The notes beneath the pieces were generated by a model, which saw only the letters and a program-made list of their open reading frames with translations, ran no database searches and was not told the DNA's origin. Position numbers and translations under genes: made by a program. Of a DNA stretch of 64,000 bases, positions 1 through 64,000 are shown piece after piece (position 1 is the first letter of the stretch; each line of letters opens with the position of its first letter). Origin of the DNA: an uncultured Sunxiuqinia sp. (GTDB taxonomy: Bacteria; Bacteroidota; Bacteroidia; Bacteroidales; Prolixibacteraceae); assembly GCF_963678245.1 (NCBI RefSeq), contig NZ_OY782770.1:62001-126000 (forward strand), given 5' to 3'.

Positions 1-69
1 CAAATATTATAAACTCACGATTTTCAGAAAATATTCGGGTTTCCGGGAATAACCACAGCCATTTGTCTT

Positions 70-77
70 TACATTTG
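70..77 (+). promoter_or_regulatory. Candidate -7 box for the SulP gene
   Basis: TACATTTG matches the Bacteroidota -7 consensus TAnnTTTG and lies 29 bp before the ATG of the transporter. I see no clean TTTG -33 box at 19-21 bp upstream, so this is only a candidate. Confidence 0.35.
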
Positions 78-106
78 TCGCTTCAAATTTAAATCTGGGT
101 CATTTT

Positions 107-1747
107 ATGAAGCATTTGTTTCATCCCAAGCTTTACAGTGTTTTGAAGCAAGGGTACAGTAAACACCAATTTTCGAAAGATCTTTTTGCCGGAATTATTG
201 TAGGAATTGTGGCACTTCCACTAGCCATTGCTTTTGCTGTGGCATCGGGCGTTTCGCCCGAAAAAGGACTGATAACAGCCATTATTGCCGGACTAATTAT
301 TTCGGCTCTTGGCGGAAGCCGCGTACAAATTGGTGGCCCTACAGGAGCATTTATTGTCATTGTTTTTGGCATTCTGCAGACCCATGGACTCGATGGTCTG
401 ATGATTTCAACAATGATGGCGGGCGTAATCCTCATTTTGTTTGGATTGTTGCGCTTGGGTTCTTTGCTCAAGTTTATTCCCCACCCTCTTGTGGTTGGTT
501 TTACCAGTGGCATCTCACTGGTAATTTTCACAACTCAGATAAAAGACGCGCTAGGATTAACCATTGATAAACTGCCAGCTGAGTTCATTCACAAGTGGAC
601 AACTTACCTGACCCATCTTGAACTTGTAAATCCGTGGGCAGTTGTCTTAACCATTTCAACAATACTCATTACTATTTTCTTTAAAAAAGTAACCACAAAA
701 ATACCAGGCTCATTTGTCGCCATCATTCTAATTACTGCCTTGGTTCAGTTTTTTGAATTGCCGGTTTCAAGCATCGAAACTGTTTTTGGCGACATCCCCA
801 AAACGATAAAGCTGTCGTTTCCATCTATTGAAATGAGCCAATTAAGCAACTACTTGGCTCCCGCGCTTACCATTGCTTTGCTTGGTGGAATTGAATCATT
901 GCTATCGGCAGTTGTATCTGACGGGATGATTGGTGGCAACCACCGTTCCAATACCGAACTAATTGCCCAGGGAATTGCCAATGTGATTACACCTGTTTTT
1001 GGCGGCATTCCGGCTACTGGCGCCATTGCTCGTACCGCAACAAACGTTAAAAATGGAGGACGCACTCCCATTGCGGGCATCGTGCACGCCATCACCCTTT
1101 TACTGATCATGCTATTTGTTGGTCAGTGGGCTAAGCTTATTCCAATGTCCTGTTTGGCAGGAATCCTGATTGTTGTCGCCTACAACATGAGCGAATGGCG
1201 ATCATTTGTCTCTATACTGAAAGGATCCGGCTTCGATATCCTGATTCTACTGGTCACCTTTTTTCTAACCGTTTTAGTCGATTTAACTTATGCCATTGAA
1301 GTAGGTATTGTGCTTTCTGCTCTCTTATTCATGAAAAGAATGGCTGATGCAGGAAGTCAAACTTCCAATGAAATAGATAGCGACGTACTAGAAAATTACG
1401 GTTCGCTCCCCGAAGGATTGGCCATTTATGAGATCAGTGGCCCCTTCTTTTTTGCATCAGCCAAGCAGTATTGCTCTACTCTGAAAACGACGGGACAAAA
1501 ATCAAAGGTATTGATCATTCGAATGCGCCACGTACCATTTATCGATTCTACGGGTATTCACAATCTGAAGGATGTTATTAAGGAGTTGCACCAAGCTCAT
1601 ACTGTTGTGATACTCTCCGGCGTTCGTTCCGAAGTATTAAAAGAACTCAAGCAAAATAAAATCGTTGAATTACTTGACCGCAGCATGATCTTGTCAAGCT
1701 TTGATTTAGCCTTGCATAAAGCGAATGAATTCTTTGAAAAAAAATAG
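107..1747 (+). CDS. SulP family anion transporter with C-terminal STAS domain
   Basis: Predicted inner-membrane SLC26/SulP carrier for an anion such as sulfate or bicarbonate; the substrate cannot be read from the sequence. The 546-residue protein has the hydrophobic SulP core from about residue 25 to 410, including the family motif GGSRVQIGGPTGAF near residue 70. A cytoplasmic STAS domain fills about 435-540, with the conserved DST loop at 480-482. The length is normal for the family. The ATG at 107 precedes a basic, then hydrophobic, N-terminus. It stands alone, 152 bp ahead of the NADH dehydrogenase on the same strand, so co-transcription is possible but no shared signal is visible. Confidence 0.93.
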   Translation: MKHLFHPKLYSVLKQGYSKHQFSKDLFAGIIVGIVALPLAIAFAVASGVSPEKGLITAIIAGLIISALGGSRVQIGGPTGAFIVIVFGILQTHGLDGLMISTMMAGVILILFGLLRLGSLLKFIPHPLVVGFTSGISLVIFTTQIKDALGLTIDKLPAEFIHKWTTYLTHLELVNPWAVVLTISTILITIFFKKVTTKIPGSFVAIILITALVQFFELPVSSIETVFGDIPKTIKLSFPSIEMSQLSNYLAPALTIALLGGIESLLSAVVSDGMIGGNHRSNTELIAQGIANVITPVFGGIPATGAIARTATNVKNGGRTPIAGIVHAITLLLIMLFVGQWAKLIPMSCLAGILIVVAYNMSEWRSFVSILKGSGFDILILLVTFFLTVLVDLTYAIEVGIVLSALLFMKRMADAGSQTSNEIDSDVLENYGSLPEGLAIYEISGPFFFASAKQYCSTLKTTGQKSKVLIIRMRHVPFIDSTGIHNLKDVIKELHQAHTVVILSGVRSEVLKELKQNKIVELLDRSMILSSFDLALHKANEFFEKK

Positions 1748-1899
1748 TGAAAGCAAGGTAATGACCAATATAGATTTCAATTAACAAAGTTTGAAAAAGG
1801 AAGAGCGACTCCCTTTAAAGAAAGCGTTAAAAATCCTTTAATTTAAGGCATTTCCTTCAACAATATGAACAGGGCATTGTTCTGAATCAAAAAAGTAGG

Positions 1900-3189
1900 A
1901 TGCCAGTAAATATACCAGAAACAGAAAAAAAACGAGTTGTTATTATCGGTGCAGGATTTGCCGGACTAAAACTTGCCCGAAAGCTCTATAAAAATGGCTT
2001 TCAAATCGTGTTGGTAGATCGAAATAATTACCATCAGTTTCAACCCTTGTTTTACCAGGTAGCTACTTCCGGGCTGGAACCCAGCTCAATCTCGTTTCCC
2101 CTTCGAAAGGTTTTTCAGAAAATAAAAAATGTACATATTCGGATTGCTAATGTTGAGCGTATTCATACAGAAGAAAAGATCATCGAAACCTCGCTTGGAA
2201 CCGTATGGTACGATTATTTGGTAATTGCAACCGGAGCAAAAACCAATTTTTTTGGCAATAAAAGCTTTGAAGAAAATGGTGTTCCTATGAAATCTGTATC
2301 GGAAGCACTGTATTTGCGTAACCGCATTTTGCTGAACTTTGAAAAAGCGGTTACCATTCGCGATCCCAAAGAATTGAAGCAGCTATTAAGTGTGTTGGTT
2401 GTTGGCGGTGGACCAACCGGCGTTGAAGTATGCGGAGCTCTGGCAGAAATGAAAAAATACATCCTTCCCAAAGATTATCCTGATCTGGATTTCAGCTCAA
2501 TGGAGATCTCATTGATTGAAGCAAGTCCCCAGCTACTTGGTGGCATGAGTAAAGAGTCGGGTGCAAAAGCAAAAAAATACCTCGAAGACTTGGGCATTAA
2601 AGTAATGCTTTCACACAAAGTCGTTAACTACGATGGGCAAACCGTTGAACTGGAAGATCATGAGAATTTCCAGACAGAAACTCTTATTTGGGCTGCCGGA
2701 GTTCAAGGGCAAATGCCGGAAGGAATTGAGGCCAACAAACTTGTTCGGGGCAATCGAATAAAAGTAGACCGTTATAATCAGGTTGAAGGAATGGAAAATG
2801 TTTTCGCAATTGGCGACATTGCGTACATGGAGACCGAAAAGTACGCTAAGGGTCATCCGCAGGTTGCGCAAGTTGCATTGCAGCAAGCAGCAACTTTGTC
2901 AAAAAACCTGATCAACAAACACGAATCAAAAAATTGGATAAAGTTTGAATACAAAGACAAAGGTTCGATGGCTACGATCGGACGTAATCGTGCTGTAGTT
3001 GATTTACCCCTCTTTCGGTTCAGCGGATCTTTGGCTTGGCTCACCTGGATGCTCGTTCACCTGATGTCGATTGTAGGAGTAAAAAACCGTTTGGTAATCT
3101 TCATCAACTGGCTTTGGAAATACTTCACCTTCGACCAATCGCTACGGTTAATTCTGAGAGCTTCGTCCGAAAAACCAAAACGTCGTTAA
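1900..3189 (+). CDS. NAD(P)/FAD-dependent oxidoreductase, type II NADH dehydrogenase (NDH-2)
   Basis: Non-proton-pumping NADH:quinone oxidoreductase expected at the inner face of the cytoplasmic membrane. There are two Rossmann nucleotide motifs: IIGAGFAG at residues 15-22 for FAD and VVGGGPTG near 167 for NADH. The late FAD motif AIGDIAYME lies near residue 305. The C-terminal 60 residues are rich in W, L and I and fit the amphipathic membrane-anchoring helices of NDH-2. The 429-residue length is typical. The stop overlaps the stop of the convergent histidine kinase gene by 4 bp, so the two transcripts meet tail to tail. A general ferredoxin/quinone reductase is the main alternative, but the C-terminal anchor favours NDH-2. 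Confidence 0.9.
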   Translation: MPVNIPETEKKRVVIIGAGFAGLKLARKLYKNGFQIVLVDRNNYHQFQPLFYQVATSGLEPSSISFPLRKVFQKIKNVHIRIANVERIHTEEKIIETSLGTVWYDYLVIATGAKTNFFGNKSFEENGVPMKSVSEALYLRNRILLNFEKAVTIRDPKELKQLLSVLVVGGGPTGVEVCGALAEMKKYILPKDYPDLDFSSMEISLIEASPQLLGGMSKESGAKAKKYLEDLGIKVMLSHKVVNYDGQTVELEDHENFQTETLIWAAGVQGQMPEGIEANKLVRGNRIKVDRYNQVEGMENVFAIGDIAYMETEKYAKGHPQVAQVALQQAATLSKNLINKHESKNWIKFEYKDKGSMATIGRNRAVVDLPLFRFSGSLAWLTWMLVHLMSIVGVKNRLVIFINWLWKYFTFDQSLRLILRASSEKPKRR

Positions 3190-4319
3190 TTACCTTGCTG
3201 TAAATCAATATAAAACGAGGTACCACTTTCTCGTGTCGACTTAAAGCCAATATTTCCTTTTAGGTAACGCTCGCCAAGTAATTTCATACTATAAGTACCA
3301 GCTCCCCTGTTTTTCCCTTTAGTTGAATACGACCGTTGGAAAATTTGCAGTTGAATTTCCCGGGGAATATAGGTATTGTTATGAACGCTAAAACGAACGA
3401 AACCATTTTTATCTTCCGCTTTCAAAGTAATACGTTCTCCTTCCTCTATGGCTTCCATCGCATTCTTCATCATATTGACTAAGACCCTTACAAGGATCGT
3501 ACGATCCGTTTTAATGATCACAGAGCTAGTCTCGTCTACCAGATCAACCTTTCTATTCCGCGCAACATCATTGAATCGAATTTCGCTAACCAACTCGTTC
3601 ATTAAATTCTGAATATTAACTTCCTTATGCTCAACCTCTAATTCTCCAGCTTCAGCTCTCAACATTTGTTGTTGCCCCTTAATTTCATCAACAAGCTGAA
3701 CGGAAAGTAAGCGTGCAATATCCAGATACTCCTCCTTCTCTTTACCTTCCAGCATCGGAAGAAACTCCAGCACTCCACTCAGTCCTCCGGCAATATTTAG
3801 TACATCATGAAAAAATATTCGCTCCAGTAAAGCTTTTCGTTTTGTTTCAGTCACATCTTTAATAGAAACAATCAGGTATTCTTTATCAAAATGTATTGGA
3901 GTGGCTGTTATCTCAAAATCAAACTGCTGAGAGAGCCGTTCTTTTTTCGAAACTATCCGGCACTCGCGCACAATCTTCTCTTTTGTCTCCCAGGCATCAT
4001 CAAATGAAGTTTTGGCTCCACAGTACTCACATTTTTCAGCTGTACCGCAACCACCGGTATTATTCAGCGCATTCACACACTTAAAAATCTCTCCGGGGCG
4101 TATACCTATAATCTGCGTCTCCAGGTCGAGCTTGTATTTCTCAAGCATGTCTTCGTTAGAAAAAACGATTTGGTTATAGTCATTTAAAATGCACACAATT
4201 GAAGACATTGAGCCCAATAAATCTCTGACATACTCTACTTTACTAATCTCAACCTGACTTTTCAGAACTTGTTCAAGTGTGTCCCGGTAAGCTAATCTAT
4301 TCTTTTCTTTCATATGCAA
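3186..4319 (-). CDS. PAS-domain sensor histidine kinase with a four-cysteine cluster
   Basis: Soluble sensor kinase of 377 residues without membrane segments. A PAS-like sensor region spans about 30-155 and contains cysteines at 81, 91, 97 and 100 in the pattern Cx9Cx5Cx2C, which could hold a metal or Fe-S centre. The phosphoacceptor His is H171 in FFHDVLN. The ATP-binding N-box reads NMMKNAMEAI and is followed by a glycine-rich lid near GAGTYSMKLLG. The variant H-box resembles PAS kinases that lack a canonical HisKA domain. No response regulator is adjacent, so this is an orphan kinase. The start may be the third-residue methionine instead of the first. The ligand is unknown; redox or metal sensing is inferred from the cysteines. 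Confidence 0.85.
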   Translation of the reverse strand: MHMKEKNRLAYRDTLEQVLKSQVEISKVEYVRDLLGSMSSIVCILNDYNQIVFSNEDMLEKYKLDLETQIIGIRPGEIFKCVNALNNTGGCGTAEKCEYCGAKTSFDDAWETKEKIVRECRIVSKKERLSQQFDFEITATPIHFDKEYLIVSIKDVTETKRKALLERIFFHDVLNIAGGLSGVLEFLPMLEGKEKEEYLDIARLLSVQLVDEIKGQQQMLRAEAGELEVEHKEVNIQNLMNELVSEIRFNDVARNRKVDLVDETSSVIIKTDRTILVRVLVNMMKNAMEAIEEGERITLKAEDKNGFVRFSVHNNTYIPREIQLQIFQRSYSTKGKNRGAGTYSMKLLGERYLKGNIGFKSTRESGTSFYIDLQQGN

Positions 4320-4422
4320 ATAAGACTGAAAATCACGCCAAGATACTAAAATTGCAATGATTTGTAGGCTTACTTAAAAGAATGGAATCATTATAAACTA
4401 GAGACTTATATACAGTATTACA

Positions 4423-5820
4423 TCATTTAGCGCCTTCACAAACGATTTTTTCAACCTCTTCCGGATTAATCGGAATGCGATCTCCAATCAACTCAGCCCC
4501 GTCGCTGGTAATCAATAAATCGTCTTCCAACCGAATGCCTCCAAAACTGACATATTCCTCTAATCGCTGGAAATTGATGAAATCAGCATTTACTTTTTCT
4601 GATTTCCACTTTTCAATCAAGGCTGGAATAAAGTAAACTCCCGGCTCATTGGTGATCACAAATCCTTCCCGTAGTCGACGTCCAAGGCGTAAAGCAGAAG
4701 TTCCAAATTGATCTACCGGTCTGATTTCATCGTCGTAACCAACATGAATTTGTCCGAGATCCTCCATATCATGTACGTCAAGCCCCATCATGTGACCAAG
4801 CCCGTGTGGCATAAACAAAGCATGAGCTCCCGCCTGAACGGCATCATCAATATCTCCTTTCATTATACCAATCTCTTTCAGTCCGTTAGCAATCACTTTG
4901 CCTGCTTCAAGATGAACTGACAAATAACTAACACCCGGTTTCGACAACCCTGTTGCTCGATTATTTGCCGCTAAAACAATTTCATAAATCTCGCGTTGCT
5001 TTTGGCTAAACTTACCGCCAACAGGAGACGTTCTTGTAAAGTCAGATGCATAGTAATTACTTGTTTGCGATCCGGCATCAACCAATAGAAGTCTGCCTTC
5101 GTCCAATATATTGGAATGAACGTGATTGTGCAGGGTTTGCCCATTTTGTGATAGAATAATCGGAAAAGAAGGAGGATTTCCATTCGACAATGAGATTCCC
5201 TCAATAACTCCGGCTATATTCTGTTCCCACACCCCAGGCTGTGCCATTTTCATTGCAGCCAGGTGCATCTCGTAACCGCCGGCTGCAGCTTTTTTAAGCT
5301 CTTCAATTTCAAGCTCATCTTTTACCGAGCGTAAATCAACAATCGCTCTTATCAGTTCCAATGACGCCTTTTCTTGTAAATGACTAACTGAAACTCCGGT
5401 TAATTCGTGCAATAATAATTTATTATCGCTTCGATAAGGCGGTGTAAAATGAATTTTTCGTCCTCTGGAAATAGCTTCCTGAACGCTATCAAATAGCTTC
5501 TTAAAAGGTATGGCCTTTTTTACACCCACATGTACTGCCTTTTCTTGCATGCTATCCTGTGGCCCCATCCAAATAATATCGTCCATTGTAAAATCATCTC
5601 CAAACAGCATCTCTTCCCCCGATTCCACATCGATTAATCCTGCTAATCCCGGAAAATTTAAGCCGAAAAAATATATAAAATTACTGTCCTGACGAAAATG
5701 ATAGGTATTGTCCGGATAATTCATGGAAGCTTCGTTATTTCCTAACAACAAGATAATCCCATCTTTGACCTTCGTTTTCAGATACTTCCTTCTTTCTATA
5801 TAGACCTCGCGATTAAACAT
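4423..5820 (-). CDS. pepP: Xaa-Pro aminopeptidase (aminopeptidase P family, M24B)
   Basis: Cytoplasmic metallopeptidase that removes N-terminal residues preceding proline. The N-terminal creatinase-like domain begins with FNREVYIERRKYL. The C-terminal pita-bread domain carries the expected dinuclear metal ligands: Asp in LLLVDAGS (near 247), Asp in YASDFTRTSPV (near 260), His in HGLGHMMGLDVHD (near 340), Glu in ITNEPGVYF (near 389) and Glu in IRLEDDLL (near 431). All ligands appear intact and the length (465) is usual for the family. It is transcribed away from the cytidylate-kinase-like gene, with a 178-bp divergent spacer. Gene symbol assigned by family only. Confidence 0.92.
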   Translation of the reverse strand: MFNREVYIERRKYLKTKVKDGIILLLGNNEASMNYPDNTYHFRQDSNFIYFFGLNFPGLAGLIDVESGEEMLFGDDFTMDDIIWMGPQDSMQEKAVHVGVKKAIPFKKLFDSVQEAISRGRKIHFTPPYRSDNKLLLHELTGVSVSHLQEKASLELIRAIVDLRSVKDELEIEELKKAAAGGYEMHLAAMKMAQPGVWEQNIAGVIEGISLSNGNPPSFPIILSQNGQTLHNHVHSNILDEGRLLLVDAGSQTSNYYASDFTRTSPVGGKFSQKQREIYEIVLAANNRATGLSKPGVSYLSVHLEAGKVIANGLKEIGIMKGDIDDAVQAGAHALFMPHGLGHMMGLDVHDMEDLGQIHVGYDDEIRPVDQFGTSALRLGRRLREGFVITNEPGVYFIPALIEKWKSEKVNADFINFQRLEEYVSFGGIRLEDDLLITSDGAELIGDRIPINPEEVEKIVCEGAK

Positions 5821-5998
5821 GATTACAAGTTTTTGAATGAAATGTGAAGATATAAACTTAAACAGTCTGTTCTCATGATATTTTACACCTAAAATGCATA
5901 AAGTACAAAAAAGAAACTGAAGTATTTAATACTCATAAACATATAACTGAAAGCAAACTCAGAACGTAAAAGAAAACAATCGGTAAAATTGATCAATA

Positions 5999-6715
5999 AT
6001 GGAAAATTCGCTACTTAGTTATATGAATAAGCGCTTTGAAGAAGCATCAAACCCAAAAGCCAAACCCACAACCAATGCTGGACCAGTAATTACAATTTCG
6101 AGGCAGGCTGGCTGCGGAGGTCTGCACATAGCGCAAATGCTTGCCGAGTCTATGGATGACTTCGGCCTTTGCAAAGAATGGCAGGTAATCAGCAAAGAAA
6201 TTCTTCAAAAAAGCGCACAGGAACTGAAGCTTTCGCTGAATAAAGTCGACCGTTTATTTACCACAAAAGAACACAATACCTTCGATGAAGTTCTGGAAGC
6301 TTTCAATACAAAAATGTACAAAAGCAATCGCGTTATACTGAAAACTGTTAAAGAGGTAATTAAAGGCTTTGCGGTTGATGGATGCTGCATTATTCTTGGA
6401 CGGGGTGGCGAGTTTATTACCCGCGACATCGAACAATCGTTGCATATTCGACTGGAGGCACCTTTGAAATGGAGAGTTGATAAAATAGCTGCAAAAAGAG
6501 CAATCTCACACGATGAGGCAAACAAACAGATTGCTGAAACAGAAAAGAAACGAGAAGTTTATCGCAAGCACTACCTGAATAAAAATCACCCGGTAGAAAA
6601 TTACGACTTGACCATCAATGTATCGGCTTTTACTCCAAGCAACGTTGTTGAGCTGATTAAAAGATCAGTCGAGCTTAAAGGAATGATGGGAAATACGCCA
6701 TTGACACCCCAATAA
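5999..6715 (+). CDS. Cytidylate kinase-like family protein
   Basis: A 238-residue P-loop nucleotide kinase-like protein. The phosphate-binding loop is SRQAGCGGLHIA at about residues 34-45, which resembles the AAK-like GxxGxG(K/G) loop of bacterial cytidylate-kinase-like proteins and not canonical Cmk. A second conserved segment, IILGRGGEFI, lies near 131-140. The family is common in Bacteroidota; its substrate is not established, so CMP phosphorylation is only a family-based guess. The last 41 bases overlap the convergent DUF1080 gene. The 178-bp upstream spacer is shared with the divergent aminopeptidase gene. Confidence 0.8.
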   Translation: MENSLLSYMNKRFEEASNPKAKPTTNAGPVITISRQAGCGGLHIAQMLAESMDDFGLCKEWQVISKEILQKSAQELKLSLNKVDRLFTTKEHNTFDEVLEAFNTKMYKSNRVILKTVKEVIKGFAVDGCCIILGRGGEFITRDIEQSLHIRLEAPLKWRVDKIAAKRAISHDEANKQIAETEKKREVYRKHYLNKNHPVENYDLTINVSAFTPSNVVELIKRSVELKGMMGNTPLTPQ

Positions 6716-8186
6716 TTTCAGCTGGCAAGCCTTTCGTCTGAACAGGTTTAAGCCCATCCGGTTTTGGCAAAAACATATCTTTATAGGTCAAGCCCAATTT
6801 CTCTATCATTTCAAGACTATACTCCAACCTTCCAAAATTAGGAGTAACATTATTGGTCCCGAATGAAAACTTCACCCCGGCATCTTTTGCTTTTTGTAAT
6901 ATCTTTTCTGAAGGTAATTTTAATCGGCTGTTTATTTCAAGAGCAACATTATTTTCAACAAGTACTTTCACGATTCGGTCAATGCGCTCGTCTGTCCAAA
7001 GCTCATCATATTTGGCCGCTATTTTTTCAGGCAGATAAGTAGGATTGACATAAATATCAATGGGCTCCTTCGAAACAATAGCCTCAATTTTACTGACTAA
7101 CTGCTCCATAAAATCTTGCTCATCATCAATAAAAACCTCTTCAGGAATCCACAGTCTCATTCTTCTGCCCTTTTTATCTGTCCACGTCATCGCATCGGTA
7201 AACACATAATCAAACTCGGCAATCGCTTTAGCCGAAAATAAGGTAACCCACTCACGACCTTCAGCCTGCATTCCTCTGAATATCGATTTACCTTTCACGG
7301 TGTCCATGTATGCGTACAACGATTCATCATCGGTCACCGGGAACTTCAACCCACAGTTTGGAGCTATTCCATAATTGATTCCCAGTTTCATCGAGTTTTC
7401 AACAGCCTGCTCCACAGTCAATCCCCCTTTTAAGTGCACATGAAAGTCGACAAGCGGAAAATTTGCCATTTGAAGCTTCGTAACCTGAGTGTCCCATTCC
7501 TTATCAACTAATGGTGTTAGTTTCTCTCCATCAGGAAGTTCCTTCAATCTAATATTTTTAAAATATACGGTGCTATTCGGATCATGTGCCTGCAATGCAA
7601 TTTGTCCACGATCAATTACTTTATAGCTGTCATTTTTCACCCGGTATGGATCATCAGGCTGAATATAATTAACGACTTGCCGGCCATCCACGAATATTTC
7701 AATCTGATTTTCAACAACCTTGATTCTCAGATCAAACCACTCATTGTCTTTGGCTGATTGATAGTACACATTTCTAAAGTTATACAAGCTTCCGGTTTTC
7801 CGCAGCTCCGGGCTTTCTTCCGAACCAATATAGCTGTTGTTCACTTGAACTTCATACCCTTTTAACGGCCAACTTTTTTCTTGTTCTTTTGTATGAAAAA
7901 ATACGCCCGAATTAGAATGAGGCTGTGTTTTAACTTTCAACTCAAGTTCAAAATTTTTAAAAACTCCATGATTGTCACCTCCGAGATAGTAAAGATGAGA
8001 GCGTTTTCCATGGCAAACCAATTCACCATCGACAACCTTAAAAGATTCCAGATTTTCATGGGCGATCCACCCATCGAGATTTTGTCCGTTGAATAAGGTA
8101 ATCCAATCGCTTTTGTTTTCAGTTTGACATGAATTAAAAAGGATAGAGACGAAAAGTACGACAATTAATCGGGAATAATTATTCAT
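6675..8186 (-). CDS. Lipoprotein with DUF1080 (3-keto-glycoside hydrolase-like) domain fused to a PHP-like domain
   Basis: Predicted exported lipoprotein. I place the start at the ATG at 8186 because it begins a signal peptide ending in the lipobox LFNSC; an upstream start at 8216 would add ten polar residues. The N-terminal half (about residues 25-220) is a concanavalin-like DUF1080 domain with WITLFNGQNLDGW and later VYFKNIRLKELP. The C-terminal half (about 240-500) begins VDFHVHLKGG, the His-x-His opening of a PHP/amidohydrolase metal site. The pairing suggests a two-step periplasmic activity on a modified carbohydrate, but no substrate can be named. It lies 60 bp downstream of an MFS transporter on the same strand, probably one operon. 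Its 3' end overlaps the convergent kinase gene. Confidence 0.82.
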   Translation of the reverse strand: MNNYSRLIVVLFVSILFNSCQTENKSDWITLFNGQNLDGWIAHENLESFKVVDGELVCHGKRSHLYYLGGDNHGVFKNFELELKVKTQPHSNSGVFFHTKEQEKSWPLKGYEVQVNNSYIGSEESPELRKTGSLYNFRNVYYQSAKDNEWFDLRIKVVENQIEIFVDGRQVVNYIQPDDPYRVKNDSYKVIDRGQIALQAHDPNSTVYFKNIRLKELPDGEKLTPLVDKEWDTQVTKLQMANFPLVDFHVHLKGGLTVEQAVENSMKLGINYGIAPNCGLKFPVTDDESLYAYMDTVKGKSIFRGMQAEGREWVTLFSAKAIAEFDYVFTDAMTWTDKKGRRMRLWIPEEVFIDDEQDFMEQLVSKIEAIVSKEPIDIYVNPTYLPEKIAAKYDELWTDERIDRIVKVLVENNVALEINSRLKLPSEKILQKAKDAGVKFSFGTNNVTPNFGRLEYSLEMIEKLGLTYKDMFLPKPDGLKPVQTKGLPAEIIGVSMAYFPSFL

Positions 8187-8246
8187 TAAATTAGGTTTTG
8201 TTGGTTGATCGGTCAAAGATACAAACTCCTAACTGACTCCTGATAA

Positions 8247-9584
8247 TCAAGTGGGAAATTTTTCCTGTGGATTATCCGCTTTAAATGCTGCAAAAAAGTT
8301 GAGCACTACAATAAACAAACAGATATATGCGGCCCATGAATACCCACCCAAGCGGGTAAAGGAAAAACTGAACATCAATGGTCCAAGAGCGCTAAAAAAA
8401 ACAAGCGCACTCATGGCAAACCCACTAATTGCTCCCAAATGCTGACGACCATAAAACCGAGGCCAAACCACAGAGCTCAACACACTAAAAAGTCCACCAA
8501 CAATACCATTCCCAATAATCAAAAATACATATGGAATGCCAGGAGATAGCAGTGACAGGCTAACCATTGAAATCATCTGACCACCTAAAAAGACCAACAA
8601 CAAATATTTCATCTTAATATGATCGCTTAACCATCCGCCCGCTAGTGAAATAAAAACAGAAATAACCGAGGTCGGCACAAAAACGGCCAAAGCAATCGTT
8701 TTGTCCATTGAGGCCGATTCGAATATGGATATGATATTGAAAGTAAAACCGGTAATATATAAAGCTTGCATGGAGAGTGCGATAACTAAAACCCAAAAAG
8801 GAAACGAGCGCTGCGCTTCCTTCAAGGTAAACTGCTTTACTGCTTTATGCTTTATCTTGCTTCGCCTTTCAGCTTGCTCAACACTTTCACCATCTGGCTC
8901 CAAACCACAATCTTCAGGATTATCCCTAAAAAAGATGAGCACAACCAAACTAAATCCGAAACCTGCAATTAATGCTAAAAAAATCCATGCCCAACGCCAA
9001 CTGTAGGTTTCAATTAAATAATCAAACACCAGCGGAGATATGGCAAATCCCACCGAAACAAAGACACTGCTGATACCATTGACCAATCCACGCTTGCGGT
9101 CAAACCACTTCATCATCATATTTCGGGAAAGCATAGTTAAAACTCCCTGACCAGAAAATCGTAATAAAAAAAATCCAAGCATAATGATGAAAAAACTCAG
9201 GTAGAACTGGAGATCTCCAATCTGAAAGATGCGCCCCAGGCTAAATGCAATCCGATCGACCTGGCTCAAATAAATCAATACGCATCCTAAAGCAATTGTA
9301 ATAATGCCGCCGAGCCACCGAGCTCCTATTTTATCATACCATTTTCCAGCCTTTGTTAGCATGAACGAACTGCTGATTGTACCTAAAAGATAAGCCGTAC
9401 TTAACTGGTTTCGGCTAAGGTTTAAAGCGTCAATCAAATGGTCGGTAAACGTAGAAACGCCCATCGTTTGACCGGGAATACTCATGATAACCCCCAGCGT
9501 TCCCCATAAAATTACAAACCAACCATAAAAAACAGGCGCTTTGACTGGGCTAAACGGAAAATGATTATATTGCTCTTTAATCAT
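8247..9584 (-). CDS. MFS transporter
   Basis: Major facilitator superfamily carrier of 445 residues with about 12 hydrophobic segments. It opens with the FYGWFVILWGTLG pattern typical of the monocarboxylate/oxalate-formate type MFS group. A basic cytoplasmic loop between the two halves includes ERRSKIKHKAVKQFTLKEA. The substrate is not determinable. Being first of the pair with the DUF1080-PHP lipoprotein, it may import the product of that enzyme. A -7-like box TAGCTTTG at 9589-9596 sits so near the ATG that the transcript would have almost no leader; no good -33 box supports it. Confidence 0.88.
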   Translation of the reverse strand: MIKEQYNHFPFSPVKAPVFYGWFVILWGTLGVIMSIPGQTMGVSTFTDHLIDALNLSRNQLSTAYLLGTISSSFMLTKAGKWYDKIGARWLGGIITIALGCVLIYLSQVDRIAFSLGRIFQIGDLQFYLSFFIIMLGFFLLRFSGQGVLTMLSRNMMMKWFDRKRGLVNGISSVFVSVGFAISPLVFDYLIETYSWRWAWIFLALIAGFGFSLVVLIFFRDNPEDCGLEPDGESVEQAERRSKIKHKAVKQFTLKEAQRSFPFWVLVIALSMQALYITGFTFNIISIFESASMDKTIALAVFVPTSVISVFISLAGGWLSDHIKMKYLLLVFLGGQMISMVSLSLLSPGIPYVFLIIGNGIVGGLFSVLSSVVWPRFYGRQHLGAISGFAMSALVFFSALGPLMFSFSFTRLGGYSWAAYICLFIVVLNFFAAFKADNPQEKFPT

Positions 9585-9748
9585 TTTGCAAAGCTAACGC
9601 TTAATTAAATAGACTTTCACTTCTCTCCCATCCAACAATCAGTTTTCACAATTTATTAAGAAGAGTAAAAAGTACGATAAATACAACTAGTCGTCTTTAG
9701 TAATCCGTTCAAAAAGATTAATTTAGTGGTTCACAAATAAGAACCACC

Positions 9749-10603
9749 ATGAATAAGCTATTCCTTTTCTGCTTGCTTGGCTTTTCAGTTTCTTCAGCAG
9801 CTAGAAATCCAACAGCCTCTGAAATTATCGAGCAAATAAAAACTCATATCAATTGCGAATGGGATGATGAAACTGTTGACACTTTTAAAAGCGGAAACGC
9901 GGACGATGAGGTCACTGGCGCAGTGTGTTGTATGTTTGCCGACATGAACGTACTGAAAGACGCTGTTGCCAAAAAATGCAATTTAATCATCACCCACGAG
10001 CCAGTTTACTATAACCACTTGGATGAAACTTCAGGTCTGGATCATGACCCGATTTTTCAAGAAAAATTGAATTATATAAACGAAAATCATCTGATTATAT
10101 GGCGTTTTCATGATCACTGGCACCGACATCAACCTGATGGAATTTATATTGGCTTGTTGGATAAGCTGGGCTGGAGTTCGAGTACTGTGAAAAATAACTA
10201 CCGTTTAGTAATAATTGAAAAACAATCTTTAAAAAAATTAAGTGACAGGCTACAATCAATCTTTCAAATCCCAGGAATTCGTGTTATTGGAGATCCGAAT
10301 CTTGAAGTTTCAAAAATTGGACTTATGCTTGGAGCCCCGGGAGCTAAGAAACAAATCCAGATGCTGCAAACCGATATCGATCTCATGATCGGGGGAGAAG
10401 CCCAAGAGTGGGAAACCTATCAGTACGTTAACGATGCCGTGATTCAAGGCAAAAACAAAGCAGTGATTTTCTTAGGACACATAAAATCAGAAGAAGCAGG
10501 AATGGCTTATTTTGCCAAATGGTTGGCTACGTTTCAAAAAAAGGTTCCCATCGTATATTCCGAAAACAAAGTCCCCTATTGGGAGCCAAGTCAAAAGCTT
10601 TAA
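9749..10603 (+). CDS. Nif3-like dinuclear metal-centre protein with a signal peptide
   Basis: Nif3/DUF34 family protein of 284 residues. Family metal-ligand signatures are visible: IITHEPVYY near residue 79, a His-rich FHDHWHRHQPDG near 114 and GHIKSEEAGM near 245. The N-terminus MNKLFLFCLLGFSVSSAAR looks like a cleavable signal peptide, which is unusual because Nif3 proteins are normally cytoplasmic. The start codon at 9749 is the only reasonable choice, since the next Met lies inside the domain. The gene is monocistronic, between the divergent MFS gene and the convergent glycosyltransferase. The molecular activity of the family is not settled. Confidence 0.82.
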   Translation: MNKLFLFCLLGFSVSSAARNPTASEIIEQIKTHINCEWDDETVDTFKSGNADDEVTGAVCCMFADMNVLKDAVAKKCNLIITHEPVYYNHLDETSGLDHDPIFQEKLNYINENHLIIWRFHDHWHRHQPDGIYIGLLDKLGWSSSTVKNNYRLVIIEKQSLKKLSDRLQSIFQIPGIRVIGDPNLEVSKIGLMLGAPGAKKQIQMLQTDIDLMIGGEAQEWETYQYVNDAVIQGKNKAVIFLGHIKSEEAGMAYFAKWLATFQKKVPIVYSENKVPYWEPSQKL

Positions 10604-10636
10604 TAGCGCATCGTTAAGAACGAAGCGAAATAGGGA

Positions 10637-11590
10637 TTAACTCAAAGTTTCTTCGATCAGGTACTTGTTTCGCTCAGCTGAATTCCGAGATACTAATTCT
10701 CCGATAAATCCTGCCAAGAATAACTGTGTTCCTATAATCATTGCAGTTAATGCCAAAAAAAAGTAGGGGGTATCGGTTACTTTTGGTGCAGGAACATGGT
10801 GTGACAAGGCTATTAATTTATTGACACCTACAACCAAAGTCGCAATAAAACCGATCAAAAAAACCAAGGTGCCCAAAACACCGAAGAAATGCATAGGCTT
10901 TTTACTGAACCGTGAAATAAAAATAACAGAAAGCAAATCGAGTGGTCCGCGAATAAAACGTTCAACACCAAATTTCGTCACTCCATATTTGCGTTCCTGA
11001 TGCTGCACAACTTTTTCGCCAATCTTATTAAATCCAGCCCATTTCGCCAGTATTGGAATATAACGGTGCATTTCTCCGTACACTTCAATCGATTTAATTA
11101 CCTGCCTGCGATAAGCCTTTAGTCCACAATTGAAATCGTGAATTTTTATCCCTGTTGCCCTTCGTGCAATCCAATTATAAAATTTACTGGGTATATTTTT
11201 TGACAGAATAGGATCGTATCGTTTCTTTTTCCAACCCGAAACCAAATCAAATTTATCCTCGGTAATCATGCGATACATCTCCGGAATTTCCTCCGGGCTG
11301 TCTTGTAAGTCAGCATCCATGGTAATCACCACATCGCCTTTTGTTGATTCAAAGCCAGAATACAAAGCCGCAGACTTCCCATAATTCCGCTGAAACTTGA
11401 TCCCTTTGACATGGGGATTTGCCGCGTTTAACTCTTCGATTACCTGCCAGGAACGATCAGTACTTCCATCATCAACCAAAATAATCTCGTAAGCAAATTG
11501 GTTTGAATCCATTACTTTTTTTATCCAACCTGCCAATTCAGGCAACGACTCCTCTTCGTTAAATAATGGAATTACAACAGAAATATTCAT
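10637..11590 (-). CDS. Family 2 glycosyltransferase, DPM1/GtrB-like, with C-terminal membrane helices
   Basis: Inverting GT-A glycosyltransferase predicted to transfer a sugar to a polyprenyl phosphate or other lipid. The nucleotide-sugar loop is ILVDDGSTDRS with D40 and D41, and the metal/catalytic segment is MDADLQDSPEE with D92 and D94. The segment RKYGVTKFG near 210 is typical of the DPM1-like group. Two hydrophobic helices near 235-258 and 270-300 anchor the C-terminus. At 317 residues it matches the bacterial GtrB/ArnC-like proteins. It follows the DUF4199 gene by 14 bp when the latter's stop is counted, so the two are likely an operon. Confidence 0.9.
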   Translation of the reverse strand: MNISVVIPLFNEEESLPELAGWIKKVMDSNQFAYEIILVDDGSTDRSWQVIEELNAANPHVKGIKFQRNYGKSAALYSGFESTKGDVVITMDADLQDSPEEIPEMYRMITEDKFDLVSGWKKKRYDPILSKNIPSKFYNWIARRATGIKIHDFNCGLKAYRRQVIKSIEVYGEMHRYIPILAKWAGFNKIGEKVVQHQERKYGVTKFGVERFIRGPLDLLSVIFISRFSKKPMHFFGVLGTLVFLIGFIATLVVGVNKLIALSHHVPAPKVTDTPYFFLALTAMIIGTQLFLAGFIGELVSRNSAERNKYLIEETLS

Positions 11591-11604
11591 GATTTGCTTG
11601 TCAA

Positions 11605-12156
11605 TTAGTCTTCAGATTTTACATCTTCCATCGCTTCATCAAAAGCGTTTTCATCTTCATTTTTCTTAATAAAAATAGAAGTGATCAAAGATATAATAAA
11701 TCCAATGAGTGCGAAACCAAACAAGCCTGAGATCATCATGATGGCCGGGTTTTGAAACTTAGACATTATTTCACCGGCCATTTCAATCTGTTCATCTGAC
11801 ATCCCTTGCTGAAGCATGGCCTCTTCCTGGGTAATACGCGCTTGTTCCAAAATACCAGGATCAAGCTTCATCAAAACCAAAGAAAAAACAGAATTCAAAA
11901 TACCAGCAAAAAGCATAATCGCCACTCCAAACCCCAATGCTTTGTTGTAATTGATGTAACCACCTAGCTCTTTATCGCGGTAATTTAACTGACACCAATA
12001 AATACCTCCACCCATAATAACATAGGAAATAAGGGCCAAAGTTCCATTAGTGGATTGCCCCATAACGTATAACACGACACTGTACAAAATGAGTGCGGCA
12101 GAAAGATAAATACCATAGGTCATTGCCGACTTCCAGAAAGTTGATTTTTGTTCCAT
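11605..12156 (-). CDS. DUF4199 domain-containing membrane protein
   Basis: Small integral membrane protein found across Bacteroidota and of unknown function. I choose the ATG at 12156 (MEQKSTFWKSAMTYG) because this opening is typical of the family; the longer frame to 12219 adds 21 residues without family character. There are four hydrophobic segments, the last followed by an acidic, lysine-containing cytoplasmic tail. A glutamate- and methionine-rich loop lies between helices 3 and 4. It is upstream of and close to the glycosyltransferase gene, an arrangement often seen in this phylum, so a role in envelope glycolipid synthesis is possible but unproven. Confidence 0.8.
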   Translation of the reverse strand: MEQKSTFWKSAMTYGIYLSAALILYSVVLYVMGQSTNGTLALISYVIMGGGIYWCQLNYRDKELGGYINYNKALGFGVAIMLFAGILNSVFSLVLMKLDPGILEQARITQEEAMLQQGMSDEQIEMAGEIMSKFQNPAIMMISGLFGFALIGFIISLITSIFIKKNEDENAFDEAMEDVKSED

Positions 12157-12320
12157 AATAAAAGCTACTCGATTAGTGATTGACAAATATATTGGATTTT
12201 TCAGAAGTACAAATGACAATGATGTAGTTTTGTTTGTAGATTTTTTTTTGAAGAATGCTCCTGATCAATAATCGGTTAGAAAAACCGAGCAAAAAAAAAT
12301 CCTTTAGAGTGTCAATTTCG

Positions 12321-12351
12321 TTTGTGGGAAATACATTTTTTTCTACTTTTG
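12321..12351 (+). promoter_or_regulatory. Primary-sigma promoter of the SRP RNA-tRNA unit
   Basis: TTTG at 12321-12324 and TACTTTTG at 12344-12351, separated by 19 bp, match the Bacteroidota -33/-7 consensus (TTTG, TAnnTTTG). The predicted start is about 12357, exactly where the SRP RNA begins. Confidence 0.8.
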
Positions 12352-12356
12352 TCGCC

Positions 12357-12453
12357 GGGTAAGTCCTGTGCGACCAGCTCCTGCTGAATCCCCCCAGGGT
12401 CGGAAGGCAGCAAGGGTAGGCGGTTGTAGCGGTGCGACACAGGTAGCTTACCC
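12357..12453 (+). ncRNA. ffs: Bacterial small SRP RNA (4.5S-type)
   Basis: About 97 nt. The ends pair as GGGTAAG with CTTACCC. The apical hairpin holds the conserved Ffh-binding segment, seen as CCAGGGTCGGAAGGCAGCAA, with the GGAA tetraloop-type cap and the asymmetric internal loop bases. It forms the signal recognition particle with Ffh and guides membrane-protein ribosomes. It is first in a unit with three tRNA genes. Confidence 0.93.
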
Positions 12454-12458
12454 ACTTT

Positions 12459-12532
12459 GCCGAATTAGCTCAGTTGGCCAGAGCACGTGATTTGTAATCT
12501 CGGGGTCCTCAGTTCGAATCTGAGATTCGGCT
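12459..12532 (+). tRNA. tRNA-Thr (anticodon TGT)
   Basis: 74 nt cloverleaf. The acceptor stem is GCCGAAT/ATTCGGC and the T stem CTCAG/CTGAG with TTCGAAT loop. The anticodon loop TTTGTAA gives TGT. The anticodon stem CGTGA/TCTCG has a T-T mismatch at the third pair (29-41), which is unusual. CCA is not encoded. Confidence 0.93.
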
Positions 12533-12562
12533 CAACAAAAAAAGTTCTTTAAATATAGTGAT

Positions 12563-12645
12563 GGGGAGATACCAAAGCGGCCAACTGGGGCAGACTGTAA
12601 CTCTGCTGACTTATGTCTTCGTAGGTTCGAATCCTGCTCTCCCCA
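12563..12645 (+). tRNA. tRNA-Tyr (anticodon GTA)
   Basis: 83 nt class II tRNA with a long variable arm. The acceptor stem is GGGGAGA/TCTCCCC with discriminator A. The anticodon stem-loop is GCAGA CTGTAAC TCTGC, giving GTA. The T loop is TTCGAAT. It lies 30 nt after tRNA-Thr. Confidence 0.95.
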
Positions 12646-12726
12646 CAAAAAGTGAAATTCTAAATTTCATATTTACAAATTCCAATCTTAGGGACTTTGT
12701 AATTTGTTTCTTGGATTTTAAACATT

Positions 12727-12799
12727 GCGGGAGTAGCTCAGCTGATAGAGCATTAGCCTTCCAAGCTAAGGGTCGCGAGTTTGAATCTCGTCTCCCGCT
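12727..12799 (+). tRNA. tRNA-Gly (anticodon TCC)
   Basis: 73 nt cloverleaf. The acceptor stem is GCGGGAG/CTCCCGC with discriminator T. The anticodon arm is TTAGC CTTCCAA GCTAA, giving TCC, and all stems pair. The Thr-Tyr-Gly order recalls the classical thrU-tyrU-glyT cluster, but no second tRNA-Thr or tuf gene follows. Confidence 0.95.
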
Positions 12800-12804
12800 C
12801 ATTG

Positions 12805-12842
12805 AAGAGGTTGTCATTTATTTGGCAACCTCTTTTCTTTTT
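12805..12842 (+). terminator. Rho-independent terminator of the SRP-tRNA unit
   Basis: The stem AAGAGGTTG pairs with CAACCTCTT across a 12-nt loop, followed by a T-rich run (TTTTCTTTTTT). It starts six bases after tRNA-Gly. Confidence 0.85.
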
Positions 12843-13109
12843 TGAGAGAATCTATCGGGCATCTTTTTTTTCTATTGAAGTTTCACAACCAAACTATTCG
12901 GCTACTGTTACACTAAGTAAATCGACATTTAGTCAATCCAAAAATCACCATACTTAATCTTTATTAAAAGAGCTGCTTTTTGATAAGTTGTTTCACCAAG
13001 GTTGTAAAAAAGATTTGCTAAAGCATGTATAATAAATTCACTTCAAAAGAAAAGAAGTTTGAAACAGGAAAAGATATTAAAATAAGTTTAAGGAAATGAG
13101 GAATAAGTA

Positions 13110-13430
13110 ATGAGTAAGCATTTTAAACGAATAATTGAATCTAATCGTCCGGTGCTGGTTAACTTTCACGCTGATTGGTGCGAACCTTGCAAGCAAGTCC
13201 CCCCTATTTTAAAACGAGTAAAAAACAACTTCAAAGAAAGCGTCCGAATTATTAAGGTAAATGTGGATCAAAATCCTTTTATCGCTTCAGATTACCGGGT
13301 TAAGCAGATCCCAACAATTATCTTGTTTAAGAAAGGAAATGTGAAATGGGTCAGCGATGGTATGATTAGTCAATCTGAGTTAACTTCAATTCTCGAGCAA
13401 CACGTTAATAAGCGTGTTGCATCATCATAA
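13110..13430 (+). CDS. Thioredoxin family protein
   Basis: Cytoplasmic thioredoxin-fold protein of 106 residues with the redox motif WCEPC at 23-27 and the cis-proline segment RVKQIPTIILF near 71-81. The active site is CEPC and not the canonical CGPC, so its redox potential may differ from that of the main thioredoxin. No signal peptide is visible. It is converging on the large TPR gene with a 35-bp spacer in which I see no strong terminator. The partner is unknown. Confidence 0.92.
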   Translation: MSKHFKRIIESNRPVLVNFHADWCEPCKQVPPILKRVKNNFKESVRIIKVNVDQNPFIASDYRVKQIPTIILFKKGNVKWVSDGMISQSELTSILEQHVNKRVASS

Positions 13431-13465
13431 TTGCATTGAGTTTTTTCGTACAACACACATCCTTT

Positions 13466-16400
13466 TTAGTTCGCATCACTGCTACTTAAATTTTCTTTAA
13501 TTGCTTTCAGTTGCTCTTTCGGATAATTCTCGCTGGGTCTTAAACCTAATGCCTTTTGATAATAAAAACGAGCTACGCTATAATTACCGGATGTCATTGC
13601 CTGATCTCCATCAGCAATCAACTGCTGATATTCTTCATTATCGGCATTCGCTAATTCCTGTTTTACCAAATCTGAAATCTCATTTAAACGAATTTTAGGA
13701 TATTGCTCCTCTGGTTTAACGGAAAGTGACTGGTTGTAATATCCTCTGGAAACGGCATAGTGCTTCATGATAAATGCTTCATCTGCTTTGGCAATCAGGT
13801 CTTGGTATTTCTTTTCTTCTATTTGCGATAGCAACGAATTGGTCAAACGCTGAATCTCTTGAATCTGATCTTTGGGATATTGTTCCCATGATTTTACCCC
13901 CAGCGCCTTGTAATAGTAAAACTTAGCAATATTATATTGCTTCCCGGCAAACGCTTCATCTGCTTTTTTTATGGCATTATTGTAATCTGCCAATTCATTT
14001 TTATTCATCGACTGATTGATTTTATCTGAAATTTCAGACAATCGTTCCTTCGGATAGGATTCATCTGGTCGCTCGGTCAATGCTTTCTGATAATAATACT
14101 GGGCTATTTTATAATCGTCTTGATTATAACTCTCGTCAGCCGATGAAATAAATGAATCATATTGATCGCCCGCACTTGACGCCACAACCGGAGCACTTTC
14201 AACAACGGCTTTTTCTTCGGGCTGTACTTGAGGAATCTCAGCTAAAGCCTCCCGTTCAGCAAGCAGCTTTTCAATTAAGACAAGCTGTCCTGCCGGGTAT
14301 TCCTCATTTGGTTTAATATCCAGTGCACCTTGGTAATTAACTTTAGCCTCCTCATAGTTTTTCAATCTAAACTCCCTGTCGGCTATATCAATCGCATTTT
14401 GGTAGCTTTGATCAATTTCCTGACGTTGCTTTGCCGTTTCAGCTTGTTGAGCTCTTTTTGCCAGCAAGGCATTAATTTCAGCAATTCGTTTATCCGGGTA
14501 GGCTTCTTCCGGCTTAATGTTTTTGGCATTCTCAAAGCCTGCTATAGCCATGGTCAGCTGATCGTCCACAAATGCTTCTTCCGCTTTAGCAATTGCGTTC
14601 AGATAAGCCTGTTCTTTTTGTTTAGCCTCTTTTTCAGCCAATTGGATTTGAGCTAATCGAAAATCAATTTCTTTAATTTGATCAATCGGATATTGCTCTT
14701 GCGGCTTTAAAGCCAACGCTCTGTTGTACTTTGTTCTGGCTTCGACCCAACTTTTTGCACCAAATAAGAGGTCCGCTTCCCGAATTGCTTCGGCATAACG
14801 GTTTTCAATATCGCCCAACTTATCGTTAATAAACTGTATACGCTCTTTCGGATAGGTTTCCTCCGGCTTGTAGGTCAATGCTTCTTCATACCTCACCTGA
14901 GCACCACTCCATTCTTCTTGATTGAACATGTTATCAGCTTCTTTTATGGCCGCAGCATAATTTGCTTCCAATGCCTGCTTTTGGCGTATTTTTTCCTGCA
15001 CTTGCTCAATCCGGGCATTAACAATTGGTGTTTTAGAAGGAAAAATCTCTTTGGCTTTAACAAAACTACTTACTGCGGATTCAAACTGTTCGTCTTCCTC
15101 AAATTGCTCGGCATCAGTAAAGGCACGCTCATAAGCAAGTTCTTGCACCCTTCTTAAAGAATCTTGAATTGCTTGCTGTTCCTGTTCTAGCTGTGCCTCT
15201 TTTTGCTGCTCTATTAAAAGGTCAATCTGTTCAATTCGGTCTTTCGGAAATTGTTCGTCGGTAAAAATATTAAGCGCTTCAACATAAAACCCCCTGGCCT
15301 CTATATATTCCTGATCGTCAAAAGCAGTTTGAGCATTTGCCAGTGCAGCATCATACTTTTCTTGTTGGGCTTTTAAAATTGCCTGACGTTGTGCTTCTTC
15401 CTCGGCATTCAAACGCGCTAGTTCTTCACGCTGAGCAATAATTGTCTTAACTTCAGGAATTCGTTTTTTCGGCAATACTTCTTCAGGCTTAAGAGAAGCC
15501 GCTTCTTCATATAATGACAAGGCGTCTTGAAGCAGGTCGCTATTAAACGCATTCTGTGCCTGACGAACCAACTGGATATATTTCTGATCAATTTCTTTTC
15601 GTTTTTGAAGATCGGCCAGCAAGCTGTCAATTTTTGCAATTTGATCTACCGGATATTCTTCCCCGGGCTTAATCGTGCTTGCTTGTTCATACTTTCCTTT
15701 GGCTTCGACAAACTGAGAATTATTAAACAACAACTCAGCATCTTTTAGCTTTTCATTATACTCCTTTTCCATCTCCAAGCGCTGCAAGCGATCTTGAGCC
15801 AGTTGCTCCAATAGGGCTGTAATCTTTTCTATTTGAGCTAAAGCATACGGATCTTCAGGCTTAACTTTCAATGCATCGTTATAAGCACTTTTTGATTCGC
15901 TGTATGTTTCATTTTGAAACAGCTGGTCGCCAGAGGCAATCGCCTCCTGGTATGCTTGCTCCTTTTCCTGAGCTACGAGTCTGGCGATCTCAGCAATCTG
16001 CTCTTTCGGATAAGTTTCGTCAGGCAATAAGCTCAGGGCTTCTTCATAGTCGAATTTAGCAGCCGAATATTCTTTCTGTGCCAGTTTCTGATCAGCTCGC
16101 TGAACAGCTTCTTCATATGCCTTGCGAGTAACTTCTGCTGCGATCCGTTGTCGCTCCAATTCAGCTAATATTTGATCTATTTCAGATATCTTTTGCCTCG
16201 GATAAGTTTCTCCGGATTTTATGGTTAAAGCAGTTTGAAATTTTGCTTTGGATGACTCATATTCTTCGAGAACAAACAGAGAATCTCCCGCCTGAACTGC
16301 GGCTTGAAAATCGGCTTCCCTTTTCGCCTCCGCGGCAATTTGCGCCAAAATTTCATCAATTTGCGCAATCTGACGTTTTGGATATTCTTCATTTGGGAGG

Positions 16401-18799
16401 TACTGTTGTGCTTCTTGATACTTTTCTTTCGCCGACTCATAATTTTCCCGCTCTGCTAATCGATTCGCCTCTTCGATGGCCTTATTATACGCCGCAGTTA
16501 ACCGTTCCAACTGGGCAATCAGACCTTCGATCTCTGCAATTTTTTCTTTTGGATAGCTCTCTTCAGGTTTGATTGACAATGCACTTTGATAGGCTGCTCG
16601 GGCTGGCTCATAGTCGCCAAGGGTCAATAAACTATCTCCTCTTTGAACGGCTGTTTCATAATTTCGCTGTCTTTCCCGCTCAAGTGCAGCCAATCTTTCT
16701 TGCTCTTCTTTTATCCGTCGATCAATTATCGATATTTGTGTCTGAGGCAGCGTTTCATTGGGAAGAATCTCCGACGCCTTTTGATACAAGGCTTTTGCTT
16801 GCTCCAACTCATTTCTGTCAAAAGCTTGTGCAGCCTCAGCCATTACATCATCATACTGCTGCTTTTTCTGCACCTGAAGGATCATTTCTTCAGTTTGATT
16901 AATGCGATCCTTAACCAACTGGTTATCGTTTTTCAAGGCTAAAGCTGCTTTAAAAGCTTCTAAAGCTGAAAGATAATCTTCTCTTGCAAACGCGGATTCC
17001 GCATTGGCCAGGGTTTCTTCAAACTGCTGTTCCAGTTGTCTCTCAGCCTCAATACGAGCCAACTCGTCGTTAATTTGCTGAATTTGCTGAGCCGGATATG
17101 CCTCATCTTTCAAAGCTAATGCTTCGTTATAAAACGTTTTGGCAAGTTCATATTCTTCGTTTGTTTTAGCCGCATCAGCACGTTTTAGTAAATCAGCATA
17201 CTTGTTATCCAAAGCGATACGGGCAAGTTGGCTTTCAACCTCCCCGAGTCTTTCCCTGACCGATGAATCTTCCTGGATCAGCAGTGCCTGTTCGAAAACC
17301 TGTTTGGCTTGCTCATAATTTTGTGAAGCTAAAAACTGGTCGCCCTGATTGACAAGCTGCTTGAATTGTTCCTGTAAAGCCAATTGCTGGTCGATCTCAC
17401 TAATTTTTTCTTTGGGGTAATCCTGATCAGGAATGAGAGATAAAGCTTCGGAATAAAGAGATTTCGCAAGTGCTAAATTTTCTTCGCGTAAAGCCTGATC
17501 AGCATTCGCAATTTGTTCGTCATAGCGTTCTTTAGTCTCAATTTGCAACATTATATTCTCAACCTCTCCGATACGCTCTGCTGCCAGTGAATCGTCTGGT
17601 TTATTATTCAATGCCTGACGGAAAGCAACCAAAGCTTCGTTATATCTCTCGCGACGCAAAGCCTTCTCTCCGTCTTCCATATAGCTGTTATATTGCTGCT
17701 CTTTTCGTGCTAACTCGGCCAAGCGTGCGACTTCATTATCAACCTTTTGTATTTGGGCATTGATGTAAGCGGATTCTTCTGGCTTGAGCAGAAGAGCTTG
17801 TTGGAAAGATTCTTTTGCCCGATCAAACTCGCCCGTACTAAAAAAGTTTTTAGCATCGGAAATAGCCTGATTGTACTGCAAATCAATTTCGCGTTGCTTG
17901 ATCATCTCATTCACTTTCGCTATTTGCCCGAGCGAATAGGAGTCTTCCGGCTTCAAAATCAAAGCTTCATCGTAAGCCGCTTTAGCACGCTCATATGCTT
18001 CTTGCGTCATCAAGTTGTCTGCCTGCTCTATTTTGGCATAATATTCTTTGTCAGCCTCGCGGCGGCGTTGTTCTGCAATTTTCAACGCATTTACTAAATC
18101 CTGTAGCTCGGCAATCCGATCACGTGGATACGGACGTTCAGGAAATAAGCCTTTAGCATTCTGGTATTTTGCGAGCGACTCCTCATATTTTCGAGCTTGC
18201 ATTAAAGCGTCAGCTTCGGCTATCGATTGTTTATAGTCAGCTTCACGTTGCGCTAGTGCAGCCCGTTGCTCTTCGGTAAGCTCCTGTTCTTGCGAGCGAG
18301 CCGTTTCAGCCTGCTCTTCCAACTGAATATCGGAGAAAAACACTTCAGAATCAAAATTGTCGATATTGGCATTGTAAAACACCCGCCCGGCCGCCTTATT
18401 AGTAAAACTTTTATCAACACCAGGAATTTCTTTAACCAGCGAAACCTCTATCTGAAAAGGAGGAAAATCGCTGTTTTCATCTAAAACCTCCTGCGGAACA
18501 TGCGTTGATACAACAATCGTCTTTTTATAATAGCCATCCTTAGAAAAGGTCACATCAAATTGATTATTATATTCAAATTCGAATCGAAAACGTCCGCTCT
18601 TGGGTGGCGTAAAAAGCTGTTGTTCAACACCGTTTTTAGTTATCTGAACCTGAATATCTTCATTATTGCCATCATCAGTACTTAAACGGCCGGTAACCAC
18701 AAAAAAGTCATCTGATTTTGCAAATGCCTCCTGCGAAAACACAACTGCTGATAATAGTATAAAAGCATAAATGAAAAATTTATTCAATTTGATCCGCAT
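13466..18799 (-). CDS. Giant exported protein with about 26 TPR-like repeats
   Basis: Predicted periplasmic or surface protein of about 1,777 residues. I use the ATG at 18799, which begins the signal peptide MRIKLNKFFIYAFILLSAV...FA; the frame could be read from a GTG at 18818-18820, but that gives a polar pre-extension. A small beta-rich carboxypeptidase-regulatory-like domain (about residues 30-120) follows. From about residue 180 to the C-terminus I count 26 units of 55-65 residues with the theme Y..A...AD..f....Y..A...Y..AL..KP.E.YP...I.EI...L, i.e. two-helix TPR-like hairpins joined by charged coiled-coil linkers. There is no membrane helix, catalytic motif or sorting domain at the end. 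A scaffold role is inferred from the repeats only. Confidence 0.85.
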   Translation of the reverse strand: MRIKLNKFFIYAFILLSAVVFSQEAFAKSDDFFVVTGRLSTDDGNNEDIQVQITKNGVEQQLFTPPKSGRFRFEFEYNNQFDVTFSKDGYYKKTIVVSTHVPQEVLDENSDFPPFQIEVSLVKEIPGVDKSFTNKAAGRVFYNANIDNFDSEVFFSDIQLEEQAETARSQEQELTEEQRAALAQREADYKQSIAEADALMQARKYEESLAKYQNAKGLFPERPYPRDRIAELQDLVNALKIAEQRRREADKEYYAKIEQADNLMTQEAYERAKAAYDEALILKPEDSYSLGQIAKVNEMIKQREIDLQYNQAISDAKNFFSTGEFDRAKESFQQALLLKPEESAYINAQIQKVDNEVARLAELARKEQQYNSYMEDGEKALRRERYNEALVAFRQALNNKPDDSLAAERIGEVENIMLQIETKERYDEQIANADQALREENLALAKSLYSEALSLIPDQDYPKEKISEIDQQLALQEQFKQLVNQGDQFLASQNYEQAKQVFEQALLIQEDSSVRERLGEVESQLARIALDNKYADLLKRADAAKTNEEYELAKTFYNEALALKDEAYPAQQIQQINDELARIEAERQLEQQFEETLANAESAFAREDYLSALEAFKAALALKNDNQLVKDRINQTEEMILQVQKKQQYDDVMAEAAQAFDRNELEQAKALYQKASEILPNETLPQTQISIIDRRIKEEQERLAALERERQRNYETAVQRGDSLLTLGDYEPARAAYQSALSIKPEESYPKEKIAEIEGLIAQLERLTAAYNKAIEEANRLAERENYESAKEKYQEAQQYLPNEEYPKRQIAQIDEILAQIAAEAKREADFQAAVQAGDSLFVLEEYESSKAKFQTALTIKSGETYPRQKISEIDQILAELERQRIAAEVTRKAYEEAVQRADQKLAQKEYSAAKFDYEEALSLLPDETYPKEQIAEIARLVAQEKEQAYQEAIASGDQLFQNETYSESKSAYNDALKVKPEDPYALAQIEKITALLEQLAQDRLQRLEMEKEYNEKLKDAELLFNNSQFVEAKGKYEQASTIKPGEEYPVDQIAKIDSLLADLQKRKEIDQKYIQLVRQAQNAFNSDLLQDALSLYEEAASLKPEEVLPKKRIPEVKTIIAQREELARLNAEEEAQRQAILKAQQEKYDAALANAQTAFDDQEYIEARGFYVEALNIFTDEQFPKDRIEQIDLLIEQQKEAQLEQEQQAIQDSLRRVQELAYERAFTDAEQFEEDEQFESAVSSFVKAKEIFPSKTPIVNARIEQVQEKIRQKQALEANYAAAIKEADNMFNQEEWSGAQVRYEEALTYKPEETYPKERIQFINDKLGDIENRYAEAIREADLLFGAKSWVEARTKYNRALALKPQEQYPIDQIKEIDFRLAQIQLAEKEAKQKEQAYLNAIAKAEEAFVDDQLTMAIAGFENAKNIKPEEAYPDKRIAEINALLAKRAQQAETAKQRQEIDQSYQNAIDIADREFRLKNYEEAKVNYQGALDIKPNEEYPAGQLVLIEKLLAEREALAEIPQVQPEEKAVVESAPVVASSAGDQYDSFISSADESYNQDDYKIAQYYYQKALTERPDESYPKERLSEISDKINQSMNKNELADYNNAIKKADEAFAGKQYNIAKFYYYKALGVKSWEQYPKDQIQEIQRLTNSLLSQIEEKKYQDLIAKADEAFIMKHYAVSRGYYNQSLSVKPEEQYPKIRLNEISDLVKQELANADNEEYQQLIADGDQAMTSGNYSVARFYYQKALGLRPSENYPKEQLKAIKENLSSSDAN

Positions 18800-19002
18800 A
18801 GTTTTTAATTCCTGGGGCACACCACCTATTTCTTAACGTTAATTCAGCCCTTTCAAAGATGTGACTTTTGTAACAAATCTGGAAATAATCTTCCAATATT
18901 AGTATATATCCCTCAAAGAGGTTTAAATGTTACCCTCAAATTTCACAATTTTATCTTTTATTCCGTTATTTATAACTAATTAATGCCTCCCAATATTGTT
19001 TT

Positions 19003-20466
19003 ATGAAAAGTGCTCCCAATCTGGCTGAAGCTTTGCTTCCTATTATTTGTTTGATTATTCTACTCATCCTTAACGTATTCATTTTTGAAGATACACTTGC
19101 CGGATCAAACCAAATTGCCTTGTTGCTGGCTGCAACTGTTGCTGGTATAATTGTTAGACGAAACGGACAAAAATGGGAATCAACAAGCAAGCAAGTTGTA
19201 AAAACGATTGGCTCTGCCATGCCGGCTATGCTCATACTTCTACTTATTGGTTCGCTGGCAGGAACCTGGATGGCGAGTGGAATTGTACCAACAATGATCT
19301 ACTACGGGTTAGATCTTATTAACCCAAAACTGTTTCTATTTACAGCAGTCGTCGTCAGTGGATTGGTTTCCGTGTCAACCGGAAGCTCATGGTCAACGAT
19401 TGCAACAATCGGAGTGGCTTTACTGGGAATTGGCAATGCCATTGGAATTAGTAATCCGATTGTTGCTGGAGCCATTATCTCAGGAGCCTACTTTGGCGAT
19501 AAAATTTCGCCCCTGAGTGACACGACAAATCTTGCGCCTGCCATGGCAGGAACCGACTTGTTTACCCACATCCGATACATGTTATGGACAACCGTTCCAA
19601 CCATGCTCATTACCCTGATTTTGTTTTTAGTTATCGGTTTAAATTACAATTTTAGCGAAACAATTTCTGATGTTGAGCAAGTAAAATCAGTCATCGGAGA
19701 ATCTTTCAACACAACGCCTTGGTTATTTTTAGTGCCAGTTATTCTTTTCGTTATCATCATCCTAAAAGTTCCTCCCATCCCATCGTTAATGATTGGAACC
19801 TTGTTAGGCGGAATGGCAGCTGTAGTTTTTCAACCCGCAATTATTCAGGAGGTCGCAGGGCAAGGAATTGACTACCCCAAAGCGTCATATATCAGCTTTA
19901 TGCAATCGATGTTTGGAGAAGTATCCATTTCAACTTCGAATGACAATGTGAACCGATTGATGCACACCACCGGGATGCGTGGCATGCTCGACACCATTTG
20001 GCTGATCCTTTCGGCCATGGTTTTTGGAGGAATTATGGAAGCCGGCGGACTGCTTTCACGAATTACCCGCCCCATTATGAAGATGGCTAAATCGACCGGT
20101 TCTTTGGTAGCATCAACTGCCGGAACTTGCTTGTTTTTTAATGCAACAGCATCAGACCAATATATTTCGATTGTTGTGCCCGGGCGAATGTACCGGAAAG
20201 CTTTTGAAGATAAATGCTTGAAACCCGAAGTGCTTAGCCGAACGCTTGAAGATGCCGGAACGGTCACGTCAGTTCTTATCCCTTGGAACACCGGAGGAGC
20301 AACACAAGCAAGGGTGTTGGGTGTCGCCACTTTTGATTATCTCCCTTATTGTTTTTTCAATATTATCAGCCCGTTTATGAGTATTATGGTGGCTTATCTC
20401 AATATTAAAATCCGACGATTCGATAAGACTTCTGCCAAGCCTGAACCATCGCCAGAAATCAAATGA
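19003..20466 (+). CDS. Na+/H+ antiporter, NhaC family
   Basis: Inner-membrane carrier of 487 residues with at least 11 hydrophobic segments. NhaC-type motifs include SVSTGSSWSTIATIG near 126, GAYFGDKISPLSDTTNLAPA near 161 and the C-terminal WNTGGATQA near 428. NhaC proteins exchange sodium for protons; some family members instead carry amino acids or organic acids together with cations. The DUF819 membrane protein follows 48 bp downstream on the same strand, so the two are probably co-transcribed. Confidence 0.9.
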   Translation: MKSAPNLAEALLPIICLIILLILNVFIFEDTLAGSNQIALLLAATVAGIIVRRNGQKWESTSKQVVKTIGSAMPAMLILLLIGSLAGTWMASGIVPTMIYYGLDLINPKLFLFTAVVVSGLVSVSTGSSWSTIATIGVALLGIGNAIGISNPIVAGAIISGAYFGDKISPLSDTTNLAPAMAGTDLFTHIRYMLWTTVPTMLITLILFLVIGLNYNFSETISDVEQVKSVIGESFNTTPWLFLVPVILFVIIILKVPPIPSLMIGTLLGGMAAVVFQPAIIQEVAGQGIDYPKASYISFMQSMFGEVSISTSNDNVNRLMHTTGMRGMLDTIWLILSAMVFGGIMEAGGLLSRITRPIMKMAKSTGSLVASTAGTCLFFNATASDQYISIVVPGRMYRKAFEDKCLKPEVLSRTLEDAGTVTSVLIPWNTGGATQARVLGVATFDYLPYCFFNIISPFMSIMVAYLNIKIRRFDKTSAKPEPSPEIK

Positions 20467-20514
20467 CGAAACATTTTCTATATTTGATCGCGTACTAACT
20501 AATCCGGCTACTTT

Positions 20515-21783
20515 ATGATTCCAGAAATTGTATTGATTGTTTTTTATTTTGGTCTACCAATTCTTTTGCTGTATCTGACGCAAATTTCAAAATTTTTGAA
20601 TAAGATTGGAGCAGTAGTTCTGGCCTACGTCATCGGTTTAATTGCCGGTAATATTGGTATTTTACCCAGAGCATCAGTTGCCTTTAAAACAATTCTGGCA
20701 GGAAAAACCAATCTTCCCCAGGAACAAACAAGCGAATTATTAGCTCAGGGATTAATTTCTCCCAACGACCTTCTTGCGAACCATGTTGCCAGCATTCAAA
20801 ATATCATCATCACGATTGTAATTCCGCTGGCTATCCCATTGCTACTGTTTTCGCTTGATATTAAACAGTGGGTAAAGCAAGCCAGAGGCGCTTTTCTCTC
20901 GCTTATTTTAGCCTTGATATCATTGCTAATTGTAATTTTCGCTGGTTTCTTCCTATTTAAAAATGAAATAGCTGAAGCATGGAAAGTTTCGGGCATGTTG
21001 GTTGGAATTTACACCGGAGGCACGCCAAACCTTGCAGCCATCAGCACCGCAGTTGATGTTAGTCCCAATGTATTCATTCTGACTCACACCTACGACATGA
21101 TGCTTGGAGCCATCTGCCTGACCTTTTTAATGACCGTCGCCCAACAGGTATTCAACTTGTTTCTTCCGCATTTCAACCACTCATCAAAAGAACGTAATCA
21201 AGAAGTTGATGTTGAAGATGAGAACATGGATAACTATACAGAAATGCTAACTAAGAATGGAGTAATCCATTTACTCAAAGCACTGGGGCTATCAATTGTA
21301 ATACTTGCAATAGCAGGCGGACTCAGTTTACTTGTGCCAAAATCAGCTCAAATGGTGACAGTCATTTTATCCATCACAACGCTGGGACTTATTTTCAGCT
21401 CCATAAAAGTTGTCAACCACCTCAAGAAAACCTTTCAGCTTGGAATGTACTTTATTATTGTGTTTTCGTTGGTAGTAGCAAATATGGGCAATCTGAACAG
21501 CATGTTTCAGATTGATTTTTTGCATCTCTTCCTCTTTGTTGCAATGGCTGTTTTTGGATCTATGATTATCCATGTTTTCTTATCGTGGATCTTTAAAGTA
21601 GACTCTGACACAACCATAATTACGATCACAGCCCTCACCTATTCTCCCCCATTTGTGCCGGTTGTTGCCGGAGCTTTAAAAAACAAAGAGATTATTATTT
21701 CCGGCCTGACAGTTGGCATTTTGGGCTATGCCTTTGGAAATTATATTGGTGTTGCCATCGCTTACTTTCTGAGTGGGTTTTGA
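20515..21783 (+). CDS. DUF819 family membrane protein
   Basis: Integral membrane protein of 422 residues with about 11 hydrophobic segments. The segment VGIYTGGTPNLAAISTAVDV near 163 and the closing GLTVGILGYAFGNYIGVAIA are typical of DUF819 (YjcL-like). A hydrophilic loop, rich in acidic residues, separates the two halves around 223-245. The function is unknown; the symmetric halves and conserved glycines suggest a transporter. It is the second gene after NhaC, which points to a shared role in ion or organic-anion homeostasis by inference only. Confidence 0.85.
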   Translation: MIPEIVLIVFYFGLPILLLYLTQISKFLNKIGAVVLAYVIGLIAGNIGILPRASVAFKTILAGKTNLPQEQTSELLAQGLISPNDLLANHVASIQNIIITIVIPLAIPLLLFSLDIKQWVKQARGAFLSLILALISLLIVIFAGFFLFKNEIAEAWKVSGMLVGIYTGGTPNLAAISTAVDVSPNVFILTHTYDMMLGAICLTFLMTVAQQVFNLFLPHFNHSSKERNQEVDVEDENMDNYTEMLTKNGVIHLLKALGLSIVILAIAGGLSLLVPKSAQMVTVILSITTLGLIFSSIKVVNHLKKTFQLGMYFIIVFSLVVANMGNLNSMFQIDFLHLFLFVAMAVFGSMIIHVFLSWIFKVDSDTTIITITALTYSPPFVPVVAGALKNKEIIISGLTVGILGYAFGNYIGVAIAYFLSGF

Positions 21784-21957
21784 TATTTTGATATTTAAGT
21801 CGGTACAACTTCGAAATTGAATATCCGTGAGTTTACCCAAGGTCACAAGTCATTCAATGGTCATTTAGGCGGCATTAAGTTTTCATCAAACCAATAGGAA
21901 TGACAACACTTAACGACATGAAGGACTATATCGGTAAATGTGCAGGCATTCATATTA

Positions 21958-23292
21958 TTAAAAGAGATAATTCAGTCCCATGTAGAATCCGGAATCGCCA
22001 TCCCGTTCATCGGCAGCTATTCCATAATCCAGCGCAATAATAAAGTTTTGGTTCATGGCTATTCGCAAACCTGCGCCATAGGAAATATGCATCTGTTCAA
22101 CATGATCTTCAAAATAATCACTATACCGAATCGATGACATCTCGGGAGAAAGAGGATTGACAAATTCAATTTTGTCGGTTACCTGGCCATAATCAACAAA
22201 ACCGTTTAAGCCAAGGTAGAAATTATTATTTAAAAACTGAAAGCGGGCAAACTTCCAACGTAATTCAACATTTCCGAGAAGGACACCGTCACCAACCACT
22301 CGGTTTCTTCGTATTCCCCGAAGCGTTTTTGACCCGCCCAACCCTTCGGATGTAGCTCCTTTCATAACAGAAGTGATAACCTGCGACTGATAATAAAAAG
22401 GGACATCACCCAATAAGGTTGTTTGCCAGGCTATTCGATAAGCCAAGGATAAATCATCCGGAATAATTGTAAAATACTGACGATGGGTTAAGCTCAATTT
22501 TGAAAAAGAACTTTCAGCTCCCATAACATTTGGCGATATCAACAAAACAGCTTCAGCCCAAATGCCTTTCATCGGATTGGGCTTATTATCGCGGGTATCC
22601 CAAACCAAACCACCTTTAAAGGTTGGCACAAAACCGCCATCAGCCTCCTCCTCTTCTATTATTCCCCAATCAATGTAGCGCTCATACAAACCGGGGACAT
22701 CAGGCAAAATATCAGAACCACTTTTCCCTTCATTTAATTTTTTAAGATTGACCTTTTCAATCTTAAAATTCAGGAAATTAAAACCGGCAATCCAACGAAA
22801 CCGCTCATTGGTTATTTTTCCCTGCAAATCAATTTTCCAGCGAAATAATTTACGGTCGTATTTATAAAACATTCGTGTTCTGTAATCAGCAGCGTCTTCA
22901 TCAATCCAATTTTTATTGAAGGCGGCATCGTAGCCGTTAAATCCATAAAAATCATAAGCCTGATCGGTTAAATAACTCAGATCCATTGACGTTTGAACTC
23001 CCTTTATTAATTGATCAGAATCGTAATAAAACCGATATATGCCACTGCCTTTTGTGTAGCGCGATACTTCGAGATAAAGGGAATGTTCGTAGTTTGGATA
23101 GCGGCTGCCATCGCCATAATCGAATAAATTAACGAACGCTCCGTACTGAAAACCCAAATCGTTATCGAAAGTAATTGCCGGCAATGCTCCAAAATTCCAT
23201 CCGCTTTTTATTGTTTGTTCATTCTTTCCGCTCTGAGGGAAAACCGATATAGCAATTAAAAGAAGTAGAAACAGGATTTGATATGATTTCAT
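21958..23292 (-). CDS. Outer-membrane beta-barrel protein, BamA/TamA-like surface antigen family
   Basis: A 444-residue exported protein with signal peptide MKSYQILFLLLLIAISVFPQ. The rest consists of alternating amphipathic strands ending in an aromatic residue (GFYMGLNYLF), the C-terminal signature of outer-membrane barrels. The strand LGGSKTLRGIRRNRVVGDG near 319 contains the (V/I)RG(F/Y)-like L6-loop motif (LRGIRR) of Omp85 family barrels. It has no POTRA domains, so it resembles the short BamA/TamA-C-only proteins common in Bacteroidota. Function unknown. It is monocistronic and divergent from the GntR regulator. Confidence 0.8.
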   Translation of the reverse strand: MKSYQILFLLLLIAISVFPQSGKNEQTIKSGWNFGALPAITFDNDLGFQYGAFVNLFDYGDGSRYPNYEHSLYLEVSRYTKGSGIYRFYYDSDQLIKGVQTSMDLSYLTDQAYDFYGFNGYDAAFNKNWIDEDAADYRTRMFYKYDRKLFRWKIDLQGKITNERFRWIAGFNFLNFKIEKVNLKKLNEGKSGSDILPDVPGLYERYIDWGIIEEEEADGGFVPTFKGGLVWDTRDNKPNPMKGIWAEAVLLISPNVMGAESSFSKLSLTHRQYFTIIPDDLSLAYRIAWQTTLLGDVPFYYQSQVITSVMKGATSEGLGGSKTLRGIRRNRVVGDGVLLGNVELRWKFARFQFLNNNFYLGLNGFVDYGQVTDKIEFVNPLSPEMSSIRYSDYFEDHVEQMHISYGAGLRIAMNQNFIIALDYGIAADERDGDSGFYMGLNYLF

Positions 23293-23461
23293 TTCAGAAT
23301 AATTGTTCGTCCTGAACGAAAATACTTCATTTTTTAGCTTAAACCTACGATTCGTGAAATTGGCTTCGACAAATTATTTAAAGACATACTTCAGTTGAAT
23401 GATGGATTTCTTATTTTTACACTTTGATCGTGCATAGCTTAACTTTTGCAATCTAAAAAAA

Positions 23462-24475
23462 ATGACTCAATTTTCCAGGATAGATTCTGATTCTGAAGTT
23501 CCAAAATACAAACAAGTGGAAGAGCTTATCATTTCAGATATTGAAGCCGGAATATTCAAACATGGTCAACGTATCCCATCCATCAACGAAACAAGCGAAG
23601 AACTGCTGCTTTCCAGAGATACGGTAGAGAAAGCTTACGTTAATCTTAAAAAAAAGGGAGTTTTATTAGCCGTCAGAGGCAAAGGCTACTACGTGAATAA
23701 AACAACAGTAAGTCGAAAACTCAAGATCGCCCTGATTTTCAACAAACTCAGTAACTACAAAAGGAGTTTATATTCGTCATTTGTAAATACGATTGGAGCT
23801 AAAGGCAGTGTGGATGTGTTCATATACAATTTTGATATTGCCGAGTTTGAAAACATTATCAATAATAACCTTACCAATTACGACTACTTTGTTATCCTGC
23901 CACATTTCAGAAATGAGCATGCTAATGTTAGCCAGGTCATCAAGACAATTCCGAAGGAAAAAGTTTTAATTATTGACAAAAATCTGGATGAATTAAAAAA
24001 CTATCCGGTAGTCTACCAGGAGTATGACAAAGATATTTTGAATGCTTTGGGTGAAGCTATTGATCTATTAAAGAAATACAAAAAGCTGAATCTTGTTTTC
24101 CCTAAAAATGAATATTATTCGCAATTCATTAGTCGGGGATTTACAATCTTCAGTCAAATTCATAATTTTAATTGCCAAATTTTCGACTCGCTGGAACACA
24201 AGGACATTAAGCAAAACGAAGCTTACATTCTGATTTCGGATAATGATTTGTTTGAGCTTTTAAAATTTATCAAACCCAAGAATTGGATTGCCGGAAAAGA
24301 TATTGGCATCCTCTCGTACAACGAAAGTCCGGTAAAAGAGTTGCTGAGTGACGGCATCTCAACCATTTCAACCAATCACAATCAAATTGGACAGCTCGCT
24401 GCTGAAATGATTCTCAGCCAAAATTTCCGCCGAATCAAAAGTCCTTTCGATTTCATTCGTAGGAATTCCCTCTAA
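23462..24475 (+). CDS. GntR-type transcriptional regulator with periplasmic-binding-protein-like sensor domain
   Basis: Cytoplasmic regulator of 337 residues. A winged-helix GntR domain covers about residues 12-80 (PKYKQVEELIISDI, LLLSRDTVEKAYVNLKKKG, RGKGYYV). A LacI-like effector domain covers about 85-330, with the closing segment STISTNHNQIGQLAAEMIL typical of LacI-type sugar binding. This architecture is used in Bacteroidota to control sugar utilisation genes. It lies 690 bp from the end of the polysaccharide utilisation locus, so a monosaccharide released there, such as L-arabinose, is a possible effector, but no operator is recognised. Confidence 0.88.
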   Translation: MTQFSRIDSDSEVPKYKQVEELIISDIEAGIFKHGQRIPSINETSEELLLSRDTVEKAYVNLKKKGVLLAVRGKGYYVNKTTVSRKLKIALIFNKLSNYKRSLYSSFVNTIGAKGSVDVFIYNFDIAEFENIINNNLTNYDYFVILPHFRNEHANVSQVIKTIPKEKVLIIDKNLDELKNYPVVYQEYDKDILNALGEAIDLLKKYKKLNLVFPKNEYYSQFISRGFTIFSQIHNFNCQIFDSLEHKDIKQNEAYILISDNDLFELLKFIKPKNWIAGKDIGILSYNESPVKELLSDGISTISTNHNQIGQLAAEMILSQNFRRIKSPFDFIRRNSL

Positions 24476-24563
24476 TTCGAACTATTTTTGTCCCATAATT
24501 GGCTATAACAATTGAATCCATTATATTCAAAGCACTTTAATATTAACAACAGAAAGCATAAGT

Positions 24564-24971
24564 ATGTCTGAAAATCTAATTCACATATTGGTTGCCGAAG
24601 ATGAAGAGTTTAATTTCTTGTATCTCGTCGAATCTCTCAGTGAATTCAACATAAAACTGTATCGAGCTAAAGATGGCTTGACTGCAGTGAAAATGTGTCA
24701 GGAAAATCCGAATTTTGATCAAGTACTCATGGATATCCGAATGCCAGTAATGGACGGCTACACAGCAACGAATGAAATTAAAAAGTTTCGCCCCAAGCTG
24801 CCAATCATAGCGCAAACAGCTTATGCCATGGAATCGGACAAAAGAAGAGCTTTTGAAGAAGGTTGTGACGACTATATTTCAAAACCAATCCGAAGACAAG
24901 AGTTAATTGATATTATTTCGAAACATGCGCCTGATCGGTGTCCGCTAAAAACCGCGAAACCTAAAAATTAG
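24564..24971 (+). CDS. Single-domain response regulator
   Basis: A CheY-like receiver of 135 residues with no output domain. The acidic pocket is VAEDEEF and the phosphoacceptor Asp lies in VLMDIRMPVMDGY (near residue 56); the conserved Thr/Ser and Lys are in IAQTAYA and YISKPI. The sequence most resembles receivers of hybrid histidine kinases that act as phosphorelay intermediates. No kinase is adjacent. It is 88 bp downstream of the GntR regulator and ends before a strong bidirectional terminator. Confidence 0.92.
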   Translation: MSENLIHILVAEDEEFNFLYLVESLSEFNIKLYRAKDGLTAVKMCQENPNFDQVLMDIRMPVMDGYTATNEIKKFRPKLPIIAQTAYAMESDKRRAFEEGCDDYISKPIRRQELIDIISKHAPDRCPLKTAKPKN

Positions 24972-24993
24972 GGGGTACGCGATCAAAAAAAAT

Positions 24994-25045
24994 AAAAGCC
25001 TGATGAAAACAACGATTTTGTATTTCATCAGGCTTTATTATTAAG
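24994..25045. terminator. Bidirectional Rho-independent terminator
   Basis: TAAAAGCCTGATGAAA pairs with TTTCATCAGGCTTTA around a loop of about 14 nt, with A-rich and T-rich flanks. It separates the response regulator from the convergent end of the polysaccharide locus. Confidence 0.8.
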
Positions 25046-25160
25046 GATCTTGTGGCTCATTTTCGTTAAGCTCACAACAAGACTCTCATTTTATTGGCAT
25101 CACGGTAATTCCAAGCATAAGGTTTATTGAAAGAAAACCAAGCCTGAAATTTCAGATTTA

Positions 25161-27524
25161 TCACTTTATCAAGCGCACTTCATACACACCACCAACGATA
25201 GAGCCGTCTTTAGCTTCAAACTTTACCCTCATCCGTCCACCGGATTGTTCAACAATTTCTTCCGGAATGGCATAGTCTTCTCTAAAAAACTCAAAGCCTT
25301 TGCTTCCATCAAGATTAACTTCAGCAATCAGCTCACCATTCACTAAAATAGTAAAATGACGGTTGTTGTCCAGACCAAAATACATGACAAGAAGCTTCTT
25401 TGCCTCCTTCTTTTCGTCTTTTAACTGATAGCTAAACCATCCCCGCGCATCGCGCCAATGACGTCCCTGATTTACACCAACTTGGGATTTTTCGCTTTCA
25501 ATAAAGTGATCGGACTCCGGTTGCTGCTCTCCCGGGAAAACCAAATCGATTGTTTGTAACGCTAATTGTTGCTGAGCCGCTTCTTCGGCAGCCAGCTCTT
25601 GTTGCATTTTCTCATATTCCTCCGCAGTTTCAACTTGCCAGTAAATCACGTAACGTGATTCATGAAGGCGGAAAAAAGGAATTAAATTCAGATCGGCATA
25701 TTTTTTCGGTTCCAGATTATCAATAGTAAAAGTTAAAGCCTCTCCAGCAACAGGATGGATTTCACCAACGACTGCATCCGGCTGGCTAATAATCACCGGC
25801 ATGTCTTGCAACGGATATTTCTCGCCGTGAGCGATATGTCCTCCCCGGCTATCATCGGCATATAGACCCTCCATATCGGCAGTATCTGTTTTGGCGGCCA
25901 ACACAATGGGGCCATGCAAAATTGTGTAGTACGCTTCGCCATCAGGTAATTGTTCAACGTGGGTGTGCATGGGCATTTTTACTTCGACCACATCGCCTTT
26001 TTTCCAAGTCCGATTAATCGTTACATACGTTTCTGGTTGAGCCACGAAATCAAATTCCTCACCATTGATCGTAATGCTCAGTTCCCCTTCCCTCACCCAG
26101 GATGGATAACGGATATTCAAAGTAAATTCTTGCTTACTTTTAGGATTTACCGTTAACTGAGTCGTTGCTTCATCCGGAAAGTTAGTTTGCTGAATTACCT
26201 CCACTTGCTTGTCTTCCCAATTCAATTTAGAGGGAATAAAAAGGTTGACATACAAGTCATCGTCATCGTATGCGTAGATCATTTCGCCGTATTTGGTGTG
26301 GTTTTCCAAACCGGAGCCGACACAGCACCAAAAACTGGTTTCCGGTTGCGAATACACCCGATAATGTCCGGGCCGCATCGGAGTGAAATAGACAAAACCT
26401 CCATGATCCGGATTTTGAGTCGATAAAATATGGTTGTACAAAGCACGTTCGTAATAATCCATATATTCGCCTTTGGGATCAGACAGGAACAACAGCTTGG
26501 TTAGCTTTAGCATGTTGTACGTGTTGCAGGTTTCGGGTCCCTGTTCACTGGTAATCATGGTCGAAAAATCATCGCCCGGGTTGAAATGCTCCCGCACACT
26601 GTTGCCGCCAATCGACACCGAACGGTTTTTAACTACTGTTTCCCAGAAGAAACGTGCAGCTTCAGACCATGATTCATTTCCTTCCACATCAGCAATTCGT
26701 TTGTAGCCGATTACTTTAGGGATCTGGGTATTGGCATGCATTCCCGTTAAATGATCTTCATGCTCCAATAAGGGTTTCAAAACAGATTCGTGAGAAAACT
26801 GACGAGCCAGTTTCAGGTACTTCTCATCACCTGTAATCACGGCTACGTCTGCAAAAACTTCATTCAATCCACCATGTTCACTACGGAGCATATCTTGAAT
26901 TTCCTCTTCATTTAAACTTGAAACCAGTTGAATTGCCCAGTCGGTTAGCTCGATCAACATTTCCTTCGCAACTTCATTCTCGCCATACCAATAGGCATCG
27001 CGCAAGCCCGTGTATATTTTATGAATATTATAAAGCGGAACCCACTTCTTATTTAAGCTGAATGAACCGGCATCTATATTACCATCAGCAATTTCTTCCC
27101 ACATGGCTCGCCCTCCGGGAACTCCCCCCAGATAACCGTCTTCATGCTGATCCTGTGCGTGCTTCAGCTCACTGACCATGTAATCCATTCGTTCTTTCAT
27201 TCGCTCATCACCCGTGGCTGCATACATCATTGCTAAAGCCGACAGGTAGTGACCTCCAATGTGTCCGCCGAGTCCAGTGTTTTCCCAATTCGTATAGCTT
27301 TCGGCTTGGGGGGCTAATCCTGCCTCGCGTAAGTAAGGGGCTAGCAATCGATCAACATCCATTTCCAACATATACTGCATATCAGTGTACATAGCCTGTT
27401 TAAAAGGGCTATCGAGCAATTCAACATCCGATAAGTGGAATGACTGAAGTTGAATACTCTGCGCCAACAGTGCCAATGGGTAAAAACAAATTAATAATAA
27501 TAATAATAGTGATCTCATATTCAT
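25161..27524 (-). CDS. Glycoside hydrolase family 127 (beta-L-arabinofuranosidase-type)
   Basis: Exported 787-residue glycosidase with signal peptide (LLLLLLICFYPLALLAQS). The fold is an (alpha/alpha)6 barrel followed by beta domains. The metal/catalytic site described for GH127 is visible: EQGPETCNTYN gives Glu and Cys near 330-332, and FWCCVGSGLENH gives the paired cysteines near 398. These correspond to the Zn-bound cysteines and cysteine nucleophile of HypBA1. The C-terminal region adds a beta domain with VNGELIAEVNLDG. It probably removes beta-linked arabinofuranose from side chains. It is last in the susC-susD-GH31-Tat-GH127 series, 10 bp after the Tat protein gene. Confidence 0.9.
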   Translation of the reverse strand: MNMRSLLLLLLICFYPLALLAQSIQLQSFHLSDVELLDSPFKQAMYTDMQYMLEMDVDRLLAPYLREAGLAPQAESYTNWENTGLGGHIGGHYLSALAMMYAATGDERMKERMDYMVSELKHAQDQHEDGYLGGVPGGRAMWEEIADGNIDAGSFSLNKKWVPLYNIHKIYTGLRDAYWYGENEVAKEMLIELTDWAIQLVSSLNEEEIQDMLRSEHGGLNEVFADVAVITGDEKYLKLARQFSHESVLKPLLEHEDHLTGMHANTQIPKVIGYKRIADVEGNESWSEAARFFWETVVKNRSVSIGGNSVREHFNPGDDFSTMITSEQGPETCNTYNMLKLTKLLFLSDPKGEYMDYYERALYNHILSTQNPDHGGFVYFTPMRPGHYRVYSQPETSFWCCVGSGLENHTKYGEMIYAYDDDDLYVNLFIPSKLNWEDKQVEVIQQTNFPDEATTQLTVNPKSKQEFTLNIRYPSWVREGELSITINGEEFDFVAQPETYVTINRTWKKGDVVEVKMPMHTHVEQLPDGEAYYTILHGPIVLAAKTDTADMEGLYADDSRGGHIAHGEKYPLQDMPVIISQPDAVVGEIHPVAGEALTFTIDNLEPKKYADLNLIPFFRLHESRYVIYWQVETAEEYEKMQQELAAEEAAQQQLALQTIDLVFPGEQQPESDHFIESEKSQVGVNQGRHWRDARGWFSYQLKDEKKEAKKLLVMYFGLDNNRHFTILVNGELIAEVNLDGSKGFEFFREDYAIPEEIVEQSGGRMRVKFEAKDGSIVGGVYEVRLIK

Positions 27525-27534
27525 GATGTACTTC

Positions 27535-28092
27535 TCAGTTTAATTTAATCTCATATTTACACCGATCCTGTCCGCGATGTATGGAAGAAACAACCGTTGC
27601 CTGAACCGGTTTGCCTGCGACTTTTGAAAACATCATCTCAGCAAATCCTTCGGAACAGTAACACAAGATTGACGATTTTACTCCTTTTTTCTGATTCATC
27701 AACGGACAAACACAATAATTTTTGTTTTCGTCGGCGACTAACAAGCCCTCCTCCTCATTATAGCTTATCTTCCAATCCCATTTCTCTTCGATAAAATGGA
27801 TGAATTTATTCAAATTTCCAACATACGGTTTCAAAAATTGGTTCATTTTTAGATGCTCATAATGGCTAACTGCACATTGCTTTAATATTCTTCGAGAGAC
27901 CGTTTCATCTTCATTGTCGTCGATGTTTTTCAAAAGCGTTGAGACCCACTCGTGCATCAGCACTTGATTGGGATCGACCTCTGGCACATCAGCCGAAGGA
28001 TTTACGGCTCCGTTAACCAGCGAGGTAAAGCCGCAGAAACATCCTCCTGCGGCACAAGTCTTTTTTAAAAAGTTCCTGCGGTCTGAATTCAT
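27535..28092 (-). CDS. Tat-exported cysteine-rich protein of unknown function
   Basis: A 185-residue protein starting with a twin-arginine signal (SDRRNFLKKTCAAGGCFCG). The mature part carries cysteines in NYCVCPLMNQ, SILCYCSEGF and QDRCKYEIKLN, plus VSSIHRGQDRC, reminiscent of small-ligand or cofactor-binding domains of the V4R/L-2-amino-thiazoline-carboxylate hydrolase-like type. I cannot assign a family with certainty. Its place between GH31 and GH127, 12 bp and 10 bp away, shows that it is co-transcribed with the glycosidases. Tat export implies folding or cofactor loading before export. It may help a metal-dependent enzyme such as GH127, but that is speculation. Confidence 0.7.
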   Translation of the reverse strand: MNSDRRNFLKKTCAAGGCFCGFTSLVNGAVNPSADVPEVDPNQVLMHEWVSTLLKNIDDNEDETVSRRILKQCAVSHYEHLKMNQFLKPYVGNLNKFIHFIEEKWDWKISYNEEEGLLVADENKNYCVCPLMNQKKGVKSSILCYCSEGFAEMMFSKVAGKPVQATVVSSIHRGQDRCKYEIKLN

Positions 28093-28104
28093 CTCTTTTG
28101 ATTT

Positions 28105-30525
28105 CTATAGTTCTTCAGAGACTGCTTTTCCCGAATAATTAACTGTTTTTACAGGCGTACTTTCGTCCAACCCAATCCCTGCTGTCTCATCCACCAACAC
28201 CAAACGGAACTGACGTTCGGATAACATGCCCGGGAACTCCCCCTTCCGGTCAGAAATGCTTAACGTTTTTTGGGAATCGTTCCAATTAAAAGTAATTGTA
28301 GCATATTTTCCTTTTTCGTAGTTGTAATTATCACCTTCGTCTTCATACAAAGTAAATTCACCATCCGCTCCAGGGAAAATCCGGATCTCCATATCGTCAG
28401 CTTTCTTTTCTGATGCATATTGCACCTCAGGTCCCCAAGGCACGATCGACCCGGCTTTTACATATAAAGGCATAATACTGATCGGGGTTTCCTTTTCAAT
28501 GGTTTGACCGCCTTTAAAGCTCTTTCCTGTCCAAAAGTCAAACCACTGTGTGCCTGCAGGTAAATATACCGAAGTTGACTTTACTTTGCTGAAATCTTCA
28601 ACTGGATCAACGTATTTGTTTTCATCTTTTTTTGTTTTAACATACATAGGCTCAGTAACCGGACAAACCAAAAATGATTTTCCAAACATGTATTCATTGT
28701 TAATATCCAGGGCATTTTTATCTTCCGAAAAATCCATTACCAAAGCACGCATCATACTGGAACTTTTTGAAGTCACCTCCCATGAAGTTGAATAAATATA
28801 GGGGAGCAACCGGTAGCGAAGGTTAATAAATTTTTCAATCGCATCGTAACTCCAATCACCCTTTTTTCCAAACTGAAAAATTTCCCGTGGTGTATCAGTT
28901 CCGTGCGAACGCATCATTGGGCAGAACGTTCCAAACTGCAGCCAACGCACATAAATTTCATGGTATGCTTTATTTTTTACACCTCCAGGAAAGTTCCCGG
29001 TAAAGAATCCTCCAATATCGCTGTTCCAATAAGGAACTCCACAAAGAGAGAAATTCAAACCCGCCGAGATTTGATTTCGCAACACGTTCCAATCGGTAAC
29101 AACATCGCCAGACCACGAATTTGCAGCATAACGTTGCTGACCGGCAAAAGCTGAGCGAGTTAAAATAAAAACCCGCTTTTCTGTACTTGTTTCACGTTGA
29201 TGTGTGTACACCCCTCCAACGGTCATTAGAGGATATGCATTTCTAAATTTGCGAAATGACCCTAGGTATGTTTTTTGATTGTAGTCTGAATCTACCCGAT
29301 TAAAATGGTCAGGTTCGGTAGAGTCCATCCACCAACCATCATTTCCTAACCTGAAAATACCCTTATTTAGGTATTTCCAATAAATATCACGTGCTTTTGG
29401 ATTATAAGCATCGTAAACTTTTACACCTGATGGTCTGCTCATATCAGGAGGCCATACATCTATACCAGATAATGGCCATGTTTTGAAGTCAAAAAGCATA
29501 TTGTTCTGATCCAACTCCTTGAACGGTTTTGTTTGCGGACCAAATGACGACCATATTGAGAAGATAATATTTGCATTTAAACTGTGAATCTGGTCAACCA
29601 ATTTTTGAGGCTCAGGGAATTTCGGATTAAAAAAGTCCATCGCGTTCCAATGATAATTATCTCCCCAGTATTGCCAATCCTGAATGATCCCGTCAAGAGG
29701 AACTCCTAGTTCGCGGTATTTTTTTACAACATCAACGGTTTCATCCTGACTTTTATATCTTTCCTTGCTTTGCCAAAAACCATAGGTCCAGTAGGGAAAC
29801 ATTGGAGCTTGTCCGGTTAAATCTCTCATTTGGGCAATTACCCCATCGGCATTTCCACCGTACATAAAGTAATAATCGACACAATCGCCAACAGTTGATC
29901 TAAAAGATGTTTCATCTTTGTTGTCGGAAAAATAAGTGGGAGAATAGTTATCCCAGTAAATTCCGTATCCTTTGTCGGATTGTAACATCGGAATCGCTGT
30001 GATTAAAATATCCTGCAACAGATATAGCTCCTGATCACGCTGCGACATTTTCCCATCCTGAAACTGGCCTAGGCCATAAACTTCTTCATCCTGATCTAAA
30101 ACGAATGACTGACTAACGACATAGCTATCCTCATCAACATCCTTAATAGGTGTAAACTGGGTTCCGTTGCCTTTTTCGTTAAGCAAAGATGTACCATTAA
30201 GAGTATAAAAAGAGATCTTACCAGTCTTTTGGTTCAAGTGTACTGTGATATCTGTGGAAGAAACCACTATTTCATCTCCCTTTGTTTCGGTTGTTAATTC
30301 AACTGATTCCGCCTCTTTCACTACCGACAGGCTTTGCTTTTCAAAGCTGAACCCGGTTTTCGATTTTACGATACGTACAATTTTAGGAGAATAGAATTGC
30401 ACTTCGATTTCGGTTGAATCTACCGTAGTTTTTATACCGAGTTGAGTTTTTGCATAGCTTTGAGGAGCACATGCGGCCATGAATAAGGACAGACAAATAA
30501 TAATTAGGTGAGTTATTTTTCGCAT
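28105..30525 (-). CDS. Glycoside hydrolase family 31 lipoprotein (alpha-xylosidase/alpha-glucosidase type)
   Basis: Start placed at the ATG at 30525, which opens a lipoprotein signal (MRKITHLIIICLSLFMAAC); the longer frame from 30564 adds lysines ahead of it. The N-terminal beta domain is followed by the GH31 barrel with GFWQSKERYKSQ and the substrate-pocket segment IIQDWQYWG. The nucleophile Asp lies in DGWWMDSTEPDH near 401 and the acid/base Asp in the SWSGD motif near 471. The C-terminal beta domains include the family-typical FTLYEDEGDNYNYEKG. Substrate could be alpha-xyloside, alpha-glucoside or alpha-galactoside; the residues seen do not decide. It is the first enzyme gene after susD. 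Confidence 0.9.
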   Translation of the reverse strand: MRKITHLIIICLSLFMAACAPQSYAKTQLGIKTTVDSTEIEVQFYSPKIVRIVKSKTGFSFEKQSLSVVKEAESVELTTETKGDEIVVSSTDITVHLNQKTGKISFYTLNGTSLLNEKGNGTQFTPIKDVDEDSYVVSQSFVLDQDEEVYGLGQFQDGKMSQRDQELYLLQDILITAIPMLQSDKGYGIYWDNYSPTYFSDNKDETSFRSTVGDCVDYYFMYGGNADGVIAQMRDLTGQAPMFPYWTYGFWQSKERYKSQDETVDVVKKYRELGVPLDGIIQDWQYWGDNYHWNAMDFFNPKFPEPQKLVDQIHSLNANIIFSIWSSFGPQTKPFKELDQNNMLFDFKTWPLSGIDVWPPDMSRPSGVKVYDAYNPKARDIYWKYLNKGIFRLGNDGWWMDSTEPDHFNRVDSDYNQKTYLGSFRKFRNAYPLMTVGGVYTHQRETSTEKRVFILTRSAFAGQQRYAANSWSGDVVTDWNVLRNQISAGLNFSLCGVPYWNSDIGGFFTGNFPGGVKNKAYHEIYVRWLQFGTFCPMMRSHGTDTPREIFQFGKKGDWSYDAIEKFINLRYRLLPYIYSTSWEVTSKSSSMMRALVMDFSEDKNALDINNEYMFGKSFLVCPVTEPMYVKTKKDENKYVDPVEDFSKVKSTSVYLPAGTQWFDFWTGKSFKGGQTIEKETPISIMPLYVKAGSIVPWGPEVQYASEKKADDMEIRIFPGADGEFTLYEDEGDNYNYEKGKYATITFNWNDSQKTLSISDRKGEFPGMLSERQFRLVLVDETAGIGLDESTPVKTVNYSGKAVSEEL

Positions 30526-30712
30526 AGTTTGTTTTTTTTTGATACTAGGTGATGTTCTTTTCACAATGGGGACAATTCCCTTTAAATGGCTCTCTTCTCA
30601 GCGATAACATAACGAAACCATTGATTATTTCTTGCGCCTCTTACCATACAAAATAGAAATAACTCCTCGTAAATTTAAACATCACATTAACCGATCACTC
30701 TTTTGTATAAAC

Positions 30713-30752
30713 AGTATAGTGAGGGATGCTTTCAGAAGCCCCTCACTATACT
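30713..30752 (-). terminator. Hairpin between susD and the GH31 gene
   Basis: A 13-bp perfect stem (AGTATAGTGAGGG with CCCTCACTATACT) lies 15 bp after the susD stop. On the minus strand the 3' tail is only weakly T-rich (GTTTATAC), so it may be a partial terminator or an mRNA 3'-end stabiliser that keeps susCD transcripts higher than those of the enzymes. Confidence 0.6.
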
Positions 30753-30767
30753 ATTTTCAATCAGTTA

Positions 30768-32402
30768 TTAATAACCTGGATTTTGGGTCAAATTTGAGTT
30801 TTTGGCAATTTCACTCTGTGGAATTGGATACAATGCACGGTAATCGCCATTTGGCGAGTGAGACAACCAAGATTTCGTGGTAAAAACCCCGAACCGGATC
30901 ATATCAGTTCTGCGCCGAGCTTCCTGACAAAATTCCCAGCCCAGCTCATCCAGGAAACGACCATACATGATATCATCACCTCCTTCAAACGTTTCTTCTA
31001 AATGATTTCTCAAACCATAATCGAATGTGCTTCCCCCCATTAGTTGAGCTCCGGTAACTTCCGCTTTATCGGGATTGGACTTAAAGTTACGAGCACGAAC
31101 CTCAGTAACAATGGTTGCAGCATCATCCGCATGTTCTGTTCTTAAAAGGCATTCTGCTTTCATCATCAAAATATCAGCATATCTGAAAAGAGGCCAGTCG
31201 TTGCTCAAACGGTTTGTGGCTCCCATTGCTATTTCAAATTTTCCTAACCGAAATCCATCTACTTCTGCAGATTCATCAACTCCGGCAACATAGTTACGGA
31301 AAAACAATGGTTTTCCTGCCCAGTCTCCCATGCTTGCAATGATGGGATCCCCGTTGGCAGCATACTGTGGTCCTTTAATATAGTTATCAATATATCTGGA
31401 ATCTAGCGTATCAAACGTACTTATAAATTGAGGAACGGCGCAAACTCCTCCCCATGGACTAGATTCCAAATTATAAGTTTTTTGATTGCCTGGATCCAAT
31501 GTTTGCATGTGTACATCAAACGAATTCCATTCATTGACATACTTTGAATCAAAGGGCAATGCAAAAATGATTTCATTCGAATTTTGATTCTCTGTAATAA
31601 ATACATTCTTTTGATTTGATTCTAAACTAAATTCGCCTGAACTAATGATTTCATCGCACACTTCAATACAATCGTTCCATTGCGGAGTTCCGGTGTACAC
31701 TTCAGCATTCAGGTACATTTTGGCCAACAGACTAAGCCCTGCCCATTTGTTAAATTTTCCGTAGGTTTCCAGGTTATTTTCCTCGCTAACCAACGAGATA
31801 TTGTCAATTATCTCTTTTACGATGAAATCATATACCTCTCTCCTATTATTTTGCTGTGGTAAAAAACCTTCAGGTACATCGAAACTATCAACAATTGGTA
31901 CGTTTCCGTAAATATCACATAATATCCAGTAATAAGAAGCTCGTAAGAGTTTTATCTCAGCGACTAATGGCTCAACGTCATCTGTAGCAACAGGAATTTG
32001 CTTTGTTTGTACCTGATAAATAATCCGGTTACAATTGGTGATTCCTTTGTATGCCCTTGTCCAGATATTGATAACAATATCATCATCGGTTGTCCAATTG
32101 TGCTCGTGAATCCGGCGATAGACTCCTCCATCGACCCATCCATTTGGTCGGGCGGGTGTCAACATTTGATCACCAGAAACTTCTTGAGCCCGATATACCG
32201 TGTTCCACTGTAAAAGCAGACCACGCCAATCGACATAAGCAGCACCGGTAAGTGCAGGTATATCATAAGCGGTTGGAACAAATTCACTTGAAATAATTTC
32301 TTTATAGGATGTATCTTCCAGTTCTGTGCAGGAAGTAATTAGAACCAGTAAGAGTGCTACTGCAGCCACTCCTGAACAGGTAATATATTTTAATTTTTTC
32401 AT
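30768..32402 (-). CDS. SusD/RagB family nutrient-binding outer-membrane lipoprotein
   Basis: Glycan-binding partner of the SusC transporter. I choose the ATG at 32402 (MKKLKYITCSG...), which gives a signal peptide ending in the lipobox LITSC; the alternative is a TTG nine bases upstream. The protein has the SusD TPR-rich core (for example KLLRASYYWILCDIYGNVPIV) and a C-terminal region with WEFCQEARRRTDMIRFG and LYPIPQSEI, both hallmarks of the family. At about 544 residues it is of usual size. It begins 18 bp after the susC stop, so the pair is clearly one operon. The ligand is presumably an arabinose-containing oligosaccharide by context. Confidence 0.95.
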   Translation of the reverse strand: MKKLKYITCSGVAAVALLLVLITSCTELEDTSYKEIISSEFVPTAYDIPALTGAAYVDWRGLLLQWNTVYRAQEVSGDQMLTPARPNGWVDGGVYRRIHEHNWTTDDDIVINIWTRAYKGITNCNRIIYQVQTKQIPVATDDVEPLVAEIKLLRASYYWILCDIYGNVPIVDSFDVPEGFLPQQNNRREVYDFIVKEIIDNISLVSEENNLETYGKFNKWAGLSLLAKMYLNAEVYTGTPQWNDCIEVCDEIISSGEFSLESNQKNVFITENQNSNEIIFALPFDSKYVNEWNSFDVHMQTLDPGNQKTYNLESSPWGGVCAVPQFISTFDTLDSRYIDNYIKGPQYAANGDPIIASMGDWAGKPLFFRNYVAGVDESAEVDGFRLGKFEIAMGATNRLSNDWPLFRYADILMMKAECLLRTEHADDAATIVTEVRARNFKSNPDKAEVTGAQLMGGSTFDYGLRNHLEETFEGGDDIMYGRFLDELGWEFCQEARRRTDMIRFGVFTTKSWLSHSPNGDYRALYPIPQSEIAKNSNLTQNPGY

Positions 32403-32419
32403 ATCTCTCAAATTAATAT

Positions 32420-35400
32420 TTAAAATGTCACGTTAAGTCCAATTGTAAAAGTTCTCGTTGTAGGATATTTGTATGGAGAGTCCATTCCTGGATCCAATCC
32501 AGATGTTGGTGTTTGAACTACACCGGCCTGGGCTGTTGATACTCCATTACGGATACTAACTTCCGGGTCTATACCTTTGTATCCGGTTATAATCAACGCG
32601 TTAAGAACTGACGCATAAATGCGCGCCGACTGGATATATTTGATACCAGTTTTATTTTTGAAGTTATACCCCAATGTGATATTGTCAATTTTCCAGTAGT
32701 CCCCATTTTCGATGTAGTAGCTATTGAACTCAAGTGGCGATTTTAATTGGGTTTTCCCAAATACCGGATCGAATGCTGTTTTAAGTACATTGTACTGGAC
32801 ATAAGTCGGGTTCTCAAACATCATACGTTGTAGGTTTGCTACCTGAAATTTAAACGCCCCTCTTTGTGAGATACTCAAATCCCAGTTTTTATAGCTGAAG
32901 GAATTGTTCCAACTGAGGTGGAATTTAGGAATTCCGTTCCCAAGTACTTTTTTATCCTCGAAAGAATGCCCAAAATCAGTGTATTTTACGGGTTCTCCAT
33001 CAGCGCCTTCATAAATCCATTGACCATAATTGCCTGGATCAGCAGTCTTGTCATTGCCAATATCAATTACCTTATAGCCATAAAAATCGCCAACGGGGCC
33101 TCCAACTTTCAACAGGTGAGAGAAAGTCTGAATCGGTGGAAAAATGGCGCCTACCCTTAAATAATCAGTTGACTGTTGGTAAATGTCATTTGAAAGACTA
33201 ACCAGTTTATTTGAGTTCGTAGAGAAGCCAACACTGGTATTCCAAAACATTTCCCTGTTTTTAACAGGTACAAAATTAAGCATGACTTCTACACCCTTGT
33301 TTTCCATTACCCCAACATTTGCTAAGGTTTGATTATAGAGATTCGGAGGGCTTGGCACAGCAAATATCGATAAAAGATCATGAATCTGTCGGTTGTAGTA
33401 ATCAACACTACCACTAATACGGTTATCCAACATACTGAAATCAACACCAATATCCGTTTCTCGCTTCTCTTCCCATTTCAAATTAGGATTAGCATTCTGA
33501 GATGGGGACAGAGTTTTTATCCATTCCCCGTTAGAGAAAACATATTGGGGATTTCCAGTTGCAGGATCAGTATAGCTAATAATTCCAACTGCTTTAAAAA
33601 GATCAGAAGGTTGTGAACCTGTTACTCCATATCCTGCCCTGAGCTTAATATCATTAAAAAGGGATTGACTTTGCATAAATGATTCTTCTGTAACCCTCCA
33701 ACCTACTGAGATTGCAGGAAATGTACCCGAAGGATTATCTATACCCCACAGCTGACTGGCTGCTTCACTGCGAATGCTAGCCATCAAAAGATATTTATTG
33801 TTATAATTATAGTTGAAACGACCGAAATATCCTATCAGGTTAGTCTTTTCTCTATAGTTATCAATCATCCCCTCATATTTTCCACTACTAATAGCTTGTC
33901 CAAGTTGAATATTGTTGTATCCAAACTTATCGGTTGGAAAGTCCCAGTTTCTCATTCCATAATTGCTGTATTCATTATCCTGGTAACTATACCCTCCTAA
34001 AACACTGAAATTGTGATCCTTTACAGACTTCCTGTATTCTGCAGTGAGTTCAACCAAATGATTGATCGATTCATTTCCTCCAATAGATGCATAACCATTT
34101 CGACTATCCCTTAAGGTACTTGCATGTTGTTTCGTTTCAGCATAGCCATTTTCTTCTGTACTTTTCCCATATGAAAAAACTCCGGATAACTTTAGTCCAT
34201 CAATCGGTGCATAGACAATAGAGCCTTTATATCTCGAAATTTGGTTATTCGCCTTTCCGTCACTTTCGTACAAGTCAGATACCGGACTTTGATAGTCAAA
34301 CTTCGTCAGTTCCTGAAACCACGTTCCGTCAGGATTTTGAACAGGAGCAGTTGGGTTTTGCATAACTGCCTGCCTATAAATATTTGAATCAAACCCATTC
34401 CACTTAGAAGAGGAGCTAAATAAATTGATATTAAATTTCAACTTATTGTCAAGCATGCTATGGTTAAAGTCCACACGGCCTGAGAATGTCTCATCATAAG
34501 ACTTTCTAAATATCCCTTCCGTATTATCATAATTTAAACTTATCAGATAATTGGAAGTTTCTTGACCTCCACGGAACGTTAAGTTGTGAGATTGAATTAT
34601 AGGAGTTCTGCTTATCTCTTTAAACCAATCTGTACTTTCTCCATAATCAGGCATTTCATTTCCGCGAAAACTTGCGTCAACCTGATCCCTGAAATCAGCA
34701 GCAGTCGATAAGTTAAGCTTCCGTGCAATAGTTTGAGTACTTACATATGTTTGAAATTCAACAGTACTTTTAGCATTTCCGCGTGCTCTTTTGGTTGTGA
34801 TCAGAATTACTCCATTGGTTCCACGTGTACCATAAATTGCAGCAGCAGAACCATCTTTTAACACGTCAATAGTCTCAATATCCTGAGGTGATACTGTTTT
34901 CATATCTCCAGGAATCCCATCAATAAGGACTAATGGATCCTGGTTTTCTCCCATTAACGAAGTATTTCCACGTAGAAGAATCTGGGTTTTGCCTGTTGGG
35001 TCACCACTAGGAGAAATAATTGTTAGTCCAGCTACTTTGCCCTGAATTAATTGGCCTGCATCAGTAACGCTTCCCTTGATGAAGTCATCAGCTTTTACAG
35101 TGGCGACAGAACTAGTCACATCGGCCTTTTTCATAGTACCATATCCAATGGCAACTACTTCATCCAGTCCTATGGCTTCGGCTTCCAATTTGACGTTCAT
35201 AACAGAACGGTCTGCCGGAAGTTCAATTGTACGCATTCCAACGAAAGAAAACACCAAGATAGCATTTGAAGGAAGGTTGTTTAATTGATAATAACCATCA
35301 ACATCTGTGATGGTTCCAGTTGCTGTTCCTTTAATGACAACGGTTACCCCAGGCAGAGGCATACCGGAAGCGTCGGTTACTTTTCCTGAGACATTGGAAG

Positions 35401-35803
35401 GTTGCTGCATAAGCTGAGAAAACGAACCACCTTTGCCCGACGAAAGAATGATTTGTCTGTTGTTGATTGTATAAGTTACCTCAGAACCTTCAAACAACAA
35501 ATTAAGTACTTCTTCGATAGATTTGTTTTCCACATCTAAAGAAACCTTTTTGTCCAGCGCAACGGTTTTGTTGTTGTAAAAAAAGAAATAATTTGTTTCA
35601 TCTTCTAACCGATCAAGCACCTCTGCAATTGTTGCGTTTTCAAGCTTTAATTCTACTTTTTGGGTTTGTGCAATATTGCTTTTAGCAATTGTTTGCAGTG
35701 ATAATAACGCAATTAAAAATACTGTCAATCTCATAATTTTAAAGATTTTTCCAGCTCCGGGATATAAATACCCACAACTTGGTAAGAACCACGTTTTTTT
35801 CAT
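32420..35803 (-). CDS. SusC/RagA family TonB-dependent transporter with N-terminal STN signalling domain
   Basis: A 1,127-residue outer-membrane importer. After the long N-terminal signal region, an STN domain (about residues 48-120; LENATIAEVLDRLEDETNY) marks it as a signalling transporter that talks to an anti-sigma factor. A carboxypeptidase-like domain follows (about 137-210; VSGKVTDASGMPLPGVTVVI), then the TonB plug (IGYGTMKKADVTSSVATV; LRGNTSL; IYGTRGTNGVILITTK) and the 22-strand barrel ending in TRTFTIGLNVTF. The FecR and ECF sigma genes lie directly upstream. I see no TAnnTTTG box in the 79-bp spacer before it, which fits ECF-driven transcription. Confidence 0.96.
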   Translation of the reverse strand: MKKTWFLPSCGYLYPGAGKIFKIMRLTVFLIALLSLQTIAKSNIAQTQKVELKLENATIAEVLDRLEDETNYFFFYNNKTVALDKKVSLDVENKSIEEVLNLLFEGSEVTYTINNRQIILSSGKGGSFSQLMQQPSNVSGKVTDASGMPLPGVTVVIKGTATGTITDVDGYYQLNNLPSNAILVFSFVGMRTIELPADRSVMNVKLEAEAIGLDEVVAIGYGTMKKADVTSSVATVKADDFIKGSVTDAGQLIQGKVAGLTIISPSGDPTGKTQILLRGNTSLMGENQDPLVLIDGIPGDMKTVSPQDIETIDVLKDGSAAAIYGTRGTNGVILITTKRARGNAKSTVEFQTYVSTQTIARKLNLSTAADFRDQVDASFRGNEMPDYGESTDWFKEISRTPIIQSHNLTFRGGQETSNYLISLNYDNTEGIFRKSYDETFSGRVDFNHSMLDNKLKFNINLFSSSSKWNGFDSNIYRQAVMQNPTAPVQNPDGTWFQELTKFDYQSPVSDLYESDGKANNQISRYKGSIVYAPIDGLKLSGVFSYGKSTEENGYAETKQHASTLRDSRNGYASIGGNESINHLVELTAEYRKSVKDHNFSVLGGYSYQDNEYSNYGMRNWDFPTDKFGYNNIQLGQAISSGKYEGMIDNYREKTNLIGYFGRFNYNYNNKYLLMASIRSEAASQLWGIDNPSGTFPAISVGWRVTEESFMQSQSLFNDIKLRAGYGVTGSQPSDLFKAVGIISYTDPATGNPQYVFSNGEWIKTLSPSQNANPNLKWEEKRETDIGVDFSMLDNRISGSVDYYNRQIHDLLSIFAVPSPPNLYNQTLANVGVMENKGVEVMLNFVPVKNREMFWNTSVGFSTNSNKLVSLSNDIYQQSTDYLRVGAIFPPIQTFSHLLKVGGPVGDFYGYKVIDIGNDKTADPGNYGQWIYEGADGEPVKYTDFGHSFEDKKVLGNGIPKFHLSWNNSFSYKNWDLSISQRGAFKFQVANLQRMMFENPTYVQYNVLKTAFDPVFGKTQLKSPLEFNSYYIENGDYWKIDNITLGYNFKNKTGIKYIQSARIYASVLNALIITGYKGIDPEVSIRNGVSTAQAGVVQTPTSGLDPGMDSPYKYPTTRTFTIGLNVTF

Positions 35804-35849
35804 AAATTTGATTTTTCAACGGATTAATTATTCTATTTGATTAATTCAA

Positions 35850-35880
35850 AAAAGGGCAGTGGTACCAACACTGTCCTTTT
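35850..35880 (-). terminator. Terminator after fecR-like gene
   Basis: On the minus strand AAAGGACAGTG pairs with CACTGCCCTTT (one G-T pair) and a run of T follows. It begins three bases after the FecR stop and isolates the sigma/anti-sigma unit from susC. Confidence 0.75.
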
Positions 35881-35882
35881 CA

Positions 35883-36917
35883 TTAGTTTTCAGACCATAT
35901 TGTTACTTCTCTATCTTCAATTTTTGTTTTTACTGATGTAGATATCTCAATCATTTTCAAAACCTCTTCAATCGTTTCGTTTTGTATTGTAGCCGTGTAT
36001 CGTATATCGGAATTTAACAAGTCCGGTGACACGCTGATCTTACAATTAAACCATCGTTCGAGTTTTACCACAGTTTCTTCAAGTGATGCCTCTTTAAAAA
36101 TTAGTTTGCCATCTTTCCATGAAGTCGTTAAGTAAGTCTCCACATCTTCAACAAGCATTTTTCGTGATTTCCGGTCCAGCGTCATTCTTTGCCCGGGCTT
36201 CAGGTTGGCTATCTCTTCGCCGTTGTCATTTAGCAAAGCAATGCGTCCTTCTTCCAGGGTGGAGCTCATTGTTCTTTCGCCAGCATAACTCGATACATCG
36301 AAGGAAGTACCCAAAACCCGAATATTCAGTTCTGATGTTCTTACAATAAAAGGTTGATCAGCATGATGAGCTACTTCAAAATATCCTTGGCCAATAAGTA
36401 TTACCTCTCGGGTGTTTTGCGTTGTGAAGTTTACCGGGTACTTAATAGAACTGCCTGAATTTAGCCAAACTTGTGTTTGATCGGGAAGTGTAAAGTTTAC
36501 CCGTGATCCAGGCATTGCAAATACCTCCTGCATGACTAATCCCCCTATTTGATCGTGCTGATACAAACGGTAGTATAAAAAAGCAGATCCAATGAATAGC
36601 GGAATAAATAGTATTGCAGCAATGCGAATAAGATAAGAAGTCCATTTAAGTTTCCTGAAGTCTTTCCCCAGGTGACTCTCTTGTTTAGTTTTTACAACTC
36701 GCCAGATCTTATCTCGTAACAGATGAAAGTATAAATCGTGTTCCTCAACAGTTACATTTTGTTGATCCCAGTGGCTTGTCATTAGTTGATCCAGCTCTTT
36801 GTCTCTGAAGGTCGACTTGATGTATGCTCTGAGATTTTCCTTCTCCTGAGCCGTAAGCTCACTTGATTTCAGTTTTTCAAGCAATTGCGTAGGCTCTATT
36901 GTATATTTTGATCCCAT
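35883..36917 (-). CDS. FecR family anti-sigma factor
   Basis: A 344-residue single-pass membrane regulator. The cytoplasmic anti-sigma part covers residues 1-90, one transmembrane helix lies at about 92-114, and the periplasmic FecR domain follows with VNFTLPDQTQVWLNSGSSIK and LIGQGYFEVAHHADQPFIV. A C-terminal STN-like/DUF4974 segment (FKEASLEETVVKLERWFN) closes the protein. It would hold the ECF sigma factor until the SusC STN domain reports ligand uptake. It starts 77 bp after the sigma gene and is followed by its own terminator. Confidence 0.94.
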   Translation of the reverse strand: MGSKYTIEPTQLLEKLKSSELTAQEKENLRAYIKSTFRDKELDQLMTSHWDQQNVTVEEHDLYFHLLRDKIWRVVKTKQESHLGKDFRKLKWTSYLIRIAAILFIPLFIGSAFLYYRLYQHDQIGGLVMQEVFAMPGSRVNFTLPDQTQVWLNSGSSIKYPVNFTTQNTREVILIGQGYFEVAHHADQPFIVRTSELNIRVLGTSFDVSSYAGERTMSSTLEEGRIALLNDNGEEIANLKPGQRMTLDRKSRKMLVEDVETYLTTSWKDGKLIFKEASLEETVVKLERWFNCKISVSPDLLNSDIRYTATIQNETIEEVLKMIEISTSVKTKIEDREVTIWSEN

Positions 36918-36993
36918 ATGATTTTTTCTCTTTTCATATAGGTATACACACTCCTCTCCGTCAACCCCTATTCAAAAACTCATTTTCTTCATT

Positions 36994-37578
36994 TTAATGA
37001 AAAAGATCGAAAAATATTAGCCCCGAAAAACCCATAGACATCAGACTCTTTCGTATTTGGGAAATGGATATAGTCATCTGGTTTTCAACTGTTTTAATAG
37101 ATATACCCAGTTGGTTCGAAATTTCTGCATTTGTCAGAATCTTCTCCCGGCTCAGTAAAAAAATTTTCTTTCGTTGCGGACTCAATTCTTCAATGGCCTT
37201 TTTATAGGCACGCTCCAATTCCGCAAAATCTAGCTCGTCGTCAAGTAGAATATCCCGACCCGGATGTAGTTTCGCATAACTGACATAAAGCTGCTCATTT
37301 TTTGATTTGCGGATGGTGTTCAAAATGGCATTTTTAGCCATGGTAAAAATAAATGAATCAAACGACCGATCGGGTTGTAAATCGCCTCTAACTTTCCAAA
37401 TTTTGAGAAACACCTCCTGGACGATTTCCTCGGCTTCCTGCTCACTTTTTAAATATGCCAGCGAAAAACGGTGTATCTTTTTTCCGTAAGCATCGAAAAT
37501 GGTTTTAAACGCCGCTGAAGAACCTCCTTTTAGTTCTTTAAGTGTAGTAGAATTAATATTTTGAGCATGTTCGATCAA
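36994..37578 (-). CDS. ECF RNA polymerase sigma factor (SusC/FecR-associated)
   Basis: Sigma-70 family ECF factor of 194 residues. Region 2 is visible as HRFSLAYLKSEQEAEEIVQEVF and region 4 as the HTH ILTNAEISNQLGISIKTVENQ. There is a Bacteroidota-type hydrophobic C-terminus (SGLIFFDLFH). With the downstream FecR and STN-SusC it forms a trans-envelope signalling cascade that should raise expression of the glycan-uptake genes. A well-formed primary-sigma promoter at 37598-37629 indicates that the regulator itself is made constitutively. Confidence 0.94.
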   Translation of the reverse strand: MIEHAQNINSTTLKELKGGSSAAFKTIFDAYGKKIHRFSLAYLKSEQEAEEIVQEVFLKIWKVRGDLQPDRSFDSFIFTMAKNAILNTIRKSKNEQLYVSYAKLHPGRDILLDDELDFAELERAYKKAIEELSPQRKKIFLLSREKILTNAEISNQLGISIKTVENQMTISISQIRKSLMSMGFSGLIFFDLFH

Positions 37579-37597
37579 CGTTAGGTCAATTTAATTT

Positions 37598-37629
37598 CAA
37601 ATATAGGAAAACCGTGAATGCTCCCCAAA
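37598..37629 (-). promoter_or_regulatory. Primary-sigma promoter of the ECF sigma gene
   Basis: Read on the minus strand, TTTG (37629-37626) is followed after 20 bp by TATATTTG (37605-37598), a full match to the Bacteroidota consensus. It lies about 20 bp before the sigma start codon. Confidence 0.72.
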
Positions 37630-37679
37630 CCACAAACTTTGCTACTTTCATTTGTAAAAAAAACAAGTTCATTGACCTG

Positions 37680-37720
37680 AAAAAGAAGGGTGTAACGATT
37701 TGACTAGTACTACACCCTTC
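37680..37720 (-). terminator. Rho-independent terminator after the GH43 gene
   Basis: On the minus strand GAAGGGTGTA pairs with TACACCCTTC and is followed by five T residues. It ends the GH51-GH43 transcript before the sigma gene. Confidence 0.82.
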
Positions 37721-37732
37721 TCATATCTAATC

Positions 37733-39901
37733 TCACTCTAACGGATCAATCCCTTTCAAGGTTGGATCGACCTCTAATATTTCGCCTGCCGGGCTAAACG
37801 CTAGTTTGTCGATACACACTTCGCGATGGAAGCCTCCTGAACGTCCCATTTCGATTCCCTTTGGGTAGGTAAATCGATGATATACCAAATACCATTCGTC
37901 TTTGCCTGGCACCTGAATGGCTGAATTATGGCCGGGGGCAAAAATATTTTGCTCTTCATCGCGCTGAATCACGATATTGTTTTCAGGAATGGTTAACTTT
38001 CCCAAAGGAGAATCAGAAGTAGCGTAACGTACTTTATAATTCGGACTGCGAGTATCATCTTCCGACCACATGAAATAATAGGTTCCATCCCGATAAATAA
38101 CATACGTTCCTTCTCGATACGTGTTATCAATATTCATCTGCTTCAAGGTATTTTTGTTGATCGACACCATGTCGTCATTCAACTCAGCCGCTGCCATATA
38201 GCCATTTCCCCAATACAGGTAACTTTTACCCGATTCAGGATCAGTAAATACATCCGGATCAATTTCCTGTCCTCGATCCACCCCTAAAGTTTTAAAATCG
38301 ATTAATGTTGTTCCACTATCAACAAAAGGGCCTGTTGGATTATCAGCAACTGCCACACCTATTTTTTGGGCCGCTGTGAAATAGAAAAAGTACTTGTACT
38401 CGCCATCTATTTTCTTTTCGACAATACAGGGAGCCCAAGCATTACGGTTAGCCCAAGACACATCCTTTTTCAGATTGAGAATCGTGCCTTCGTCCGTCCA
38501 ATCGATCAAGTTATCCGATGAAAAAACCTTAAAGTAATATCCGCCCCAATTATTAAAACCATCGGTTGTTGGATAAATGTAGTACTTTCCGGTTTTTTCA
38601 GCATATAAGATATCGGGATCTGCATAATACCCCTCCAACACCGGATTGTGGTGTTCAACGGCTTCAACCTGATAAACGATTTCGCCCTGCCCTTCGATTG
38701 TAAATTTGTAAGCTACTGGTCCGGATGAAAAATCCTGAGCTCCTTGAGGCGTATATGAAACTCCTGACCAGTTCTTAAATTGAGGATCAAAGCTTGTTAA
38801 ATCGACACCATTTTTTACCGGCAGTTGAATTGATTTTTCCTCCACATCGAGCACAACATTTTTCTCTTTCACCCCGTTCGACTGCACCTCAACAAAAAAG
38901 TCTTCCGGTTCGCCCCATTGATTGATCAAACGCATTAGTTCCTTTTCGGTAATCGGCATTACCGTACCATGGCGCGGATGAAAATTCATAGAAATTTCTT
39001 CGTCAATCACCTTAAAATGTTTTAAATCTTTGCTTTTTGTAAATTGGTATCCACCTTTGGTATAGAGGTCGTACATCAAAATCCACTCCTCAGAATTGTT
39101 GAGTTTGAAAATACCACTACCCTCTACAGGGTCGGTTTCTTCATCAACGCGCTCGCTGCTAATTTGCTCATAACCTTCTGTCAACTGGTTAGAAATAGCA
39201 AGTTTGATACCCGGTTTTCCATCTTCCGATTTCATAAACAGATGATATTTCCCATCGTGGAAAATAATATCTCCATCGATACAGGCATTGTTGGTCGGGC
39301 TATAAAACAATTGTTCGGGAGCATCTTCCAACTCCGTAAAATCCTCATTGGCATAAGCATAATAGATCTTATCCGGATCATCTCCTTGCTTCATCGAAAA
39401 GTAAATCATGTACTTTCCGGTCTGCTCATCATAAATGGTTTGTGGAGCCCACACCCGCCAGACGTCTCCAAATTCATCAGGGAACGACTCAGGAATATTC
39501 ACTTTTGATGATTCCCAATGAATTAAGTCAGTTGACTTCATGAGCACCATCGCATAGTTTTTCCATCCCATTACAGGGACATACAAATCAGTAGCTACCA
39601 TGTAGAACGTTTTACCATCAGCTCCACGCAGGATATGTGGGTCACGAACACCGCCGGAAGTACTAATTTCTTTGGAATCTAAAACCGGTTCATTGTTATT
39701 TAGTGCTTTGTAATGATACCCATCCATACTCACGGCAAACCGGATCGCTTCTTCTCCCGGCCCATTTCCCGTAAAATAAGTAAACAGGTAACCTGATAAT
39801 TCGTCGTCGGAGGATTTGGATTGACATGACACTAGTGCTGTTAGAACTGGAAATACCACCCCAAAAAGAAAAAAAGTTTTGAGTAAATTGAATTTAGTCA
39901 T
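37733..39901 (-). CDS. Lipoprotein with two glycoside hydrolase family 43 domains
   Basis: Exported lipoprotein (signal ending TALVSC) of 722 residues. The N-terminal five-bladed propeller (about 35-330) contains GGVRDPHIL with the base Asp, CIDGDIIFHDGKYHL and VEGSGIFKLNN with the acid Glu. A beta-rich linker follows, then a second GH43 propeller (about 415-720) with YYADPDILY, EIDPDVFTDPESG and REGTYVIYRDG, so all three catalytic carboxylates are present in both copies. GH43 enzymes remove arabinofuranose or xylose. It follows the GH51 gene by 11 bp and precedes a clean terminator. Confidence 0.9.
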   Translation of the reverse strand: MTKFNLLKTFFLFGVVFPVLTALVSCQSKSSDDELSGYLFTYFTGNGPGEEAIRFAVSMDGYHYKALNNNEPVLDSKEISTSGGVRDPHILRGADGKTFYMVATDLYVPVMGWKNYAMVLMKSTDLIHWESSKVNIPESFPDEFGDVWRVWAPQTIYDEQTGKYMIYFSMKQGDDPDKIYYAYANEDFTELEDAPEQLFYSPTNNACIDGDIIFHDGKYHLFMKSEDGKPGIKLAISNQLTEGYEQISSERVDEETDPVEGSGIFKLNNSEEWILMYDLYTKGGYQFTKSKDLKHFKVIDEEISMNFHPRHGTVMPITEKELMRLINQWGEPEDFFVEVQSNGVKEKNVVLDVEEKSIQLPVKNGVDLTSFDPQFKNWSGVSYTPQGAQDFSSGPVAYKFTIEGQGEIVYQVEAVEHHNPVLEGYYADPDILYAEKTGKYYIYPTTDGFNNWGGYYFKVFSSDNLIDWTDEGTILNLKKDVSWANRNAWAPCIVEKKIDGEYKYFFYFTAAQKIGVAVADNPTGPFVDSGTTLIDFKTLGVDRGQEIDPDVFTDPESGKSYLYWGNGYMAAAELNDDMVSINKNTLKQMNIDNTYREGTYVIYRDGTYYFMWSEDDTRSPNYKVRYATSDSPLGKLTIPENNIVIQRDEEQNIFAPGHNSAIQVPGKDEWYLVYHRFTYPKGIEMGRSGGFHREVCIDKLAFSPAGEILEVDPTLKGIDPLE

Positions 39902-39912
39902 CGTAGTATTAA

Positions 39913-42501
39913 TTAATTTGATTTCATACGTAAAACTGAGAAAGAGTATGCCGGCAACGTGTAAGTAAGTTCTTTGTCAATTTGAATGGTCTTCGCTTCG
40001 GGTTTGGCCTTTTCATCATCTACCTCACCCGAAAGAACTGTTAGTTGCGCATCTCCAAAATCAATCGGAATTTTAGACAAATCAACTTCTGTATGCACAG
40101 AGACTGGCAGAAGATTCGCTAATTTCAGAATATAATCACCCGATTTACTATCGTAAACGAACGATGATGCAATACGTTTTTGCACGTCTTTATTGTTATC
40201 CGACAAACTAACCATAGACGGAATATACTCATCTCCCGAGTTTTGTCCGAAAAGCTTTTGGACATAGTAATCAGGGGTCAGATAAATGTTGGTATTGTCG
40301 AAATAAATTAAGTCCGGATTCCACTGTGTATTCCCTTTTTTAGCCAGCAAAGGAGCATACGACGTCATGCTCACCACGTCAGCATTCCGTTCCACATTAA
40401 TTAAATGAAGTGCATCGCACAAGGCTGTTTCCATGTTCAGTTTTCGACCCGGAATATGGGTCGCATATTCGCCCAAATACACCTTTGGCTCCGAACGATC
40501 ATACCGGTCATAATAATCCTGATTATTCAAATACCAGCCAGGAGGTTGATAGTAATGTTCGTCAACCATTGGCACTTCCAGCTTCGAAGCTAGCTCCCAA
40601 CCAACACGATAGTCCGTTCCCTCAGAAAAAGGGCCAACGGTGCCAATCACAGTAATCTCAGGGTGCTTCTCTTTAATCGCGTCAAAAATCATAATAAAAC
40701 GCTCTTGAAAAATGTCCGTGATAAGATCCTCATTTCCGATACCCACATACTTCAAGTTAAAGGGCTCCGGGTGACCCGATTCGGCGCGAAGTTTTCCCCA
40801 TCTTGTACCCTTATCACCATTGGCCCATTCAATCAGATCGAGGATATCCTGCACGTACTGATCCATATCGCACATCGGAATTCCTCCTTGCTGTCCATGC
40901 CCTCCAGTTTGTGAATTTTGACAGGGAACACCGGCGGCAATCACAGGTAGTGGTTCAGCCCCAACATCTTCACAAAACTGAAAATACTCAAAATACCCCA
41001 GTCCCATCGATTGATGGTAATTCCAAATATTACGATCGGGTTTGCGCGTCTCCAAAGGACCTACCGTATTTTTCCATCGATAAATGTTATGCAAGCCGTC
41101 GCCATGCGCCACACAACCTCCGGGGAATCGCACGAAACGAGGATGTAGATCAGCAATGGTCTGAGCCAGATCGGCTCGCAATCCATTCTTTCTTTCCTTG
41201 AAAGTTTTCCGCGGAAAAAGGGATATCATATCCAATGCTACTTTTCCTTTAAATTGGGGTGTTAATGCTAATATCGCCTTGTCAATTGTCTCTTTTGCAG
41301 TAAGCGTCAACGTCAGCTTTGTCCAGTCGGGCTTCACTACTGCTGATTGACCTTCAGCATAAACATTACCATTTTCATCCACTAGTCGAACTTCCAATTT
41401 TCCTTTTGTTCCTTCCAACGTGCGTGCAAATACGGAAAAATTATATTTGGCACCAGCTTTCAGTGGAATTCCATCAAAGCCTTCATTTTGCAATGATTCG
41501 CTTTTCTCGCCAGTAATTACTACAGCATAGTGTTTTTGATTGGGATGAACCGGAACCAAGGTATCAATAAAGAAATCACCTTCATCCCCTGTAAAGCTCC
41601 AGGCCTTCTTACTGTCCCAGTTTTTGTCGCGGAACCTGGTATCTGCAGGATTGTATTCGAAACCTCTATTTTGCACTAATTCGGCATACAAACCACCATC
41701 AGCTGCATAGTTAATATCTTCAAAAAACACACCAATCAGCAGATCGCTAATTGCCTTTCTGTTCTCTGGCATCGCAGTTATCTTTGCATTTAATGGTTTT
41801 AAATCAGCATAGCGATCAGCATCATCCGTTAATCGCTCTGAGCGCTGTATTTCGTGATATTTCGTCAGCTCATAAAAACGAATCAATCCGTCAATAACCG
41901 ACCACGGAACCTTTGACACAACACCGAATTGTTTTTCACCATCGATCAGTACCTTTTCGCGCGCACCAACCCGGTCGGTTTCGTCTCCTTCAACAGTTTG
42001 CGAGTAACTTTTAAAATCAGTTGTAGTTGTTTTATAGATTTTCTGTTCCTCATACCAATCACTTAACCAAGTAATTTGATAAACATTTTCCGTCGACAGG
42101 AAAGTAACCTCTGGAAGCAAAACATTTCCAGTTTCCAGTACATACGGATAAGATTGCGGCGACCAAGTAAATAAATCATCGGTTTGCGCATGGGCAAATT
42201 GTCCCGTTTTTTCATTCAAACTCCAGATCGCATGCCATCCGTCCTCATTATCTTGAAACAAAAAAGGAGCTAACATCCGTTTTTGCGATCCCCATGTTCC
42301 GAAATCAGAAAATAAAAAACGGAATTCCGGTCCAATCGAATGCCATTTTTCCTGATCAACACTCCAGGCATAATGCAAACCATTTTTTCCATTATTCTTT
42401 TGCGTTGCATAAGAAAAGACATAAGCAGAATCGGGCTCATTTGCCTGAGATGAGAATACTGAAAACAAGCTTAGAACAAAGATAGAAAGTAGTAGTTTCA
42501 T
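39913..42501 (-). CDS. GH51 alpha-L-arabinofuranosidase with an N-terminal GH43-like partial propeller
   Basis: Exported 862-residue enzyme (signal MKLLLSIFVLSLFSVFSSQA). Residues 25-205 look like blades of a GH43-type propeller (GLHYAWSVDQEKWHSIG; WTTDDLF-like FTWSPQSYPY). The remainder is a GH51 enzyme: GVFFEDINYAADGGLYAELV, FVRFPGGCVAHG, acid/base Glu in VGIGNEDL near 588 and nucleophile Glu in YLGEYATH near 674, ending in a beta domain. A carbohydrate-binding-like insert lies between (about 300-430). It probably releases alpha-L-arabinofuranose. It is first of the GH51-GH43 pair. I see no primary-sigma promoter upstream. Confidence 0.9.
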   Translation of the reverse strand: MKLLLSIFVLSLFSVFSSQANEPDSAYVFSYATQKNNGKNGLHYAWSVDQEKWHSIGPEFRFLFSDFGTWGSQKRMLAPFLFQDNEDGWHAIWSLNEKTGQFAHAQTDDLFTWSPQSYPYVLETGNVLLPEVTFLSTENVYQITWLSDWYEEQKIYKTTTTDFKSYSQTVEGDETDRVGAREKVLIDGEKQFGVVSKVPWSVIDGLIRFYELTKYHEIQRSERLTDDADRYADLKPLNAKITAMPENRKAISDLLIGVFFEDINYAADGGLYAELVQNRGFEYNPADTRFRDKNWDSKKAWSFTGDEGDFFIDTLVPVHPNQKHYAVVITGEKSESLQNEGFDGIPLKAGAKYNFSVFARTLEGTKGKLEVRLVDENGNVYAEGQSAVVKPDWTKLTLTLTAKETIDKAILALTPQFKGKVALDMISLFPRKTFKERKNGLRADLAQTIADLHPRFVRFPGGCVAHGDGLHNIYRWKNTVGPLETRKPDRNIWNYHQSMGLGYFEYFQFCEDVGAEPLPVIAAGVPCQNSQTGGHGQQGGIPMCDMDQYVQDILDLIEWANGDKGTRWGKLRAESGHPEPFNLKYVGIGNEDLITDIFQERFIMIFDAIKEKHPEITVIGTVGPFSEGTDYRVGWELASKLEVPMVDEHYYQPPGWYLNNQDYYDRYDRSEPKVYLGEYATHIPGRKLNMETALCDALHLINVERNADVVSMTSYAPLLAKKGNTQWNPDLIYFDNTNIYLTPDYYVQKLFGQNSGDEYIPSMVSLSDNNKDVQKRIASSFVYDSKSGDYILKLANLLPVSVHTEVDLSKIPIDFGDAQLTVLSGEVDDEKAKPEAKTIQIDKELTYTLPAYSFSVLRMKSN

Positions 42502-42808
42502 TGTCGTTAGTAGCTAATTAGTAATTAATCGGACTATTAAAAGTCAAAACTACTTTTTTAATTTCAAAATTGCAATACACTCCTTTTTTCAGTCCCTGCC
42601 TGAGAATGGTTGAAATTAGTGTACCAGCAAACAGCTCTTCCGGATAGCGTTGATGGGAAGGACTAATAGGATTTTGAAAGTTAAACTTGATGTCGTACAA
42701 TGCCTTTTTACTTCCTAGCATGCTTAATCGGCACCGTACCTTGTACTGGTATTTGTTACTCAGCTGGATCCTTCACTTGATCTAATTTTATCCCTTGTCA
42801 GGATAAAT
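42502..42808. other. Non-coding spacer before the GH51 gene
   Basis: About 300 bp between the GH51 start and the tRNA-Arg terminator. A 67-codon frame at 42518-42721 (minus) has no recognisable family features and is taken as chance. No TAnnTTTG box faces the GH51 gene, so its promoter, perhaps ECF-type, is not recognised. Confidence 0.4.
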
Positions 42809-42839
42809 AAAAAAAACCCGCTAAAAAGCGGGTTTTTTT
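42809..42839. terminator. Terminator after tRNA-Arg (symmetrical)
   Basis: AAAAAAACCCGC, loop TAAAAA, GCGGGTTTTTTT. It starts directly after the 3' end of tRNA-Arg on the minus strand and is A/T-flanked on both sides, so it may work in both directions. Confidence 0.88.
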
Positions 42840-42840
42840 G

Positions 42841-42914
42841 TGAACCTGGCGAGACTCGAACTCACAACCTCCTCATCCGTAGTGAGGTGCTCTATCCAAT
42901 TAAGCTACAGGTCC
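42841..42914 (-). tRNA. tRNA-Arg (anticodon ACG)
   Basis: 74 nt cloverleaf on the minus strand. The acceptor stem is GGACCTG/CAGGTTC (one G-T pair) with discriminator A. The anticodon arm is CCTCA CTACGGA TGAGG, giving ACG, expected to be edited to ICG. The T arm reads TTGTGAGTTCGAGTCTCG. It lies at the boundary of the polysaccharide utilisation locus, with its 3' end facing the locus. Confidence 0.95.
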
Positions 42915-42929
42915 AGTGCAAAAGCGGTG

Positions 42930-42962
42930 CAAATATAACGTTTTTTAGAAATAACAATCAAA
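42930..42962 (-). promoter_or_regulatory. Primary-sigma promoter of tRNA-Arg
   Basis: On the minus strand TTTG (42962-42959), a 21-bp spacer, then TATATTTG (42937-42930). The predicted start lies about 10 bp before the tRNA. Confidence 0.75.
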
Positions 42963-42980
42963 TTATTTCTGCTTTTTTTC

Positions 42981-43277
42981 TCATTTATATTTGTGCATTT
43001 TGTCATCGATTGTCACATCTTGCTGAAAAACAGTCTGAATCTTAATATAAGTCATTAATTTCTCTGTCCCATTTTTTTCAAGCTCTTGATGAATTTGCTT
43101 CACCAGGTCCATTAATTCATCAAATTTACCTTCAATCACGGTTTCAAACGGACACACCTGATATGTTAATCCAGACTTTTGTATAACGTGAATGGCTGTA
43201 TCTACAAGCTCATAACTGTTTTTCCTTTCAGCTTGAGGCAGTACCTGCAAAGCCATATTTACTTTATTTCTGTTCAT
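42981..43277 (-). CDS. Thiamine-binding protein, MTH1187/YkoF-like (UPF0045)
   Basis: A 98-residue protein of the UPF0045/MTH1187 family, which contains thiamine-binding small ferredoxin-fold proteins. Typical segments are MALQVLPQAERKNSYELVDT near the start, SGLTYQVCPFETVIEG in the middle and VKQIHQELEKNG toward the end. The family binds thiamine or related pyrimidines in the cytoplasm; its physiological role is not settled. Its start lies 14 bp inside the end of the upstream 246-residue gene, so translation is probably coupled. I see no TPP riboswitch upstream of the pair. Confidence 0.85.
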   Translation of the reverse strand: MNRNKVNMALQVLPQAERKNSYELVDTAIHVIQKSGLTYQVCPFETVIEGKFDELMDLVKQIHQELEKNGTEKLMTYIKIQTVFQQDVTIDDKMHKYK

Positions 43278-44004
43278 CTTGATTATTGTTTTTTAAAAAT
43301 TCATTTAGTTCTTCAACTTTCAATCTTTTTACATTTGTGATAATGACCTCATCACTTAGGAAATTTCCAAACTGGTTGCATTCGTCAATGAAAGATTTAA
43401 ATATGACATGCAAATTTTCCTTTAAAGGAAATAAAAATACAGCAAATGCATATTGAGCTTCAAAGCTTATTTCTTCCAACTCCCCTTCACTTTTCTCTAA
43501 AAAATACTCGAATTCACTTTTTACCAGCTTCTTTTGGGTGTCATTAAACGCCTGCCCCTTCCTCGTGCAATGCATAGCCGCGGAGTAACGAATATTTTTT
43601 CCTTTACCGCCGAGTCCGGTTGAAATAAAAACTTGCTGCTCGCCGAGCAAAGAACTCTGAATCACCATACGGCTTTCCTGAAATGCAAGAACCGCCCAAT
43701 CTCTAATTTCCTTTGGAGCCTGCTTATAAAAAGCTTCAATAACGCGAAATGCCTCAACATCGTCAAAACCTGCCAGCTGAACTAACAATTGCTTTTTGTC
43801 CTCCAAGTTAACCTCATCGCTATACAAATCAGTCTTGGCTTTATCAATCAACGATTCATCAAACTCTGCATCACGTAATTCTTTGGCTTTGTCAAAATAA
43901 GTCATCTGCAAATTAATGTCAATTTGCTCTTCCAGAATATTGAAATCTTCGGGCAAAGCATTAATTGCTTCTTGTATGTGTTTTAAATGGTTTTCATCTT
44001 TCAT
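43264..44004 (-). CDS. Conserved-looking hypothetical protein, 246 residues
   Basis: I do not recognise a named family. The protein is soluble, acidic and mainly helical, with no signal or membrane segment. The middle (AFYKQAPKEIRDWAVLAFQE) has the look of a HEAT-like helical pair, and TGLGGKGKNIRYSAAMHC begins a more beta-like half. The C-terminal tail (FLKNNNQDEQK) is charged and flexible. It is the first gene of a two-gene unit with the thiamine-binding protein, overlapping it by 14 bp, and is divergent from FeoAB with 143 bp between. Real coding is supported by length, overlap and the coherent amphipathic pattern. Confidence 0.7.
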   Translation of the reverse strand: MKDENHLKHIQEAINALPEDFNILEEQIDINLQMTYFDKAKELRDAEFDESLIDKAKTDLYSDEVNLEDKKQLLVQLAGFDDVEAFRVIEAFYKQAPKEIRDWAVLAFQESRMVIQSSLLGEQQVFISTGLGGKGKNIRYSAAMHCTRKGQAFNDTQKKLVKSEFEYFLEKSEGELEEISFEAQYAFAVFLFPLKENLHVIFKSFIDECNQFGNFLSDEVIITNVKRLKVEELNEFLKNNNQDEQK

Positions 44005-44093
44005 ATTAGTTTCTTCAGTTTACAAAGTTAAGCTAATGCAAAAATCATGCATGGCTTTTACTGTATTTCTCCAATCTTTTTTAAAAACTTAAA

Positions 44094-44101
44094 TATCTTT
44101 G
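44094..44101 (+). promoter_or_regulatory. Candidate -7 box of feoAB
   Basis: TATCTTTG fits TAnnTTTG and would give a leader of about 40 nt. A matching -33 TTTG is not seen. An AAAGGGG stretch at 44134-44140 acts as a possible ribosome-binding site 7 nt before the GTG start at 44148. Confidence 0.45.
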
Positions 44102-44147
44102 CAACTCTATTTTAATTTAAATCAAATTAGCATAAAGGGGATCCTGT

Positions 44148-46598
44148 GTGAGGCTTTCAGAGATAAAAAATAACGAAACAGTAATAATAACAAAAGTTCT
44201 GGGCCATGGTTCTTTCCGAAAAAGAATCACTGAGATGGGATTTGTAAAGGGCAAAGAAGTCCGAGTTGTAAAAAACACTCCCTTTAAAGGCCCCATTGAG
44301 TTTAAAATTCTGGATTATAATATTACCCTGCGTCGTTCTGAAGCTAACCTGATTGAGGTGGTGTCGTTTAACGAAGCAAAAGAAATTATCGATGCTAATT
44401 ATGAAGGAGTCATTGATAAAGAGATTTTGAAGAAATCGGCTAACGAAAAGGGCAAAATTATCAACATTGCCTTGGTAGGAAATCCAAATTGCGGAAAGAC
44501 CACTCTTTTCAATTTTCTTTCGGGATCAAAAGAGCATGTTGGCAACTATAGTGGAGTAACCATCAGCGCAAAGAAAGCCTCATTCGAGAAAGAAGGCTAT
44601 TTATTCAACCTGATCGACCTCCCGGGAACTTACTCTCTGACAGCCTATTCGCCCGAAGAAATATACGTGCGCAAATACATCTGGAAAGAAACACCGGATC
44701 TTGTTATCAACGTACTCGATTCATCGAATTTGGAACGCAACCTGTTTTTAACGACCCAGCTTATTGATATGGACATCAAAGTGGTTTGTGCACTAAACAT
44801 GTATGATGAGCTGCTGAAAAACAAAAGCATTTTCAATTACGAGAAAATGGGTGAAATGATGGGAATTCCTATCATTCCAACAGTTAGTTCGAAAGGGCAA
44901 GGTATTGACGAGCTACTGAAAAAATCGATTGAAGTTTATGAAGATCGTGATCCGATTGTGCGACATGTCCACATCAACTATGGGCAAGAAGTTGAAAAAT
45001 CGATTCGCAGGATACGCGCTAAAATAAAGGAAAACAAACCCATTACCGACAAAATTTCCTCTCGCTTTTTAGCTTTAAAGTTACTGGAAAAAGATAATGA
45101 AACGTTTTTCAACCTGTCGCGCTATTCAAATTTCGATCAGATAAAAGCAATTACAAAAGAGGAGTCGCTCCGGATTGAGACGCTTTTTAACGAAGACAGC
45201 GAAACGGTAATTACCGATGCTAAATATGGGTTTATATCAGGAGCACTAAAAGAGAATTTCAAACAGAAATTAAAAAAAGAAAAATCAAAATCAGAGAAGA
45301 TTGATGGAGTTCTAACGCACCCGTTGATGGGCATGCCAATTTTTATTGTCCTCATCTTCGTTGCATTTTACAGTACTTTTACGCTTGGAAGTTACCCCAT
45401 GACCTGGATTGAAAACCTGGTAGGTACACTGAGTGGTTTTGTATCGTCACACATGGAAGAGGGGATGTTGCACGATTTAATCACCAACGGAGTCATTGAT
45501 GGAACTGGAAGTGTATTAGTCTTCCTACCCAATATTCTAATCCTTTTCTTTTTTATTTCCATCATGGAAGACTCCGGCTACATGGCACGTGCAGCATTTA
45601 TCATGGACAAAATCATGCATTTTTTTGGTCTCCATGGGCGTTCTTTCATTCCAATGGTAATGGGTTTTGGATGTAATGTTCCTGCGATTATGGCTACACG
45701 AACCTTGCGGAGTCCCAGCGATCGGTTGTTGACCATGCTCATCATCCCATTTATGTCGTGCAGTGCGCGGTTACCGGTTTATGTGTTGTTTATCTCTGCT
45801 TTCTTCCCCAATAACCCGGGACTGGTATTAGTCGGAATCTATTTTACAGGTATATTCATTGCTTTTCTGATTGCACAATTATTCAATAAAACCATTTTTA
45901 AAAGCAAGGAAACTCCATTTGTATTAGAACTCCCCCCTTACCGAATCCCAACGGCTCGAAATGTATTAATACACATGTGGGATAAAACCTGGCAATACCT
46001 GAAGAAAATTGGTGGCGTAATTTTGATTGGTGTAATTATCATCTGGGCATTGGGATATTTCCCTCGCGAAACAGATGTAACAAAACAAATTGCTACTCAA
46101 ATTGAACAACTTCAGACAGAAACACAAGCGCAGCAAAAAACAATTCACCAGCTCGAATTAAAGCAAGAAGCGATGCGTTTACAGAATTCATATTTAGGTA
46201 GAATCGGTCAATTTATAGAGCCGGCAATGCGCCCTCTAGGCTTCGACTGGAAAATGAGCGTTAGTTTATTAGCTGGACTGCCCGCTAAAGAAATTGTTGT
46301 AAGCACCATGGGCGTTCTGTATCAAATTGATGACGATCAAGAAGTTAGTTTAACAAAAAAACTTCAGCAGGAACGTTATACAACAGGCCCAAAAAAAGGG
46401 CAGCTCATCATTTCGGTTCCAGTGGCTCTGGCATTTTTAATTTTTATTTTGGTGTATTTCCCATGTATAGGAGTAATTGCAGCTATTCGAAATGAATCAG
46501 GGAAACTATTCTGGGCTCTATTTACGATGTTCTACACTACAGCCTTAGCCTGGGTTTTATCGTTTATCGCGTTACATATATCCCGTTTTTTCTTTTAA
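44148..46598 (+). CDS. feoB: Fused FeoA-FeoB ferrous iron transporter
   Basis: Inner-membrane Fe(II) importer of 816 residues. Residues 1-72 are an SH3-like FeoA domain (LSEIKNNETVIITKVLGHG; ITEMGFVKGKEV), which is usually a separate protein. The G domain follows with G1 GNPNCGKTTLF at 111-121, G3 DLPGTYSL and G4 NMYD. The membrane part has two Gate motifs, including MVMGFGCNVPAIMATRTL near 505 and SLLAGLPAKEIVVSTMG near 706. A coiled insert (IEQLQTETQAQQKTIHQL) lies before the second gate. The start is GTG, supported by the AAAGGGG site. The Cys-rich partner follows 41 bp downstream. Confidence 0.96.
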   Translation: MRLSEIKNNETVIITKVLGHGSFRKRITEMGFVKGKEVRVVKNTPFKGPIEFKILDYNITLRRSEANLIEVVSFNEAKEIIDANYEGVIDKEILKKSANEKGKIINIALVGNPNCGKTTLFNFLSGSKEHVGNYSGVTISAKKASFEKEGYLFNLIDLPGTYSLTAYSPEEIYVRKYIWKETPDLVINVLDSSNLERNLFLTTQLIDMDIKVVCALNMYDELLKNKSIFNYEKMGEMMGIPIIPTVSSKGQGIDELLKKSIEVYEDRDPIVRHVHINYGQEVEKSIRRIRAKIKENKPITDKISSRFLALKLLEKDNETFFNLSRYSNFDQIKAITKEESLRIETLFNEDSETVITDAKYGFISGALKENFKQKLKKEKSKSEKIDGVLTHPLMGMPIFIVLIFVAFYSTFTLGSYPMTWIENLVGTLSGFVSSHMEEGMLHDLITNGVIDGTGSVLVFLPNILILFFFISIMEDSGYMARAAFIMDKIMHFFGLHGRSFIPMVMGFGCNVPAIMATRTLRSPSDRLLTMLIIPFMSCSARLPVYVLFISAFFPNNPGLVLVGIYFTGIFIAFLIAQLFNKTIFKSKETPFVLELPPYRIPTARNVLIHMWDKTWQYLKKIGGVILIGVIIIWALGYFPRETDVTKQIATQIEQLQTETQAQQKTIHQLELKQEAMRLQNSYLGRIGQFIEPAMRPLGFDWKMSVSLLAGLPAKEIVVSTMGVLYQIDDDQEVSLTKKLQQERYTTGPKKGQLIISVPVALAFLIFILVYFPCIGVIAAIRNESGKLFWALFTMFYTTALAWVLSFIALHISRFFF

Positions 46599-46639
46599 GC
46601 GAAAACATTTCCCGCTTCCAATTCCTTATTGAAATCAGC

Positions 46640-46837
46640 ATGGTACAGGAAATTATTACATACTTAATTTTGGCGATTACTTTTGGGCTCGTTATTTGGA
46701 AAATCTACCAGCTAATGAGCTCGCTAAAAAAGCAAAGAGACTCAAAATCAGACGAGGGAAAATGTGGTATTTGCACTACAAGTTGCAGCTTAAAAGATCT
46801 TAAAAATCCCCCTAACTGCCCTCCCGGTCAGTCATAG
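46640..46837 (+). CDS. FeoB-associated Cys-rich membrane protein
   Basis: A 65-residue protein with one N-terminal membrane helix (ITYLILAITFGLVIWKIY) and a short cytoplasmic tail with cysteines in CGICTTSC and NCPPGQS. Such small proteins follow feoB in many Bacteroidota and Firmicutes and may act as an FeoC-like accessory. It is 41 bp after FeoAB and converges on the rpe gene with only 8 bp between stops. Confidence 0.88.
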   Translation: MVQEIITYLILAITFGLVIWKIYQLMSSLKKQRDSKSDEGKCGICTTSCSLKDLKNPPNCPPGQS

Positions 46838-46845
46838 TAAATTGG

Positions 46846-47499
46846 TTATAGTGTCTTAAATTTGTTGATCATAGTAATTGGGTCGTCAGTTTTAAAAATA
46901 AAACTTCCTGAAACAAGCACATCCGCCCCCGCCTCATAAAGATTGCGTCCTATTTCAAAGTTCACCCCACCGTCTACCTCAATCAAACATTTGGGATTTT
47001 TAACCATAATGAGCTCTTTTAAATCCCGAATTTTTTGGTAGGTATTTTTAATAAATATCTGTCCGCCAAACCCCGGGTTTACTGACATAATGAGCACCAT
47101 ATCCAGATCGGAAATAATATCGTCGAGTAAATGAACGGGAGTATGCGGATTTAAACATACACTTGCTTTCATTCCTTCATTTTTAATTGAACTAACAGTT
47201 CGATGCAAATGAGGGCAAGTTTCGTAATGCACCGTCAATATGGAAGCTCCGGCTTTCCGAAATGGAACAATAAAATGATCAGGATTCGTAATCATTAGGT
47301 GCACATCCAGCGGTTTCGCTGCTACTTCAGCAACCTTTTCAACAACAGGGATTCCAAATGAAATATTCGGAACAAAAACTCCATCCATAATATCGCAATG
47401 AATATAGTCAGCGTCACTGCTATTTATCATTTCAATATCTTTACCTAATTTGCAAAAATCAGCAGACAAAATAGAAGGGGCTATAAATCGTGTGCTCAT
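46846..47499 (-). CDS. rpe: Ribulose-phosphate 3-epimerase
   Basis: Cytoplasmic TIM-barrel enzyme of the pentose phosphate pathway that interconverts ribulose-5-phosphate and xylulose-5-phosphate. Motifs are complete: IAPSILSADF at the N-terminus, HCDIMDGVFVPNISFG with the metal-binding His and catalytic Asp, VHLMITNPDHF, LIMSVNPGFGGQ and the late IEVDGGVN with the second catalytic Asp. The length of 217 is standard. A candidate -7 box TACCTTTG lies at 47523-47516 on the minus strand, 17 bp before the ATG. Confidence 0.96.
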   Translation of the reverse strand: MSTRFIAPSILSADFCKLGKDIEMINSSDADYIHCDIMDGVFVPNISFGIPVVEKVAEVAAKPLDVHLMITNPDHFIVPFRKAGASILTVHYETCPHLHRTVSSIKNEGMKASVCLNPHTPVHLLDDIISDLDMVLIMSVNPGFGGQIFIKNTYQKIRDLKELIMVKNPKCLIEVDGGVNFEIGRNLYEAGADVLVSGSFIFKTDDPITMINKFKTL

Positions 47500-47515
47500 T
47501 ACTATATTTTTTACA

Positions 47516-47523
47516 CAAAGGTA
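47516..47523 (-). promoter_or_regulatory. Candidate -7 box of rpe
   Basis: TACCTTTG on the minus strand, fitting TAnnTTTG, 17 bp before the rpe start codon. No clear TTTG -33 box. Confidence 0.4.
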
Positions 47524-47572
47524 AATTTTATCCTTATTTATGAAAATAGAATTTATTAAATGTAATTTAAAT

Positions 47573-48439
47573 CTACTGTCCCAGGTAAGCTTTCAGCAAG
47601 CGATTTCGATAGTTGTTTTTCAATCGTTTGATTGATTTTTCTTTAATCTGACGAACGCGTTCACGAGTAAGGCTAAAAATGTCTCCTATTTCTTCCAGCG
47701 TGTGCTGCCGATAGCCATTCAACCCAAAATAATATTTTAAAATTTCAGCTTCTCGTTCGCCTAAGGTTAACAATGTACGTTCAATTTCCTTTTTCAATGA
47801 GTTATCGAGCAAGCCGTTATCCGGGCTGGGAGACTCATCATTCAGCATCACATCGTAAAGACTATTACCATCCTCATCATGCATTGGAGCATCCATAGAA
47901 ACATGATGATTAGACACTTTCATAGCATTCTCCACAACTCCTGCAGTTGTTTCCAATACTTTAGCCACCTCCTCCGCCGTAGGTTCCCGCTGATATTCTT
48001 GCTCCAACTTCGAAAATGCGCGGTTAATCTTATTAATCGATCCAATTTTATTTAAAGGCAGACGGACTATCCGGGCTTGTTCGGCAAGTGCTTGCAATAT
48101 CGACTGGCGAATCCACCAAACTGCATACGAAATAAATTTAAACCCACGGGTTTCATCAAAGCGTTCGGCAGCTTTAATCAAGCCCAAATTCCCTTCATTA
48201 ATCAAATCAGGAAGACTCAAACCTTGATTCTGGTATTGTTTCGAAACTGAAACGACAAAACGAAGATTCGCTTTTATTAATTTTTCTAACGCGGCACGAT
48301 CACCTTTCCGAATACGCTTAGCAAGTTCAACTTCCTTCTCGGCGGTTAGCAGTTCAACTTTACCAATCTCGTGCAGATACTTATCAAGAGATAAGGTTTC
48401 TCTGTTGGTAACTTGCTTTGTAATTCTAAGTTGTCTCAT
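47573..48439 (-). CDS. rpoD: Primary-type RNA polymerase sigma factor (RpoD/SigA)
   Basis: Sigma-70 of 288 residues, the short Bacteroidota form lacking region 1.1. Region 1.2 starts [20 protein letters not shown], region 2 contains [17 protein letters not shown] and [15 protein letters not shown], region 3 [11 protein letters not shown], and region 4 the [23 protein letters not shown]. This is the factor expected to read the TTTG/TAnnTTTG promoters seen elsewhere in the window. A paralogous group-2 sigma cannot be excluded from one window. It is divergent from rho across 369 bp. Confidence 0.92.
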
Positions 48440-48808
48440 GGGAGCTGAGTATTATAAAAGAAAAATCATGGAAAATCGTCCTCGCTTAATTTACGGAAGT
48501 GAAAATAGTTAATTCAAATGATTTATTACAATTCTACACATTTATTTCATGAGTTCGACGAAATTCATTATGAATGGGCTATTTTTCTTTATGAATGAAT
48601 AAAAAGCATTGGTTTTGGTTTTGGATCGAATTTGTAAATTATTAAAATATTTATAGAAATTAAACGCTTTTTTTGGGTAATAGTTTCATATTACTTATAA
48701 TTGCAGAATATAACGACATTTTAACGTTGTCCAACTATTTTTACCCAAAGTCATTTTATTACTTTTCTCCTCCAGACATTGAACTAGATGTAATTAATTT
48801 CAAAATAT
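48440..48808. other. Divergent rpoD-rho intergenic region
   Basis: 369 bp, very A/T rich, holding promoters for both genes. A short repeat TTGGTTTTGGTTTTGG lies near 48611-48626. I find no full TTTG/TAnnTTTG promoter and no small gene. The leader of rho may be long, which would allow autoregulation, but no structure is identified. Confidence 0.4.
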
Positions 48809-50527
48809 ATGTATGACATTATTGAATTAAGCAAAAAGTTGGTTCCCGAATTAAAGGAAATCGCTAAGGAGCTTAACATTAAGAAAGTAGAATCCTACAA
48901 AAAACAAGACCTGATTTATAAAATACTAGATACTCAGGCAATTATTGCTTCTGAAAAAAAATCAGAACCGCAAAAAAAAGAAAAAGGGTCCAGAAGTAAA
49001 GCCAATACCGGCGCCCCTACAAAGCAAGACAATAAAGACTCTCAGAATCAAGAGAGTAATAAAAACCCAGAGCCTAAAAAGCGTAAACGAGCAACGGTTG
49101 TAAAGGCGTCCTCATTCTTTGACAAGTCGAAGAAAACAGGCGATCAAGGAAAACCTCCTACAGACCCTCAATCTGACGTTCCCAAGGATAAGACAATAGA
49201 AGTCAAGAAAGACAAACATCAGCAGTCTAAGCCTACGGTTGTAAAAAAAATAGATAAATCACAGGATCAAGGAGCAAAGGAACATAAAAAAGCTCCTGAT
49301 ACACAACAGCAACCGCAGCAACGGAAACCCAAACAATCCAAATGGGACAATAACCAACCGCATAGTAAGAAACATGGAAATTCAGGGGCGGATAAATCAT
49401 ATGAATTTGAAGGTATTATCACCAATTCCGGCGTTCTGGAGATTATGCCTGATGGCTATGGTTTCCTGCGCTCATCTGACTATAATTATCTGAACTCTCC
49501 GGACGACACCTATGTTTCTCAATCTCAGATTAAACTATTTGGCCTAAAAACAGGAGATACAGTAACCGGCACAATTCGCCCTCCCAAAGAAGGTGAAAAA
49601 TATTTCCCGCTTATTAAAGTAGTCGAAATCAATGGAAGAACTCCTGATTACATTAGAGACCGTGTTCCATTCGACCATTTGACTCCACTTTTCCCTACTG
49701 AGAAATTCAATATCACAGGAAATGGACACGACAATATCTCAACACGGGTTGTTGATTTATTCGCTCCAATCGGGAAAGGACAGCGTGGTTTAATTGTGGC
49801 TCAACCCAAAACGGGTAAAACCATGTTATTAAAAGAAATTGCAAATGCAATTGCCGCTAACCATCCGGAAGTGTTCATGATCGTACTATTGATCGATGAA
49901 CGTCCGGAAGAAGTTACCGATATGTCAAGAAGCGTCAATGGAGAGGTAATCGCATCAACTTTTGACGAACCAGCCGACCGCCATGTTCGTGTAGCCGGAA
50001 TGGTATTGGAAAAAGCTAAGCGTATGGTTGAATGTGGTCATGATGTGGTCATTCTACTTGACTCGATTACTCGTCTTGCTCGTGCGTACAACACGGTTGC
50101 ACCGGCTTCAGGTAAAGTATTGTCGGGTGGTGTTGATGCTAACGCTTTGCACAAACCGAAACGCTTTTTTGGAGCAGCCCGAAATATTGAAGAAGGAGGT
50201 TCATTAACCATTCTTTCAACAGCATTGACCGAAACCGGATCTAAAATGGATGACGTTATCTTCGAAGAATTTAAAGGAACTGGTAACATGGAATTGCAAC
50301 TCGACCGCAGATTGTCGAACAAACGCATCTTCCCAGCTGTGGATATTGTTTCTTCAAGTACACGCCGCGAAGACGTACTAATGTCTAAAGGAATGATGGA
50401 TAAAATATGGATCTTGCGTAACTATCTGGCTGACATGAACTCATTGGAAGCAATGGATTTCATTAAAACACGTCTGATGCGCACAGATTCGATTGAAGAA
50501 TTCTTGATTTCGATGAATAGCGAATGA
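48809..50527 (+). CDS. rho: Transcription termination factor Rho with a long low-complexity insertion
   Basis: Hexameric RNA-dependent ATPase of 572 residues. The Rho N-terminal helical domain ([19 protein letters not shown]) is followed by about 150 residues rich in K, Q, P, S and D (about 48-195), predicted to be disordered. The RNA-binding cold-shock domain follows ([20 protein letters not shown]), then the ATPase with Walker [10 protein letters not shown] near 331, Walker [16 protein letters not shown] and the R-loop region. Such an insertion is known in Bacteroidota Rho and has been linked to condensate formation. A strong terminator lies 19 bp after the stop. Confidence 0.97.
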
Positions 50528-50545
50528 TCAATAAAAAAAACTTAT

Positions 50546-50582
50546 AAAAAAAGGGCTTCACGAATCGTGAAGCCCTTTTTTT
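50546..50582. terminator. Bidirectional terminator of rho, overlapping the VOC gene end
   Basis: A 10-bp G/C-rich stem, GGGCTTCACG with CGTGAAGCCC (50553-50575), is flanked by A-run and T-run. The convergent VOC gene stops inside it at 50558-50560. Confidence 0.9.
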
Positions 50583-51007
50583 ATGACACAATTGCACACA
50601 ATTTCATACTTCATATTCTCCATATCTTTAAAGTAAACAGCGTAATAGTTTTCACCGTACTCTGGGTGTACTTGGGGTCCGGAAACAATGACAGCCCCAA
50701 TCCTCTGCAATTCAGAATAAGCCTGATCAACTTCGGCGCGCGATTCGGCCTTAAAAGTTAAATGATGCAAGGCTCCGGGTTTCCTACGATGCACCGTGTC
50801 ATTTTTAAAAGCCTGTCTTGGCGAAGTTATCGCAAAAGCCAATTGTTTGTGAGTATACTCAACAACATGAAAATCGTGCTCTTCGATAAATGCACTGACT
50901 TTGTTTTTGATGTCGAATCCGATTATTGGCAGAAACTTGTCGTAAAATTTCTCAGCGACCTTTAGGTCCTTGACGGTGATTTGAATGTGATCGATTATTG
51001 GTTGCAT
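50558..51007 (-). CDS. VOC family (glyoxalase/dioxygenase-like) protein
   Basis: Metal-binding vicinal-oxygen-chelate fold protein of 149 residues. It opens with IDHIQITVKDLKVAEKFYDK, the usual first beta-alpha unit, and has HHLTFKAESRAEVDQAYSEL and YYAVYFKDMENMKYEIV in the second half. Its substrate is unknown. The last seven codons and the TGA stop are formed by the rho terminator hairpin, so the C-terminal sequence KKGLHDS is dictated by that element. The gene is monocistronic. Confidence 0.85.
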   Translation of the reverse strand: MQPIIDHIQITVKDLKVAEKFYDKFLPIIGFDIKNKVSAFIEEHDFHVVEYTHKQLAFAITSPRQAFKNDTVHRRKPGALHHLTFKAESRAEVDQAYSELQRIGAVIVSGPQVHPEYGENYYAVYFKDMENMKYEIVCNCVIKKGLHDS

Positions 51008-51117
51008 AGAAACTTGTATTAGTTATTAAAACACGAAGAAATACAAGCGCCAATTTACAAAACCTATAAGTATTATACTTAAATCACGTTTAATTCGGAA
51101 TGATTACAAAATAACGT

Positions 51118-51153
51118 AAAAAAAACCACTCTCCATTCAGGAAAGCGGCTTTT
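51118..51153 (-). terminator. Rho-independent terminator of enolase
   Basis: On the minus strand AAGCCGCTTTCC pairs with GGAGAGTGGTTT (several G-T pairs) and eight T residues follow. It starts about 20 bp after the eno stop. Confidence 0.78.
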
Positions 51154-51172
51154 TATTATTTTGTAGTAAGAA

Positions 51173-52774
<1,602 letters not shown>

Positions 52775-53152
52775 TTACCAATACACGTAAGCCATTCTAG
52801 GACTTTTTAAACTGACTATATTTTCTCCCGATTTGTATTCTACCACATCCACATCCTGAATGGTCACCAATGCTCCCTTTTTCGAATCACCAATTAATTC
52901 ACTTACCTGCTTTGAAAATACACCAATTTTACTCTTTTCATCAACAATCTCGACAACAATAGGCAAATGACTGGACAAGGCAAATATTTTAATTTCATGA
53001 ATGGAATAGCTGGCCCCCAATGACTCCTCCGATGAACAGTTGCTCCGGCCAATCCAGCATGTCTGGCTTCTTTGACAATTTCCTCATACAATGCCGATGA
53101 TCTTATCTGATCCAGAAATGTAAATTTTTAATATACTTACTTTTCCTTTCAT
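52775..53152 (-). pseudogene. Frameshifted DUF190 family gene
   Basis: Pieces of one DUF190 protein occur in three frames. The N-terminal piece starts at 53152 (MKGKVSILKIYISGSDKI). The middle piece is in a second frame (LYEEIVKEARHAGLAGATVHR, starting near 53094). The C-terminal piece is in a third (GASYSIHEIKIFALSSHLP, then VVEIVDEKSKIGVF, ending at 52775). Frames change near 53105 and again near 53030, where several bases that would encode the conserved G-x-G-F-G loop are missing. DUF190 genes often sit beside the fluoride exporter gene crcB; none is visible here. Two independent frame breaks argue for decay and not a single read error, although assembly errors remain possible. Confidence 0.8.
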
Positions 53153-53370
53153 GCTGTAGATTTATCAAACGTTAAAATTCTTTCTTAATACTCTGTCTCT
53201 AAAACAGCTCTCACTCTTCTATCTACCCATTTATGTTACACTGGTTCAGATTGAAACGTATTACCACTCCAAATCAGCATAGAGCATTTCCCAACTAAAC
53301 AACAAATTTCCGAAGCCCTTGTTATAAAATAAAACCAGCTATATTTTTTTACCGGAAAGAGTACGCCATC

Positions 53371-53739
53371 ATGAAATATGAATTTGATAAAAAATATACC
53401 GCCGGCTCCAGCTATTCAACCACTCGGATAGCAGCCTTTACATCGGGTGACTACAGCAGTACCCGGATGATTTTGCAATCATTTGTAGCTTCAACAAAAC
53501 AAAATCTGGCCAATTTAAAATTATACCATGATCGGGAAAATCACCGGAGGTTGTCGAATGTAGCTCATAAAATGCTGCCACTTTTTAAAAGTCTTGAGGT
53601 GAATGAAATTATCCCTACGTTAGAGCTAATGGAAGAAAAGAAACTTGCACCCGAAAAGTGGGACAGCAAAACGCAAGAACTCATTCAAAAAGTAGAACAG
53701 CTAATTGCCACCATTCGAAAAGACTATGACATCGAGTAA
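53371..53739 (+). CDS. Orphan histidine-phosphotransfer (HPt) domain protein
   Basis: A 122-residue helical protein whose motif SNVAHKMLPLFKSLEVNEI matches the HPt domain of Bacteroidota hybrid kinases, with the phosphorylatable His in AHKM (near residue 67). The preceding helix (YSSTRMILQSFVASTKQNL) is also typical. Normally this domain ends a much larger hybrid sensor kinase; upstream sequence shows no kinase remnant. It may be a genuine free phosphotransfer protein or the leftover 3' end of a lost kinase gene. Its stop lies six bases from the convergent NtrC-type regulator gene, a likely partner. Confidence 0.75.
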   Translation: MKYEFDKKYTAGSSYSTTRIAAFTSGDYSSTRMILQSFVASTKQNLANLKLYHDRENHRRLSNVAHKMLPLFKSLEVNEIIPTLELMEEKKLAPEKWDSKTQELIQKVEQLIATIRKDYDIE

Positions 53740-53745
53740 AGTAAA

Positions 53746-55092
53746 TTAGGTCTTATTCTTTTCAGGAAGCTCAATCTGGTAAGCCTTAATTTTATTGTAC
53801 AAGGTTTTCCGATCAACCTTCAGCAATCGTGCAGCTTGGCTTTTATTATAATTTGCCGCTTCCAGTGCCCGTCGAATAACCTGGCGTTCATTTTCTTTGC
53901 GATACAGGGCGAATTGGTCACTTCCCGGCCCGTTATACAGTTCATCTGGAATTTCCTTCAGGGTGATTTGCTTACCTTGAGCCAACAAGGTTGCTCGTTT
54001 GACTATATTTTTCATCTCACGCAAATTACCCGGCCAACCGTAATTCATGAACACCTCTTCCAGTCTTTTGTCAAAGTCCTCAACATCTTTTTCTAAATAG
54101 TGATTTGCCTGCTCCAAAAAGTAGTGTGCAAAAAGCATAATATCTTGCTTTCTATCTCGCAAGGGTGGCACATTAATCTGAAACTCGTTCAACCGATGAT
54201 AAAGGTCTTCGCGGAAATCACCGCTTTCTTGCGCATCGGTCAGATTTTCATTGGTTGCAGCAATAATCCGAACATCCACGATTACGTCCTTATTGCTTCC
54301 AACAGGTTTTATCTTTCGCTCTTGCAATACCCGTAATAACTGAATTTGCGTGTTATACGGAAGATTTCCGACTTCATCTAAAAATAAGGTTCCTCCACTG
54401 GCCGCTTCAAAACTTCCTACTTTATCGCCAATCGCGCCGGTAAATGATCCTTTGACATGCCAAAAAAACTCGCTGGCAACCAACTCTTTGGGAATCGCGC
54501 CACAATCAATCGCCACAAAAGGTTTGTCAGAGCGTTTGCTCTTATTGTGAATCAATCGGGCAACGTATTCTTTACCGGTACCACTTTCCCCGGTAATAAG
54601 CACCGACATGGGAGTGGGCGCCACCAATTCAATATGTTGATTTAATTTTCGTGATGGACGGCTGACTCCTTCTTTATAATCAGATGTCGTCTCCCTTTTG
54701 CTTTCGTTGACCGACGTGGCTGTTTTATTGCTTGCAGCCTGTAATGCCTCTTTTATTACGTTCAACACTTCATCCGGATTCAAAGGTTTGGGGATATAAT
54801 TAAATGCTCCTTTTTTGATGGACTCAATAGCGGTGGCGATATCAGCATAACCTGTCATCATGATAATCTGGGAAGCGGGTGCCTGATTTTTGATTAACCG
54901 AATCAGATCCATTCCGCTCATATCCGGCATCCGAAGATCAGTCATGACAATGTCAAACTCTTTTTCCTGAATAATCCGTTTGGCTTCAATGGGTGAAAAA
55001 ACAGTTGTTACGCGGTACTTATTCTTTTCTAGCAAAGTTTGCAACATTAAACAAAAAGTAACATCGTCGTCTATAATTAGAATGTTTATCAT
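53746..55092 (-). CDS. NtrC-type sigma-54-dependent response regulator
   Basis: A 448-residue enhancer-binding protein. The receiver domain has the phosphoacceptor D52 in MTDLRMPDMSG. The AAA+ domain has Walker A GESGTGKE at 168-175 and a sigma-54 contact loop that reads GSFTGA (215-220) in place of GAFTGA, preceded by EFFWH where ELFGH is usual. Walker B is GGTLFLDEVG. The Fis-type HTH at the C-terminus is NKSQAARLLKVDRKTLYNKI. It would activate sigma-54 promoters after phosphorylation; the adjacent HPt protein is a candidate donor. The 5' spacer before the PepSY-like gene contains that gene's terminator, so the two are separate units. Confidence 0.93.
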   Translation of the reverse strand: MINILIIDDDVTFCLMLQTLLEKNKYRVTTVFSPIEAKRIIQEKEFDIVMTDLRMPDMSGMDLIRLIKNQAPASQIIMMTGYADIATAIESIKKGAFNYIPKPLNPDEVLNVIKEALQAASNKTATSVNESKRETTSDYKEGVSRPSRKLNQHIELVAPTPMSVLITGESGTGKEYVARLIHNKSKRSDKPFVAIDCGAIPKELVASEFFWHVKGSFTGAIGDKVGSFEAASGGTLFLDEVGNLPYNTQIQLLRVLQERKIKPVGSNKDVIVDVRIIAATNENLTDAQESGDFREDLYHRLNEFQINVPPLRDRKQDIMLFAHYFLEQANHYLEKDVEDFDKRLEEVFMNYGWPGNLREMKNIVKRATLLAQGKQITLKEIPDELYNGPGSDQFALYRKENERQVIRRALEAANYNKSQAARLLKVDRKTLYNKIKAYQIELPEKNKT

Positions 55093-55192
55093 ATGGGTTA
55101 AAACACGATCGTATTAATATTCTTTAGTTGATTAAAAATAACGTTGAACTATCTCAAATAGTATAAGTTTCCTGATGAGAAAAAAGTTTAAT

Positions 55193-55237
55193 AGAAAAAC
55201 CTCTATCAGTCAGATTTTAATCTTCGTGATAGAGGTT
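55193..55237 (-). terminator. Terminator after the PepSY-like gene
   Basis: On the minus strand AACCTCTATCA pairs with TGATAGAGGTT across a loop of 18 nt and is followed by TTTTC. It lies about 60 bp after the stop codon. Confidence 0.7.
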
Positions 55238-55294
55238 AAGACACTTATTTTATAGCATCCAAGCAATTCTTATATTTTATTAAAAAAATGATAA

Positions 55295-55630
55295 TTAATC
55301 CATTGGGGCTGCCTGCTCGTCTTTTTTAATCTTCAGGAATTCTCCCTGTTCGTTGAAAAAGATAGCAAGTTTTTCATTTCCGTTTTCAAGTTTCACTTTA
55401 AAACTACCATCGGTACCTTTAAAAGCTTCAGAAATTGTGTAGTCAGCGTACCCTTCAGAAATTGATTTACTTACTGCTTCAGGCAAACCTTCCTTATCTA
55501 TTTTTTCATACTTAACATCCTGTTCAGTAATTATTTTAGCTTTCACTGCATTTCCAGCTAAAACACTTGCAGCTGGTACACTAATTCCCATAATTGCTAC
55601 TGCGGCTGTAATTATCATTCCTTTTTTCAT
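55295..55630 (-). CDS. Small exported PepSY-like protein
   Basis: A 111-residue secreted protein with signal peptide MKKGMIITAAVAIMGISVPA ending near ASVLAG. The mature part has one PepSY-like unit (LPEAVSKSISEGYADYTISEAFK, then a beta meander with FKVKLENGNEKLAIFFNEQG). Such domains are thought to modulate envelope proteases or bind metals; here no function can be fixed. It stands alone between the NtrC-type regulator and a 730-bp non-coding stretch that contains a palindromic site, so it is a candidate target of that regulator. Confidence 0.75.
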   Translation of the reverse strand: MKKGMIITAAVAIMGISVPAASVLAGNAVKAKIITEQDVKYEKIDKEGLPEAVSKSISEGYADYTISEAFKGTDGSFKVKLENGNEKLAIFFNEQGEFLKIKKDEQAAPMD

Positions 55631-56362
55631 AACTTTTTAATTTTAATATTTAAATAATTTGTAATAATTAACTCTACACCCTCCCTTATAGAGATAAGTG
55701 TGCCACAAAGTATACTCGGGCCAACGACAACACATAACCTATTAAAAAACAACAGACTACTAATAGTATTCGACACATTAAGTGGGTCAAAGACCAAAAT
55801 TAGCAGATGAGGATTACCCGTGTAATTGTAGAAACTTTCTACATGATAAATAATAAAACCTGATAACAAGAATTTGGCTTTAAACAACAGATTTAAATTG
55901 AAAGGAAAAAAAACAATAGATGAAACGAATAGTAACAACTCCTAGGTAGATTGCCACCGTTTCTACAATCACATTCAAAGTGAGATTCCCCTATAAGTTA
56001 AAGCAAGTTATTCTCAGCAAGCATAAAAAGGTTATTATAAGCAAAGGAGGATAACCTTGCAACCCCACCACAAAAACCTACGGTCATAAAACAGACGCCA
56101 TTCAGGAGCAAGCAAATTTCCGCGTTCAGAACAAGCACTCCAATCCAACAAGAAAGCATCCCGCTACATTTTCGAACAAAGTTCCCCACCGAAACGAGCT
56201 GTGCAAATACCATTCACGATGAGTTGCATTAAAAAGTGTGCACCCCTCCCGAAAAAGCCTCCTATACCAATAATGAAGATGGTTTTAACGTTGATTTTTT
56301 TTATAATTTCAGGTGAAATGAATACCTTCCGTCCAAATTTATAATTATAATCGACATTCTAA
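55631..56362. other. Long intergenic region with palindromic sites
   Basis: About 730 bp. Open frames at 55627-55938 and 55998-56213 (minus) have compositions unlike proteins and are taken as chance. Features seen: a TGGCAC element at 55700-55705 (minus), a 17-bp palindrome at 55827-55843, a repeat of its half at 55960-55967, and a hairpin at 56028-56058 with a T-rich end on the minus strand. Confidence 0.45.
55827..55843. promoter_or_regulatory. Perfect palindrome, candidate operator or enhancer site
   Basis: TGTAGAAACTTTCTACA is an 8-bp inverted repeat around a central C. The half TTTCTACA recurs at 55960-55967. The site is about 200 bp upstream of the PepSY-like gene and 120 bp upstream of a TGGCAC element, a spacing that fits an NtrC-type enhancer. 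The binding protein is not known. Confidence 0.45.
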
Positions 56363-56389
56363 ATGGAAGTCGAACTTCAGAAATGCTCC

Positions 56390-57850
56390 ATGCAAAAGCT
56401 AATACACTATTTGGTCATCATATTAAGTTTGAGTTTTCCTGCAGCAGGCACTGCTCAGGGACAAGATTGGTCATTGAAAGATGATATAACGCTTTGGAAA
56501 AACAATGACTACCTGAAGCATGCCGGAATTGGCATTTACCTTAAAAACGCTGAAACCGGAGAAGTTTTAGCCGAAACCGATCCTCAACTGAGCCTTACTC
56601 CCGGATCAACTTTAAAACTATTAACAACGGCAACAGCACTAGAAATGCTGGGAGCTAATTACCGGTTTGAAACAAAACTCTGCTTAACCGGTGAAGTAAA
56701 GAATGACACTTTATATGGAAACTTGGTCATTTTAGGTGGTGCCGACCCGGCTTTGGGATCAAAATATTTTAAAGAGCATTACTTCAAAAAACACTTTTTG
56801 GATGAATGGACTTCGGCCGTGAAAAAGCAAAATATTAAACATGTAACCGGCAACTTAATAACCGATGCGACTATTTTTGAAGAACAGATGATTCCGAACA
56901 CCTGGATTTGGGAAGATCTCGGGAATTACTATGGTGCCGGAGCGAGCGGACTTTCAGTGTATGATAATATGTATCAAATCCATTTTTCATCACCAGCCGT
57001 GGCCGGAGAACTAACAACATTAAAATATACCAAACCCTTCATCCCCGATTTGAAATTCATCAACCAAGTCAAATCATCAACGATCAATCGCGATCAGGCT
57101 TATGTATTTGGAGCTCCAATGATTAACCAGCGAACAATCCGCGGAACCATTCCCAAAGGACGTAAAGACTTTTTTATAAAAGCCTCGGTTCCAAACCCAC
57201 CCTATTTGCTGGCTTGGGATTTTAAGAACCGATTATCAGAGGCACAAATAACAATTGGCGGTTTAATTGAAAGTCAGCAAAGCAATTTGAAAGACTCATC
57301 AACTCACCTGATTACTAAAACAACATCGCCTCCATTGATCGACATCATCCGGGTAACCAATCACGAAAGTGTAAATTTATTTGCCGAACACCTGCTGAAA
57401 TATTTAGCGTATATGATCCACGGGCAAGGTTCAACAAAAAAAGGAATTGATGTCATAACTGACTTTTGGGAAAAACGAGGCATCAATATGGATGGCCTGT
57501 TTATGGCTGATGGAAGTGGCTTATCGCATTTCAACTGCCTAACTGCCAAACAAATGGTTCAAATCATGTATTACATGAAGACCCAAAGCCCCGAAGGTGA
57601 AAACTGGTTCAGCTCCCTTCCCTATGTTCCCAACGGAACGCTTTATTACTTCAACCCAATAAATTTTCCCAGCAAAACGCTGCGAGCTAAAAGTGGCAGC
57701 ATAACCCGAGTCAGGTGTTATGCAGGAGAATTGATTACCCATCATAAACAGCCGATTCTATTCGCCATCTTTCTAAACAATTTCAATTGTAAACAGTCAC
57801 AAGCCATCAAACTCATTGAAGATTTATTGGTGACCATTTCGAAAAACTAG
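56390..57850 (+). CDS. dacB: D-alanyl-D-alanine carboxypeptidase/endopeptidase (PBP4, peptidase S13)
   Basis: Periplasmic penicillin-binding protein that trims peptidoglycan cross-links. I choose the ATG at 56390, which starts the signal peptide MQKLIHYLVIILSLSFPAA; an in-frame ATG at 56363 would prepend nine polar residues. The active-site SxxK is in LTPGSTLKLLTTATA, the second motif is ADGSGLSHFN (the SxN-type motif), and the third is AKSGSI, a KSG where KTG is usual. The beta-rich domain II insert lies between the first two motifs, as in class C PBPs. Length is normal. It lies 115 bp before phoH on the same strand. Confidence 0.9.
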   Translation: MQKLIHYLVIILSLSFPAAGTAQGQDWSLKDDITLWKNNDYLKHAGIGIYLKNAETGEVLAETDPQLSLTPGSTLKLLTTATALEMLGANYRFETKLCLTGEVKNDTLYGNLVILGGADPALGSKYFKEHYFKKHFLDEWTSAVKKQNIKHVTGNLITDATIFEEQMIPNTWIWEDLGNYYGAGASGLSVYDNMYQIHFSSPAVAGELTTLKYTKPFIPDLKFINQVKSSTINRDQAYVFGAPMINQRTIRGTIPKGRKDFFIKASVPNPPYLLAWDFKNRLSEAQITIGGLIESQQSNLKDSSTHLITKTTSPPLIDIIRVTNHESVNLFAEHLLKYLAYMIHGQGSTKKGIDVITDFWEKRGINMDGLFMADGSGLSHFNCLTAKQMVQIMYYMKTQSPEGENWFSSLPYVPNGTLYYFNPINFPSKTLRAKSGSITRVRCYAGELITHHKQPILFAIFLNNFNCKQSQAIKLIEDLLVTISKN

Positions 57851-57927
57851 CCAGCCCACAACCTTCATTCTTTTTATAGACGAAAAGCCCAGCGGTATAA
57901 TTTTCAAACGACTCCCAACAATTTTGC

Positions 57928-57935
57928 TATTTTTG
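57928..57935 (+). promoter_or_regulatory. Candidate -7 box of phoH-purC
   Basis: TATTTTTG fits TAnnTTTG and lies 30 bp before the PhoH start codon. The upstream -33 region shows only TTTTC. Confidence 0.4.
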
Positions 57936-57965
57936 CTGTTACAAATAGCGGAATTAAATTAGTCT

Positions 57966-58958
57966 ATGTTCGAAAAACAAATATATCTTGAAGGCGTTGA
58001 TCCTCTGGAGTTTTACGGGGTAAACAACACAAAAATTGATCTGATCAAAACGTATTTCCCAAAACTGAATATTGTCAGCCGCGGTAATCAATTAATCATT
58101 CAAGGCGATGAGAAAGAAAATGAGGCTTTTGAAAACAAGTTTCAGCGACTACTCGATCACTATCATCAGTTTAATGTGCTGAGCGTTGACACCATTAAAC
58201 AGGTCATGAATAATGATCTGAACCAGATTGAGACCGGAATTGATAGAGAAGTTTTACTTCATGGTAATAGTGGGAAACCCATTCGGGCAAAAACACCGAA
58301 CCAACGCGTGTTGGTAGAAGAAAGCAAAACATCGGACCTGGTTTTTGCCATTGGCCCTGCCGGAACGGGGAAAACCTACACTGCAATTGCATTGGCCGTT
58401 CGCGCACTTAAAAATCGTGAAATAAAGCGGATTATTCTGAGTCGCCCTGCTGTGGAAGCCGGCGAACGTTTAGGTTTTTTACCCGGTGATTTAAAGGAAA
58501 AAATCGATCCGTATTTACAACCCTTGTACGATGCTTTGCAAGACATGATTCCGGCAAAAAAGCTGGAGGAATTCATGAAAGACGGCATCATCCAAATTGC
58601 TCCACTGGCCTTTATGCGTGGTCGCACGTTGAGCGATGCCTATGTAATTTTAGATGAAGCTCAAAACACCACCCTCAACCAGCTGAAGATGTTCTTAACC
58701 CGAATGGGGATGAATGCAAAATTCATTATCACCGGCGACGAAACACAAATTGATTTGCCATCGGTTCATCAATCAGGTCTGGTTCAGGCAAAAAAAATAC
58801 TGCGGAATATTAAAGATATTTCTTTTGTACAATTTGACACCCGTGATATTGTCCGACACCGATTGGTGCGCAACATTGTCAATGCCTACGACCAGCATTA
58901 TCAAAAAGAACTAGCAAGAAAAGAAGAATTCAAAAAAGATAAAAACAACAGCAAATGA
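57966..58958 (+). CDS. PhoH family ATPase
   Basis: Cytoplasmic P-loop ATPase of 330 residues related to the PhoH/YbeZ group, associated with RNA metabolism and ribosome maturation. The N-terminal KH-like part (about 1-110) is followed by Walker [20 protein letters not shown] near 133, [16 protein letters not shown], Walker [13 protein letters not shown] and the closing [10 protein letters not shown]. All are conserved. Its last four bases (ATGA) overlap the start of purC, showing translational coupling. Confidence 0.93.
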
Positions 58959-59902
58959 CGCAAGCATTAACAAAAACAGATTTTAACTTTCCCAAGCAAA
59001 AAAGTGTATACCACGGAAAAGTCAGAGATGTTTATAATATCGACGACGAGTATTTAGTCATGATCGTGTCTGATCGTATTTCAGCCTTCGATGTGGTTTT
59101 ACCCGAAGGAATTCCGTTCAAAGGTCAGGTATTAAATCAGATCGCCGAAAAATTTTTGGATGCGACATCAGACATTGTTCCCAACTGGAAAATTGCAACT
59201 CCTGATCCGAATGTGACTGTTGGGCACCATTGCGAACCTTTTAAAGTAGAAATGGTAATTCGTGGCTACTTAACTGGCCATGCCTGGCGCGAATACCGTG
59301 ATGGCAAACGCACATTGTGCGGAGTCCCAATGCCCGAAGGAATGATTGAAAACCAAAAGTTTGCAGAGCCAATTTTAACACCAACCACCAAAGCAGATGA
59401 AGGTCATGATGAAGATATTTCGCGCGAAGCCATCATTGAGCAAGGATTAGTGAATAAAGAGGAGTACGAACTACTCGAAGATTACACTCGTAAATTGTTC
59501 CAACGTGGTACAGAGATCGCTGCCGAAAAGGGATTAATTTTGGTTGATACCAAATATGAATTCGGTAAAAAAGATGGCAAAATCTACTTGATTGACGAAA
59601 TTCACACGCCAGACTCGAGTCGCTATTTTTATGCCGAGGGTTACGAAGAACGCCAGCAAAAAGGTGAAAAACAAAAGCAACTTTCAAAAGAATTTGTGCG
59701 CCAGTGGCTGATTGAAAATAGCTTTCAGGGAAAAGAAGGACAGCAAATTCCTGTGATGGATGCAGCTTTTGTCAGCTCAGTGTCGGAACGATACATTGAG
59801 TTATTTGAAAAGATCACAGGCGACAACTTCCAAAAATCAGACGTAGATGCGATCCAATCTCGCATTAAAAAGAATGTAATTGATTTTTTATCAGCATTAT
59901 AA
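58955..59902 (+). CDS. purC: Phosphoribosylaminoimidazole-succinocarboxamide synthase (SAICAR synthetase)
   Basis: Enzyme of de novo purine synthesis that joins aspartate to CAIR using ATP. The 315-residue length is that of the longer bacterial/fungal type. Motifs seen: [20 protein letters not shown] with the nucleotide loop, [34 protein letters not shown]-like [14 protein letters not shown], and [14 protein letters not shown] near 211. It overlaps phoH by 4 bp and ends before a clear terminator, forming a two-gene operon. Confidence 0.97.
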
Positions 59903-59925
59903 TCAAAACACATACATACAAACAG

Positions 59926-59956
59926 CATCCGGAGCTACCACTTCGGATGTTTTTTT
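59926..59956 (+). terminator. Rho-independent terminator of phoH-purC
   Basis: CATCCGGAG pairs with CTTCGGATG over a six-base loop, with seven T residues following. It lies 24 bp after the purC stop. Confidence 0.88.
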
Positions 59957-59965
59957 ATCCACGGT

Positions 59966-62095
59966 TTAATTTGAAGATATACTAAGATTTACAGAAGGAG
60001 AAGAAGATGATGATGTTTTATAGGTTGCTTGATGAACCTCTGGATTATATAATGAAAGCTTAATACAAAAACAGCTACCATTTCCGACTTCACTTTCGGC
60101 CCATATTTTGCCATTCATAGCATCAACAAATTCCTTGCAAACCGTCAGTCCCAATCCCGAACTTTTTTCGCCTTCGGTACCCGGAGTAGATTTTGCACGC
60201 TCAATTTCAAACAACGAAGCTATTTTTTCTTCCGGAATCCCAACTCCTGAATCCTGCACAAAAAGCACTACAAACTTTTTCTTTTTTGAATAATCAACAG
60301 TGATCGATCCTCCCCGTGGTGTAAACTTAATGGCATTATTAATCAAGTTTCGGCAAACGGTTCTCAACATATTTCGATCAGCCCATAGGATCAACCCGTT
60401 CTTATCGGTATGACTAAGACGAATTTCTTTGGTCTTTGCAATGGGCTGATAAAGGTCCATACAATCTTCCAAAACTTCGCTAAAACGAATCGGTTCAAAA
60501 ATTGGGTTGAGCCCTTCCGTTTTACTTTTTGCCCAGCTTAGCAGGTTATCAGTCAAATCCAGTACCTGCTCATTTTTTTGCTCCATCATTTGCGCAACTT
60601 CTTCAAGTTCATCATACCGTTTATCATCTAAGTAAAAGCCAATCAGCTTCGAAACATTCGAGATAGAAACCAGCGGGCTACGCAAATCATGGGCAATAAT
60701 ACTAAAAAGCTTGTTTTGTGTGTTTATCGAGCTTTCGAGCTTTTTATTTTGCTTCGAAATTTTATTTCGTTGATTCAAAATGCGCTTCCCCTGTAGTTGC
60801 AGAAGCTTATTAATTCTTCGATTGTAATAATAGAAATAAATGAAGATCCCCAAGATCCCGGTCACCAACAACATAACAATCAACAAGTAATTACGCTGGG
60901 TGCGTTGCAATACAATTTCATCTTCCTTCAGTTCATTTTCTTTTTTCAGCAAAGTGATATGAGCATTCTTTTTCTCTGTTTCGTATTCCTTCTCGAGCTC
61001 CAGTACTTTTTCGGCTGTTTCAACTTTATAAAGACTATCGTTCATTAAACGATAACTCTCCATATAATAAAGCGCATTGTCCAGATCTGAGAATTGATTG
61101 GTTTCAATTCCTCTTCTCCAATAAATTAAATACAAATTTTTATAATTGCCCAAAATTGATTTTTTATGATCAATATTCTTCGCAATATCCAACGCTTTTA
61201 AATAGTTTTTTTCCGCTTCGGGATAATTCTTCTGATCAAAGTTGATAGCACCAAGAACACGATAGCAGCGTTCTATATAAACTTGATCACTAATAATAAT
61301 ATAAGCCTCCAGTGACTGATCAATGCACCTTTCTGCTTCTCCAAGTTTCCTCTGACGGTAATATAATGCGCCTAAATTATAGGTTATTAATGCGAGCTTA
61401 TCAGGACTATCTATTTGTAGAGCCTCGCGATACGCTCTGTTAAAAAGTTCTTCTGCTTTTGCATAATTCTTCTGAACAGCATAAACGTTTCCTTTATTCA
61501 TAAACAGTAAATAGTGCTGTTCCGGACTTAACTGATAATAATAGTTTTCTTCTAAATAAGTAAAGTAGTTTAGTGCACTTGCATAATCTTTCATCTTTCG
61601 ATGAGTGGTTCCAAGTGTATTTAAGATACTAAAACGTAAATCAATAAGATCAGAATTTTTTAATAATCTTTCTGCACCTATCAGATGTTTAATCGCTTTT
61701 TCGAATTGGTAATCATCCTGGAGATTTGAAGCTATTTGAGTGCGGGTTTTAATTTCAATCAATCGATTTCCTGTTGTTTGAGCTTGCTCTAAAACTCGGC
61801 TTAGAATAGTATAAGAAGTATCTTTTCGTCCTAAATTATAATAAGCCTTTCCTTGGTATATCATTGCTTCCAATAATAAAGGAAGTGAATCTTGCACAGC
61901 AGTTTCTTGTATGATTTCATTGCTGATTATGACAACACTATCTAAATTTCGAGTCAGAAGTTTTTCAAGTAGATTGAATTCGCTTGTCAGTTCAACAGAA
62001 TCAGCTCTGGAGAATTCTTCAGCTTTTGTTTTCCAACAAAAAGGCACGCATAATATTACAAGAAAAAGCAACCTTCGCTTGAGCATAGTGACCAA
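59966..62095 (-). CDS. TPR-containing sensor histidine kinase
   Basis: Membrane kinase of 709 residues. A signal-like N-terminus (LLFLVILCVPFCW) leads to a periplasmic helical region of about 6-7 TPR units (residues 60-370, e.g. ALNYFTYLEENYYYQLSPEQ, AEELFNRAYREALQI). A coiled coil, one transmembrane helix (LLIVMLLVTGILGIFIYFYYY near 400) and a second coiled coil follow. HisKA has the phosphoacceptor in FSIIAHDLRSPLVS near 468, and HATPase has NLINNAIKFTPRGG, DSGVGIPEE and GLGLTVCKEFV. No receiver domain or adjacent response regulator is present; the LytTR-containing gene nearby is a possible but unproven partner. Confidence 0.9.
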   Translation of the reverse strand: MVTMLKRRLLFLVILCVPFCWKTKAEEFSRADSVELTSEFNLLEKLLTRNLDSVVIISNEIIQETAVQDSLPLLLEAMIYQGKAYYNLGRKDTSYTILSRVLEQAQTTGNRLIEIKTRTQIASNLQDDYQFEKAIKHLIGAERLLKNSDLIDLRFSILNTLGTTHRKMKDYASALNYFTYLEENYYYQLSPEQHYLLFMNKGNVYAVQKNYAKAEELFNRAYREALQIDSPDKLALITYNLGALYYRQRKLGEAERCIDQSLEAYIIISDQVYIERCYRVLGAINFDQKNYPEAEKNYLKALDIAKNIDHKKSILGNYKNLYLIYWRRGIETNQFSDLDNALYYMESYRLMNDSLYKVETAEKVLELEKEYETEKKNAHITLLKKENELKEDEIVLQRTQRNYLLIVMLLVTGILGIFIYFYYYNRRINKLLQLQGKRILNQRNKISKQNKKLESSINTQNKLFSIIAHDLRSPLVSISNVSKLIGFYLDDKRYDELEEVAQMMEQKNEQVLDLTDNLLSWAKSKTEGLNPIFEPIRFSEVLEDCMDLYQPIAKTKEIRLSHTDKNGLILWADRNMLRTVCRNLINNAIKFTPRGGSITVDYSKKKKFVVLFVQDSGVGIPEEKIASLFEIERAKSTPGTEGEKSSGLGLTVCKEFVDAMNGKIWAESEVGNGSCFCIKLSLYNPEVHQATYKTSSSSSPSVNLSISSN

Positions 62096-62163
62096 AAATT
62101 ATGTAAGAAATTTCTTTTGCGCAACGAAATTTACAAAAAAGCATTCGTTTTTTATAAATAACA

Positions 62164-62195
62164 GAAAAGAAGCTTTTGGTTTAAAGCTTCTTTTC
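62164..62195. terminator. Symmetrical terminator after the small-protein genes
   Basis: GAAAAGAAGCTTT and AAAGCTTCTTTTC pair around a six-base loop; T-runs on both strands make it usable in either direction. It separates the histidine kinase gene from the two small genes. Confidence 0.72.
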
Positions 62196-62208
62196 AATTT
62201 CTTAGCTA

Positions 62209-62401
62209 TTAGATATCTCCAAAATCGATATCCGTTTCTTCATCCTGAGAAGGTGCAATCATATTATTTTGATCACCATACGACTGAATTTGTTTGGTAC
62301 TTGCCGGTTCAGTGTATTCTTCTGTGGGATCCTGGCATTCTACAAATACCCCCCCCCAATAAAATTAAAGATACTAACGAAATATAAATTGTTCTTTTCA
62401 T
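62209..62401 (-). pseudogene. Small exported protein gene, frame broken at a G9 tract
   Basis: From the ATG at 62401 the frame encodes MKRTIYISLVSLILLGG, a signal peptide, then meets nine G (62349-62357 on the plus strand as C). As given it stops after 31 codons. With eight G the frame runs to the TAA at 62209 and gives 63 residues: signal peptide, a Cys (VFVEC), a polar mature part and the tail DEETDIDFGDI. That tail is shared with the neighbouring gene, which shows that the eight-G frame was the functional one. The cause may be slippage, phase variation or a read error. I do not know the function. Confidence 0.7.
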
Positions 62402-62456
62402 TTTTAAAGTTTTAAATTATTAATACAAAAATGTAAACATAGAAGAGACTTCTATT

Positions 62457-62801
62457 TTAATTTCCATCTCCAAAATCGATATCTGTTTCTTCATCCTGTG
62501 CGGGTCCATATTCTCCCTCTTTAACTTTTTGTTGAACCACACATTTAATGGTCTTGTAACTTTTACTTTTATCCAATGCAATTGGAACTGTGGATGAAAA
62601 AATTGGGTTTTCCGGACCGTTCATCAACTGGGTTACAGTCGAAAGAGTAACAACAACTCCCCAATACTTTTTTGTTTCAGTTGAAATTTCCTGTTGCTCA
62701 ATACTGGCAATGGTTTGGTCCTGTGAGCAATTCAATACAACCCCAAGTTCATAATGGCTTGATGCTTTGCTTAAACTCAGGTAAGGTTTGTAACTTTTCA
62801 T
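62457..62801 (-). CDS. Small protein with acidic tail shared with its neighbour
   Basis: A 114-residue protein of unknown family. There is no signal peptide or membrane helix. The body is beta-like with Thr/Val-rich segments (YWGVVVTLSTVTQL, YKTIKCVVQQKV) and two cysteines. The C-terminus QDEETDIDFGDGN matches the tail of the downstream small protein, and the underlying DNA is 32/33 identical (62466-62498 and 62215-62247). It is 55 bp upstream of that gene, so both are probably on one transcript. It is divergent from the lipoprotein-LytTR gene. Coding is supported by the shared tail; the role is unknown. Confidence 0.65.
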   Translation of the reverse strand: MKSYKPYLSLSKASSHYELGVVLNCSQDQTIASIEQQEISTETKKYWGVVVTLSTVTQLMNGPENPIFSSTVPIALDKSKSYKTIKCVVQQKVKEGEYGPAQDEETDIDFGDGN

Positions 62802-63266
62802 GTTTTTTTTTTAGTTTGTACAATCTCCATACTTCTTTATTATAGTGTGCCAACGCATGAAACTCCGAAGTCCCCCTCCTGTATGAGCGAAATTTTGATC
62901 ATGGTCGTTTCATCATTATAAAATAGCATGGGTTTTTCAAATGTAACAATTATTTCACTAAGTATCTTTCATTCATCCCAATAAAAAAAACTCAACAACA
63001 CACACATAAATCACTTGCAACAAGTTAATTAAATTGATATAAGTTGCATGAATTATCAATTTTGTTTGAGTTTTAAAAATGATGATTTATTACGGTTATT
63101 CAAAACAAAAGCACAACATCTACTTCATCTGTTCGAGAGATAAAAGTTCGTAGCAATTTAGCGATAAGTCCGCTTAACGAGAAAATGGCTCCGGTTAACG
63201 AATAAATTTTAAAATGAGCAAAAGTTCTTGTTTTCTTGAACCGCAATCCAATAAAAATCAAACATC
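62802..63266. other. Divergent regulatory region of the small genes and the LytTR gene
   Basis: 465 bp without a credible gene. It contains the 21-bp-spaced direct repeats at 63169-63201 facing the LytTR gene. I do not see a TAnnTTTG box in either direction. Confidence 0.5.
63169..63201 (+). promoter_or_regulatory. Pair of 12-bp direct repeats, candidate LytTR operator
   Basis: TCCGCTTAACGA (63169-63180) and TCCGGTTAACGA (63190-63201) differ at one base and are exactly 21 bp apart from start to start. LytTR proteins bind direct repeats about 21 bp (two helical turns) apart. The site ends 65 bp before the ATG of the gene that encodes a LytTR domain, suggesting autoregulation. Confidence 0.6.
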
Positions 63267-64000
63267 ATGAAATCAAAAAACTTATATCTGATTGCATTAC
63301 TTTTTGTATTTTTATCCGGGTGTATTGTTTTCTCATTCTATCCGCCGTACACAGATGATGATCTCTATGCAAATGATTTGCTACTTGGAGAATGGTTAGA
63401 CTCGGACTCTTCCGTCTGGCAATTTGAGTTTAACTACAAAGGAGAACATAAAGCAGAAAACCTGGATAGCACAGCCTATATTCTTCGAATCAAAGAAGAT
63501 GATAAACTATCAAAAAAATCTTTTCTGGTGCATTTAATCAAATTAGATGGCTATTATTTTCTCGATTTCTACCTGGATGATTATTTCGACAAAGATCCCG
63601 ATCTCTTCGATTGGCATGCTCTGCCGGTTCATAGTTTTGCTAAACTGGAACTGGAAAACGGTGAAGCCAAAATTAATTGGTTTGATCCGGAATGGTTGGA
63701 AGATTTAATCGAACAAAATCGAATTCGCATTCATCATGAAAATAATGGCGAGAATAAATTGCTCTATGTTGAAGCCATGGACGATTACATCCGGCTCATT
63801 TTAACCACCCAAACACTGACCGTTTACGACCGGCTGGCTGCCTTTTTAGAAAAACTTCCTTCAACCGGATTTTGTCAAATTCATAAATCATACTTGGTTG
63901 CCCTCAAGCACATTGAAGGCAATCGATTAAAAATTGCCGACACTTTTCTGCCCGTGAGCAAACGTTTTAAAGCCAGATTGATTGAGCACCTGAATACTTA
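63267..64000 (+). CDS. Lipoprotein joined to a LytTR DNA-binding domain (runs to the window edge)
   Basis: The frame is open from ATG 63267 for 244 codons to the last base, where TA suggests a stop just outside. The N-terminus MKSKNLYLIALLFVFLSGC is a clear lipoprotein signal with Cys19 in the lipobox. Residues 34-155 form a domain with GEWLDSDSSVWQFEF and LDGYYFLDFYLDDYF that looks like a lipocalin-type cell-envelope lipoprotein. From about 163 to 243 the sequence is a complete LytTR domain: LLYVEAMDDYIRLIL, LEKLPSTGFCQIHKSYLVAL and FLPVSKRFKARLIEHL. I checked the frame base by base; there is no stop or shift between the parts. A periplasmic lipoprotein carrying a DNA-binding domain is topologically puzzling. 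Confidence 0.8.
   Translation, partial: MKSKNLYLIALLFVFLSGCIVFSFYPPYTDDDLYANDLLLGEWLDSDSSVWQFEFNYKGEHKAENLDSTAYILRIKEDDKLSKKSFLVHLIKLDGYYFLDFYLDDYFDKDPDLFDWHALPVHSFAKLELENGEAKINWFDPEWLEDLIEQNRIRIHHENNGENKLLYVEAMDDYIRLILTTQTLTVYDRLAAFLEKLPSTGFCQIHKSYLVALKHIEGNRLKIADTFLPVSKRFKARLIEHLNT

Follow-up and report, generated by a model that had tools for sequence, protein, structure and literature searches.

The open reading frame that joins a lipoprotein to a LytTR domain at the end of the window (the whole 64,000-nucleotide stretch of DNA analysed here) is almost certainly a chimera. An ancestral operon encoding a lipoprotein, a LytS-type kinase and a LytTR regulator would have undergone a deletion of 1570 bp that left this frame behind, with slipped mispairing at short imperfect repeats as the most likely cause. 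The operon is intact in relatives, both breakpoints can be located, the kinase and the receiver domain are absent, and both fused halves are truncated. Most likely, the fusion is what remains of a disrupted regulatory operon, as opposed to a novel type of regulator. An earlier note on this DNA had listed a chimera, formed when a deletion joined two genes, as the first of three possibilities, and the relatives indeed carry separate genes with extra sequence between them. The same arrangement was what that note had named as refuting its observation. The features of the locus, all on the plus strand, are the following.

63169..63205, plus strand: LytTR-type double repeat, conserved, with TTAACGA-N14-TTAACGA at 63174-63201 and a period of 21 bp.
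63231..63238, plus strand: position of the Bacteroidetes-type -7 element, degenerate here (TTTTCTTG; TTTTTTTG in Sunxiuqinia indica).
63267..63755, plus strand: 5' portion of the lipoprotein gene, encoding residues 1-163 of a protein that has about 200 in relatives, from the family alignment and the S. indica comparison.
63752..63764, plus strand: deletion joint in an imperfect direct repeat, from a three-way comparison; codon 164 is composite.
63759..64000, plus strand: 3' remnant of the response regulator gene, a truncated LytTR domain (chimera residues 165-244), from the S. indica comparison and Pfam LytTR.

The fusion is one unbroken frame of 244 amino acids (63267-64001, plus strand), as had been claimed; it was completed with contig sequence beyond the window, and its stop codon, TAA, has its final base at 64001, one base outside the window. 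The N-terminus reads as a signal peptide with the motif LSGC (in FLSGC) at residues 16-19, ending in Cys19, which by its pattern we take to be the lipobox that the earlier note had pointed out. An in-frame TTG at codon 165 was considered as a start codon inside the LytTR part and was rejected; the start of the domain would be missing anyway.

In a protein search of the window's own genome and 60 relatives, the nearest relative found was Sunxiuqinia indica (G004). Its locus encodes a 200-aa lipoprotein, a 344-aa LytS-type kinase and a 227-aa LytTR response regulator, each gene overlapping the next by 4 bp. The kinase was assigned to Pfam His_kinase (PF06580) with 88.4 bits, and the regulator scored above the cut-off for Response_reg (PF00072, 70.8 bits) and LytTR (PF04397, 66.8 bits). 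Downstream of the operon lie a convergent aminotransferase-like gene and then an HtpG-like gene, names that we assumed from the appearance of the sequences. The window and S. indica align with a single gap, and their DNA is 92% identical over the 588 bp before the joint and 93% identical over the 2759 bp after it; upstream of about 63176 the two diverge (77% over 849 columns, 67% over 343). At the protein level, residues 1-163 of the fusion share 95% identity with the first 166 residues of the S. indica lipoprotein, and the LytTR part is 90% identical to residues 143-227 of the regulator. In the protein search, the S. indica matches to the lipoprotein half (93%) and the LytTR half (90%) lie about 1.5 kb apart.

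The window genome lacks 1570 bp that run in S. indica from lipoprotein codon 164 to regulator codon 144. This comparison places the junction at residue 163/164 and replaces the earlier estimate of a site near residue 160. In S. indica, the lipoprotein gene reads GAATATATTGCTT at the breakpoint and the regulator gene GAATGAATTGCTT, which are alike at 11 of 13 bp. The joint of the window reads GAATAAATTGCTC; one of the differing bases is lipoprotein-like and the next one regulator-like. When 20,000 random joints were drawn between both S. indica genes, 11 spanned an equally good 13-bp stretch, and a deletion between short direct repeats would be the simplest reading of the joint. The starts of the two outer genes are 1630 bp apart in S. 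indica (3 x 543 + 1) and lie in different frames. As 1570 is 3 x 523 + 1, the deletion joins the outer genes in one frame, an outcome for which the chance would be roughly one in three.

The deletion cost the lipoprotein its last 37 residues (164-200) and with them 6 of the 12 invariant columns of the 18-member alignment A1 (T167, A168, L173, Q174, F176 and A186, each in 18 of 18 proteins). No kinase orthologue was found elsewhere in the window genome, whose assembly is 97.8% complete. The best-scoring matches there, 36% and 38% identical, are probably paralogues, because S. indica also carries 36% and 38% matches besides its real kinase. Likewise, no orthologue of the regulator or its receiver was found elsewhere in the assembly, where the three best full-length regulators are 36-40% identical. 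The same genome has two LytTR matches with internal stops, on contig C5 (141249-141546) and contig C8 (202182-202484), which may be further decayed LytTR genes.

The protein search with the fusion, run on these 61 genomes, gave matches in 54. Among the matches listed, only that of the window genome covers both the start of the lipoprotein and the LytTR part in one piece. Some matches are weak (about 26-34% identity, frame length about 228-292 aa), start at residues 66-159 and span the joint; most of these were taken for ordinary LytTR regulators. The neighbourhood of the gene was then surveyed in 37 genomes besides the window's, 18 in a first set and 19 new ones in a second. The second set comprised 30 loci, 11 of them already seen, and reached at most 1.5 kb past the lipoprotein gene, so that the regulator was visible only in part. 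The results show the lipoprotein, kinase and regulator in this order in 30 of the 37 genomes, 19 of these 30 belonging to the genus g11. Six of the 37 carry the lipoprotein without kinase or regulator in the fetched stretch: G001, G003, G005 and G006 from the window's genus, and G007 and G028 from other genera of the family (loci L067, L068, L069, L071, L073 and L079). The fusion was absent from all 37 genomes whose neighbourhood was examined.

A further genome, G108 (L115, 1501-2780), has an intact lipoprotein gene, what by eye appears to be the start of a kinase, and a regulator that lacks about its first 29 residues and diverges before its end; apparently, judged from this arrangement, the same two-component system was deleted there independently. 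In G001, G003, G005, G006, G007, G028 and G108, the best-scoring kinase match elsewhere was 32-39% identical, G003 being only 71% complete. A profile search with A1 against 140 genomes of the family recovered the lipoprotein in 94, the window's own included. Among the profile matches above 150 bits, that of the window alone stops near position 169 with the frame running on to 248 aa. The match in G109 stops at position 151 in a frame of 159, and that in G095 is fragmented by stop codons; matches of 50-105 bits may represent a different subfamily. The complete operon was found within the family of the window genome and, outside it, in a single genome from another family of the order. Two loci, L082 (5445-6732) and L083 (5214-7174), have two nearby lipoprotein copies upstream of the kinase. 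In addition, a 114-aa protein encoded at 62457-62801 of the window (minus strand) resembles proteins encoded close to the lipoprotein gene in L066, L068, L071 and L073.

Profile A1 matches the fusion over positions 1-169 of 202 (241 bits), and the fusion thus has the signal and the conserved N-terminal and central part of the lipoprotein family and lacks the conserved C-terminal tail. Compared with S. indica, dN/dS was 0.078 for the lipoprotein part (residues 1-163) and 0.20 for the LytTR part; it was 0.066 for the aminotransferase-like gene and 0.054 for the first 180 codons of the HtpG-like gene. The excess in the LytTR part was not significant against the lipoprotein part (Fisher p=0.38), nor against the lipoprotein part together with the two neighbouring genes (p=0.095). 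The low value of the lipoprotein part fits an explanation that is compatible with the deletion, namely that the chimera keeps the lipoprotein function, with the lipoprotein half under selection and the LytTR remnant serving as a replacement tail. The six relatives in which the lipoprotein persists with no kinase or regulator behind it suggest that the protein is useful by itself, and they speak for this explanation as well. However, the dN/dS value combines the periods preceding and following the deletion, the missing tail is highly conserved, and the window protein carries L27P at a position occupied by Leu, Phe or Ile in the 18 other aligned proteins. We consider a retained function unlikely, with an appreciable chance left to it.

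In the fusion, LytTR was the only Pfam family above its cut-off (residues 164-242, 50.1 bits against a cut-off of 22.6); Pfam detected no receiver domain in the chimera, and the S. indica regulator has one. The domain had been described as complete, which proved incorrect, since the match covers profile positions 10-97 of 98, three residues found in 12 of 12 aligned intact operon regulators are missing, and the Gly of the GDY motif, present in the same 12 of 12, is Asp. In the intact S. indica regulator the LytTR match begins at profile position 2. The Gly to Asp change by itself is no proof of a loss of function, because more distant LytTR proteins vary there: of the ten in alignment A3, seven have Gly and the others Ala, Glu and Asp.

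The remaining two possibilities of the earlier note, a protein that is cleaved or not exported and a membrane-tethered regulator, found no support, given the absence of the fusion from the other genomes and the further changes in the LytTR part. It is very improbable that the chimera is a functional new LytTR regulator, tethered to the membrane or released by proteolysis, and continues to control the operon promoter. In favour of this reading, the frame has stayed open, the upstream double repeat is retained, one of the distant LytTR proteins also has Asp at the Gly position, and the C-terminal part of an AlphaFold model of the fusion is LytTR-like, with 3d6w_B as the best Foldseek match (E 9.6e-4). 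Nevertheless, that model is of low confidence (mean pLDDT 60.7, pTM 0.38), the start of the domain is gone together with three further residues, and the lipoprotein signal would direct the remnant to the far side of the inner membrane. It is unlikely that a LytTR regulator works outside the cytoplasm here. Likewise very improbable is an assembly artefact, with 1570 bp of an intact operon passed over by the assembler: the joint does lie within a short repeat and is supported by one assembly, but it sits well within a 1.5-Mb contig of an assembly of 11 contigs, an imperfect repeat of 12-13 bp would be too short to mislead an assembler, the missing kinase and receiver do not turn up elsewhere in the assembly, and the additional changes seen in the LytTR remnant are consistent with genuine decay.

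The repeats that the earlier note had reported at 63169-63201 exist (TCCGCTTAACGA and TCCGGTTAACGA, 21 bp apart), and the double repeat at 63169..63205 is a probable binding site of the lost regulator. We searched for CGA-N18-CGA within 150 bp upstream of the lipoprotein start. The site precedes 28 of the 30 operons with kinase and regulator (exceptions, L072 and L082), and it is also found upstream in G108 (1 of 1) and in the window. Only one of the six lipoprotein-only loci has it (L071, within a low-complexity tandem region); in another, L067, two CGA are 23 bp apart, which is not the N18 site. The site occurs in 0.9% of shuffled upstream regions, and other spacings of 17-26 bp were found before at most 2 of the 30 operons. 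Its association with the presence of kinase and regulator gave a Fisher p of 3e-4, a value overstated by the dominance of one genus in the sample.

The first CGA sits 83-95 bp upstream of the start codon. Exactly 29 bp past the second CGA, 24 of the 30 site-bearing loci (28 operons, G108 and the window) have a degenerate form of TAnnTTTG, which we take to be the Bacteroidetes -7 consensus. The strict form is found at that spot in 19 of 30 loci, nearly all from g11, and the window is one of the six without TAnnTTTG there. A scan for sigma-70-type promoters gave 3 sites against a shuffle mean of 4.1, none of which fell in the interval from the repeats to the start codon. A 31-base version of the site, searched without mismatch, occurs once each in G000 (the window genome), G004 and G002, always before the lipoprotein operon; the operon site of G008 does not fit this version. 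With one mismatch allowed, there were 1, 3, 2 and 1 matches in G000, G004, G002 and G008, against 1, 0, 4 and 0 in the backward control, and the genome-wide count is not clearly above this control in the four genomes. The counts may give a weak hint of a narrow regulon in three genomes.

LytTR repeats are 9 bp long, and the 21-bp period of the operon site corresponds to a 9-bp repeat and a 12-bp gap. In the accessible part of a published account, LytTR repeats lie mostly 12 bp apart, with a minority at 11 or 13 bp, and just upstream of the promoter (PMC6193735). Given this spacing and placement, the geometry of the operon site fits that of an activator site. The presence and position of the site, and its rarity in genomes without the regulator, argue for autoactivation in the relatives, and the double repeat probably served autoregulation by the lost regulator. 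Binding of the LytTR part to the upstream repeats, which the earlier note had proposed to test, would fit the intact operons and probably no longer applies to the chimera.

From these observations, we infer the following course of events. In intact relatives, the kinase and regulator would activate their own operon through the double repeat and so make the lipoprotein, which would be a main output of the system. With the deletion, the ancestral operon would have lost the kinase and most of the regulator, and the two-component system would be dead in the window genome. The fusion, if made, would be exported as a lipoprotein whose LytTR remnant would lie outside the cytoplasm, either inert or degraded. 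The open frame and the intact upstream repeat count against this course of events, as an operon dead for long would have had no need to retain either. A deletion origin removes the apparent paradox of a DNA-binding domain outside the cytoplasm, and the intact parent operon is of more interest than the chimera. It is conserved and has a well-placed upstream site, its two-component part was lost in several relatives that kept the lipoprotein, and loci without the regulator mostly lack the site as well, a natural hint at the regulator's role. Tentatively, the parent operon may be a closed envelope circuit, in which the LytS/LytTR pair targets solely or mainly its own promoter and the lipoprotein is both the output and a feedback signal to the kinase; we hold this to be possible and rather doubtful. 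If true, the circuit would be undescribed, and the window genome and the lipoprotein-only relatives would be natural knock-outs of the controller.

The lipoprotein itself fell below every Pfam cut-off in a search with 18 A1 members (best E 0.0028, each listed family being matched by one member), and the S. indica protein, the one searched against NCBIfam, was below every cut-off there. Profile A1 had no match among solved structures, and Foldseek with the lipoprotein part of the fusion model gave insignificant matches only, such as the lipocalin-like 4qrl (E 0.12). An AlphaFold model of the intact S. indica lipoprotein, built with three sequences, was poor (mean pLDDT 43.4). No description of a lipoprotein-LytS-LytTR operon was found in the literature searched (titles and abstract openings), which is no proof that the operon is undescribed.

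Among known systems, chimeric genes formed by deletion at short direct repeats are an established kind. The window gene resembles them in its single-gap deletion, the short imperfect repeat at the joint, the truncation of both partners and the separate intact genes in relatives, and nothing essential differs. The parent operon can be compared with the LytS/LytTR two-component systems, of which BtsSR, AgrCA and AlgZR are examples. The S. indica kinase and regulator share the His_kinase, Response_reg and LytTR domains with these, and the gap between the operon repeats is the commonest one in the accessible part of PMC6193735. In contrast to them, the parent operon begins with a lipoprotein below the Pfam and NCBIfam cut-offs, and the window genome has lost the kinase and receiver and carries the LytTR remnant as a fusion with this lipoprotein. 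The LytTR regulatory systems called LRS (HdrRM and BrsRM), as described in the same accessible part, pair a LytTR regulator with a membrane inhibitor (PMC6193735). The parent operon is similar to them as a probable autoregulatory operon that combines a LytTR protein with an envelope protein and has direct repeats just upstream of the promoter. However, LRS use their membrane inhibitor instead of a kinase, whereas the S. indica locus encodes a histidine kinase as well as a receiver, and the parent operon is a two-component system with kinase, receiver and lipoprotein.
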